This document shows, piece after piece, positions 1-29,896 of a stretch of 29,896 nt of DNA; the first letter of the stretch is position 1, and the number at the start of each line of letters is the position of its first letter. The DNA is taken from the IMG/VR virus record IMGVR_UViG_3300045999_010736, positions 1-29,896 of that record; one strand, given 5' to 3'. This stretch comes from a virus. The translations under genes were made by a program, and so were the position numbers. Below the pieces are notes generated by a model. That model saw only the letters and a program-made list of their open reading frames with translations, was not told the origin of the DNA and did not search any database.

Positions 1-607
1 GGGCAGCCTTACGCTTACTTGTGCCGTGAGCAAGAAAGGCTATGGCAACTTTCTTGCCTCGCTTATGGCAAAGCATGCAATCAGCACACGTTACAGTGTC
101 GCTACGTTGTGCGGGACAAACCAACACCGCGTTGCCTGATTCTGTGCGCCACGTTACGCGCTTTTCATCAGACGGCACAACTAGCACGGCCGGCAGATCT
201 GCGGCGATTGCATCATCCACTTGCGCTTCACTTTCACAGCTTACGTTGATTGTGAAGCCGTTACGGTTTGCATAGCGTAGAAGCTGGAGGTTCTCTCCTA
301 GTTTCACGTTGTGGTGAGTGTAAGTGTAGGCGCGCAAGTGAGACACGCTTTCTACCATCCGGCGGATGAAAGTTCTGCTGATCTTTCCTAGTGTGTGTGG
401 AAGATCACCCGCCTGATTGTGACGAAAAGCGGAACTTTCGGGAAGTGCTTTTAACTTTTGAAGAAAGTTAGGAAAGCTTTCCCCACGCTCACCGTTGGTA
501 ACTTTAAGCCAGTGAAGATTCAGCGGTCCCGAACCGGCGTAGCAACCATTATCAAGGAAAGGGCAGGTAGGCGAACACGTAGCTTTTGAAGATGTGCTTA
601 CTGCCAT
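1..607 (-). CDS. Cysteine-rich DUF7227-like phage/plasmid protein (3' end cut by window edge)
   Basis: The frame is open from an ATG at 607 down to the window edge (202 codons, no stop seen). Visible features, N to C: CSPTCPFLDNGCYAGSGPL near residues 11-29, a RHNQAGDLP segment, an AYTYTHHN segment, GFTINVSC, and a C-terminal CPAQ...TCADCMLC...FLAHGTSKRKA. Paired cysteines at both ends suggest a metal site. The whole pattern matches a family I recall as DUF7227, common on phages and plasmids and of unknown function. Such proteins usually end soon after the AHG..K.KA segment, so only a few residues should be missing. An AGGAG box lies just 2 bases before the ATG, which is tight but usable. Family match is from memory. 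Confidence 0.85.
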   Translation of the reverse strand, partial: MAVSTSSKATCSPTCPFLDNGCYAGSGPLNLHWLKVTNGERGESFPNFLQKLKALPESSAFRHNQAGDLPHTLGKISRTFIRRMVESVSHLRAYTYTHHNVKLGENLQLLRYANRNGFTINVSCESEAQVDDAIAADLPAVLVVPSDEKRVTWRTESGNAVLVCPAQRSDTVTCADCMLCHKRGKKVAIAFLAHGTSKRKAA

Positions 608-1362
608 CTCTCCTGTTTTTTTGTTGCCGCTTTTGATTGAAAGATGAAAAGAAAGGTCGGAAAGTTTCACGATGAAGAAAGCAAAAGGAAAGGAAAGAAT
701 CAGGAAAGAAAGAAAGAATCAGCGCCCGTGAATCTGTAGCAGGCAGGCATCCACGCTTGCGCCGCTAGTACGGCAGGAAAGAAAGCGGCGCTGATCTTCT
801 ATGGCGAGGCTGCAGACAATCAGGGCAGCCAGGCCACAGGAAAGAAAGCTGATCCCTTTTGAGAAGGCGAGCATGGCAGGAAAGTTTCAGGAACTTGCGG
901 CGGTGGAATCGCTTCCCTCTCGCCGTTGATAGAAGATTAACCGCACAAGCGGCACAGACTGCCGCAAGCTGGACCGGTGGGTCGATTGGCACACTGCGCG
1001 GCGCTGTGCGCCGCTTTCTGCCGTTGGAACCTTTCACGGCAACCACCGGCAACGGGAGACTGCGCGCAGTAAAGAAAGAAAGCGTGCGCGCGTGAAATAC
1101 AGCACAACGGCGATCCTGTCAAGCCGCGGCGCTTTTGTAGCGCCGCGAACACTGATGGGCTCAAAAGCTAGTCATAGCTTGAAAGCTGCGGAAACCGCCG
1201 CTAGGTATGGGCACACCCGGAAGGGCACCGCGCGCCTTGTGGGGCCTTCTAAAGGGCTCTGGCGCGTGATCAGCGCTCTTTATCGTTCGGGAAAGGATCG
1301 ATTAAGGGCAAACAGTAAGCGTCGCAAACTAAAAGCCGCAAACAATAACAAACAGCGGCAAA

Positions 1363-1420
1363 CAGTAAGCCTCAGGCAAGCTTGCGCAGTAAGCCTCAGG
1401 CAAGCGCGAACAGTAGCTAA
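1363..1420. repeat. 24-bp tandem repeat, 2.3 copies
   Basis: CAGTAAGCCTCAGGCAAGC occurs at 1363 and again at 1387, with a truncated third copy (CAGTAGC) at 1411, giving an exact 24-base period. The period is a multiple of three, so the frame of the doubtful plus-strand ORF is preserved across copies. Confidence 0.85.
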
Positions 1421-1474
1421 CACCGCGCACGCGGCAGAGATGGGGTTGCAAACTCCCGGCGGTGATAAGGATAG

Positions 1475-1523
1475 AGAATTGGCGCGTCAGGGTAAGGGTG
1501 AAGAATTGGCGCGTCAGGGTAAG
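1475..1523. repeat. 27-bp direct repeat, two copies
   Basis: AGAATTGGCGCGTCAGGGTA(AG) at 1475-1496 recurs exactly at 1502-1523, a period of 27 bases. It is a different unit from the 24-bp repeat about 60 bases upstream. Confidence 0.85.
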
Positions 1524-1631
1524 AGCTACAAACAGCGCGTCGCCGGTAAGCCTCTCCAAACCCCGCGGAATCGGGCCGCTAAATATCACCACATTCCCGA
1601 TAGGAGAACCGGGGAATCGAGAGGCTCGAAT

Positions 1632-1670
1632 GATAAGCCAAGCCTATATTACAGATAGGCTCAGCTTATC
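1632..1670. repeat. 16-bp near-perfect inverted repeat
   Basis: GATAAGC-CA-AGCCTAT at 1632-1647 pairs with ATAGGCT-CA-GCTTATC at 1655-1670 around a 7-base loop, with only the central CA dinucleotides unpaired. There is no U tract, so it is not an obvious terminator. It stands just before the iteron-like array. Confidence 0.75.
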
Positions 1671-1688
1671 AATGAGAAGCGGCCCCGC

Positions 1689-1803
1689 TGATACGGATAC
1701 GGATCATGATCAGGGTGCCGATACTGATACGTATCCTGATCAGGCCGTGATACGGATACGGATCATGATCAAACCCCGATACGGATGCGGATCGAGATCA
1801 TGG
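1689..1803. repeat. Iteron-like tandem array 1 (four ~29-bp units)
   Basis: Four imperfect units start near 1689, 1719, 1748 and 1777. Units one and three share an exact 24-base stretch (1689-1712 and 1748-1771). Each unit contains GATACG or a near match, mostly doubled at a 6-base spacing, and the units end in TGATCA-type palindromes (GATCATGATCA). Such repeats are typical binding arrays for a replication initiator or a regulator. No initiator protein is identified here, so the role is inferred. Confidence 0.8.
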
Positions 1804-1815
1804 AAAAAATTCCCT

Positions 1816-1923
1816 TAGATACGACCCTAGCCGGACCCTAGATACGGACCTGGCCGGTTCCAATTTTTTTCTAGATACGAAGCTAACCGGACCTTGACCA
1901 GCTTGATACGCACCTAGCCGGGC
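1816..1923. repeat. Iteron-like array 2 (four TAGATACG...CTAGCCGGAC units)
   Basis: Related copies start at 1816, 1839, 1872 and 1903, with the consensus TAGATACG-NNN-CTAGCCGGAC. The GATACG core is shared with array 1. Together the two arrays carry ten exact GATACG hexamers (1690, 1696, 1726, 1749, 1755, 1778, 1818, 1841, 1874, 1905) plus GATACT at 1720 and GATGCG at 1784. The right end of the array merges into the terminator hairpin. Confidence 0.75.
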
Positions 1924-1940
1924 CTTGAGCCCGGCTTTTT
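1916..1940 (+). terminator. Rho-independent terminator, plus strand
   Basis: AGCCGGGC (1916-1923) and GCCCGGCT (1929-1936) form a perfect 8-bp stem with loop CTTGA, followed by TTTT. It is oriented to stop rightward transcription coming from the repeat region, although the surrounding genes are all on the minus strand. This implies a rightward transcript from 608-1915. Confidence 0.75.
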
Positions 1941-1945
1941 CATGA

Positions 1946-2104
1946 TCACCAGCCATGGCCATCGAACGCGGCCTTGATGGCCGCTTCTTCATCATCAAAC
2001 GGACCACCAATGACGCTTTCATCAGCATCATCGTAGAAATACCACCCCTCAATGAGTTCAGTGCCCTTGCAGGAATCAGCATTGAAGAAATCGATGAGAA
2101 TCAT
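1946..2104 (-). CDS. Small acidic protein of unknown function (52 aa)
   Basis: An ATG at 2104 opens 52 codons ending in TGA at 1948-1946. The product contains GWYFYDDADESVIGGPFDDE followed by EAAIKAAFDGHGW. It is strongly acidic, with a pattern that looks like genuine protein rather than chance. The start lies 2 bases after the stop of the upstream gene (2107), so translational coupling is likely. It is the last gene of the minus-strand run before the non-coding repeat region. I do not recognise a characterised family. A longer overlapping ORF in another frame (1798-2082) is repeat-derived and looks spurious. Confidence 0.8.
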   Translation of the reverse strand: MILIDFFNADSCKGTELIEGWYFYDDADESVIGGPFDDEEAAIKAAFDGHGW

Positions 2105-2106
2105 GC

Positions 2107-2412
2107 TCAAGGCCTCTTGAATTTACGAAGGTGCAGGTTCCACATGCCTGCGCTCATGGTGCCTGGGCGATACAGCACATAAGCAGGCTCAGAGAGCACC
2201 ATGCCGCCCTCTCCATCGTCTACAGGCTCGCTTTCATCAATCCACATGCCCTTGCATTCCCCATCGTCATCAAACACGCCAATTTGGTAGTCACCATCTT
2301 CCATGCATAGCCTCACGTGGAAAATGATGTCTTTCAGGCGAGAGGCATGGTATTGGCCTTGTGTGGGCGCGAAATACGGGCCGTTGCTGTTGTAGTTGCA
2401 GACAAAATGCAT
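2107..2412 (-). CDS. Hypothetical protein with an APTQGQ motif (101 aa)
   Basis: I chose the ATG at 2412; a TTG 15 bases upstream (2427) is the alternative. The leader GCCTGAAACA-ATG matches the start context seen at many other minus-strand genes here. The N-terminus is MHFVCNYNSNGPYFAPTQGQ and the middle is acidic (YQIGVFDDDGECKGMWIDES). The PTQGQ motif recurs in the next gene upstream (FSPTQGQWWSD), suggesting the two are related or bind a common partner. The upstream gene ends at 2417, four bases before this start. Function unknown. Confidence 0.85.
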   Translation of the reverse strand: MHFVCNYNSNGPYFAPTQGQYHASRLKDIIFHVRLCMEDGDYQIGVFDDDGECKGMWIDESEPVDDGEGGMVLSEPAYVLYRPGTMSAGMWNLHLRKFKRP

Positions 2413-2416
2413 TGTT

Positions 2417-2980
2417 TCAGGCTTCAATGATACGGAAATCAGGGTCGTTGTCCTTTTTAATCCACCGGCATTGGTTTAGCTCAGGAAATACGAGAAAGAG
2501 CTTGTCGTGATGGTTTTGCTCGACAATGGCGGTGGTGAGCTTGGTGCCGATGCGGCTTTTGCCCTTTTTGCTGATGGCCAGCACGTTCACTGCGTCTTGC
2601 ATGGTTCTGGGATATATCGAGGGTGGCGGGGCCGCTTTGAGGCGGCCCCTAGACAGTCGGGAAGCTTGCTTTGCTTCCCATTGCTTCTCAAGCCATGCCT
2701 GACGGTCGCTGATGTGCTCAAACAGCGCTACAGGCTCGTCGCTGGTGGGCAGGCTGCAGAAGAACTTCTGGGTGATGTGCTTGCCGGTGCGGGCATTGCG
2801 GAAATCAGCAGTCCAGAGGAAAAAGCCCATCTGGGAAGCCACGAGGCTCACACGGCGCTCCACGTCAGTATTGGAACGATCAGACCACCACTGCCCTTGA
2901 GTGGGGCTGAAGGAATCCATGGTGAAGATCATGCTGGTCATGGCTGTCAGAAGGTTGTGGAGCGTCTCCGCCCCGGACAT
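2417..2980 (-). CDS. Hypothetical protein with an SPTQGQ motif (187 aa)
   Basis: The reading frame runs from ATG 2980 to TGA 2419-2417. The N-terminal part has IFTMDSFSPTQGQWWSDRSN. The middle is lysine/arginine-rich (KQWEAKQASRLSRGR). The C-terminus ends in NQCRWIKKDNDPDFRIIEA. No catalytic motif is recognised. The start is uncertain: ATGs at codons 14, 17 and 21 are possible and none has a clear ribosome-binding site. A terminator-like hairpin lies just upstream (2992-3010), so this gene may have its own promoter or depend on read-through. Shares PTQGQ with the downstream neighbour. Confidence 0.85.
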   Translation of the reverse strand: MSGAETLHNLLTAMTSMIFTMDSFSPTQGQWWSDRSNTDVERRVSLVASQMGFFLWTADFRNARTGKHITQKFFCSLPTSDEPVALFEHISDRQAWLEKQWEAKQASRLSRGRLKAAPPPSIYPRTMQDAVNVLAISKKGKSRIGTKLTTAIVEQNHHDKLFLVFPELNQCRWIKKDNDPDFRIIEA

Positions 2981-2984
2981 GCAT

Positions 2985-3010
2985 AAAGATAAAGCCCCTG
3001 GGCGGGGCTT
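2985..3010 (-). terminator. Probable minus-strand terminator/attenuator
   Basis: AAGCCCC (2992-2998) and GGGGCTT (3004-3010) form a 7-bp stem with a 5-base loop. On the minus strand the stem is followed by TATCTTTAT, a weak U tract. It sits between the 3017-3406 gene and the 2417-2980 gene. Confidence 0.6.
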
Positions 3011-3016
3011 GTCAAG

Positions 3017-3406
3017 CTATTCGACCACGTTGGCGCAAAGACTGGCAACCATCATGGCCTCGCCTAGCTTTGAGCCCTTGGCGATGGGACTACGCCAACC
3101 CTGCCATTTGCCAGGCTCAGTGGAACTAGTGGTGTTCACCTTCAGGAGGGGGCAGCTTACGGCGATGCTGATGGGGGTTTGCACCGACTCACCTTTACAG
3201 GTGCGCAGAGTGGTCCTAACGCCTTCCCCATTGAGTTTCCATTGGCTCCACATATATGTGCATTCACCAAAGGAGCGTTCAGAAGCTGCTGCAGGAGCCT
3301 CTTGCATGATCTTCTCAAGGATGGCTTGCTGACGGGACTGAACAGGCTTTGGCTGCTCCACTGGGGGCAGTTCGGGCAGTGCAGTGGCGAGGAGGATGGA
3401 CAGCAT
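3017..3406 (-). CDS. Putative exported small protein (129 aa)
   Basis: The ATG at 3406 is preceded by TTCCTGAAACC, the recurring start context. The N-terminus, MLSILLATALPELPPVEQPK, is a short hydrophobic stretch followed by a proline-rich linker, compatible with a short signal sequence or membrane anchor. The remainder has SFGECTYMWSQWKLNGEGVRTT, then a cysteine pair around CKGE and SCPLLKVNTTSS, and KWQGWRSPIAKGS. Conserved-looking cysteines fit an exported, disulfide-stabilised protein. I recall similar small secreted cyanobacterial/cyanophage proteins but no named function. A terminator-like hairpin follows the stop. Confidence 0.8.
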   Translation of the reverse strand: MLSILLATALPELPPVEQPKPVQSRQQAILEKIMQEAPAAASERSFGECTYMWSQWKLNGEGVRTTLRTCKGESVQTPISIAVSCPLLKVNTTSSTEPGKWQGWRSPIAKGSKLGEAMMVASLCANVVE

Positions 3407-3457
3407 GGTTTCAGGAAGCGATGGAAGGGCAGAGTTGAGGCAGAGTCAGGAGCAGGG

Positions 3458-3715
3458 TCACATTTGATCGCAGATGCCCATCAGCACTTCGCCCACGTAG
3501 TGCTGCGCTTGGCGGAGCTGATCAAAGGCTGCTGCACGCTCATCACGAGCTTTGTAGTAGGCATCAGAGCCTTGCGGATAGAAATCACGCCCGTTGCACG
3601 TGGCTGCTACTAAGGCATCTACAGCCTTGCCAATAGCGTCGTATGCAGCGGCGTATTCATCACGAAGGGTGGTAGCGCCGGTGCCGTTGAGATGGATGGT
3701 GGGGATGGTGGTCAT
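3458..3715 (-). CDS. Small 'HLNGTG' phage protein (85 aa)
   Basis: I start at ATG 3715 (MTTIPTIHLNGTGATTLRDEY) rather than at further-upstream codons, because the conserved-looking sequence begins there. The body is helical: DEYAAAYDAIGKAVDALVAA, then NGRDFYPQGSDAYYKARDER, then a second helix ending GEVLMGICDQM. The 'IPTIHLNGTG...EY..A' and 'NGRDFYPQG' patterns are ones I associate with small proteins common in cyanophages and other tailed phages. No biochemical function is known to me. It starts 10 bases after the stop of the winged-helix-like gene at 3726-3956. Confidence 0.85.
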   Translation of the reverse strand: MTTIPTIHLNGTGATTLRDEYAAAYDAIGKAVDALVAATCNGRDFYPQGSDAYYKARDERAAAFDQLRQAQHYVGEVLMGICDQM

Positions 3716-3725
3716 GGTGAAAGAG

Positions 3726-3956
3726 TTAGGGGTCGAGAATGATCCAAGACAAATAGTCATCAGAAGAACGTTGTAAACGAATGAAACCACGCTCTTCTAA
3801 TCTTTCCATTGCTTTTATATGGTCATGCACTCTGTTTGCCTGTGACGGACATTTTGGTGCATAACATGGCCTATCAGCGTGTTTCTTCTTGTGATTGAGA
3901 TAGTAAAGAAGAATGTTGCGCTGATTAATGGAAAGTGCGTTTTGCGAGAGATTCAT
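3726..3956 (-). CDS. Possible winged-helix DNA-binding protein (76 aa)
   Basis: The chosen ATG at 3956 overlaps closely with the upstream stop (3960-3958); a longer in-frame start would overlap that gene more. Residues about 8-25 form a helix (SINQRNILLYYLNHKKK). The second half reads VHDHIKAMERLEERGFIRLQ followed by RSSDDYLSWIILDP, which resembles the recognition helix and beta-wing of a MarR/winged-helix fold. A CYAPKCP pair of cysteines lies between. A role as a transcription regulator of the early minus-strand genes is inferred from fold resemblance only. Confidence 0.75.
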   Translation of the reverse strand: MNLSQNALSINQRNILLYYLNHKKKHADRPCYAPKCPSQANRVHDHIKAMERLEERGFIRLQRSSDDYLSWIILDP

Positions 3957-3957
3957 C

Positions 3958-4161
3958 TCACCAGCCAGGCTGCTGAATGCCATTGACAGGCATCAGGCGC
4001 CAGTGAGTGGGGCTCTTGGGATCGAAGTGCACCACCTTCAGCGAGCCTGCAGGCCAGCGGTCGCTCTTGTTCAGGATGGCAAGCGCCATTTCGGCGTAAT
4101 CCTTCGCCCAGTAGCGCTTATCCCAGGGCGAGGTGTAATCAACGTTGATTTGAAGGGCCAT
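3958..4161 (-). CDS. Hypothetical protein (67 aa)
   Basis: The product begins MALQINVDYTSPWDKRYWAK and is rich in tryptophan and proline (DRWPAGSLKVVHFDPKSPTHW). The ATG at 4161 follows a promoter-leader element (4170-4208), so this gene likely heads its own transcript with 3726-3956 as the second cistron. The stop at 3958 almost abuts the next start. No family is recognised. Confidence 0.8.
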   Translation of the reverse strand: MALQINVDYTSPWDKRYWAKDYAEMALAILNKSDRWPAGSLKVVHFDPKSPTHWRLMPVNGIQQPGW

Positions 4162-4169
4162 GATGATCA

Positions 4170-4208
4170 GGAAGTGAGGCTCTCGCCCCGTGAGAAGAAC
4201 TATACAGC
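4170..4208 (-). promoter_or_regulatory. Recurrent promoter plus GNRA-hairpin leader, copy A
   Basis: Read on the minus strand: a -10-like TATAGT (4204-4199), then 9 bases, then GGGGC-GAGA-GCCTC (4189-4176), which folds into a 5-bp stem (one G-U pair) capped by a GAGA tetraloop. CACTTCCTGATCATC and the ATG at 4161 follow. The same arrangement occurs upstream of the genes starting at 4615 and 5103, nearly word for word. No good -35 is visible in this copy. Confidence 0.7.
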
Positions 4209-4216
4209 ATGGGAAG

Positions 4217-4238
4217 GCGGGGCCTTGGGTGGCCCCGC
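4217..4238 (-). terminator. Perfect 8-bp intergenic hairpin
   Basis: GCGGGGCC (4217-4224) and GGCCCCGC (4231-4238) pair perfectly around a 6-base loop, downstream of the 4253-4615 gene and just upstream of promoter copy A. There is no U run, so it may be a factor-assisted terminator or an mRNA 3'-end stabiliser. Confidence 0.45.
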
Positions 4239-4252
4239 TGCCGGCTTAACAG

Positions 4253-4615
4253 TCAGTCACAAAGAGCAGTCTTAATGCCGGTGTTGGCAGCATTGCGCCA
4301 CAGTTCGCGAGCTTCCACCGCATCGTCGATGCGCTTGCACCACAAGTCTTTGCCCCATTCATGCATGGGACCATGGGAGGGGCTGACGTAGTTCTTCCAC
4401 GTGCGGCAACGGAGGAAGGCGTGCCAAAACTTGCCGTTGTGCTTGAACACTTCCAGGATCACATCGCTGTTATCGCCGATGAAGGTCTTGAAAATGATGG
4501 TGCCGGTGCCGCCGCAAGCGAAGCAATCGCCGTTTGCGACGTGGCTGAAATGAGGAAGCTTGCCGGTGCCGCCGCAGTTAGGGCAGGTGGCGGTTTCGTT
4601 AATGGCGGTAGTCAT
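4253..4615 (-). CDS. DnaJ-type zinc-finger protein (120 aa)
   Basis: ATG 4615 is preceded by CATCCTGAAAGCC and by promoter copy B. Residues 11-14 and 31-34 form two CxxCGGTG knuckles (CPNCGGTG and CFACGGTG), the CxxCxGxG zinc-binding pattern of DnaJ/Hsp40 cysteine-rich domains, here separated by 16 residues. The C-terminal half (about 45-120) has no recognised domain: ILEVFKHNGKFWHAFLRCRT, then CKRIDDAVEARELWRNAANT. There is no J-domain, so it is not a full DnaJ. It could bind a host chaperone or nucleic acid, but that is a guess. Confidence 0.88.
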   Translation of the reverse strand: MTTAINETATCPNCGGTGKLPHFSHVANGDCFACGGTGTIIFKTFIGDNSDVILEVFKHNGKFWHAFLRCRTWKNYVSPSHGPMHEWGKDLWCKRIDDAVEARELWRNAANTGIKTALCD

Positions 4616-4620
4616 GGCTT

Positions 4621-4661
4621 TCAGGATGTGAGGCTCTCGCCCCGTGAGAGAACTATACAGC
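4621..4661 (-). promoter_or_regulatory. Recurrent promoter plus GNRA-hairpin leader, copy B
   Basis: Minus strand: TATAGT (4657-4652), 8 bases, GGGGC-GAGA-GCCTC (4643-4630), then CACATCCTGAAAGCC and ATG 4615. The match to copy A covers more than 25 consecutive bases with one single-base gap. Confidence 0.7.
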
Positions 4662-4716
4662 AAAACGGAGCGAGGCTTGAGGCCCCTCTCTTGGCTTTAT
4701 ATATCGTTACAAATGG

Positions 4717-5103
4717 TCAGTCCCAGTGATTGATGCGTTGCTGGCGTCCGTCCCAAATGCGCATGGTGCGTTGCAGCTTGCTGTTCCAGAGCCACTCAGT
4801 GCCATCAGAGTGGGTTTTGATGCGGAAGCTCTTGATGGGAGCTTCTACCAGCTCGCCGCCTTGGTTATCGGCGCGGTTCTGGAACACCAGCTTGGGCTTG
4901 CGAGTGAGGTTGGGCACGGCATGGCCACCTGCAGGACCGTGATCTTCTTCGCAGCTTTCGATTTGCTGCACCCAGGCAGTCTTCTCAGTGCAGCGCACCA
5001 CAACGTAGAAATCCACGATGGTCATGGAATAACCCCATGACGACGTGAGGATGGTGCCGGGCTGGAGCTGGGCGCCTTGGAGGGGAGGAGCGATGAGGGT
5101 CAT
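4717..5103 (-). CDS. Hypothetical protein (128 aa)
   Basis: ATG 5103 follows promoter copy C and the CTTCCTGATCGTC start context. The N-terminus is MTLIAPPLQGAQLQPGTILT, then a beta-rich segment (SMTIVDFYVVVRCTEKTAWV) reminiscent of small SH3/KOW-like barrels ('PGTIL.....DFY.VV..T...W'). The C-terminal half is basic (RKPKLVFQNRADN; FRIKTHSDGTEWLW). The next gene upstream (5161-5373) has the same style ('IGDLVDLYDF...YTVIKL'). Fold suggestion only; function unknown. Confidence 0.83.
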   Translation of the reverse strand: MTLIAPPLQGAQLQPGTILTSSWGYSMTIVDFYVVVRCTEKTAWVQQIESCEEDHGPAGGHAVPNLTRKPKLVFQNRADNQGGELVEAPIKSFRIKTHSDGTEWLWNSKLQRTMRIWDGRQQRINHWD

Positions 5104-5110
5104 GACGATC

Positions 5111-5153
5111 AGGAAGTGGTGAGGCTCTCGCCCCGTGAGCAGAATCTTACAGG
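5111..5153 (-). promoter_or_regulatory. Recurrent promoter plus GNRA-hairpin leader, copy C
   Basis: Minus strand: a -35-like TTGCAG (5172-5167), 17-base spacer, -10-like TAAGAT (5149-5144), 9 bases, GGGGC-GAGA-GCCTC (5134-5121), then CACCACTTCCTGATCGTC and ATG 5103. This copy has the most recognisable sigma-70-type spacing. Confidence 0.7.
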
Positions 5154-5160
5154 ATGGGCG

Positions 5161-5373
5161 TCAGGGCTGCAAGCTTTCGATGCGGAATGGCCCTAATCGA
5201 CTGCGGCGCAAGGCTTTTTCTTTGACGAACTGTTGGCTGCCCATTTTGGTGTTGCGAATTTTGTAGAGGGTGCCGCCCGTTTCGTGCGGGAGCTTGATCA
5301 CGGTGTATTCGCCTCTCCATTGCCGAAAGCCAAAATCGTAGAGATCGACGAGATCACCAATGGAGAAGGCCAT
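5161..5373 (-). CDS. Small basic protein, possibly SH3-like (70 aa)
   Basis: MAFSIGDLVDLYDFGFRQWR opens the protein from ATG 5373. The spacing of hydrophobic residues (IGDLVDLYD, EYTVIKLP, TLYKIRNTKM, QQFVKEKALR) suggests a small all-beta barrel such as an SH3-like fold, followed by a basic tail RRSRLGPFRIESLQP. A TATAG sequence 12-16 bases upstream (5389-5385) may be the -10 of its promoter. The family is not recognised. Confidence 0.8.
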   Translation of the reverse strand: MAFSIGDLVDLYDFGFRQWRGEYTVIKLPHETGGTLYKIRNTKMGSQQFVKEKALRRSRLGPFRIESLQP

Positions 5374-5517
5374 GGTTAAGAAATGCTATAGGATGTGGGC
5401 GCCCAATGATTTTCTTCATCGAGGCGTTACCCGCTACGGAGCAGGCGGTGAGGGCTGGGCCTCGTGAAGCCCAGTCCAGCTCTTTCTTGAACCATTTTCC
5501 TGAAGCCAAGAAAATGG
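5374..5517. other. Intergenic stretch with two hairpins
   Basis: CTGGGC (5455-5460) pairs with GCCCAG (5469-5474). ACCATTTTC (5491-5499) pairs with GAAAATGGT (5510-5518), and the second arm runs into the stop codon of the 5518-5817 gene. Neither is followed by a clear U run on either strand. They lie downstream of that gene and probably cap its mRNA. Confidence 0.5.
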
Positions 5518-5817
5518 TCACTGGGCTTCAAACTCATCAGCGATGGCTTTCAACTTTAAGCCGTCAGCAAGGTTGTAAAGGTATGCCTTTGAGTGATGGC
5601 TGCTCATCTGATCCGCAGCAGCACGAAGGGCGGCAGCAATGCTGATCTTGTGCTCATAACATACATTTGGTTCATACACGCCAACGGCGGCATCTAAAAC
5701 TGCTTGAGCGGCAGGTGAAAGCGGTGGAGCAATTGCATGCTTGCCTATAGCTACTAAAGCCTCATGCTTTTCGTCAGTGAGGCTGCTTTCGTAAGAATCG
5801 CCCAAGATGCTAATCAT
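5518..5817 (-). CDS. 'LSPAAQAVLDA' family protein, paralog 1 (99 aa)
   Basis: The ATG at 5817 overlaps the stop of the upstream gene (ATGA), so I prefer it to the longer in-frame start at 5865. The core is PPLSPAAQAVLDAAVGVYEP, then ISIAAALRAAADQM and the C-terminal LKAIADEFEAQ. The genes at 6047 and 6247 repeat the same plan (LSPAAL/LSSSAQ..., AA.RTAADQV/AALRAAVDEV, IADELKVQ/IANEIELQ). I recall many such small helical proteins in cyanobacterial and cyanophage genomes, without a known function. This copy has an N-terminal extension of about 30 residues and one extra helix. Confidence 0.83.
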   Translation of the reverse strand: MISILGDSYESSLTDEKHEALVAIGKHAIAPPLSPAAQAVLDAAVGVYEPNVCYEHKISIAAALRAAADQMSSHHSKAYLYNLADGLKLKAIADEFEAQ

Positions 5818-6032
5818 TTGTCCAGCTTTTTCACGAGGGTTTTGAGAGCTTTGTATTCGCCCCATGTGAGGCTGATAGTTTGATGCCGACTTGTAGCGTT
5901 CAAATGAGCATCAAAGCCTTCGCCATTGTGCCATAGGCTCACTTCGATGAAATCATCATTTCTTGCGCAATGATCAAATTGCGTTAGGAGTGCGAATGCT
6001 GTGTCGAGCTTGTAGAAATCAATGTCAGACAT
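5814..6032 (-). CDS. Hypothetical protein (72 aa)
   Basis: ATG 6032 opens MSDIDFYKLDTAFALLTQFD. The middle contains DDFIEVSLWHNGEGFDAHLN, a segment with alternating beta character, and the C-terminus is TWGEYKALKTLVKKLDK. The gene sits between paralogs of the 'LSPAAQAVLDA' family and is coupled to the downstream one by a 4-base ATGA overlap. No family is recognised. Confidence 0.8.
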   Translation of the reverse strand: MSDIDFYKLDTAFALLTQFDHCARNDDFIEVSLWHNGEGFDAHLNATSRHQTISLTWGEYKALKTLVKKLDK

Positions 6033-6046
6033 TGGAGTTGATTGTG

Positions 6047-6250
6047 CTACTGGACTTTAAGTTCGTCAGCGATGGCGTGAAGTTGGTGGCGGACGTAAAC
6101 AAAGTCGTCGTTGTGGACGCACAATGCCATCGGCACCACCTGATCCGCAGCAGTGCGAATGGCAGCAGCGGCAACCTCGTCAGGAAAAGCCGGATAGACC
6201 TTAACGACGGCATTCATTACTGCTAGAGCGGCGGGTGAGAGTTTAGTCAT
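6047..6250 (-). CDS. 'LSPAAQAVLDA' family protein, paralog 2 (67 aa)
   Basis: MTKLSPAALAVMNAVVKVYP begins at ATG 6250, overlapping the stop of paralog 3 by four bases (ATGA). Then come AAAAIRTAADQVVP and a short spacer, ending HQLHAIADELKVQ. It is the shortest and most typical member of the three here: N-terminal helix, 'A..RTAADQV' helix, and C-terminal 'I A.EL..Q' helix. Tandem duplication within this block is the simplest origin. Confidence 0.83.
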   Translation of the reverse strand: MTKLSPAALAVMNAVVKVYPAFPDEVAAAAIRTAADQVVPMALCVHNDDFVYVRHQLHAIADELKVQ

Positions 6251-6468
6251 TGGAGTTCAATCTCGTTAGCAATGATGAGAACCTCGTAAAGAGCATCCTT
6301 GTAGCCATCAACATAGCTCTGGTGAACATAGCCGATGTCTTCAATGGTTTTCTCTGGAGCCACTTCATCAACAGCAGCGCGAAGGGCAGCAACAAGACAA
6401 CCTTTTTCTGTGTGACTGGAACGAAAAGCGTCCAGCACTGCCTGAGCAGAGGAGGAAAGTTTACACAT
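6247..6468 (-). CDS. 'LSPAAQAVLDA' family protein, paralog 3 (73 aa)
   Basis: MCKLSSSAQAVLDAFRSSHT starts at ATG 6468. It continues CLVAALRAAVDEVAPEKTIE and ends VLIIANEIELQ. It diverges from paralogs 1 and 2 in the middle but keeps the start, 'AALRAA.DEV.P' helix and terminal '..Q'. It overlaps paralog 2 (ATGA). A membrane microprotein (6483-6596) lies immediately upstream. Confidence 0.83.
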   Translation of the reverse strand: MCKLSSSAQAVLDAFRSSHTEKGCLVAALRAAVDEVAPEKTIEDIGYVHQSYVDGYKDALYEVLIIANEIELQ

Positions 6469-6482
6469 GTAAGTTGATCGGA

Positions 6483-6596
6483 CTACTGGGCTAGTTGGGC
6501 AATCAAAAACATCAGCGCTGCTAGAACAAGGACTCCAGCGGAAAAAATTGCTATTTCTCTGAGAAAAGAAAGCAGGTCAGACAAAAATGAATTCAC
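6483..6596 (-). CDS. Single-helix membrane microprotein (37 aa)
   Basis: A GTG at 6596 opens 37 codons to TAG 6485-6483. After a short amphipathic start (NSFLSDLLSFLREIA) comes one hydrophobic helix (IFSAGVLVLAALMFLIAQLA), typical of phage transmembrane microproteins. There is no clear ribosome-binding site; internal TTG starts are possible. It fills the gap between two well-supported genes in the same direction, which supports it. A role in host-membrane modulation or lysis timing cannot be told from sequence. Confidence 0.55.
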   Translation of the reverse strand: MNSFLSDLLSFLREIAIFSAGVLVLAALMFLIAQLAQ

Positions 6597-6616
6597 AGCA
6601 ATCGAAGAGAGGTGGA

Positions 6617-6898
6617 TTAAGAGGGCTGGGTGTTGATGGCGTCGGCAATGCGGTTGGCCAGCCAGAAGCCGCGTTTGCTTTCGTAATGGCAGTCACAGGG
6701 ATAGCCGTCTTCAAATGCTTCCTCTCTGGTCTTGTAGCCAGAATCCTCAAGTTCACGATCAGAAAGGTCGCAGTCTGGATCGTCAATCCAGATCTTAAGT
6801 TCGGATTTGCGTCCGTTCTCGTCAGTTAGTTCAATAATCGTTCCGTAGTATTTGCCTTTAAGAGGCAGCACTTTGGCGGAGTACGAGAAGTTTGTCAT
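6617..6898 (-). CDS. Hypothetical acidic protein (93 aa)
   Basis: MTNFSYSAKVLPLKGKYYGT starts at ATG 6898. The N-terminal half looks beta-rich (GTIIELTDENGRKSELKIWI). A strongly acidic middle follows (DDPDCDLSDRELEDSGYKTR), then EEAFEDGYPCDCHYESKRGF and a final helix WLANRIADAINTQPS. The CDCH cluster could bind a metal but stands alone. I do not recognise the family. Confidence 0.82.
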   Translation of the reverse strand: MTNFSYSAKVLPLKGKYYGTIIELTDENGRKSELKIWIDDPDCDLSDRELEDSGYKTREEAFEDGYPCDCHYESKRGFWLANRIADAINTQPS

Positions 6899-6929
6899 CA
6901 GTCGTAGGGATGTTGGATACGAGGTTTCG

Positions 6930-7520
6930 CTAACTGCACTTGGGGCAGTCGCACTGAATGACGCTTAAATCATTGGCAATTCCTTGGCGGCCGGAGTCAA
7001 GGTGTTGGACAAGGGCGTCGTTGTATGCTGCTGCGGCGTCAAGCTTGCACGCAAAAGATCCAAGCCTCACGATTGTGTTATCTACTCCTATTTGAGCCGT
7101 CCAGCAACAACCGTTCTTCGACCAGCTAACTCCGCGAGCACCTGAGGTGTTGTCGCGCCTTCGCTTCTGATTGAAACCTTGTTCTCGCCATGTCGCCAGA
7201 GCGAGGTTAGCGACATTGTTGTTTAGCGTGTTGCGGTCGATGTGGTCAACCGTCATAGCGCCGGGGTCAACACGATGATGCAGGTAGTAAATGACGCGAG
7301 AAGCTAAATAGCCGGTGTAGTTGAGGCGAATCCTCCAGTCCTGTCTTCCGGCATAAGTGCTATGCCGAACAAGCGTCCCAGCGCGGTCGCCAGCTTTGTG
7401 CATTGCCGCTGTGGGCTTACGCCAAACAAGACCGCTTTCCTCTCCAAGAGTGCTGACAGGCACTACCTCCAGGTGTCTGGCAAGAAAGTCAAGTGGGGGT
7501 AAAGGTGCTGGATTTGGCAT
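6930..7520 (-). CDS. HNH endonuclease with AP2-type DNA-binding domain (196 aa)
   Basis: Residues about 65-120 carry an HNH_3-like nuclease core: YLASRVIYYLHHRVDPGAMT, then VDHIDRNTLNNNVANLALAT, with the DH pair and the asparagine-rich loop in place. Residues about 125-180 (NTSGARGVSWSKNGCCWTAQ, then LGSFACKLDAAAAYNDALVQ) match an AP2 DNA-binding domain. HNH-AP2 is the classical layout of phage homing endonucleases. No intron or intein boundary is visible; it stands free, 3 bases after the stop of the 7523-7861 gene, so it may have inserted between operon genes. The C-terminus has an extra CDCPKCS cysteine cluster. Confidence 0.9.
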   Translation of the reverse strand: MPNPAPLPPLDFLARHLEVVPVSTLGEESGLVWRKPTAAMHKAGDRAGTLVRHSTYAGRQDWRIRLNYTGYLASRVIYYLHHRVDPGAMTVDHIDRNTLNNNVANLALATWREQGFNQKRRRDNTSGARGVSWSKNGCCWTAQIGVDNTIVRLGSFACKLDAAAAYNDALVQHLDSGRQGIANDLSVIQCDCPKCS

Positions 7521-7522
7521 GT

Positions 7523-7861
7523 CTACTCGGGCAGGGATTCAAGAGCGCGGCGGATGGTGTCAGCGTTGCACGTCCCCATGTTTTCCAGTGAATCCAGCTC
7601 GCTAAGCGCCTGCTCCTTCAAGTTCGACAGCGTGGGGCGGCGGGAAGTGCGGAGATCCGTAGACCATTCCAAACCGCGATCCATAAGCTTGTAAATCCAC
7701 TCACAGCACGCCTCCAGCTCCTGATCAGCGCCCCAGCGGGCGGCTTGGGTGGCGATGTGACGCTCACTTGGTGCAATAAATTCACCAGGGCTGCCCCAAT
7801 ACTCAACTGCCCATTGATCGAGTAACTCAGTCGGTGGAGTGATCGGGTGTTCTTGAGTCAT
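7523..7861 (-). CDS. 'ITPP...ELEACCEW' family protein, paralog 1 (112 aa)
   Basis: The protein starts MTQEHPITPPTELLDQWAVE at ATG 7861, overlapping a membrane microprotein's stop (ATGA). Core: ERHIATQAARWGADQELEAC, then CEWIY, a basic RTSRRP turn, LKEQALSELDSLE, and the C-terminus IRRALESLPE. The gene at 8152-8517 has the same plan and near-identical blocks (AARWGADQELEACCEW, RRALESLP). I associate this family with cyanophages, where it is often near 'LSPAAQ' proteins. Function unknown; it looks all-helical and cytoplasmic. Confidence 0.85.
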   Translation of the reverse strand: MTQEHPITPPTELLDQWAVEYWGSPGEFIAPSERHIATQAARWGADQELEACCEWIYKLMDRGLEWSTDLRTSRRPTLSNLKEQALSELDSLENMGTCNADTIRRALESLPE

Positions 7862-7941
7862 TCTGTTAAAAGTGTAATGATGATTAAAAGCAAAACGAAA
7901 GCAACAGTTAGGCCGATCATTAGCTCGACTTGTTCTTTCAT
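7858..7941 (-). CDS. Membrane microprotein (27 aa)
   Basis: The whole product is a short N-terminus (MKEQVELM) and one hydrophobic helix (IGLTVAFVLLLIIITLLTE). Both ends overlap their neighbours by four bases (ATGA at 7941-7938 and 7861-7858), so the three cistrons are translationally coupled. GAGGTG lies 7-12 bases before the ATG. The precise double overlap is the main reason to believe in such a short gene. Confidence 0.72.
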   Translation of the reverse strand: MKEQVELMIGLTVAFVLLLIIITLLTE

Positions 7942-8150
7942 GTGCTACACCTCAGGAAGTAATGCCAGTTACTAGATGGATCGGTGTATCTAATTACATT
8001 GCAGTTTTTATATGTATCAATAATTTCAAAATTTGATTTGTCCCTAGGTTTATTTGATGGCAAAAGAATGGATGCCAATAAACCAATAGCTGCAAACGCG
8101 AGAATCGTTACACAGCAACCACGAATGAAATGAATTTGTTGCTCTGTCAT
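7938..8150 (-). CDS. Small membrane-anchored protein (70 aa)
   Basis: I chose ATG 8150 (MTEQQIHFIRG), one base after the upstream stop, over a TTG at 8171. A transmembrane helix (CCVTILAFAAIGLLASILLP) covers residues about 12-31. A soluble tail follows, with NCNVIRYTDPSSNWHYFLRC at the end. Small proteins ending in '..C.V.RY..P....YFL.C' occur in many tailed phages in my recollection; no function is established. The tail would face the periplasm or the cytoplasm depending on topology; the positive residues after the helix (NKPRDK) argue for a cytoplasmic tail. Confidence 0.8.
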   Translation of the reverse strand: MTEQQIHFIRGCCVTILAFAAIGLLASILLPSNKPRDKSNFEIIDTYKNCNVIRYTDPSSNWHYFLRCST

Positions 8151-8151
8151 G

Positions 8152-8517
8152 TCAATTAGGCAGGGATTCAAGAGCGCGGCGGAGAATGTCGTACTTTGAC
8201 ATCAGCTCTGCGTTGGTATTGATACCGTTAATCCAACAAGGCTCAACTTGCATAGAACGCAGTGTTTCCAGTGCCTTCTCCCTCAGACTCAGTGGCCGTG
8301 GGCGGCGGGCATCCCGCAAAGCAACATGCTCGTATTCATGACCCTCGTTAATCAGCCACTCACAGCACGCCTCCAGCTCCTGATCAGCGCCCCAGCGGGC
8401 GGCGAGAGTGGCAACTTCATGACATATAGCCCCCATGTTCGGCTGGCTGAGATGCGCGTTGTCTGTCCACTTGGCAATCAACTCAGGTGGCGGAGTGATC
8501 GAATGAGAATCACTCAT
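8152..8517 (-). CDS. 'ITPP...ELEACCEW' family protein, paralog 2 (121 aa)
   Basis: MSDSHSITPPPELIAKWTDN starts at ATG 8517, overlapping the upstream stop by eight bases (ATGAGTGA). Blocks shared with the 7523-7861 protein are LAARWGADQELEACCEW, the DARRPRPLSLREKALETL segment and the end ILRRALESLPN. The region between is longer (QVEPCWINGINTNAELMSKY). The membrane microprotein pair lies between the two paralogs, so the duplication is not simply tandem. Confidence 0.85.
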   Translation of the reverse strand: MSDSHSITPPPELIAKWTDNAHLSQPNMGAICHEVATLAARWGADQELEACCEWLINEGHEYEHVALRDARRPRPLSLREKALETLRSMQVEPCWINGINTNAELMSKYDILRRALESLPN

Positions 8518-8695
8518 GACAGTCTTTCGTTACGGTGGCTTCAATGCAATCAGCAAGCTGATCAAATGTCCACTCAGGATGAACTTGCGCTGCAATGCGA
8601 ATCATTGTAACGGCAGTCATGATGCCATCATCAATTGACTCTCGCGTGGTCATTTTGATGACAGTCTTTACTGCCATCTCTTCGGCTTCAGTCAT
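8510..8695 (-). CDS. Hypothetical helical protein (61 aa)
   Basis: MTEAEEMAVKTVIKMTTRES begins at ATG 8695, which overlaps the upstream stop by eight bases (ATGACTGA). It continues IDDGIMTAVTMIRIAAQVHP and ends FDQLADCIEATVTKDCHE. It looks wholly helical. The upstream neighbour has a similar look, with short helical repeats. I do not recognise the family. The longer in-frame start at 8857 would overlap the neighbour deeply and is less likely. Confidence 0.75.
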   Translation of the reverse strand: MTEAEEMAVKTVIKMTTRESIDDGIMTAVTMIRIAAQVHPEWTFDQLADCIEATVTKDCHE

Positions 8696-8927
8696 CGTTG
8701 TCTGGCTCCAAGAAAATGCCGATATCTTCAGGGTGAACCGTTTCAGGCGCTTCTGCGCCAATGGCATCAATTTGCTTGTCACACCATTCCAGAAATGCCT
8801 TCTCAACCATTGCCATTGAGGCATTCGTGAGAGTTTCTGGATGGCGCAGCATGCCAAGGGCGACTCCTAGTGCGTCGCCCAGTCTGTCTTCAAGAGAGTC
8901 CAATGGGGGATGAATAATTTCAGTCAT
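8688..8927 (-). CDS. Hypothetical acidic protein (79 aa)
   Basis: MTEIIHPPLDSLEDRLGDAL starts at ATG 8927, overlapping the stop of the SWIM protein (ATGA). The helical middle is VEKAFLEWCDKQIDAIGAEA, and the acidic C-terminus is VHPEDIGIFLEPDNDD. It forms an overlapping chain of at least three genes (8924, 8688, 8510). No family is recognised. Confidence 0.78.
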   Translation of the reverse strand: MTEIIHPPLDSLEDRLGDALGVALGMLRHPETLTNASMAMVEKAFLEWCDKQIDAIGAEAPETVHPEDIGIFLEPDNDD

Positions 8928-9319
8928 GAGCCCATAGCAAGTTGGATGTGAGCAGCCAAGATGTGCTTGCAGCAGGGTTCCTGGCCACGCTCCATCATGA
9001 AGTGGGCATCAGTGCAAGTGCAGCCCCACTTACCTTCAATTCCTTTGGCGTAGGCGCCAGTGCGAATGACAGTGTGAGCATCGGTGTTGGTGGTGGGATC
9101 AAGCACCATCCACACATTGTTGGCGATATATCGAGCTTGGCAAGCGCGTGCCTTTTGGGCACGCTGCTTTGCCTCCCAAGAATCAAACACTTTGCGGCTC
9201 ATGAAACGAGGGCCGCGATCAGTGCGAATGACCACACAGTGCTGCAGCACGTTGAGCACTGTCACGCCAAGGGCTTCTTGAGCCTTTTTGGTAACGCGGT
9301 GATGAGCGGTTGCTGTCAT
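8924..9319 (-). CDS. SWIM zinc-finger protein (131 aa)
   Basis: I start at ATG 9319 (MTATAHHRVTKKAQEALG), because farther-upstream starts fall in the terminator and promoter region. The N-terminus is basic. A middle helix (SWEAKQRAQKARACQARYIA) precedes a beta segment. The C-terminus holds GCTCTDAHFMMERGQEPCCK and HI, giving C-x-C...C-x-H, the zinc-binding pattern of SWIM domains, which bind DNA or proteins. The gene is first in a coupled run (8924, 8688, 8510, 8152, 7938, 7858, 7523) and follows promoter copy E. Confidence 0.85.
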   Translation of the reverse strand: MTATAHHRVTKKAQEALGVTVLNVLQHCVVIRTDRGPRFMSRKVFDSWEAKQRAQKARACQARYIANNVWMVLDPTTNTDAHTVIRTGAYAKGIEGKWGCTCTDAHFMMERGQEPCCKHILAAHIQLAMGS

Positions 9320-9334
9320 GGTGTTTCGGGAACA

Positions 9335-9366
9335 GTTCACCCTCTCGGGCGTGCGCCAATGGTAGG
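9335..9366 (-). promoter_or_regulatory. Promoter with GAGA-loop leader hairpin, copy E (variant)
   Basis: Minus strand: TACCAT (9364-9359), 9 bases, then GCCC-GAGA-GGGT (9350-9339), a short stem with the same GAGA loop at the same distance as in copies A-C, then GTTCCCGAAACACC and ATG 9319. The stem bases differ from the other copies but the architecture is kept. Confidence 0.5.
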
Positions 9367-9371
9367 ACATG

Positions 9372-9395
9372 AAAAAGGCCCCTGTCAAGGGGCCT
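9372..9395 (-). terminator. Rho-independent terminator, minus strand
   Basis: AGGCCCC (9376-9382) pairs with GGGGCCT (9389-9395) around TGTCAA. On the minus strand the stem runs into TTTTTC. It closes the RlpA-like unit (9418-9978), 22 bases after its last stop codon, and stands just before promoter copy E. Confidence 0.85.
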
Positions 9396-9417
9396 CGAAC
9401 ATTCCGTGGTCAGCTTA

Positions 9418-9594
9418 TCAGGGCTTAAGCGGAGGCACGGGGAAGCCATTGGCAATGCGGCAATACCGCTCAGGATGAAGCTGCACGCAATTGTCAAGGC
9501 CAGCCTTGTTAGGCATGGCCTCTGGAGCGGCAACAACGGCAAAAGCGCCGAAGCTGAAAATAGTGAAAAGCAAGCTGAGGGATGGGAGGTTCAT
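9418..9594 (-). CDS. Small exported protein with two cysteines (58 aa)
   Basis: ATG 9594 is preceded by CCTCCTGAAACC. The first 23 residues (MNLPSLSLLFTIFSFGAFAV, then VAA) form a signal-peptide-like hydrophobic stretch with an AA cleavage candidate. The mature part would be only about 35 residues with two cysteines (DNCVQLHPERYCRIANGFPV), probably a disulfide. The gene lies 27 bases after the RlpA-like gene and right before a terminator, so the two exported proteins form one unit. It may be a small periplasmic inhibitor, toxin or cofactor; that cannot be settled here. Confidence 0.8.
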   Translation of the reverse strand: MNLPSLSLLFTIFSFGAFAVVAAPEAMPNKAGLDNCVQLHPERYCRIANGFPVPPLKP

Positions 9595-9621
9595 GGTTTC
9601 AGGAGGAGGAAGGGGAGCTGA

Positions 9622-9978
9622 TCAGGCTCGGGAAATGCAAACGTTCGCTACGCCTTGACCAGGCGAAGCAATGCGAGAGAAGCTGCCGTAAGACAGGTCC
9701 AACACGCTGTAGCCAGTGTACGGACCCCGGTCATTAATGGTCACTAGCACGCTCCTCCCATTGTCACGATTCTTCACTTTAACTCGTGAACCAAAGGGGA
9801 GCCATGGGTGGGCCGCAGTCATGGCATAGGCATCAAAGCGTTGGCCATTGGCAGTGCGTTGGCCGTGGTAGCCATCGCCAATGCCGTAATGAGTGGCCTG
9901 GCCGCATTCAATCGTTGCTGCATGCGCTTGCGGAGCAATGGCGCTGAGCAGCAAAAGGGAAGAGAAAAAACGAAGCAT
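9622..9978 (-). CDS. RlpA-like double-psi beta-barrel protein, exported (118 aa)
   Basis: ATG 9978 starts a clean signal peptide (MLRFFSSLLLLSAIAPQAHA, cleavage after AHA). The mature region is one DPBB domain: CGQATHYGIGDGYHGQRTAN, then AMTAAHPWLPFGSRVKVKNR and VLVTINDRGPYTGYSVLDLS. These include the ATHYG...TANG start and the INDRGP..G..LDLS signature of RlpA. RlpA proteins are lytic transglycosylases acting on naked peptidoglycan. The bacterial protein also has SPOR and lipobox regions, both absent here. An exported DPBB on a phage could aid lysis or remodel the host wall. Confidence 0.92.
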   Translation of the reverse strand: MLRFFSSLLLLSAIAPQAHAATIECGQATHYGIGDGYHGQRTANGQRFDAYAMTAAHPWLPFGSRVKVKNRDNGRSVLVTINDRGPYTGYSVLDLSYGSFSRIASPGQGVANVCISRA

Positions 9979-10392
9979 CAAGAAGAAGGGGGGTAAGTCC
10001 AGGAGCCTGCGTCAGTCGCCCGAGCGCAGTCCCACCATTGTGCCTCATTTCAGGGCCGAGCCGACGAGCCCTTCACAATTGCTTCATGATTCGAGGGGGT
10101 GGCCGGCGTGTTGGGTGCTACTATTTCTGAGTGGTTGGTCCTGGAGGTCGAAAGGCTTCCCTTGTTGCTTCAAGCAGCGAGCCGTAAGGGTGGACGGGCG
10201 TGACAGTGTGGGCGCGGTCGTTGCGACTAAGCCAAGGCACGCATGGGCCTCAGGAGCGCACTGTACTTGCGGTCGAGTTCATCTCCTGCTAAATCGCTCA
10301 TCGGAAGCCACAGAAAGAAGGGGGGCAATTGCCCCCCTTCTTTTTGCTTATACGGAGCTAGCTAGTCTCTATACGAGCCGAGCCGGACTTCG
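9979..10392. other. 414-bp intergenic region upstream of the RlpA-like unit
   Basis: I find no supported gene here. It must hold the promoter for the minus-strand RlpA-like gene, though I cannot pick one -10 with confidence. It contains the large palindrome at 10314-10343 near its right end. A long plus-strand ORF (9893-10396) has an unlikely, cysteine/arginine/serine-rich product. The 10100-10300 part has several short GC inverted repeats and could encode a small RNA; no tRNA cloverleaf could be assembled. Confidence 0.5.
10314..10345 (+). terminator. 30-bp perfect palindrome, likely bidirectional terminator
   Basis: From 10314 to 10343 the sequence is its own reverse complement: AAAGAAGGGGGGCAA followed by TTGCCCCCCTTCTTT. 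On the plus strand it runs into further Ts (to 10345). On the minus strand it ends TTCTTTCTG. The six consecutive G-C pairs would give a very stable hairpin. Confidence 0.75.
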
Positions 10393-10557
10393 ATGAAGCT
10401 ATCTCCAGAGCAAGAACGTGAACGCCTTGCCAGGTGGTTGCGCAATGGTGAGCACTACGACGATTGGGCCTATGGAACGGAGCCCATTCCTGGCGATCAC
10501 ACATGGACAAAAGAAAAGGCCCCTGATGGGGCCGATGGTCAAATGGAAACTGACTGA
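10393..10557 (+). CDS. Possible small plus-strand protein (54 aa)
   Basis: An ATG at 10393 opens MKLSPEQERERLARWLRNGE, then HYDDWAYGTEPIPGDHTWTK and a tail ending METD. Composition and helical start look like real protein. It is the only plus-strand gene candidate in this left half. Against it: it overlaps the 3' end of the minus-strand gene at 10539 and contains that gene's terminator, and no ribosome-binding site is clear. A TATACG (10370-10375) could be its -10. Confidence 0.45.
   Translation: MKLSPEQERERLARWLRNGEHYDDWAYGTEPIPGDHTWTKEKAPDGADGQMETD
10509..10533 (-). terminator. Rho-independent terminator, minus strand
   Basis: GGCCCC (10518-10523) and GGGGCC (10528-10533) pair around TGAT. 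The minus strand continues TTTTCTTTTG. It lies 5 bases beyond the stop of the 10539-10706 gene and ends the second minus-strand gene block. Confidence 0.85.
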
Positions 10558-10706
10558 CGATATAGCTCCAAGATTTTTTCTTCTTCCTTCTCCTTAAGCT
10601 TGGCGAGACGCTTTTCTAGGCGTCTCGCTCTGTAGGCCATCTCATCAAAGAATTCTGATGGCTTCATCATCCACTGCATAAGTTCACGCTGTGACATTCC
10701 CTCCAT
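10539..10706 (-). CDS. Coiled-coil microprotein (55 aa)
   Basis: ATG 10706 follows GGAGAAG at a 7-base spacing, one of the best Shine-Dalgarno sequences in the block, and lies 2 bases after the upstream stop. The product is methionine-rich at the start (MEGMSQRELMQWMMKPSEFF), then a long charged helix (AYRARRLEKRLAKLKEKEEE, then KILELYRQ), probably a coiled coil. It is the last gene before the terminator. I do not recognise it; short coiled-coil proteins are often anti-host adaptors or structural accessories. Confidence 0.82.
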   Translation of the reverse strand: MEGMSQRELMQWMMKPSEFFDEMAYRARRLEKRLAKLKEKEEEKILELYRQSVSI

Positions 10707-10708
10707 TG

Positions 10709-11101
10709 TCACACTTCTCCTTGGCCAACTGCCTTAGCAAAGGCTGAAAGATAGTGTTGCATCATCTCAGGCTCATCTTGAGCCATATGCTCTACCACTT
10801 CGGCATGAATGACAGCACTTTGCCGCACCATGCTGTCTAAGCGAAGCTGCAAGTTATTCAGTTGGTTGATGGCATTGTCCAATGCCGCATGAGGGCGCAC
10901 GTCTGAACGTTCGCCTTCCATGATTGACATAGCGGTTTCGAGCGCTTGGCAAGCGCTCATCAATTCGCCAATGCGAAACACACCTTCAATAACTGGTTCA
11001 TTGGAGAACATCACAGGCGATGTGTTGCCAAGGATGTTCTTGGCAAAAACGGAAAGGCCACGGGCATTGGCGTGGCCGGACACGGACAGAATGCGATGCA
11101 T
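10709..11101 (-). CDS. Hypothetical helical protein (130 aa)
   Basis: MHRILSVSGHANARGLSVFA begins at ATG 11101, which follows promoter copy D and a CTTCTTGAATC start context. The N-terminal third looks alpha/beta (GNTSPVMFSNEPVIEGVFRI); the rest is helical (AMSIMEGERSDVRPHAALDN; INQLNNLQLRLDSMVRQSAV; DEPEMMQHYLSAFAKAVGQG). It is followed after 2 bases by the coiled-coil microprotein. No named family is recognised. Confidence 0.83.
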   Translation of the reverse strand: MHRILSVSGHANARGLSVFAKNILGNTSPVMFSNEPVIEGVFRIGELMSACQALETAMSIMEGERSDVRPHAALDNAINQLNNLQLRLDSMVRQSAVIHAEVVEHMAQDEPEMMQHYLSAFAKAVGQGEV

Positions 11102-11106
11102 GATTC

Positions 11107-11150
11107 AAGAAGTGAACGGAGAGGCTCGCGCCTCGTGGTGGCATTGTGCC
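11107..11150 (-). promoter_or_regulatory. Promoter with GCGA-loop leader hairpin, copy D (variant)
   Basis: Minus strand: CACAAT (11148-11143), 8 bases, then GAGGC-GCGA-GCCTC (11134-11121), a perfect 5-bp stem with a GNRA (GCGA) loop, then a TTCACTTCTTGAATC leader and ATG 11101. Stem sequence and position mirror copies A-C, with compensatory changes that keep the pairing. Confidence 0.55.
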
Positions 11151-11153
11151 GTC

Positions 11154-11561
11154 TCAGAGGCGTGGTGTCAAGCCATGTCGCACTTTTGCCTGTCGAAGCT
11201 CCGTGACCACCCGAGAGGAGGCCTTGTTGCTCCGCAGAGGCTGGTCACGCCAAGCGGTGGCCATGCAGTGGCACTCGCCCAGTGGTTCGAGAATGGCGTA
11301 ACGGTGGGCGCGGTCCAGCAAGGCTTGGAAGGCATGACGACGCACTTTCGTAAGAGGCTGCTCTGGCTCTTCCAATTCCACGCGAGCGAAATCTGCGATT
11401 TCGGTGAGATCGTCCAAGTTGTCTGCTGTGATAACGAAATAACGATTCCGTTTCATAGCCTTAGCCCATACGGGATGAACCAAAGGGCTTTCCTGTCCTT
11501 TGGCAAGCACTTCCTCTGCTAGTGCAGGTGGCACGCAAATGAACGCCTTGCGACGACTCAT
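11154..11561 (-). CDS. Hypothetical protein (135 aa)
   Basis: The ATG at 11561 (MSRRKAFICVPPALAEEVLA) lies 8 bases after the upstream stop; a longer frame open to 11711 would overlap the upstream gene and is a shadow there. The middle, RNRYFVITADNLDDLTEIAD, alternates strand and helix and is followed by ARVELEEPEQPLTKVRRHAF. The C-terminus is basic (SSRVVTELRQAKVRHGLTPR). No family is recognised. Promoter copy D stands beyond its end, so it belongs to the upstream transcript. Confidence 0.82.
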   Translation of the reverse strand: MSRRKAFICVPPALAEEVLAKGQESPLVHPVWAKAMKRNRYFVITADNLDDLTEIADFARVELEEPEQPLTKVRRHAFQALLDRAHRYAILEPLGECHCMATAWRDQPLRSNKASSRVVTELRQAKVRHGLTPRL

Positions 11562-11568
11562 AATTGCA

Positions 11569-11748
11569 TCACCGTCCGAAGAACCAATAGTCAGTTGGGA
11601 ATATGACTGCTGTCCAGCCCCATTGGGGCTGGCCCATGAGTTGAGTGCCTGGCGGGACCGCATTGGCCCACTCGATAGTTGTTGCGCCAATTTGAATGAT
11701 GCCTCCTGCATGAGAAATGGAAATACGAAACGATGGAAGACGAATCAT
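11569..11748 (-). CDS. Hypothetical protein (59 aa)
   Basis: MIRLPSFRISISHAGGIIQI starts at ATG 11748, overlapping the upstream stop by four bases (ATGA). It continues GATTIEWANAVPPGTQLMGQ and ends GWTAVIFPTDYWFFGR. The pattern is beta-rich and aromatic. The family is not recognised; start/stop coupling supports it as a real cistron. Confidence 0.75.
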   Translation of the reverse strand: MIRLPSFRISISHAGGIIQIGATTIEWANAVPPGTQLMGQPQWGWTAVIFPTDYWFFGR

Positions 11749-11936
11749 TGAAAACAACCAGACACCTTTAACACATCTTGCGGATATTCATCCACTGTTG
11801 AAATGCGTTTTCGTGGGAATTGTTTTGCAAAAAGCTGACGCACTTCCCATTCACCAGTGGCAGACATCGTGATGCATTCGTCTCTGCTGGTTGTAATTAG
11901 AAAGGTGCGCATGGCATTTGGCATATCAACTGTCAT
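11745..11936 (-). CDS. Hypothetical protein (63 aa)
   Basis: I place the start at ATG 11936 (MTVDMPNAMRTFLITTSRDE), because a GAGG lies 7 bases before it; ATG 11942 is an alternative. It overlaps the end of the upstream gene by 11 bases. It continues CITMSATGEWEVRQLFAKQF, then PRKRISTVDEYPQDVLKVSG. No family is recognised. Confidence 0.75.
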   Translation of the reverse strand: MTVDMPNAMRTFLITTSRDECITMSATGEWEVRQLFAKQFPRKRISTVDEYPQDVLKVSGCFQ

Positions 11937-12363
11937 CACCATGCCTCGCTCGATGTTCATCCACTTCTGACACAATGCTGTCACCAAGCATTTTGCGCCA
12001 ATCGTCATCACCACCAAAGCTGCCCACGCCTTCTAGCGTTTGAATGGCAGTATTAATCTTGGCCGCGTCCATAGACGCGGCTATGGCTGAGCCAAAGTCT
12101 TCAGTGGAGACCATCTCCTGCACGACGCCCACGTGCACGCCGTACCATTTTCCCAATGTGAACAGGGCAATTTGACGTAGGCATTCATCACCATACTTTT
12201 CGATGAGCTGACCAATGGTGTCAGCCATTTCCACTGGCACGCCAACCATTGATGGATCATTAACGAAGTCTTGCACGTATTCGTGCATCTCTTCACGTTT
12301 TTCAGTTTTGGCTTCCTGCGCTTTACGCAGGAAGTCGTCGACGCTATTGAAAGAGAAAGACAA
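11926..12363 (-). CDS. Hypothetical protein (145 aa)
   Basis: The frame opens at a TTG (12363) with MSFSFNSVDDFLRKAQEAKT. It has a charged N-terminal helix (EKREEMHEYVQDFVNDPSMV), a central helical region (MADTIGQLIEKYGDECLRQI; ALFTLGKWYGVHVGVVQEMV), a glycine/aspartate turn (GSFGGDDDWRKMLG) and an acidic end. The size and helical content suit a small soluble factor. The start codon is uncertain, as no ribosome-binding site is evident. I do not recognise the family. Confidence 0.8.
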   Translation of the reverse strand: MSFSFNSVDDFLRKAQEAKTEKREEMHEYVQDFVNDPSMVGVPVEMADTIGQLIEKYGDECLRQIALFTLGKWYGVHVGVVQEMVSTEDFGSAIAASMDAAKINTAIQTLEGVGSFGGDDDWRKMLGDSIVSEVDEHRARHGDDS

Positions 12364-12421
12364 TGGGAGAAGGCAACCGTTGTATCTTGCCGACCATAAC
12401 GAAGCCCGTCAAGGGCTGTGG

Positions 12422-13126
12422 CTAAAGATTTTCTGTAGAAGGTAGGACTGTCGTTGCGTCCGTTACGTCTCCAGCTTGGACTGGCAGAGCATTGGCTCGA
12501 AGCTCATCGGCTTCCTTGAGCTGTTTTTCTTTGTCGATGGTAACAGTGAGATCCTTAAGGAATTGTTGATACGTCTTGTCTTGCTGCTCCTCACGCTTCA
12601 GCTCGTGCAGGCCCAGAAGTCGAGCCTGTTCCACAAGGGCATTCTTGGCCACATTGAGGAACGATGCATCACCAGCGCTTTCTTCCACCTTGATTTGCGT
12701 ACCGCCGCGGCCATCATCGCCATCTTGAATGGTGGTAATCTTTTTCTTCTTGCTGGTCTCAAAAGCTTCCATCGCTTTTTCTTTGAGATCAATTTGTTCT
12801 TTGAGCAGACGTGCTCTATGCACGTCTGCAGATGCCAGAAGCTTTTCCGTATAAAGCTGACGAGCATAATGGCGATCAGAATTAACGGTGTCTTTACCAA
12901 TCTGTAATGCATCAGCAATTTGTCGGTTGCTCATGTTGGCAGCCAACAGCTCTTGCACCATATGACGCCTGAGGCCAACAAGGTCTTTGGCCATGTTGAC
13001 ACCAGGCTTATTCTTCACCCTGACACGCTCAATTTCTTCAGGAGTGAGCCCTGCATCCGTTAGCACTTTCACTGCATAACGAAGGCATTCTTGGTTGTCC
13101 TTGAAGATAATCTCAGGCTGCGCCAT
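12422..13126 (-). CDS. HTH DNA-binding protein, possible small terminase subunit (234 aa)
   Basis: Residues about 56-82 (QELLAANMSNRQIADALQIG, then KDTVNSDRHY) form a clear helix-turn-helix of the homeodomain-like/resolvase type. A long charged helix follows (LLKEQIDLKEKAMEAFETSK, then KKKITTIQDGDDGRGG), then another helical stretch (LGLHELKREEQQDKTYQQFL). An N-terminal HTH followed by a coiled oligomerisation region is the usual layout of phage small terminase subunits. However, no large terminase is visible in the window, and a transcription regulator or replication initiator remains possible. Confidence 0.82.
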   Translation of the reverse strand: MAQPEIIFKDNQECLRYAVKVLTDAGLTPEEIERVRVKNKPGVNMAKDLVGLRRHMVQELLAANMSNRQIADALQIGKDTVNSDRHYARQLYTEKLLASADVHRARLLKEQIDLKEKAMEAFETSKKKKITTIQDGDDGRGGTQIKVEESAGDASFLNVAKNALVEQARLLGLHELKREEQQDKTYQQFLKDLTVTIDKEKQLKEADELRANALPVQAGDVTDATTVLPSTENL

Positions 13127-13325
13127 CTGGAGGTTTTACTGCTGCCGCAATTGTATCGCCTTCATACGGCAGAGTTCTAACAAACAATTCGGAAAACCTT
13201 TCCATTTTGTGGAAGGCAACAGAAGGAGGGCCATCTTTAATGGCCCTCCTTAGGGCATCCATCTCATTCCATTCGGAATCAGACAGCGGACGATGATGCG
13301 TCACTTTTCGCTGCTGCGGCAGCAT
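13113..13325 (-). CDS. Hypothetical protein (70 aa)
   Basis: MLPQQRKVTHHRPLSDSEWN starts at ATG 13325, overlapping the upstream gene by 47 bases; a GTG at 13304 would shorten the overlap. It continues EMDALRRAIKDGPPSVAFHK and MERFSELFVRTLPYEGDTIA. The end overlaps the start of the HTH gene by 14 bases, so the two are coupled. No family is recognised. Confidence 0.75.
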   Translation of the reverse strand: MLPQQRKVTHHRPLSDSEWNEMDALRRAIKDGPPSVAFHKMERFSELFVRTLPYEGDTIAAAVKPPDGAA

Positions 13326-13542
13326 TCAGTTTAAAGCCAGCATCGATCAAGGCTTGGATGTCGTTCAGACTTCTCCGCCAATGCCGTTCGCCTTCGGGGC
13401 TCACGGCACCATATAGATAGCGAGCTTGAGGCTGAGGACCACGATCTGGCGTCGAGAAGCCATGGTGGATGCGACAGACGATTTCGGTGCCGTTGTGCTC
13501 CAGCGAAGGCAGTTGCTCGACAGGCTTAGGAGGGTAGATCAT
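13279..13542 (-). CDS. Hypothetical protein (87 aa)
   Basis: MIYPPKPVEQLPSLEHNGTE opens at ATG 13542. It reads on to IVCRIHHGFSTPDRGPQPQA, RYLYGAVSPEGERHWRRSLN and DIQALIDAGFKLNAAAAAKS. The last part is alanine/serine-rich. The start codon and the upstream AAGGA are inside a predicted hairpin (13538-13570), so translation may be controlled. No family is recognised. Confidence 0.8.
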   Translation of the reverse strand: MIYPPKPVEQLPSLEHNGTEIVCRIHHGFSTPDRGPQPQARYLYGAVSPEGERHWRRSLNDIQALIDAGFKLNAAAAAKSDASSSAV

Positions 13543-13570
13543 TGCGAAGTGTTTTTTCCTTCGCGATGAT
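13538..13570 (-). promoter_or_regulatory. Hairpin covering ribosome-binding site and start codon
   Basis: ATCAT-T-GCGAAG (13538-13549) pairs with CTTCGC-G-ATGAT (13559-13570) with one mismatch and a 9-base loop. In the minus-strand mRNA, the AAGGA lies at the 5' arm/loop edge and the ATG of the 13279-13542 gene lies in the 3' arm. This would hide the start. The remaining 13571-13750 shows only short inverted repeats (for example AGAAACC...GGTTTCT at 13571-13599) and no gene. Confidence 0.55.
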
Positions 13571-13750
13571 AGAAACCGTTTTGGTTATTGAAGGTTTCTT
13601 TTGCCCGGTGCTGGACCTCGCTCCGCCCTTTGGGGGCGTCGCTGGTGCTGGAAGGCAATGCCTGAAGGCTGGTTAGCCCTGAACGGCCCTGGAACAGGGT
13701 GCGCTCGGGACTTTCCGTGACCAGTCTACCACAGCCCGCCTAGCCCCCTT

Positions 13751-13939
13751 TTAATTTCCAAATCCCTTCCAGACTGGTCGTTCAATCCGAGCATCGTCCT
13801 GCACCTCCTTGGTGATTTCCTCGATTTCAGCCTTCTTCTCAGCTTCGGCAGTCACGGTTTGTTCAATGGGAGCAGGAGATGCCTGTCCGCCAGTGATGTA
13901 TTGATGCAGCGCTTCGAGGCCAGGATTCTGGAAAACCAT
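13751..13939 (-). CDS. Small acidic helical protein (62 aa)
   Basis: MVFQNPGLEALHQYITGGQA starts at ATG 13939. A linker (SPAPIEQTVTAEAEKK) leads to a charged helix (AEIEEITKEVQDDARIERPV) and the end WKGFGN. Compact, with a possible coiled coil. It stands alone between two non-coding stretches, with the nested inverted repeats upstream. No family is recognised; 'PVWKGFGN'-type tails are seen in phage scaffold-like or structural small proteins in my memory, but this is weak. Confidence 0.72.
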   Translation of the reverse strand: MVFQNPGLEALHQYITGGQASPAPIEQTVTAEAEKKAEIEEITKEVQDDARIERPVWKGFGN

Positions 13940-13980
13940 TGCAAATACTGGGCTGAGCCCTTTACATAATCTTCATTATA

Positions 13981-14053
13981 TTAGTCGGATTCTCGATAAA
14001 CGCCGTTTATTGAGAATCTCGATACCACCCCCATCGTGAGTGGATACGACTAA
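13981..14053. repeat. Nested inverted repeats beside the primase-helicase gene
   Basis: Outer arms TTAGTCG (13981-13987) and CGACTAA (14047-14053) enclose an inner hairpin, GATTCTCGATAAA (13988-14000) and TTTATTGAGAATC (14006-14018), a 13-bp stem with one G-T pair and loop CGCCG. TGAGTGGA repeats follow at 14037 and 14058. There is no U tract. It could be a regulator site or a replication structure. Confidence 0.7.
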
Positions 14054-14079
14054 GAAATGAGTGGAAAATGAGTAGCATT

Positions 14080-14135
14080 AAAAAAGCCCGCCTCGTAGCG
14101 TCGGGCGGGCGGGGAGACGCCTTGTGAAGTCTCCC
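14080..14135 (-). terminator. Tandem hairpins ending in a minus-strand terminator
   Basis: GCCCGCC (14086-14092) pairs with GGCGGGC (14104-14110), and the minus strand continues with six Ts (14085-14080). A second stem, GGGAGAC (14112-14118) with GTCTCCC (14129-14135), lies between it and the stop of the primase-helicase gene. Strong end signal for that transcript. Confidence 0.88.
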
Positions 14136-14149
14136 TCTCTTTGCGCTAG

Positions 14150-16204
14150 TTAAAACCAGATGTCGTCGTCCGCCCCATCAGGGGCGGGCTCTTCCGGCCC
14201 ATCTTCTAATTTGGCGGAAATTTGACTTTCGTTAGACGATGGGAAGTCATCTCCTAATTTGGCGGAAATTAGGACTTCGCTAGGAGCAATGTCTTCAAGC
14301 TCCTGTTCCACGTAGTTGAAGCTTTGATACATGCGGTCGCGCTCACCAGTGGGGCCTAGCTGCCACGATGAATCAATGAGGCCTTGCCTGCGAGCCTGCT
14401 CCAGCAGGCGACGCGCACTGCTGGTGCTACTCAAGCCAAGCATCATGCCAATCTGACTAGGGCTGAAGCGTTCGTTGCCACGGTTGTTCACCATGTTGGC
14501 CACGCGCATCAAGCCATCAGGATCTCCATCTACCGGACCTTTGTAGAACCAGCCATAGGTGTCGGGCTCTCGGACGAGGAAGTGCTTACCGCTCAAGCCG
14601 GAACGGCTCTTTGTCCACTCCAGCAGGAATTCATTGGGGCCAGGATTGTTTTCTGGTCGGTATAGCTTCACCACTTCTGAAACGTTGGCCTCAAAGCTGG
14701 AGCTATCGCGAATGCCGCCGGTCTTGTTGAGGTGGTGAAGAATGACGATGGAGCAACCGTAGGTGTTGGCGATGTCCCGAAGTTCGTAGATGACATTGCC
14801 GGCGTCGCTCTTGATTAAATCAACGTCCATGCCGGCAAGGCAAGCGGTGAGGCTGTCAATGGCGACGAAACGAGGGCGCTCACGCTTGATGCGATCAGCG
14901 AGCCAACCAATGTTGGAGAATCGCCAGCGTTCCACAAAACCAATGGCGTCTTCAGGCATGTCGGGCCGGTCGTAGCCAATGACTTGCATCTTTTCTGCAG
15001 CATCCACAACCGGCTCGTCACATTGAATGATGAGGCTCTTGCCTGGCAGGCACCGCCTGCCGCTCCAGTCGGAGCCCAGCGCAATGTTCATCGCCCAGTT
15101 GTAGACAAGAGTGGACTTACCGCTACCAGGGGCCGCTGCGAGAAGCATCACGCTGCTTTCAGGCAGAATGCCAGCAATAGTCCAGCGGCGCACGTCATTG
15201 GACATGGCAATGGCCTTGGCATCCAGCACTTCAATCTCCTCTTTACCATCCACTCTGGTTTTGGCTTCACCAATCAGCTTGTCAAGTTCAGTGGTGGAAA
15301 TTTTGAGGCCATGATTGGTCATCCATTGACGAGCCTCAAACAAGACACGCGCGTCATTGCCATACAGTCCCACCATCGTCTCAAGAGTGCCGATGATCTC
15401 CTCGTAGGAAGGGAGACCATCTTGCCCTTCATGGCGATCCTTGCTGACAATGGAATTAATGATTAAGTCTTGTGACGCGCCTTCGTCTATCCAATCGGCG
15501 AGGTCATAGCCGTTGTTCTGCGGAAGCGTCTCCCATTCAAAGGATTCGGGATCTGCATAGAGCCATTGAGCGCCGGGATTGTCCGCTGCCACCTCTCGCA
15601 TGAGAGCCACTCCAGGCTCATCTCTGTCTGGACACAAGACGAGACGATGGCTTCGGAAGAGTTTGGAATAGTCTCCGTTGGAACGATATTGTTTGCTACC
15701 TCCCAGAAATGTGACGGATGGTAATCCTATTTCCCACAACTTATCGCAGCAGAGTTCACCTTCAACGACAAAGATTGGGTGCTGCGTAACCTTGGAGGCT
15801 TCGATGGCTTCTTTATACCTATAAGGCAGGATTTCGCTGCGAAGTGCATCAATAACCTTCTTGCGCTGCGGCGTGTCGCTTGACACGCTTGGATATTCCT
15901 GAAAAATCTGCTTTTTGCCGTTGTTATCGTTGCGCACCACCTCGAGAACCCTGTTACCATCACGGTTCTCATATGGGAAGATGTAGCGACCGTCCTCGCG
16001 GGCGGGACGCTCCCAGCGATCCATTGGTGCCAGTATTTGACGAATTTCAGCGCGATGTTTCGCTGATGGATCGTTCCAGCAGTTGTAGGAGCCGTCTGAT
16101 TTATTGAAGGAAAAATTAGTCCCTTGGCATGCTGGGCAAATGTATTTGCCGGCTTCCTTGGCGGGCTCCAACTTGCCTACGTGATCGAGGATGTCAAATG
16201 CCAT
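14150..16204 (-). CDS. DNA primase-helicase with SSB-like C-terminal tip (684 aa)
   Basis: Domains in order: a zinc-binding region (C23, C26, C42, with H50 near); a TOPRIM primase domain with VVEGE (146-150) and CPDRDEP (191-197); a linker; and a RecA-like helicase domain with Walker A APGSGKST (358-365), Walker B FVAID (446-450) and HHLNK (490-494); then a winged-helix-like stretch (RFSPSQIGMMLGLSSTSSAR). The family unwinds DNA at the fork and primes lagging-strand synthesis. The acidic tail carries a 16-residue duplication (ISAKL twice) and ends DDDIWF, close to the DDDIPF tip of bacterial SSB. It is alone on the minus strand, divergent from the recombination operon. Confidence 0.95.
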   Translation of the reverse strand: MAFDILDHVGKLEPAKEAGKYICPACQGTNFSFNKSDGSYNCWNDPSAKHRAEIRQILAPMDRWERPAREDGRYIFPYENRDGNRVLEVVRNDNNGKKQIFQEYPSVSSDTPQRKKVIDALRSEILPYRYKEAIEASKVTQHPIFVVEGELCCDKLWEIGLPSVTFLGGSKQYRSNGDYSKLFRSHRLVLCPDRDEPGVALMREVAADNPGAQWLYADPESFEWETLPQNNGYDLADWIDEGASQDLIINSIVSKDRHEGQDGLPSYEEIIGTLETMVGLYGNDARVLFEARQWMTNHGLKISTTELDKLIGEAKTRVDGKEEIEVLDAKAIAMSNDVRRWTIAGILPESSVMLLAAAPGSGKSTLVYNWAMNIALGSDWSGRRCLPGKSLIIQCDEPVVDAAEKMQVIGYDRPDMPEDAIGFVERWRFSNIGWLADRIKRERPRFVAIDSLTACLAGMDVDLIKSDAGNVIYELRDIANTYGCSIVILHHLNKTGGIRDSSSFEANVSEVVKLYRPENNPGPNEFLLEWTKSRSGLSGKHFLVREPDTYGWFYKGPVDGDPDGLMRVANMVNNRGNERFSPSQIGMMLGLSSTSSARRLLEQARRQGLIDSSWQLGPTGERDRMYQSFNYVEQELEDIAPSEVLISAKLGDDFPSSNESQISAKLEDGPEEPAPDGADDDIWF
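14206..14270. repeat. 48-bp-period repeat within the primase-helicase tail
   Basis: CTAATTTGGCGGAAATT occurs at 14206-14222 and 14254-14270, exactly 48 bases (16 codons) apart. It encodes ISAKL twice in the acidic tail. It indicates a recent in-frame duplication of the linker before the C-terminal tip. Confidence 0.85.
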
Positions 16205-16380
16205 GGGGGAAGTTGAGATGGGGCTGTTGTAGCAAGAAAATGGCGCGCTGCCACCCTTTTGCTCAAATCTGTCACCTCTTAACGCCTGTTTAATTATTGA
16301 GCAAGAGTCTCATGAGACTCTGCGGGCCAAGGTTGCACTCCCGAAAAAGGTGTGTAATGTGTGCTGAGTTGCCACCCTCG
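16205..16380. promoter_or_regulatory. Divergent control region with 18-bp perfect palindrome
   Basis: This gap separates the leftward primase-helicase from the rightward operon. AGAGTCTCATGAGACTCT (16304-16321) is a perfect palindrome. A second inverted pair, TTGCTCAA (16259-16266) and TTGAGCAA (16297-16304), abuts it. On the minus strand TTGCTC (16302-16297), a 17-base spacer and TAAGAG make a plausible promoter. An A/T-rich TTTAATTATT lies at 16289-16298. The layout suggests an operator controlling both directions. Confidence 0.6.
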
Positions 16381-16458
16381 ATGGAAGCTTTCCTCATCTT
16401 CGGCGCAGCATTCTGCATCGGCTACTGCATTGCATCCCCCCTTTCCCGTCGTCGCTGA
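16381..16458 (+). CDS. Membrane microprotein (25 aa)
   Basis: ATG 16381 gives MEAFLIFGAAFCIGYCIASP then LSRRR. It is one short hydrophobic helix with positive residues at the end, so the C-terminus should stay in the cytoplasm. It ends 3 bases before the next start, at the head of the plus-strand operon. It is believable because of the spacing and composition, but very short, so moderate confidence only. Confidence 0.55.
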   Translation: MEAFLIFGAAFCIGYCIASPLSRRR

Positions 16459-16461
16459 TCT

Positions 16462-16710
16462 ATGGCCAATGTCCACGGTGAACCAAAACGTCGCCGTCAC
16501 GTCTGTCTCACTGACACCGCTTTTGCTCACTTGGGCGAAATCGCCCACGAAGCAAGAAAAAGCAACAGTGAGGCTTTGGAACGTCTCATTCGCTCCACTC
16601 CAGTATGGGAAGGAAGTGCCACCCTCGCGGACAACGCATGGGAAGAGTGCTTCGATCACACCCAAGAGCCTGTAAACCCTGACAACATCTTCCCTGATGA
16701 AGGCCTCTGA
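16462..16710 (+). CDS. Ribbon-helix-helix-like DNA-binding protein (82 aa)
   Basis: The N-terminus KRRRHVCLTDTAFAHLGEIA followed by HEARKSNSEALERLIRSTPV matches a beta strand plus two helices, the ribbon-helix-helix (CopG/Arc/MetJ) plan: 'R.V.LT...F..L..IA...R.S.SEALE.LIR'. The C-terminal half is acidic and unrecognised (VNPDNIFPDEGL). RHH dimers bind palindromic operators, and a perfect palindrome lies 140 bases upstream, so autoregulation of this divergent region is a reasonable inference. It overlaps the next gene by 14 bases. Confidence 0.82.
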   Translation: MANVHGEPKRRRHVCLTDTAFAHLGEIAHEARKSNSEALERLIRSTPVWEGSATLADNAWEECFDHTQEPVNPDNIFPDEGL

Positions 16711-16978
16711 ACTGAAAAACCATCTCGCAGATTTTCTCGTCGAAAACGACGACTGTGACGTGCGTTTGTACTGCGAAAGCGTCATCTATGACGACTGCTA
16801 CGACGAACATGCTCACGAAGTGATTTCCGACATTCGCATGGTGAATGACTGGCCACTTCCTGGCGAAAGCATCATCACTGGCAATGCCGAGGCTCCTGGC
16901 AAGTATCTCGTCATCTTCTACGACTCCAATGAAGAGACGAAGAAGCGTTACGCAAGTGGCCTTCTCTCTCGCCTATGA
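16697..16978 (+). CDS. Hypothetical acidic protein (93 aa)
   Basis: MKASELKNHLADFLVENDDC begins at ATG 16697, inside the end of the RHH-like gene. It is strongly acidic (DVRLYCESVIYDDCYDEHAH) with alternating strand-like segments, and ends TKKRYASGLLSRL. It overlaps the next gene by four bases (ATGA). The operon position (RHH-like gene, this gene, annealing protein) suggests a replication or recombination accessory. No family is recognised. Confidence 0.82.
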   Translation: MKASELKNHLADFLVENDDCDVRLYCESVIYDDCYDEHAHEVISDIRMVNDWPLPGESIITGNAEAPGKYLVIFYDSNEETKKRYASGLLSRL

Positions 16979-17910
16979 AGCACTCCTTCGTTCTCTACGA
17001 TCCTTCAGTCATGTCTTCCGATCCCACGCAACAAGCAATGATGGACCGCTACAACGGCATCTTTACTCCTCTTGAAATCACTGCAGAAGCCTTCAAAGCT
17101 GCCTATGACACACCTGACATTGGTCCACACATTGAGAAGGACTACAAAGGACTGTCCTACCTCTCCTGGCCCTTTGCTTACCGTTATCTCAAGGAACATT
17201 TCCCCACCCTCTTCGTTGCCTTTGAAGAGAAAACCGTGGGTGAAGTGGTGTTTGGTGGCCCTGGCTATTACTACCTGCGCCCTTATCTCACTGATGGCAT
17301 GAGGCGTACTGTTGCCTTGATCTTTCCTGTGATGGACAGGAAGCACAATGCCATCAAAGAACTCGATGGTCGTGCAATCAGCGACAACTGCCAGCGCGCA
17401 GCAGTCAAGTGCATCGCCACCTTCACTGGCCTTGGCTTGCGTCTTTATGCAGGTGAAGACATCCCTAAGGAAGATGACCAAAAAGGATCACCCCGGCTCC
17501 CGCTTCAACAGGAAGCTCCGAAGCAAACTGCGGCACCAGCGGCGGAGCAAGCGCCTGCTGACACAAGCAATGCTCATCTTGGAGAAGCGTGGGCTATTCC
17601 CTTCGATGGAAAGCAAGCCCTCGTTGAATTCTGCGAGGCCAATCCTCTTGGATTGGCCGATGTGAGGGCCTGTCAGGTGGCAGTGAAGAACGCTCTCGAT
17701 ACTGTCGGTCTCACCACTGGCGCCAATGTGAAAACCATTGCCGACTTTGGCAATGTGATCACCACTCTTGTCTCGTCATGGACAAAGGACAGCGGCATCA
17801 AGATCACCAAGGCTGCCATGACCAAAGAGCTGGACAGCATTCGTGGCAATGCCGTCAGTGTTCAAGGTGCCATCGATGCAGTGAAGGCATTCGTGGAGGC
17901 AAAAAAGTAG
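16975..17910 (+). CDS. DUF1071-type single-strand annealing protein (311 aa)
   Basis: Residues about 45-165 carry the family pattern: KDYKGLSYLSWPFAYRYLKE, an aromatic PGYYYLRPYLTDGMRRTVAL, FPVMDRKHNAI, and ISDNCQRAAVKCIATFTGLG then LRLYAGEDIP. This is the pattern I know as DUF1071, a family linked to phage single-strand annealing proteins. After a proline/alanine-rich linker (about 175-200), the C-terminal domain (AHLGEAWAIPFDGKQALVEF onward) is unassigned. The neighbour two genes on is a RecB/Cas4-like exonuclease, the usual partner of such proteins in phage recombination. Expected role: annealing of complementary single strands. Confidence 0.88.
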   Translation: MKHSFVLYDPSVMSSDPTQQAMMDRYNGIFTPLEITAEAFKAAYDTPDIGPHIEKDYKGLSYLSWPFAYRYLKEHFPTLFVAFEEKTVGEVVFGGPGYYYLRPYLTDGMRRTVALIFPVMDRKHNAIKELDGRAISDNCQRAAVKCIATFTGLGLRLYAGEDIPKEDDQKGSPRLPLQQEAPKQTAAPAAEQAPADTSNAHLGEAWAIPFDGKQALVEFCEANPLGLADVRACQVAVKNALDTVGLTTGANVKTIADFGNVITTLVSSWTKDSGIKITKAAMTKELDSIRGNAVSVQGAIDAVKAFVEAKK

Positions 17911-17920
17911 ATCTGGCGGC

Positions 17921-17939
17921 GGCGGCCCTAGCGGCCGCC
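17921..17939 (+). other. GC hairpin after the annealing-protein gene
   Basis: GGCGGCC (17921-17927) pairs with GGCCGCC (17933-17939) around CTAGC. It is followed by TTCGCT, not a U run. Possibly an attenuator or a 3'-end stabiliser that lowers expression of the genes downstream. Confidence 0.5.
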
Positions 17940-17967
17940 TTCGCTGGCATTGTTTGTACTGACCCCG

Positions 17968-18102
17968 ATGATCAGCCCCTTACTCAGCTTCCTCCCGAGC
18001 TATTTCCAACATGACCCGCTTGGTTTATTTCTGGCTGTTAGCGCAGTTGCACTTATGGCCAGTTTCATCGTCATCTTCCTCGCCAGCAAAATCCTGCCAT
18101 GA
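17968..18102 (+). CDS. Membrane microprotein (44 aa)
   Basis: The product MISPLLSFLPSYFQHDPLGL, then FLAVSAVALMASFIVIFLAS and KILP, has one confident transmembrane helix. The TGA overlaps the ATG of the next gene (ATGA at 18099-18102). It lies between recombination genes, which is unusual for a membrane protein. Function unknown. Confidence 0.72.
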   Translation: MISPLLSFLPSYFQHDPLGLFLAVSAVALMASFIVIFLASKILP

Positions 18103-18380
18103 CTTCTCTTGAATCGTATGGCCAGCACACCTGGCACTATATCTACAACAACGAAGCAAAAACGGAGGTGACCTTTAGGAATCACCACGTGTTTTGCGAT
18201 GAAGTGGTAGAGGAACTGGCCAACTACTTAATGGCAGTTGGTTTCTTCCAGAGCAACATCATCCAAGCATTTGAGAGTTATGTTGACGAGCACAAGCAAG
18301 CCTTCATCAACAGCGCAAAGCGCCTCGATGGAGAAGAGCCCCTCAAGCCTTTCTCTAACGTGGTGGGAGAAGGCCAATGA
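18099..18380 (+). CDS. Hypothetical protein (93 aa)
   Basis: MTSLESYGQHTWHYIYNNEA starts at ATG 18099, overlapping the microprotein. It has an aromatic N-terminal part, then helices (VVEELANYLMAVGFFQSNII; QAFESYVDEHKQAFINSAKR). It ends ...NVVGEGQ, overlapping the next possible ATG (18377) by four bases. No family is recognised. Confidence 0.8.
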   Translation: MTSLESYGQHTWHYIYNNEAKTEVTFRNHHVFCDEVVEELANYLMAVGFFQSNIIQAFESYVDEHKQAFINSAKRLDGEEPLKPFSNVVGEGQ

Positions 18381-18652
18381 AGCCTATTGGAGCTTTCCAG
18401 AAGACACGTTGGATAGTCCACGACGTGTTGCTGCTTTGCTTTCTTCTGTTATTAGTTCCGGCCTACTGGATCCTGTTTCTCTTCTTCCGTTCATTAATCG
18501 TCATCTCATGCCTGACATCGCAATGTGCACTGGCGGTGAGTGTCCCGTTAAAGAAAACTGCTGGCGTTACATGGCGCCTCCTGATCGCTATCAATCGCAA
18601 TTCGCGGCGCCGCCATGTACGGACGAGGGCTGCGAGTATTTCTGGGACATGA
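18377..18652 (+). CDS. Possible overprinted membrane protein (91 aa)
   Basis: ATG 18377 has one of the better ribosome-binding sites of the operon (GGGAGAAGG, ending 3 bases before it) and overlaps the upstream stop (ATGA). The N-terminal half has a long hydrophobic run (DVLLLCFLLLLVPAYWILFL, then FFRSLIVISCL), which would be membrane-embedded. The second half lies in another frame of the well-supported 18508-18663 gene and is basic. Either this is a real overlapping gene, or the frame of 18508 begins farther upstream and the hydrophobic run is a by-product. Confidence 0.45.
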   Translation: MKPIGAFQKTRWIVHDVLLLCFLLLLVPAYWILFLFFRSLIVISCLTSQCALAVSVPLKKTAGVTWRLLIAINRNSRRRHVRTRAASISGT

Positions 18653-18663
18653 ACGAGAAATGA
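18508..18663 (+). CDS. Small cysteine-rich protein, 'CTGG.CP.K..C' type (51 aa)
   Basis: ATG 18508 gives MPDIAMCTGGECPVKENCWR, then YMAPPDRYQSQFAAPPCTDE and GCEYFWDMNEK. Five cysteines in the order C..C..C...C...C with the 'APP..YQS.F..PP' middle match a small metal-binding-type protein that I recall from many phages. The same frame stays open upstream to 18238 and is plausible from about 18360 (EAYWSFPEDTLDSPRRVAAL), so an earlier TTG start is possible. The stop overlaps the exonuclease ATG (AATGA). Confidence 0.78.
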   Translation: MPDIAMCTGGECPVKENCWRYMAPPDRYQSQFAAPPCTDEGCEYFWDMNEK

Positions 18664-19421
18664 AACTCCCCCGCTTTGAACCAAACAGGCTGCAATTGAA
18701 CAAGAAGCGTTATTACGTTCTTGATCAGTTTCCAAACGTGCCTGCTGGGATAGTGCTCCCTTCCGTCACAACTGTCGCCTCAACTACTGCCCCCATCGGC
18801 AAGACAATGGCGCTCATTAACTGGCGGAAGAAAGTGGGGGATGAAGAGGCAAACCGCCGCACCCGCAATGCTGTGGAGCGTGGTAATTGGCTTCATGGAG
18901 TGTTGGAGGATTTGTTCAATGGGGAAGACATTGAGGAGCATTTCAATCACTCTCCTCAATACATCCCTTACTACACATCCATTCAAGACTTCCTTGATCG
19001 CATTGGTGAGCCTCTATTAGTGGAGAGCGCTATCGCCTGGTATTGCCCCTCCAGGGAGATTGGTTATTCAGGCACCTTTGACATGCTTGCAACCATGAAA
19101 GATGGTGCTTATGCACTGCTTGATTGGAAGACTAGCTACAAAGAAAAGCCTGACGCCCAGCTTTCCGACTATCGGATGCAGCTTGGCGCCTATGTGCAAG
19201 CCATCGAACAGATGTATTCCATCGAAATCGAGCAAGCACATTGCGCAATAGCCATCTACGACCCAGACACTGGGAAGGGGCAAGAGGCTCAAATTGTGAG
19301 CCTCGATTCCAGCGAGCTTGTAGCGCAAGCTGGTGTGATGGCACAGAAGACGCAACAGTTCTTTTTCGACCACTACCCCGGTCGTGTGCCCTTCACAATT
19401 TCTATGGATAGGGGAGCCTAA
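18660..19421 (+). CDS. PD-(D/E)XK exonuclease, RecB/Cas4-like (253 aa)
   Basis: ATG 18660 overlaps the upstream stop and gives MKLPRFEPNRLQLNKKRYYV; an in-frame ATG at 18615 lies inside the previous gene. Motifs: RGNWLHGVLED (74-84), VESAIAWY with E122, GYSGTFDML with D141, DWKTS with D155 and K157, and MQLGAYVQA with Q174, the order of the RecB/lambda-exonuclease/Cas4 nuclease family. Such enzymes resect DNA ends to give single strands for the annealing protein encoded two to five genes upstream. No iron-sulfur cysteine set is seen, so it is not a full Cas4. Confidence 0.9.
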   Translation: MKLPRFEPNRLQLNKKRYYVLDQFPNVPAGIVLPSVTTVASTTAPIGKTMALINWRKKVGDEEANRRTRNAVERGNWLHGVLEDLFNGEDIEEHFNHSPQYIPYYTSIQDFLDRIGEPLLVESAIAWYCPSREIGYSGTFDMLATMKDGAYALLDWKTSYKEKPDAQLSDYRMQLGAYVQAIEQMYSIEIEQAHCAIAIYDPDTGKGQEAQIVSLDSSELVAQAGVMAQKTQQFFFDHYPGRVPFTISMDRGA

Positions 19422-19470
19422 TCCCCCGTCCGTAGCCGCTACTCTTGTTCCGTTATCCACTTTCCTTTCC

Positions 19471-19746
19471 ATGGCTACCCAGCCTCTCTACAAAGTCGCC
19501 ATCGACATCCCTGCTGACGTGTTCCGTGAAGCCAAGGAGGCAGGCCCGAATGATCGTGGCATGTACAGCCTCCAAGCATCCCTCTGGAGCAACGACCGCA
19601 AGACCAACGACGCTCAGCCTGGCTTCACTGGTCAAGTGCAGGTGAAGGGCAAACGGGATGGCGCCAAAGGCTATGCATCCATGTGGGAGAACTCCGGCAG
19701 TGCAGGCGGTGGCACCAGCAAAAAAGCTTCGGACGATCTGTTCTGA
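19471..19746 (+). CDS. Candidate phage single-strand DNA-binding protein (91 aa)
   Basis: ATG 19471 starts MATQPLYKVAIDIPADVFRE. The body seems beta-rich (YSLQASLWSNDRKTNDAQPG, FTGQVQVKGKRDG, YASMWEN). A glycine/serine linker (SGSAGGGTSKKAS) ends in DDLF. A compact core, a flexible linker, and a short acidic tip ending in phenylalanine is the plan of SSB and T7 gp2.5. It follows the exonuclease and is closed by a terminator, as expected for a highly expressed replication protein. The core is not recognisable as an OB fold by eye, so the role is inference. Confidence 0.8.
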   Translation: MATQPLYKVAIDIPADVFREAKEAGPNDRGMYSLQASLWSNDRKTNDAQPGFTGQVQVKGKRDGAKGYASMWENSGSAGGGTSKKASDDLF

Positions 19747-19754
19747 CGTTTCTG

Positions 19755-19779
19755 GGGGCGCTTAAGGCGCCCCTTTCTG
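19755..19779 (+). terminator. Rho-independent terminator, plus strand
   Basis: GGGGCGC (19755-19761) and GCGCCCC (19767-19773) form a 7-bp stem with loop TTAAG, then TTTCTGT. It closes the transcript carrying the annealing protein, exonuclease and SSB-like genes. Confidence 0.8.
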
Positions 19780-19797
19780 TCCCGTCTATCTTCAGTC

Positions 19798-20145
19798 ATG
19801 ACTCACCGTTCCTCTATGGACATCAACGAGTACCAGCATGCTGCTCGTAGCACTGCTATCTACCCAGATGCAGGCCGCAACATGATCTATCCCACCCTTG
19901 GCCTTGCTGGTGAAGCCGGTGAAGTGGCTGAGAAGGTGAAGAAAGTCATTCGTGACAAGGCTGGAGTGTTCGATGCTGACACTCGCGCTGCTATTGCCAA
20001 AGAGCTTGGCGACGTGCTTTGGTACGTAGCGCAAATTGCTTCGGAGCTTGAACTGGACCTTTCCAATGTCGCCCAAGGCAATCTGGATAAACTTGCTGAC
20101 CGCGCTCAACGCGGGCAGCTTCAAGGAAATGGCGACAATCGCTAG
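19798..20145 (+). CDS. MazG-like nucleotide pyrophosphohydrolase (115 aa)
   Basis: After MTHRSSMDINEYQHAARSTA, the active-site helix reads GLAGEAGEVAEKVKKVI with E39, E42 and E45, and a second metal-binding segment is KELGDVLWYVAQI with E69 and D72. This EAGE..E / KELGDVLWY pattern is that of the all-alpha NTP pyrophosphohydrolases (MazG and relatives). They cleave (d)NTPs to the monophosphate and PPi. In cyanophages MazG is widespread, and it has been proposed to alter host nucleotide or (p)ppGpp pools. Single domain, as in phage forms. Confidence 0.92.
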   Translation: MTHRSSMDINEYQHAARSTAIYPDAGRNMIYPTLGLAGEAGEVAEKVKKVIRDKAGVFDADTRAAIAKELGDVLWYVAQIASELELDLSNVAQGNLDKLADRAQRGQLQGNGDNR

Positions 20146-20185
20146 CGCTTTTCCGTTTAACGTGGAATAACTTTGTGTTGTTCCA

Positions 20186-20572
20186 GTGAGCGCTCTTGAA
20201 GATAGGTTCCACGAGCAGTGGAAGCTTCACTGGCCACAACTAACTCTCGTTCGTGAGTTCAGTGATGTGCCCATGTGGGAAGAGGACTATCAAGAGCGCT
20301 ACACCAAAAGCAAGCGATCAAAGCGTTACAGAGCTGACTTTGCTCTGCCACAAGCACAGTCCCTGATTGAAATCCAAGGCGGCACCTACATGCGGGGTCG
20401 CCATGTTTCAGGCTCTGGCTACGACCGTGATGCTCGCAAATATAACCTTGCCATGATGAGTGGCTGGAAGGTGTATTTGCTCACCTCTACCACGGCCACA
20501 GACGCCACTTGGATTGAGAAGATCGGGAAGTCTTGTTGGCTCGATCAGCAGCTTGCTTGTCCAGAAGGCTAG
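20186..20572 (+). CDS. PD-(D/E)XK-type nuclease, VSR/resolvase-like (128 aa)
   Basis: A GTG at 20186 opens MSALEDRFHEQWKLHWPQLT. The core is RYRADFALPQAQSLIEIQGG, then TYMRGRHVSGSGYDRDARKY and NLAMMSGWKVYLLTSTTATD. This fits a family of small phage PD-(D/E)XK nucleases ('.DFA.P......E..GG....GRH..G.G...D..K.N.A...GW.V'): catalytic D in ADFA, E-x-Q in IEIQ. Substrate unknown; DNA junctions or mismatches are likely. The 3' end overlaps the opposite-strand gene by 86 bases. Confidence 0.85.
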   Translation: MSALEDRFHEQWKLHWPQLTLVREFSDVPMWEEDYQERYTKSKRSKRYRADFALPQAQSLIEIQGGTYMRGRHVSGSGYDRDARKYNLAMMSGWKVYLLTSTTATDATWIEKIGKSCWLDQQLACPEG

Positions 20573-20996
20573 CCGCCTGATTCATCAGCTCCTCTGCAGC
20601 CTGCAAATCAGCCTCACGTAGGCCGATGGCATGACGCAGTTGCATGTTCTCTTTGATCAGTTCGCCTATGGCGCCCTGCATATTGCTCCACCCCACCAAA
20701 AGATTGGTGGCAACTTCCTTGAGCTGCTTGAGATCGGTGCATTCATCAATGGCTTTCTTGTTGACAGCCAATGAGAATTCCCTTTCCACGCTCCGCTCAA
20801 ATGGTCCCATGGCTGCAATTCTTTTCCTCCCATCGTAATCCAAGATCACTGGCAAGCTGTACTGCATGGCCTTTTCGTTTTCCTCTAGCGTAGCCCTGCG
20901 CGATAGGCGGAAGACTTTTGTTTGCACCGTGGAATCAGGTGAAACTACCGAACCAAAAATTACGGTTTTGCCCAGGGTGCCCTTCCGCCATTCCAT
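20487..20996 (-). CDS. Hypothetical protein on the opposite strand (169 aa)
   Basis: The likely start is ATG 20996 (MEWRKGTLGKTVIFGSVVSP); ATG 21005 adds three residues. The N-terminal part is beta-rich (STVQTKVFRLSRRATLEENE); the middle has MQYSLPVILDYDGRKRIAAM; and a long helical C-terminus (LKQLKEVATNLLVGWSNMQG; KENMQLRHAIGLREADLQAA) suggests a coiled coil ending in WRLWPW. It is the only minus-strand gene inside the plus-strand operon. Its ATG lies within the same CATG as the ATG of the divergent 20995 gene, and its 3' end overlaps the nuclease gene. Function unknown; a late insertion or a 'moron' is possible. Confidence 0.82.
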   Translation of the reverse strand: MEWRKGTLGKTVIFGSVVSPDSTVQTKVFRLSRRATLEENEKAMQYSLPVILDYDGRKRIAAMGPFERSVEREFSLAVNKKAIDECTDLKQLKEVATNLLVGWSNMQGAIGELIKENMQLRHAIGLREADLQAAEELMNQAASLLDKQAADRANKTSRSSQSKWRLWPW

Positions 20997-21228
20997 GAAA
21001 GCCATTAATCGTGAACAATTTCGCGCGGGACAACGAGTGGTTCTTCTCTCTCTCACGGCAGATGGATGGATTGACTCAGGATTCAAGGGACAAATATTGG
21101 CTCTTGAAACCAAGCAAGACTCAACGGGGCGATCAGTTCCACGAGCGCAGGTGGTATGGGATGAAGGTGAACAGCATCCTTCCCGTATTGGTTACACAGC
21201 TCTTTCAAGACTCCGCCACGAACAATGA
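20995..21228 (+). CDS. Hypothetical protein, SH3/KOW-like pattern (77 aa)
   Basis: ATG 20995 gives MKAINREQFRAGQRVVLLSL, then TADGWIDSGFKGQILALETK and VPRAQVVWDEGEQHPSRIGY. The 'F..GQRV.LL....D.....GF.G.I......A.V.WD.G' spacing suggests a small beta barrel such as KOW/SH3. It overlaps the next gene (ATGA at 21225) and starts in the same CATG as the opposite-strand gene. No family is confirmed. Confidence 0.78.
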   Translation: MKAINREQFRAGQRVVLLSLTADGWIDSGFKGQILALETKQDSTGRSVPRAQVVWDEGEQHPSRIGYTALSRLRHEQ

Positions 21229-21431
21229 CTGATCGAATTACGCCTCGCGACTTGTTTGCTGCGACGGCACTTCATTCTCTTATGCCTTTTGTCCTTCAAC
21301 AAGAGAATAATGACGCAATGAAGGAAGCCATGGTGCTGGCTGTCACCTCTGCTTGGTCTACTGCTCAGGCCATGGTAGACATGCGCGACATCCCCTCTCA
21401 ATCCTCAGACAATGATCGCCCTGCCCTCTGA
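21225..21431 (+). CDS. Hypothetical helical protein (68 aa)
   Basis: MTDRITPRDLFAATALHSLM starts at ATG 21225, overlapping the previous stop. It continues PFVLQQENNDAMKEAMVLAV and TSAWSTAQAMVDMRDIPSQS. I have seen this type ('ITPRDLFAA.AL..L') in phage genomes as a small unknown protein. It overlaps the thymidylate synthase gene by 20 bases. Confidence 0.82.
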   Translation: MTDRITPRDLFAATALHSLMPFVLQQENNDAMKEAMVLAVTSAWSTAQAMVDMRDIPSQSSDNDRPAL

Positions 21432-22140
21432 AACTTTTAAAGTGCATGATCCCCTCGGTGACGGCATTAGCTCTGTTCGGCTTCTCGATTGGATGGGAAG
21501 TGACATTGACATCGTTTGTGATGCCAGGCAGAGCTTTGACCTTGAGACGCCTGACTTCGGCCCAAGGGAGAAAAAGCTTCTCAATTACCTTGTCGCCAAT
21601 CGCCACACCAGTCCGTTCCGGGGTGTCGTCTTCAAATGGCAAATAAAGGCCCCGCTATTCGTTGCAAGACAATGGTGGAAGCACGTGATTGGTGGCACCT
21701 ATGCCAATGATCAACTGGGTTGGAACGAGAAGAGCTTCCGTTACTGCGCTGCTGACAGCGAAGAATTCTATTTCCCATCGGAATTCCGCAAGCAGAGCGA
21801 AAGCAACAAGCAAGCTTCTGCTGGCCCACTTGACGTGGGTAGCGCCCGCGTGGCTGAGCTGAAATACGCAGAAGCTCTCCAAGCCGTGAGAGAGGCCTAT
21901 TCAACGCTGCTGGCAGTGGGCGTAAGCAAGGAGCAGGCACGAGGCATCCTGCCAACATGCCACTACACCTCATTCGTTTGGACATGCAGCTTACAGGCTC
22001 TGCTGCACTTCCTAAGCCTGCGGCAGCCAGCAGACGCACAATGGGAAATCCGTGCTTATGCCGACTGTATGGCCGAACTGGCTGAGCCTATCGTGGCGGA
22101 ATCCTTTGCATCCTTCAAAGCCAATGGACACAGCTTCTGA
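21412..22140 (+). CDS. thyX: Flavin-dependent thymidylate synthase (242 aa)
   Basis: ThyX converts dUMP to dTMP using FAD and methylene-tetrahydrofolate. Visible motifs: RHTSPFRGVVFKWQIKAPLF (about 64-83), ARQWWKHVIGGTYANDQLGW and NEKSFRYC (the region of the ThyX RHR-x7-S motif), and a C-terminal helix block (ARGILPTCHYTSFVWTCSLQ, ALLHFLSLR) of the FAD/folate-binding part. The core motif is a variant: WWKH replaces the usual RHR and several extra residues precede NE.S.RY, a form I recall from cyanobacteria and their phages. It overlaps both neighbours. Phage ThyX supplies thymidylate during replication. Confidence 0.95.
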   Translation: MIALPSETFKVHDPLGDGISSVRLLDWMGSDIDIVCDARQSFDLETPDFGPREKKLLNYLVANRHTSPFRGVVFKWQIKAPLFVARQWWKHVIGGTYANDQLGWNEKSFRYCAADSEEFYFPSEFRKQSESNKQASAGPLDVGSARVAELKYAEALQAVREAYSTLLAVGVSKEQARGILPTCHYTSFVWTCSLQALLHFLSLRQPADAQWEIRAYADCMAELAEPIVAESFASFKANGHSF

Positions 22141-22423
22141 CATGGTGAACCATCCCCCGCATTATGCGGGAGAAGGCAGCATCGAATGCATTGAGGCCAT
22201 CGAGGCCCAGCTCACCTTGGAGGAGTTTCGCGGCTACCTCAAGGGAAACATCGCCAAATACGTTTGGCGCGAACGTCACAAAGGAAAAGACAGTCTTAAG
22301 AAAGCTGCCTGGTATTTAGATCGCCTTAATAAACTTGATGCGATCATGGCCATCGCTGATGACCTCCTCGACGACGCCGTTCGTCTTGACCGCCGCTACC
22401 CACGCACTTCCAATGACAATTGA
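22124..22423 (+). CDS. DUF3310 family protein (99 aa)
   Basis: ATG 22124 starts inside the end of thyX: MDTASDMVNHPPHYAGEGSI, ECIEAIEAQLTLEEFRGYLK, GNIAKYVWRERHKGKDSLKK and AAWYLDRLNKLDAIM. This is the DUF3310 pattern ('V.HP.HY..G.IE.I.....L...EF.GYL.GN..KY.WR...K....D..KA.WYL..L'), found in many phages near nucleotide-metabolism genes and sometimes fused to nucleotide kinases. Exact function unknown. The C-terminus is acidic then basic (DDLLDDAVRLDRRYPRTSND). Confidence 0.92.
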   Translation: MDTASDMVNHPPHYAGEGSIECIEAIEAQLTLEEFRGYLKGNIAKYVWRERHKGKDSLKKAAWYLDRLNKLDAIMAIADDLLDDAVRLDRRYPRTSNDN

Positions 22424-22655
22424 AGGCACGCCTCCAGGCTTTGACGATGCCTGGAAGCAGCAATACAAAGAGAGTCGCTATGAACGGCTCCTGGACAGCA
22501 TTGACGAGTATCTCTGTGACGATGGAGAAGACTGCGGTGCAGAGCCCCTCCTTCGCGACTTGAGGCGAGCGATTAGTTACGCCCGTGACTGGCCGCAAAG
22601 GCAGCTTATCAACATGGACAAAGCATTGGCCGCCATCAATGACATCAATCAATGA
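22413..22655 (+). CDS. Hypothetical acidic protein (80 aa)
   Basis: MTIEGTPPGFDDAWKQQYKE starts at ATG 22413, overlapping the DUF3310 gene by 11 bases. It continues SRYERLLDSIDEYLCDDGED, CGAEPLLRDLRRAISYARDW and INMDKALAAINDINQ. It looks helical and acidic. No family is recognised. It overlaps the next gene by 17 bases. Confidence 0.82.
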   Translation: MTIEGTPPGFDDAWKQQYKESRYERLLDSIDEYLCDDGEDCGAEPLLRDLRRAISYARDWPQRQLINMDKALAAINDINQ

Positions 22656-22815
22656 TGCGCAGGTGCGCCTCTACGTGGACTGCCACGATCAAGAAGTGTA
22701 CGAAGTGTCCTATCCCGAGCTTGGTCTCGTCTCTTGTGTAAGCTCCGCTCATCTCATCGAAGAGCGGAAAATACAACTACTACGGTTAAGCAACAGCCCA
22801 TCCAACATTCCCTAA
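22639..22815 (+). CDS. Hypothetical small protein (58 aa)
   Basis: MTSINDAQVRLYVDCHDQEV starts at ATG 22639 and continues YEVSYPELGLVSCVSSAHLI, EERKIQLLRLSNSPSNIP. It is the last gene of the plus-strand operon. Its end overlaps by 30 bases the end of the opposite-strand HNH gene, and a terminator follows. No family is recognised. Confidence 0.72.
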   Translation: MTSINDAQVRLYVDCHDQEVYEVSYPELGLVSCVSSAHLIEERKIQLLRLSNSPSNIP

Positions 22816-23292
22816 ATCAGCTAAAGAAAAGGGGCCACGAAATGGCCCTTTTTTCATGCGACGACAGACTTCCTGCTGCACCACTCGCTTTTCAGCAAGA
22901 AACCGCCAATACTCAGCACTATCAGTGTGGGCGTCGATAAAGCTGTTGGCATAAGTCCAAGCCATCAGGATTTCCTCTCGCTGTTGATTCCACTGACTTG
23001 TTGGGCGCCACCATTCAAATACTGGCAGATCAGTCTTTGTTAAATTGCAGCGCTTACATGCCGGTACCATATTCCAACGCGCAAAATGCGGCCCGCCTTT
23101 ACTTTTGGGCACAATGTGGTCGATGGTTAGCTTTTCATTCCATCGCCCGCAATACGCGCAAGCTGCTTGGCCTAAGGGGCCACGCAGCGGATAGTCGTCG
23201 AAGATGGATTTCCTAAAGCGTCGTGTGGCATCCGACTTGCGCAATTCAATGAGTCCAGTGATGTAATCATCAGGCTCAAACGCCACAAACAT
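22786..23292 (-). CDS. HNH endonuclease (168 aa)
   Basis: ATG 23292 (MFVAFEPDDYITGLIELRKS) is preferred to an upstream TTG. The HNH core: CAYCGR (C45, C48), LTIDHIVPKSKGG (D58, H59), WNMVPACKRCNLTK (N74, C79, C82), i.e. the zinc-stabilised HNH_5-type nuclease widely found in cyanobacteria and cyanophages. The N-terminal helix with the DATRRFRKSIFDDYP segment and a C-terminal helical stretch (EEILMAWTYANSFIDAHTDS) frame the core. The last codons run through the terminator of the convergent operon. It could be a free-standing homing enzyme or a packaging-associated nuclease; no terminase is near. Confidence 0.92.
   Translation of the reverse strand: MFVAFEPDDYITGLIELRKSDATRRFRKSIFDDYPLRGPLGQAACAYCGRWNEKLTIDHIVPKSKGGPHFARWNMVPACKRCNLTKTDLPVFEWWRPTSQWNQQREEILMAWTYANSFIDAHTDSAEYWRFLAEKRVVQQEVCRRMKKGPFRGPFSLADLGNVGWAVA
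22826..22854 (+). terminator. Rho-independent terminator, plus strand
   Basis: GGGCCA (22832-22837) and TGGCCC (22843-22848) pair around CGAAA, with TTTTTT to 22854; flanking A/T extend the stem around a single bulged G. It closes the nucleotide/recombination operon. It also lies inside the coding end of the opposite-strand HNH gene. Confidence 0.82.
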
Positions 23293-23385
23293 GACGCCTA
23301 TCTTCAATTGACTGTTACTAATCTATCGCCGAAAAGCACGGGATAAGACGCTGCTATACTTAAAGAAAATGCTGCAAAGCGGACA
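23293..23385 (+). promoter_or_regulatory. Divergent promoter region upstream of the lysis genes
   Basis: Plus strand: TATACT (23355-23360) is a good -10 box 26 bases before the GTG at 23386, within an A-rich context (TTAAAGAAAAT after it). A TTGACT at 23308-23313 is too far for it but could serve another start. The HNH gene starts leftward from the same gap. Confidence 0.5.
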
Positions 23386-23586
23386 GTGAAAGAAGGGCTG
23401 GCAAACTTTGTGGCTACAGTCACCGCTGGAATGCTATTGGCATCGGGTGGAATGATGATTGCTGTGGGTCAGCAGCAAATTCGTATTACCACGCAAGTAG
23501 AGGCAATAACAAAAAACCTTGATACTCTCACCGCTAATGTTCAGCAACTAGAGGCGCGCGTGAGAAGTTTGGAGATTCGGCGCTAA
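23386..23586 (+). CDS. Membrane-anchored coiled-coil protein, possible lysis accessory (66 aa)
   Basis: From GTG 23386: MKEGLANFVATVTAGMLLAS, GGMMIAVGQQQIRITTQVEA, ITKNLDTLTANVQQLEARVR, SLEIRR. The N-terminus has one transmembrane helix, and a heptad-like coiled coil follows, a layout shared with haemolysin/holin-associated and spanin-type phage proteins. The position directly before a holin-like microprotein and the endolysin supports a lysis role. Whether it is a holin partner or an inner spanin cannot be told. Confidence 0.8.
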   Translation: MKEGLANFVATVTAGMLLASGGMMIAVGQQQIRITTQVEAITKNLDTLTANVQQLEARVRSLEIRR

Positions 23587-23615
23587 GCTGATAGTAAACC
23601 TCATAGGAGATGTCC

Positions 23616-23759
23616 ATGACCGGCATTGAATGGTTCGTAATTGGTGGCATTATCGTCGCTGCTGCTGATCAAGTAATTGAACGTACTCCATATAAAGAGA
23701 ACAACTTGATTCAACTTGTTCTCACTGCGATGAAAGCCATTTTTCGCGTGAAGGACTGA
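23616..23759 (+). CDS. Holin-like membrane microprotein (47 aa)
   Basis: An AGGAGA Shine-Dalgarno lies 5 bases before ATG 23616, among the strongest in the window. The product MTGIEWFVIGGIIVAAADQV, IERTPYKENNLIQLVLTAMK, AIFRVKD has one short hydrophobic helix and then a second amphipathic helix. It ends 4 bases before the endolysin start. Location and layout fit a small holin. I recall similar proteins in cyanophages but know of no experimental proof. Confidence 0.78.
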   Translation: MTGIEWFVIGGIIVAAADQVIERTPYKENNLIQLVLTAMKAIFRVKD

Positions 23760-23763
23760 AGCC

Positions 23764-24711
23764 ATGTGGCCCACTGATCGGGCATTCTGGGACGAATGCT
23801 TTCAGATTGCCCGCAGGTGTGGGGCTCGATATCCTGAATTGGCGGCGGCGCAATGCTGCTTGGAAAGTGGATTCGGGCAACATGTTTCCGGCACTCATAA
23901 CTACCTTGGCCTAAAAGGAAGTGGTACCACTACGACCACGCAAGAGTGGTACGACGGGCAATGGGTGACGATTAAAGCAGGCTTTATTGATTTTCCTAGC
24001 CTTGCCGCATGCATCGAATATCTTGTCACGCGGTGGTATAAAGACTATCGTCAATTCAAGGGCGTCAACCACGCCCCTAATCGCTATGCAGCAGCGCGCA
24101 TGCTTAAAGAGCAGGCGTATGCAACTGATCCAGAATATCCTGCTAAATTATCGCGACTGATGAAGGAATATGCTCCTGAATCAACGCGCTCTTCTCCCAT
24201 GATCGGCCCCAAGAAAACCCCTAAAGATTTCGGTTTCAAGAAAGGTGATCACCATATCGTCGTTAACGATGTAGTGGAAACCGCTAAATGCTTCACCTTT
24301 GAAGGGAAGCTCCTCTGGGAGCTTCCTGCTCTAGCACGTGGCCAGGGTAGTGATTACGAGTGGAAACTGCGCAACACGGACACGCCTCCGGGTCTATACA
24401 AAATAGGGACTGTCTATCGTGACTACGAAATCAATGGAAATAAGCCCACCTTTGACCGCACGTTAATGGCCTATGGCTGGTACAGTTTGGACATGATTGA
24501 CCTTGAGGGGCAAGAGGTTGGCGTGGGGCGGTCTGGAATCATGTTGCACGGCGGAGGCAGTGGCAATGGCTGGCCTGGCGCTTGGGCACCAATGCAGGCC
24601 CTTCTGGCTACGCATGGATGCGTGCGCATGCACAATGCTCACCTGCGTGACTTTGTGATGCCGCTGCTGAAAACTGGTTCTATCTTCATCAGCGTCTATC
24701 AGGAAGGATGA
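23764..24711 (+). CDS. Endolysin: glucosaminidase (GH73-like) fused to L,D-transpeptidase-fold domain (315 aa)
   Basis: N-terminal domain (about 1-140): AAAQCCLESGFGQHVSGTHN, YLGLKGSG, later FIDFPSLAACIEYLVTRWYK and AARMLKEQAYATDPEYPAKL, the plan of FlgJ/GH73-type N-acetylglucosaminidases with E34 as the likely catalytic acid. A linker (about 145-160) leads to a C-terminal domain with HIVVNDVVETAKCFTFEGKL, SGIMLHGGGSG and THGCVRMHN: H262 and C286 fit the HG...(S/T)HGCVR signature of YkuD/ErfK L,D-transpeptidases. Both act on peptidoglycan. There is no signal peptide, so release needs a holin, which lies just upstream. The pairing of these two folds in one protein is unusual. Confidence 0.9.
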   Translation: MWPTDRAFWDECFQIARRCGARYPELAAAQCCLESGFGQHVSGTHNYLGLKGSGTTTTTQEWYDGQWVTIKAGFIDFPSLAACIEYLVTRWYKDYRQFKGVNHAPNRYAAARMLKEQAYATDPEYPAKLSRLMKEYAPESTRSSPMIGPKKTPKDFGFKKGDHHIVVNDVVETAKCFTFEGKLLWELPALARGQGSDYEWKLRNTDTPPGLYKIGTVYRDYEINGNKPTFDRTLMAYGWYSLDMIDLEGQEVGVGRSGIMLHGGGSGNGWPGAWAPMQALLATHGCVRMHNAHLRDFVMPLLKTGSIFISVYQEG

Positions 24712-25124
24712 CGGGCCAAGCTATCTTCAATGCGTTGTGCTACGAACTGGGCCTCTTCCTTATTGGGAAGAGGCCTTCTCTAGCGTTCCATCCATTGATG
24801 AAACGGCTCATGGAGTGGTGTCGCCCAGACTGGGAGGCATGGAAAACTTCTCTCACCCTCCAGAAAGTAGATAGGCAAGCGAAAGAATTAGTTCAACAAT
24901 GGGAAGCCGAACATCGTCATGACGTAGCTGATAAATTAGCTGATAAAGCACAGGAGCTATTCCCCACTGCGAAAATAACTCCGTTGCCCAATGCCATTGT
25001 GCCATCAGTGATGATTGAGCATCCACCGCCAGTGAATGCGAGCGATGCAGTGAAAGCATTGGGCGGTGAGATGAGAATCACATGGACTCTTGATGGGGAA
25101 CCTCCTCGTGCCCGCGAGCGATGA
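24708..25124 (+). CDS. Hypothetical protein of the lysis cassette (138 aa)
   Basis: MTGQAIFNALCYELGLFLIG starts at ATG 24708, overlapping the endolysin stop (ATGA). The N-terminus has a weakly hydrophobic helix. Then come basic and charged helices (LMEWCRPDWEAWKTSLTLQK; VDRQAKELVQQWEAEHRHDV) and a proline-rich end. It may be a further lysis accessory (outer spanin-like or regulator), but there is no lipobox. Its 3' end overlaps the opposite-strand gene by 47 bases. Confidence 0.8.
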   Translation: MTGQAIFNALCYELGLFLIGKRPSLAFHPLMKRLMEWCRPDWEAWKTSLTLQKVDRQAKELVQQWEAEHRHDVADKLADKAQELFPTAKITPLPNAIVPSVMIEHPPPVNASDAVKALGGEMRITWTLDGEPPRARER

Positions 25125-25452
25125 GATTGTGAATGTCCATATAGCCACAATCCATCCCATCGACATAAGCATCAGCATCGAAGCCAAACACTTCATACAA
25201 CACGTGGCGATACGATCCACGCTCCACTACATCCCCTTGCTGGATGCGTCGGCATACGCTACGAAACGCCCTTAGCCGTTCCTCATAAGGCAAGGCATTC
25301 CACCACTCGTAATCTTCTTGCGCAACCTTCTTGGTGCGTTCCTGGACACTGTGTCGCAGCTCTTCTAGCTGTTGCTCTTGTCTATCGCTTCTGAAGAGCG
25401 TAAAGAGTCGTTTGGTAAGGGAATGTTTAGACGTGCCGCCAAATAGCGCCAT
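25078..25452 (-). CDS. Hypothetical protein (124 aa)
   Basis: ATG 25452 gives MALFGGTSKHSLTKRLFTLF, then RSDRQEQQLEELRHSVQERT, WWNALPYEERLRAFRSVCRR, YRHVLYEVFGFDADAYVDGM and DCGYMDIHNLIARG. The helical, charged middle looks cytoplasmic or structural. The first 29 codons overlap the end of the 25365-25619 gene in a different frame, so the true start could be later. It converges with the lysis cassette. No family is recognised. Confidence 0.8.
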   Translation of the reverse strand: MALFGGTSKHSLTKRLFTLFRSDRQEQQLEELRHSVQERTKKVAQEDYEWWNALPYEERLRAFRSVCRRIQQGDVVERGSYRHVLYEVFGFDADAYVDGMDCGYMDIHNLIARGHEEVPHQESM

Positions 25453-25619
25453 TCGTTAAGTTCTTTCTGGTGGTAGTCAATCCAGCTCATTATGGCGTCG
25501 CACAACGCCTCGTGCGCAGTATCGGCCCCTCCGTCCGCAATAAACTCTTGCAAGCTTTCTGCAATGGCATCAACGTGCTGCGTGCGCCAGTTGCGATGCA
25601 TTCCTTCCATGGAAACCAT
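25365..25619 (-). CDS. Hypothetical helical protein (84 aa)
   Basis: MVSMEGMHRNWRTQHVDAIA starts at ATG 25619, with alternative ATGs at codons 4 and 7. It continues ESLQEFIADGGADTAHEALC, DAIMSWIDYHQKELNEWRYL, AARLNIPLPND. It overlaps the next gene by 88 bases in another frame; both reading frames look coding in the overlap. No family is recognised. Confidence 0.78.
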   Translation of the reverse strand: MVSMEGMHRNWRTQHVDAIAESLQEFIADGGADTAHEALCDAIMSWIDYHQKELNEWRYLAARLNIPLPNDSLRSSEAIDKSNS

Positions 25620-25645
25620 TAAGGATGGAGGAGCCAGCCTAAACT

Positions 25646-26869
25646 CTAAACCAGCTCATGCCATCCAATGATGCCCGTGCCTTTGGTAGTAGTGTCAGCC
25701 TCCAGAGTGAGCACTAGTTCGTCTGACGCGCCATTGGCGTTCACACCAAGCGTAAGCGCCATGGAATGGGCCGCCTCAAAGGCAGATGCTCCTCGATTGC
25801 CAATAAGTCCCACACCAATCACTGTGCCGCCAGAGAAGCTTGTGACACCCGTAATAGTTTCCACATTGCCTCGGCCATTAGCCGAGGCCGTCCATGATGC
25901 TCCAGACAACGTTGGGTTGAGCCTAAGACGCCATTGGCCAATGGTGTTGCCTTCAATCGAAGCATCCACTTGCACAGGCATGATTACATTGCCCGTGCGA
26001 CCACTTGCCATGCGAATGCCAGCCACCACTTGCTCAGTACTAATACTGGCAACGCCAGTGGCACCACGCCCCACGTGATAAATAGGACCAGTGGGCTCAT
26101 AACCACCTTCGCTCATCACGCTTGAGCAAATCTGCTTAAGCGTTGCACCAGATGCTGCACCAGTGCTTTCAATGCGATAGGACAACGGCAAAATAGCTGT
26201 TGTCATGTAGACGCCACCAATTAAGTTGGCATGATTGAATTCGTGGCAATATTTGTATTCTCCATTCACTACAAAACCGCAGCGCACGCGACCGACGCCA
26301 AGCCACTCTAGATCGGCAACAAAAATATTGGCCTTGCTGATATCTAAATCGGTAAAGCGATCGATATTCCATTGACTTTGATCCACCACTTCCTCGACAA
26401 GACTGCCAGAAGCAGATGAACGAATGACAAACTGAATAGTAGTGCCATTCACTCTCAGCATCACACCATTGTCATTATCAAAAAAGCCAACTTCCTGCTT
26501 GATGCCCGCAATGGGAGAAGTGCCCGCAAAGCTTTGTAGAATCATCAGGCTTTTGCCTGGCTGGTAAGGAAAACGTCGCTTCGTGCGACGCAACACGCTA
26601 TCACCATTGGCTGTTGTAACAACTAAATTTGCACTGCTTTGGGCTTCAATATAATTAACGACAGCACTACCACTTGTTGTTTCGTTCCATTGGTCAGTGC
26701 GTTTTGTATAACGCAATGTGGAATCAAATAATGTAAGGGGCTCGCTCATGCGAGCCCTGCCGAAAGCATCTACAGCGCCGCTATCAGGACCAACGGCAAG
26801 AAGCTGACCGCGATGGTCAGCCAAAATACCTGTTTCAAATTGTTCGTTGTTGGTTTTAATCTGCCCCAT
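25646..26869 (-). CDS. Virion structural protein, likely tail-fibre/decoration type (407 aa)
   Basis: The sequence AFGRARMSEPLTLFDSTLRY, then KTNNEQFETGI-type start, GFFDNDNGVMLRVNGTTIQF, VIRSSASGSLVEEVVDQSQW, NIDRFTDLDISKANIFVADL and EWLGVGRVRCGFVVNGEYKY is a pattern I associate with a structural protein common in cyanophages and other marine/freshwater tailed phages. The C-terminal third is beta-rich and small-residue-rich (SGASWTASANGRGNVETITG), as in fibre tips. ATG 26869 overlaps the upstream stop by one base (TAATG). Exact position in the virion is unknown. Confidence 0.82.
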   Translation of the reverse strand: MGQIKTNNEQFETGILADHRGQLLAVGPDSGAVDAFGRARMSEPLTLFDSTLRYTKRTDQWNETTSGSAVVNYIEAQSSANLVVTTANGDSVLRRTKRRFPYQPGKSLMILQSFAGTSPIAGIKQEVGFFDNDNGVMLRVNGTTIQFVIRSSASGSLVEEVVDQSQWNIDRFTDLDISKANIFVADLEWLGVGRVRCGFVVNGEYKYCHEFNHANLIGGVYMTTAILPLSYRIESTGAASGATLKQICSSVMSEGGYEPTGPIYHVGRGATGVASISTEQVVAGIRMASGRTGNVIMPVQVDASIEGNTIGQWRLRLNPTLSGASWTASANGRGNVETITGVTSFSGGTVIGVGLIGNRGASAFEAAHSMALTLGVNANGASDELVLTLEADTTTKGTGIIGWHELV

Positions 26870-27423
26870 TATTCTGCATCTTCAGGGGGAACATATCCTG
26901 GAATGGTATATAGCCATTCCACGCCACCAGCCTTCAATGCAGCGTACAAACTATCTTCGTCCTCCTCAGTGAGGGGTAGTGCCTCAAGCAACTGTCCCAA
27001 GAGTGCACCAATAGCCTCTTCATCTGCTTTGCCCGCGCGAGCATCGGATAGCGTTACCAGTAGTTCAGTGCAGATCATATTGGCCGGCAAATCACTGGCA
27101 GCAGCGGCGCGTAAAGTCTGGTAAACGCTTGTGGCCTTCAGCACTTGCCATAGTTGCTCGTAATTCACGCGACCACGGCGAGCCTGTTCTGCAGCGGCAT
27201 CCAGCTCTTCTTGTGTCAGTGGAATAATTTCAAACTCATCGCCATTCCAAAGCAAACGCTCTGTTGCCCCGTCACAACCAGGGAATTCAATGGGGCCGCG
27301 ATAGCCAGCGCGATAAATTTCTTCAGCAGTAAAAGATGACGGATCAGTGCGAGGAAGTCCATCCACTTCAATGCGAAATGGCAGGGGCTGAGGGTAGCCG
27401 TTCAAATAGCTGTAAAGAGCCAT
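26869..27423 (-). CDS. Tail-associated hypothetical protein (184 aa)
   Basis: MALYSYLNGYPQPLPFRIEV starts at ATG 27423. The first 70 residues (DGLPRTDPSSFTAEEIYRAG; YRGPIEFPGCDGATERLLWN) resemble the N-terminal region of small tail-fibre-assembly/virion proteins. The rest is helical and acidic (RGRVNYEQLWQVLKATSVYQ; EAIGALLGQLLEALPLTEED). It lies between two fibre genes and overlaps the downstream one by one base. A chaperone or fibre-attachment role is inferred from context. Confidence 0.78.
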   Translation of the reverse strand: MALYSYLNGYPQPLPFRIEVDGLPRTDPSSFTAEEIYRAGYRGPIEFPGCDGATERLLWNGDEFEIIPLTQEELDAAAEQARRGRVNYEQLWQVLKATSVYQTLRAAAASDLPANMICTELLVTLSDARAGKADEEAIGALLGQLLEALPLTEEDEDSLYAALKAGGVEWLYTIPGYVPPEDAE

Positions 27424-27471
27424 GGCAATGTGAGCAGTGTTTGTATTGTAGAACGGCCAAACAATAGTCAG

Positions 27472-27606
27472 TTAACCTTTTCCTTGGCCACGTCGTTTCT
27501 TGCGACCATGAGAAGGCTTGCTATTGCGACCATTGCCCTGTCTAGAAAACTTTGGCTTGCTTTCTAGACGATTGGTGCCGTTAAGAGTCTTGCTTGGTTT
27601 AGCCAT
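27472..27606 (-). CDS. Small basic protein (44 aa)
   Basis: ATG 27606 gives MAKPSKTLNGTNRLESKPKF, then SRQGNGRNSKPSHGRKKRRG and QGKG. It is very basic, rich in glycine, serine, asparagine and lysine/arginine, with no hydrophobic core, so probably disordered and nucleic-acid-binding. I recall similar short 'KPSK.LN...KPKFSRQGNGR...GRKK.RGQGK' proteins in cyanophages. A packaged DNA-condensing or ribosome-interacting role is a guess. Confidence 0.8.
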   Translation of the reverse strand: MAKPSKTLNGTNRLESKPKFSRQGNGRNSKPSHGRKKRRGQGKG

Positions 27607-27621
27607 TAGTCGTGTTCACTA

Positions 27622-29896
27622 CTAGCGTGCGCGGGCGTATTGAAATGGGTTTTCTGCGAAGGCGGCGTAAATGTAGGTGCCAGTAGACGTGTTGTATCCA
27701 TTAGTAGATTCTCTGAGCTTGAAACCATTAGAAAGAATATCAAGAATAGTGTATGTGCCCTCAGCGTCAGAAAGGTTTGCCCACAGTAATTTATCAGATA
27801 CGTTGAATGTGTTGCGTGCAGTATCTAGCACTCCCCAGCTACCAACAGCATCACTACGCTTAATCATCACCCACCTTGGCCTAAACCCGGTATAAACGAA
27901 CGGCCCATCTGCGCTACCATTGCCTGTGTAGCTGCCGAAAGAAGAGTACCCGGCTACTGGGCTAAATAGGTACGCCACGGTCGCGCCAGCACCGGCATAA
28001 CCACTACCAAGTGAAAATACAGTCGAAGTAGGTGTCGTGTTATTCCAGATGTTGCTGGCGTTGCTCTGAGCTGCAGTTGTGTTGAGGTTCAGGAAGTAAG
28101 CATTGGATGTCAACGCTTTGTGATACACGCACCAGTTGTATGCCTGATCACGAGACTTGATGATGATCATGTGAGGCTCAACCCCTAATCCATGACCGAT
28201 AGTTGCACTGCCGCTTGAAGGTGCAGTAAACGTGGCGATTGAAAAACCGCTTGACTGATTCGTTCTGCAACTAGAAGTGATGGAGCCTGCGGTGTTTGTG
28301 GTCGTTGTAGCTCCGGCGTCAAATGCCCAGCCAGCGTATGTGGTCCCATTGCCATTTGTATAAGGATGTCCAGCAAGGGTGAACCCGTTGGAGTTAAAAG
28401 CTGTAAGAGTTGCCGTGTCAGTCCATTCGGCAATCGTTTGGTTGCTGTGAAGACCCTTGGTTGCGCCTCTGATTGTGTCAAACAGGCAGTGGTCGGTGCT
28501 TCCTGCACTTCTGGCCTTGATCCAAACAAAGTCTGGACTAAACGACAAGCTGCTGATGGACTGAGAGCCACCATTGCCTGTCCATAAGGTTGTCTGGAAA
28601 TAGTCCGAAGACTTGGCGACTACTGGGGCGGGCAGGTTGGTATCGCACAACGCCTTGAAGCCGCTTGGGGCGGTGTAGGCGAAGGGGCGTTGGCCGAAGT
28701 TGGCGGAGCAACCTGAACCAGAGGAACCATAGACGAATGGCTTCCACTCCTTCCCAATCAATCCCGTTGAGAAGGCAACGCCTTGACTTACTCCGTTTTT
28801 ATAAAAAGTAAGGGAATTAGAATCTAGATCGAGAGCAAAACCAATGACATCACCCGCAGCCCAAGACGATCCGTAGGAACTGCTAGAGCCATTGTATTTT
28901 GAACCTCCTGACACATACGCTCTTGACTGGGTACTCCAAGATGTATCGGTTGCGCTTGTAATCGTTGAGTCCATAATCCCAACGTAAGACAAGCCTGTGC
29001 CGCTGTTGAGAATTTCCCAGTACCACTTGCCTGAGGTCACTGAAATTGACCCAAAAGCATTCATGGTGGTTGGGGCAAGAAAATCAAGATTTCCATTGCT
29101 AAGCCCAGCCGCTGCGGCATAGGGTGCGCCCCAAGTCGAATAGTTACCCCTCACCTCCCCACCAGCGCCTGTATCGGTGCCGTAAGAAGTTGGGGTGTCT
29201 ACGAGGGAATCGTTGCCTGCACTAATTAGCGGCTTTGGAGCAGAATCGGGAACAATAAAATCAGCACTATATTTAGCCAACCCCTTGTAAACGCGCACAT
29301 CTTGGTAATACCTGGCTCCCGAACCATCCCTGCCTGTGTTTATAAAAAACTGGTCAGAATCTGTCAGACTAGCGGCCCAACCAAAACTTGTCGCCCTTAA
29401 AACTCCATCGATAAAAACTCGCATTGTTGAGCCGCCGCTGCGGCACATCGCGATGTGAACCCACTGGTTCACTGGAACTTGAGTGACAGTGATATAGTCA
29501 CTGCCTCCACTGGTGTACACATTGATCGTTTGCGTGTTGCCGTAAAAACGCGCATTGAAAGTGGTCGTTGCTAAACTGTTCGTATTTGTTGCAAACAGCG
29601 ATCCAGAGGTTGTACTTGGGTTGTATACCCAGGCTTCAATTGTAAAATCTCCAGTGCCAAATGTAAAATCAGAACTGCTTAATTGGTAATATCCACCAGC
29701 GGCAAAAGATGCAGCACCTCCATAGTATTTCGCGATTGATGTGCTACTGGCAATGGAGCCGTTAGCAGTAAGGGTTTTAGTCGAAGACACTCTTCCTGCT
29801 GGAGACTCATCATCGGAAAGGCCATTTGATCCGGCTGTTGTCAACGGCGCAGCTAAAACCAATGTTGATGCATTCACGTCTGTCCTTACGCCAGAA
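27622..29896 (-). CDS. Large tail-fibre/adhesin with LamG and SPRY domains (5' end beyond window)
   Basis: The frame is open to the window edge (VRTDVNASTLVLAAPL at the start), so the N-terminus is missing; a GTG at 29877 is an internal codon more likely than a true start. Domains, numbered from that codon: a concanavalin-A/LamG-type domain (about 45-215: AASFAAGGYYQLSSSDFTFG, FTIEAWVYNPSTTSGSLFAT, QWVHIAMCRSGGSTMRVFID); a SPRY/B30.2 domain (about 250-400: ISVTSGKWYWEILNSGTGLS, YVGIMDS, DVIGFALDLDSNSLTFYKNG); and two or three C-terminal repeats beginning FSPDFVWIKARSAG, EPHMIIIKSRDQAY and FRPRWVMIKRSDAV. Such fibres bind host-surface glycans. Confidence 0.9.
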   Translation of the reverse strand, partial: SGVRTDVNASTLVLAAPLTTAGSNGLSDDESPAGRVSSTKTLTANGSIASSTSIAKYYGGAASFAAGGYYQLSSSDFTFGTGDFTIEAWVYNPSTTSGSLFATNTNSLATTTFNARFYGNTQTINVYTSGGSDYITVTQVPVNQWVHIAMCRSGGSTMRVFIDGVLRATSFGWAASLTDSDQFFINTGRDGSGARYYQDVRVYKGLAKYSADFIVPDSAPKPLISAGNDSLVDTPTSYGTDTGAGGEVRGNYSTWGAPYAAAAGLSNGNLDFLAPTTMNAFGSISVTSGKWYWEILNSGTGLSYVGIMDSTITSATDTSWSTQSRAYVSGGSKYNGSSSSYGSSWAAGDVIGFALDLDSNSLTFYKNGVSQGVAFSTGLIGKEWKPFVYGSSGSGCSANFGQRPFAYTAPSGFKALCDTNLPAPVVAKSSDYFQTTLWTGNGGSQSISSLSFSPDFVWIKARSAGSTDHCLFDTIRGATKGLHSNQTIAEWTDTATLTAFNSNGFTLAGHPYTNGNGTTYAGWAFDAGATTTTNTAGSITSSCRTNQSSGFSIATFTAPSSGSATIGHGLGVEPHMIIIKSRDQAYNWCVYHKALTSNAYFLNLNTTAAQSNASNIWNNTTPTSTVFSLGSGYAGAGATVAYLFSPVAGYSSFGSYTGNGSADGPFVYTGFRPRWVMIKRSDAVGSWGVLDTARNTFNVSDKLLWANLSDAEGTYTILDILSNGFKLRESTNGYNTSTGTYIYAAFAENPFQYARAR

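Follow-up and report, generated by a model that had tools for sequence, protein, structure and literature searches.

An SSB-like C-terminal tip conserved on the primase-helicase of phages related to Synechococcus phage S-CBS4

The window, by which we mean the whole stretch of DNA analyzed here, is a 29.9-kb IMG/VR virus record. Its replication region resembles that of Synechococcus phage S-CBS4 (NC_016766), as DNA identity is 76% across most of 13.0–16.3 kb, and the primase-helicase encoded there is 81% identical in protein sequence to S-CBS4 gp082, annotated as a RecA-family ATPase. The virus is a relative of S-CBS4 and one of a family of cyanobacterial viruses. The features of the locus are collected in Table 1.

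In Pfam, the primase-helicase matches AAA_25 at 8e-28 and gives otherwise weak ATPase matches only, with DnaB_C below the cut-off and no OB-fold SSB domain (PF00436). The DNA primase/helicase profile phrog_239 matches at 4e-47 over residues 71–642, which is most of the protein, and the DNA primase profiles phrog_849 and phrog_6088 match as well. The Toprim-like motifs are invariant across the homologue family. When the PDB was searched with the helicase profile, no match was returned. The initial annotation had likened the protein to T7-type primase-helicases, but it does not belong to the T7 gp4 family, as it falls under AAA_25 and phrog_239 instead and tblastn against phages gave no T7-type match at 1e-5. 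Just downstream of the helicase stop, at 14080–14120 on the minus strand, a GC-rich stem (GCCCGCC...GGCGGGC) with a T-run after it resembles an intrinsic terminator; its loop exceeds what the promoter and terminator scan allows, and that scan gave nothing informative.

Table 1. Features of the primase-helicase gene and its neighboring module in the window.
Feature	Position	Strand	Basis or remark
Primase-helicase gene, 684 aa	14150..16204	(-)	Toprim primase + AAA_25/RepA-like helicase + C-terminal tail
Toprim-like primase motifs, residues ~143-205 (VEGE...LCPDRDEPG)	15590..15778	(-)	Sequence motif
AAA_25 ATPase/helicase domain, residues 329-496	14717..15220	(-)	Pfam; P-loop APGSGKST
Variable acidic, Pro-containing C-terminal tail, residues 632-684	14153..14311	(-)	Low column conservation; predicted disorder
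16-residue (48-nt) in-frame insertion with second ISAKL copy	14204..14251	(-)	Private to window contig
SSB-Ct-like tip DDDIWF	14153..14170	(-)	Terminal Phe invariant in 58/58 distinct homologues
Sak-type ssDNA annealing protein	16975..17910	(+)	SSAP_Sak 7e-15; phrog_8492 2e-71
PD-(D/E)XK exonuclease	18615..19421	(+)	Profile matches; conserved in module
Putative phage SSB, 91 aa	19471..19746	(+)	Gly/Ser-rich linker; tip SDDLF

The last six residues of the primase-helicase had been read as DDDIWF, and the open reading frame indeed ends in ...DGADDDIWF before its stop codon. The tail that carries them is predicted to be disordered, with a pLDDT of ~28 in a poor AlphaFold model (mean pLDDT of 51) that we used for tail disorder alone.

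The 17-base repeat described at 14206 and 14254 is exact and correctly placed, and sits within a 36-nt repeat of 83% identity (14200–14235 versus 14248–14283). The 16-residue duplication is also real, being in frame with its copies (ISAKLGD and ISAKLED) 16 codons apart. That it is fresh holds only in part. The insertion is confined to the window contig and recent, because all other homologues lack it, including one 97% identical to the window protein (L002), but the two copies match well for only ~21 nt, with divergence to either side. As far as the alignment tells, the duplication is incidental, altering the length of the linker and not the tip, on which it has no visible bearing.

Conservation of the tip was examined using homologues gathered from IMG/VR, whose C-termini were read in 75 intact proteins (58 distinct, down to ~56% identity); three further homologues interrupted by a probable intein were counted apart. 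The terminal residue is Phe in all 75, and in the three intein-bearing proteins as well. The family does not end at unrelated residues when aligned for DDDI.F, as the penultimate position is confined to W, L, P or F, with Pro in 8 of the 75 and mostly Trp in the others. At least two acidic residues occupy positions −8 to −2 in every intact homologue, and at least three do so in 71. The exact hexapeptide DDDIPF occurs in two homologues (L012 and L013) and DDGIPF in six, among other tips including DDDIWF, DDDEWF, DEDDWF, EDFDLF, VDDCLF and ADHDFF.

On a tree of the core, no change is inferred at the terminal Phe and nine at the penultimate residue, compared with 5–27 in linker columns. Mean column conservation is 76% in the core, 19% in the linker (residues 632–676) and 61% in the last six residues, while tail length ranges from ~22 to 54 residues. 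Because the Phe is encoded by both TTC (42) and TTT (16) and followed by any of the three stop codons, the constraint acts on the protein.

Of the 105 annotated proteins of S-CBS4, three have a terminal Phe with at least two acidic residues among the preceding five, where composition leads one to expect ~0.45; they are gp074, gp082 and a doubtful 31-aa ORF. On the evidence of the sequences, the tip on the primase-helicase is not due to chance, and we are highly confident that it represents a conserved docking motif. Relatives of the Toprim part encoded in cyanobacterial genomes lack the tip. Nor is it a general feature of these ATPases, because it is missing from the distant AAA_25 helicases of Gordonia and Mycobacterium phages and of BcepGomr. 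Separately, the probable intein of the three interrupted homologues (L079, L080 and L081) is ~350 aa long and lies in the helicase Walker A motif (GTGK|A...VTHN|TS) at residues ~363–711.

The helicase is accompanied by the Sak annealase, the exonuclease and the small putative SSB in 71 of 71 loci, these being the ones whose contig retains the helicase flank. The profile phrog_18154 (‘single strand DNA binding protein’) weakly matches 32 of 41 members of the 91-aa protein's family, and a fold search with a medium-quality model gave nothing significant, so the protein's identity as an SSB derives from the weak profile match. Its tip is conserved among relatives as SDDLF, SDDPF or similar. A PF00436 SSB was detected neither in the window nor in S-CBS4, and was found in the contig of homologue L004 only, where the SSB-like ORF (L171) has no acidic C-terminal tip.

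Host-class SSBs carry tips of the same kind. Among cyanobacterial SSB ORFs, 46 of 55 end in Phe; small-genome cyanobacteria have EIPF, DEEVPF, DEDIPF or DSDLF, and other species DDDF or DDEF. SSB-Ct pockets bury the side chain of the terminal Phe, hold its carboxylate via basic residues and contact the acidic Asp residues; removal of the Phe abolishes binding, and a change of the penultimate residue (SSB113) weakens binding by E. coli SSB (PMC10164576).

We consider it about 60% probable that the tip is an SSB-Ct-like docking motif that captures SSB partners, most likely those of the host or the phage's own Sak annealase. The SSB-like reading of the tip, proposed in the initial annotation, gains support from the conserved tip, the exact DDDIPF in two relatives, the linker that is free to vary, and the occurrence of such tips on both host-class SSBs and the phage SSB-like protein. 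Like the bacterial SSB-Ct (DDDIPF), the phage tip has an acidic run, a hydrophobic penultimate residue and an obligatory terminal Phe on a variable disordered linker. Unlike it, the tip sits on a primase-helicase rather than an OB-fold SSB, mostly has Trp before the Phe, and its binding is putative. Counting against the reading, the tips differ from those of known SSBs in the penultimate Trp and, in DDDEWF and ADHDFF, in having Asp or Glu at −3 where SSB has Ile; the weaker binding of E. coli SSB changed at the penultimate residue weighs the same way.

In the mechanism we propose, the last five to six residues would act as a short linear docking motif, with the acidic run, the hydrophobic residue and the terminal Phe displayed at the end of a disordered linker that tolerates changes in length. 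Should the helicase form hexamers, as its RepA/DnaB relatives do, about six tips would project from each ring, and these could bind the basic and hydrophobic SSB-Ct pockets of SSB-interacting proteins. The phage helicase would thereby be coupled to host replication, restart or recombination proteins, and possibly to phage Sak. That SSB's usual partners are what the tip engages is most likely because these phages have no recognizable polymerase but do have the helicase-primase, Sak, the exonuclease and the putative SSB. We thus rank capture of host partners first and of Sak second as the most likely role, and the partners would rather probably be those of the host, or of host and phage both.

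An alternative of low probability is a T7-like coupling tail, in which acidic residues and a terminal Phe dock electrostatically on a replicative polymerase, either the host's or an undetected phage one. T7 gp4, also a phage primase-helicase, ends in such a tail (SNDTDF), as does gp2.5 (DEDGDF), and T7 polymerase has basic patches to which the gp4 tails bind (PMC12593628). Also in favor, a distantly related ATPase of the Pseudanabaena phages PA-SR01 and Pam2 ends in IEDEF, with a DNA polymerase annotated close by in PA-SR01; the resemblance of IEDEF to the DDEF class of host SSB tips is only suggestive. However, the family here is a different one from gp4, and its exact IPF and DDDIPF tips with their hydrophobic penultimate residue resemble SSB, not T7. 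Docking on a phage polymerase, which the initial annotation had entertained, is unlikely because neither family A nor family C (Pol III alpha) polymerases were found in S-CBS4, deposited as a complete genome, or in 18 related contigs, mostly of 60–107 kb and possibly incomplete. Family B polymerases were likewise not found in eight records. Controls worked in both searches, and the genomes searched were mostly metagenome contigs of unstated completeness.

An only slightly weaker contender is a phage-internal role, by which the tip would bring the helicase to the Sak annealase for recombination-dependent replication. The constant company of Sak, the exonuclease and the tip-bearing putative SSB fits this role, and so does a replication and recombination module of phage HK620, in which the terminal hexapeptide of the SSB (NDYPPF) recruits the Sak4 annealase and is required for the two to work together (PMC5928155). 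In HK620, however, the tip is on the SSB and the annealase is the RecA-like Sak4, whereas here the helicase and the putative SSB both bear a tip and the annealase belongs to the Sak family (SSAP_Sak). Nor do the helicase and SSB tips show obvious co-variation between phages.

Autoregulation is improbable; the acidic tip would occupy the helicase's own DNA-binding surface until displaced by ssDNA, as was proposed for the T7 gp2.5 tail (Marintcheva 2008, as cited in PMC5686142), but this alone would not explain why the terminal Phe is invariant or why some tips are identical to that of SSB. Least probable of all is a sliding-clamp binding motif (..DLF). Some tips do read FDLF, DDCLF or SDDLF, but the Gln that such motifs require at a set place is absent and the majority, with EWF, IWF, IPF or DFF, do not match.

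Returning to the SSB-Ct-like docking tip, a close known counterpart is S-CBS4 gp082, a homologue that ends in DDGIPF on a shorter linker without the duplication. Tips of the SSB-Ct kind, T7 tails and the tips of phage SSBs are already known, but the literature searched, with partial coverage, gave no prior report of an SSB-like or SSB-identical tip conserved on the primase-helicase of phages without a recognizable polymerase. Genome maintenance in bacteria uses the SSB-Ct as its main docking code, and these viruses probably bear it on their own helicase so as to plug into the host replication machinery. More tentatively, by mimicking the tip of host SSB, the helicase-primase might serve as a multivalent, SSB-like hub and directly bring host SSB partners, such as the polymerase, restart factors or recombination factors, to a fork for which the phage supplies no polymerase.

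The conserved tip on both the helicase and the putative SSB suggests how phages without a recognizable polymerase could couple their fork to host enzymes. Short peptides offer a direct test of host capture, and the ~20 natural variants of the tip, with W, L, F or P in the penultimate position, could serve in studying pocket specificity in cyanobacteria.

Two minor observations were made along the way. A contig binned in a Rhodobiaceae bacterium MAG (L086, NYTN01000042.1) carries the helicase module of these phages, and is likely a misbinned virus, having 20,518 bases, the same as viral contig 2786546945_000009. In the window itself, the protein encoded at 23764–24711 combines glucosaminidase and YkuD L,D-transpeptidase domains, which seems an uncommon combination in a phage lysin.
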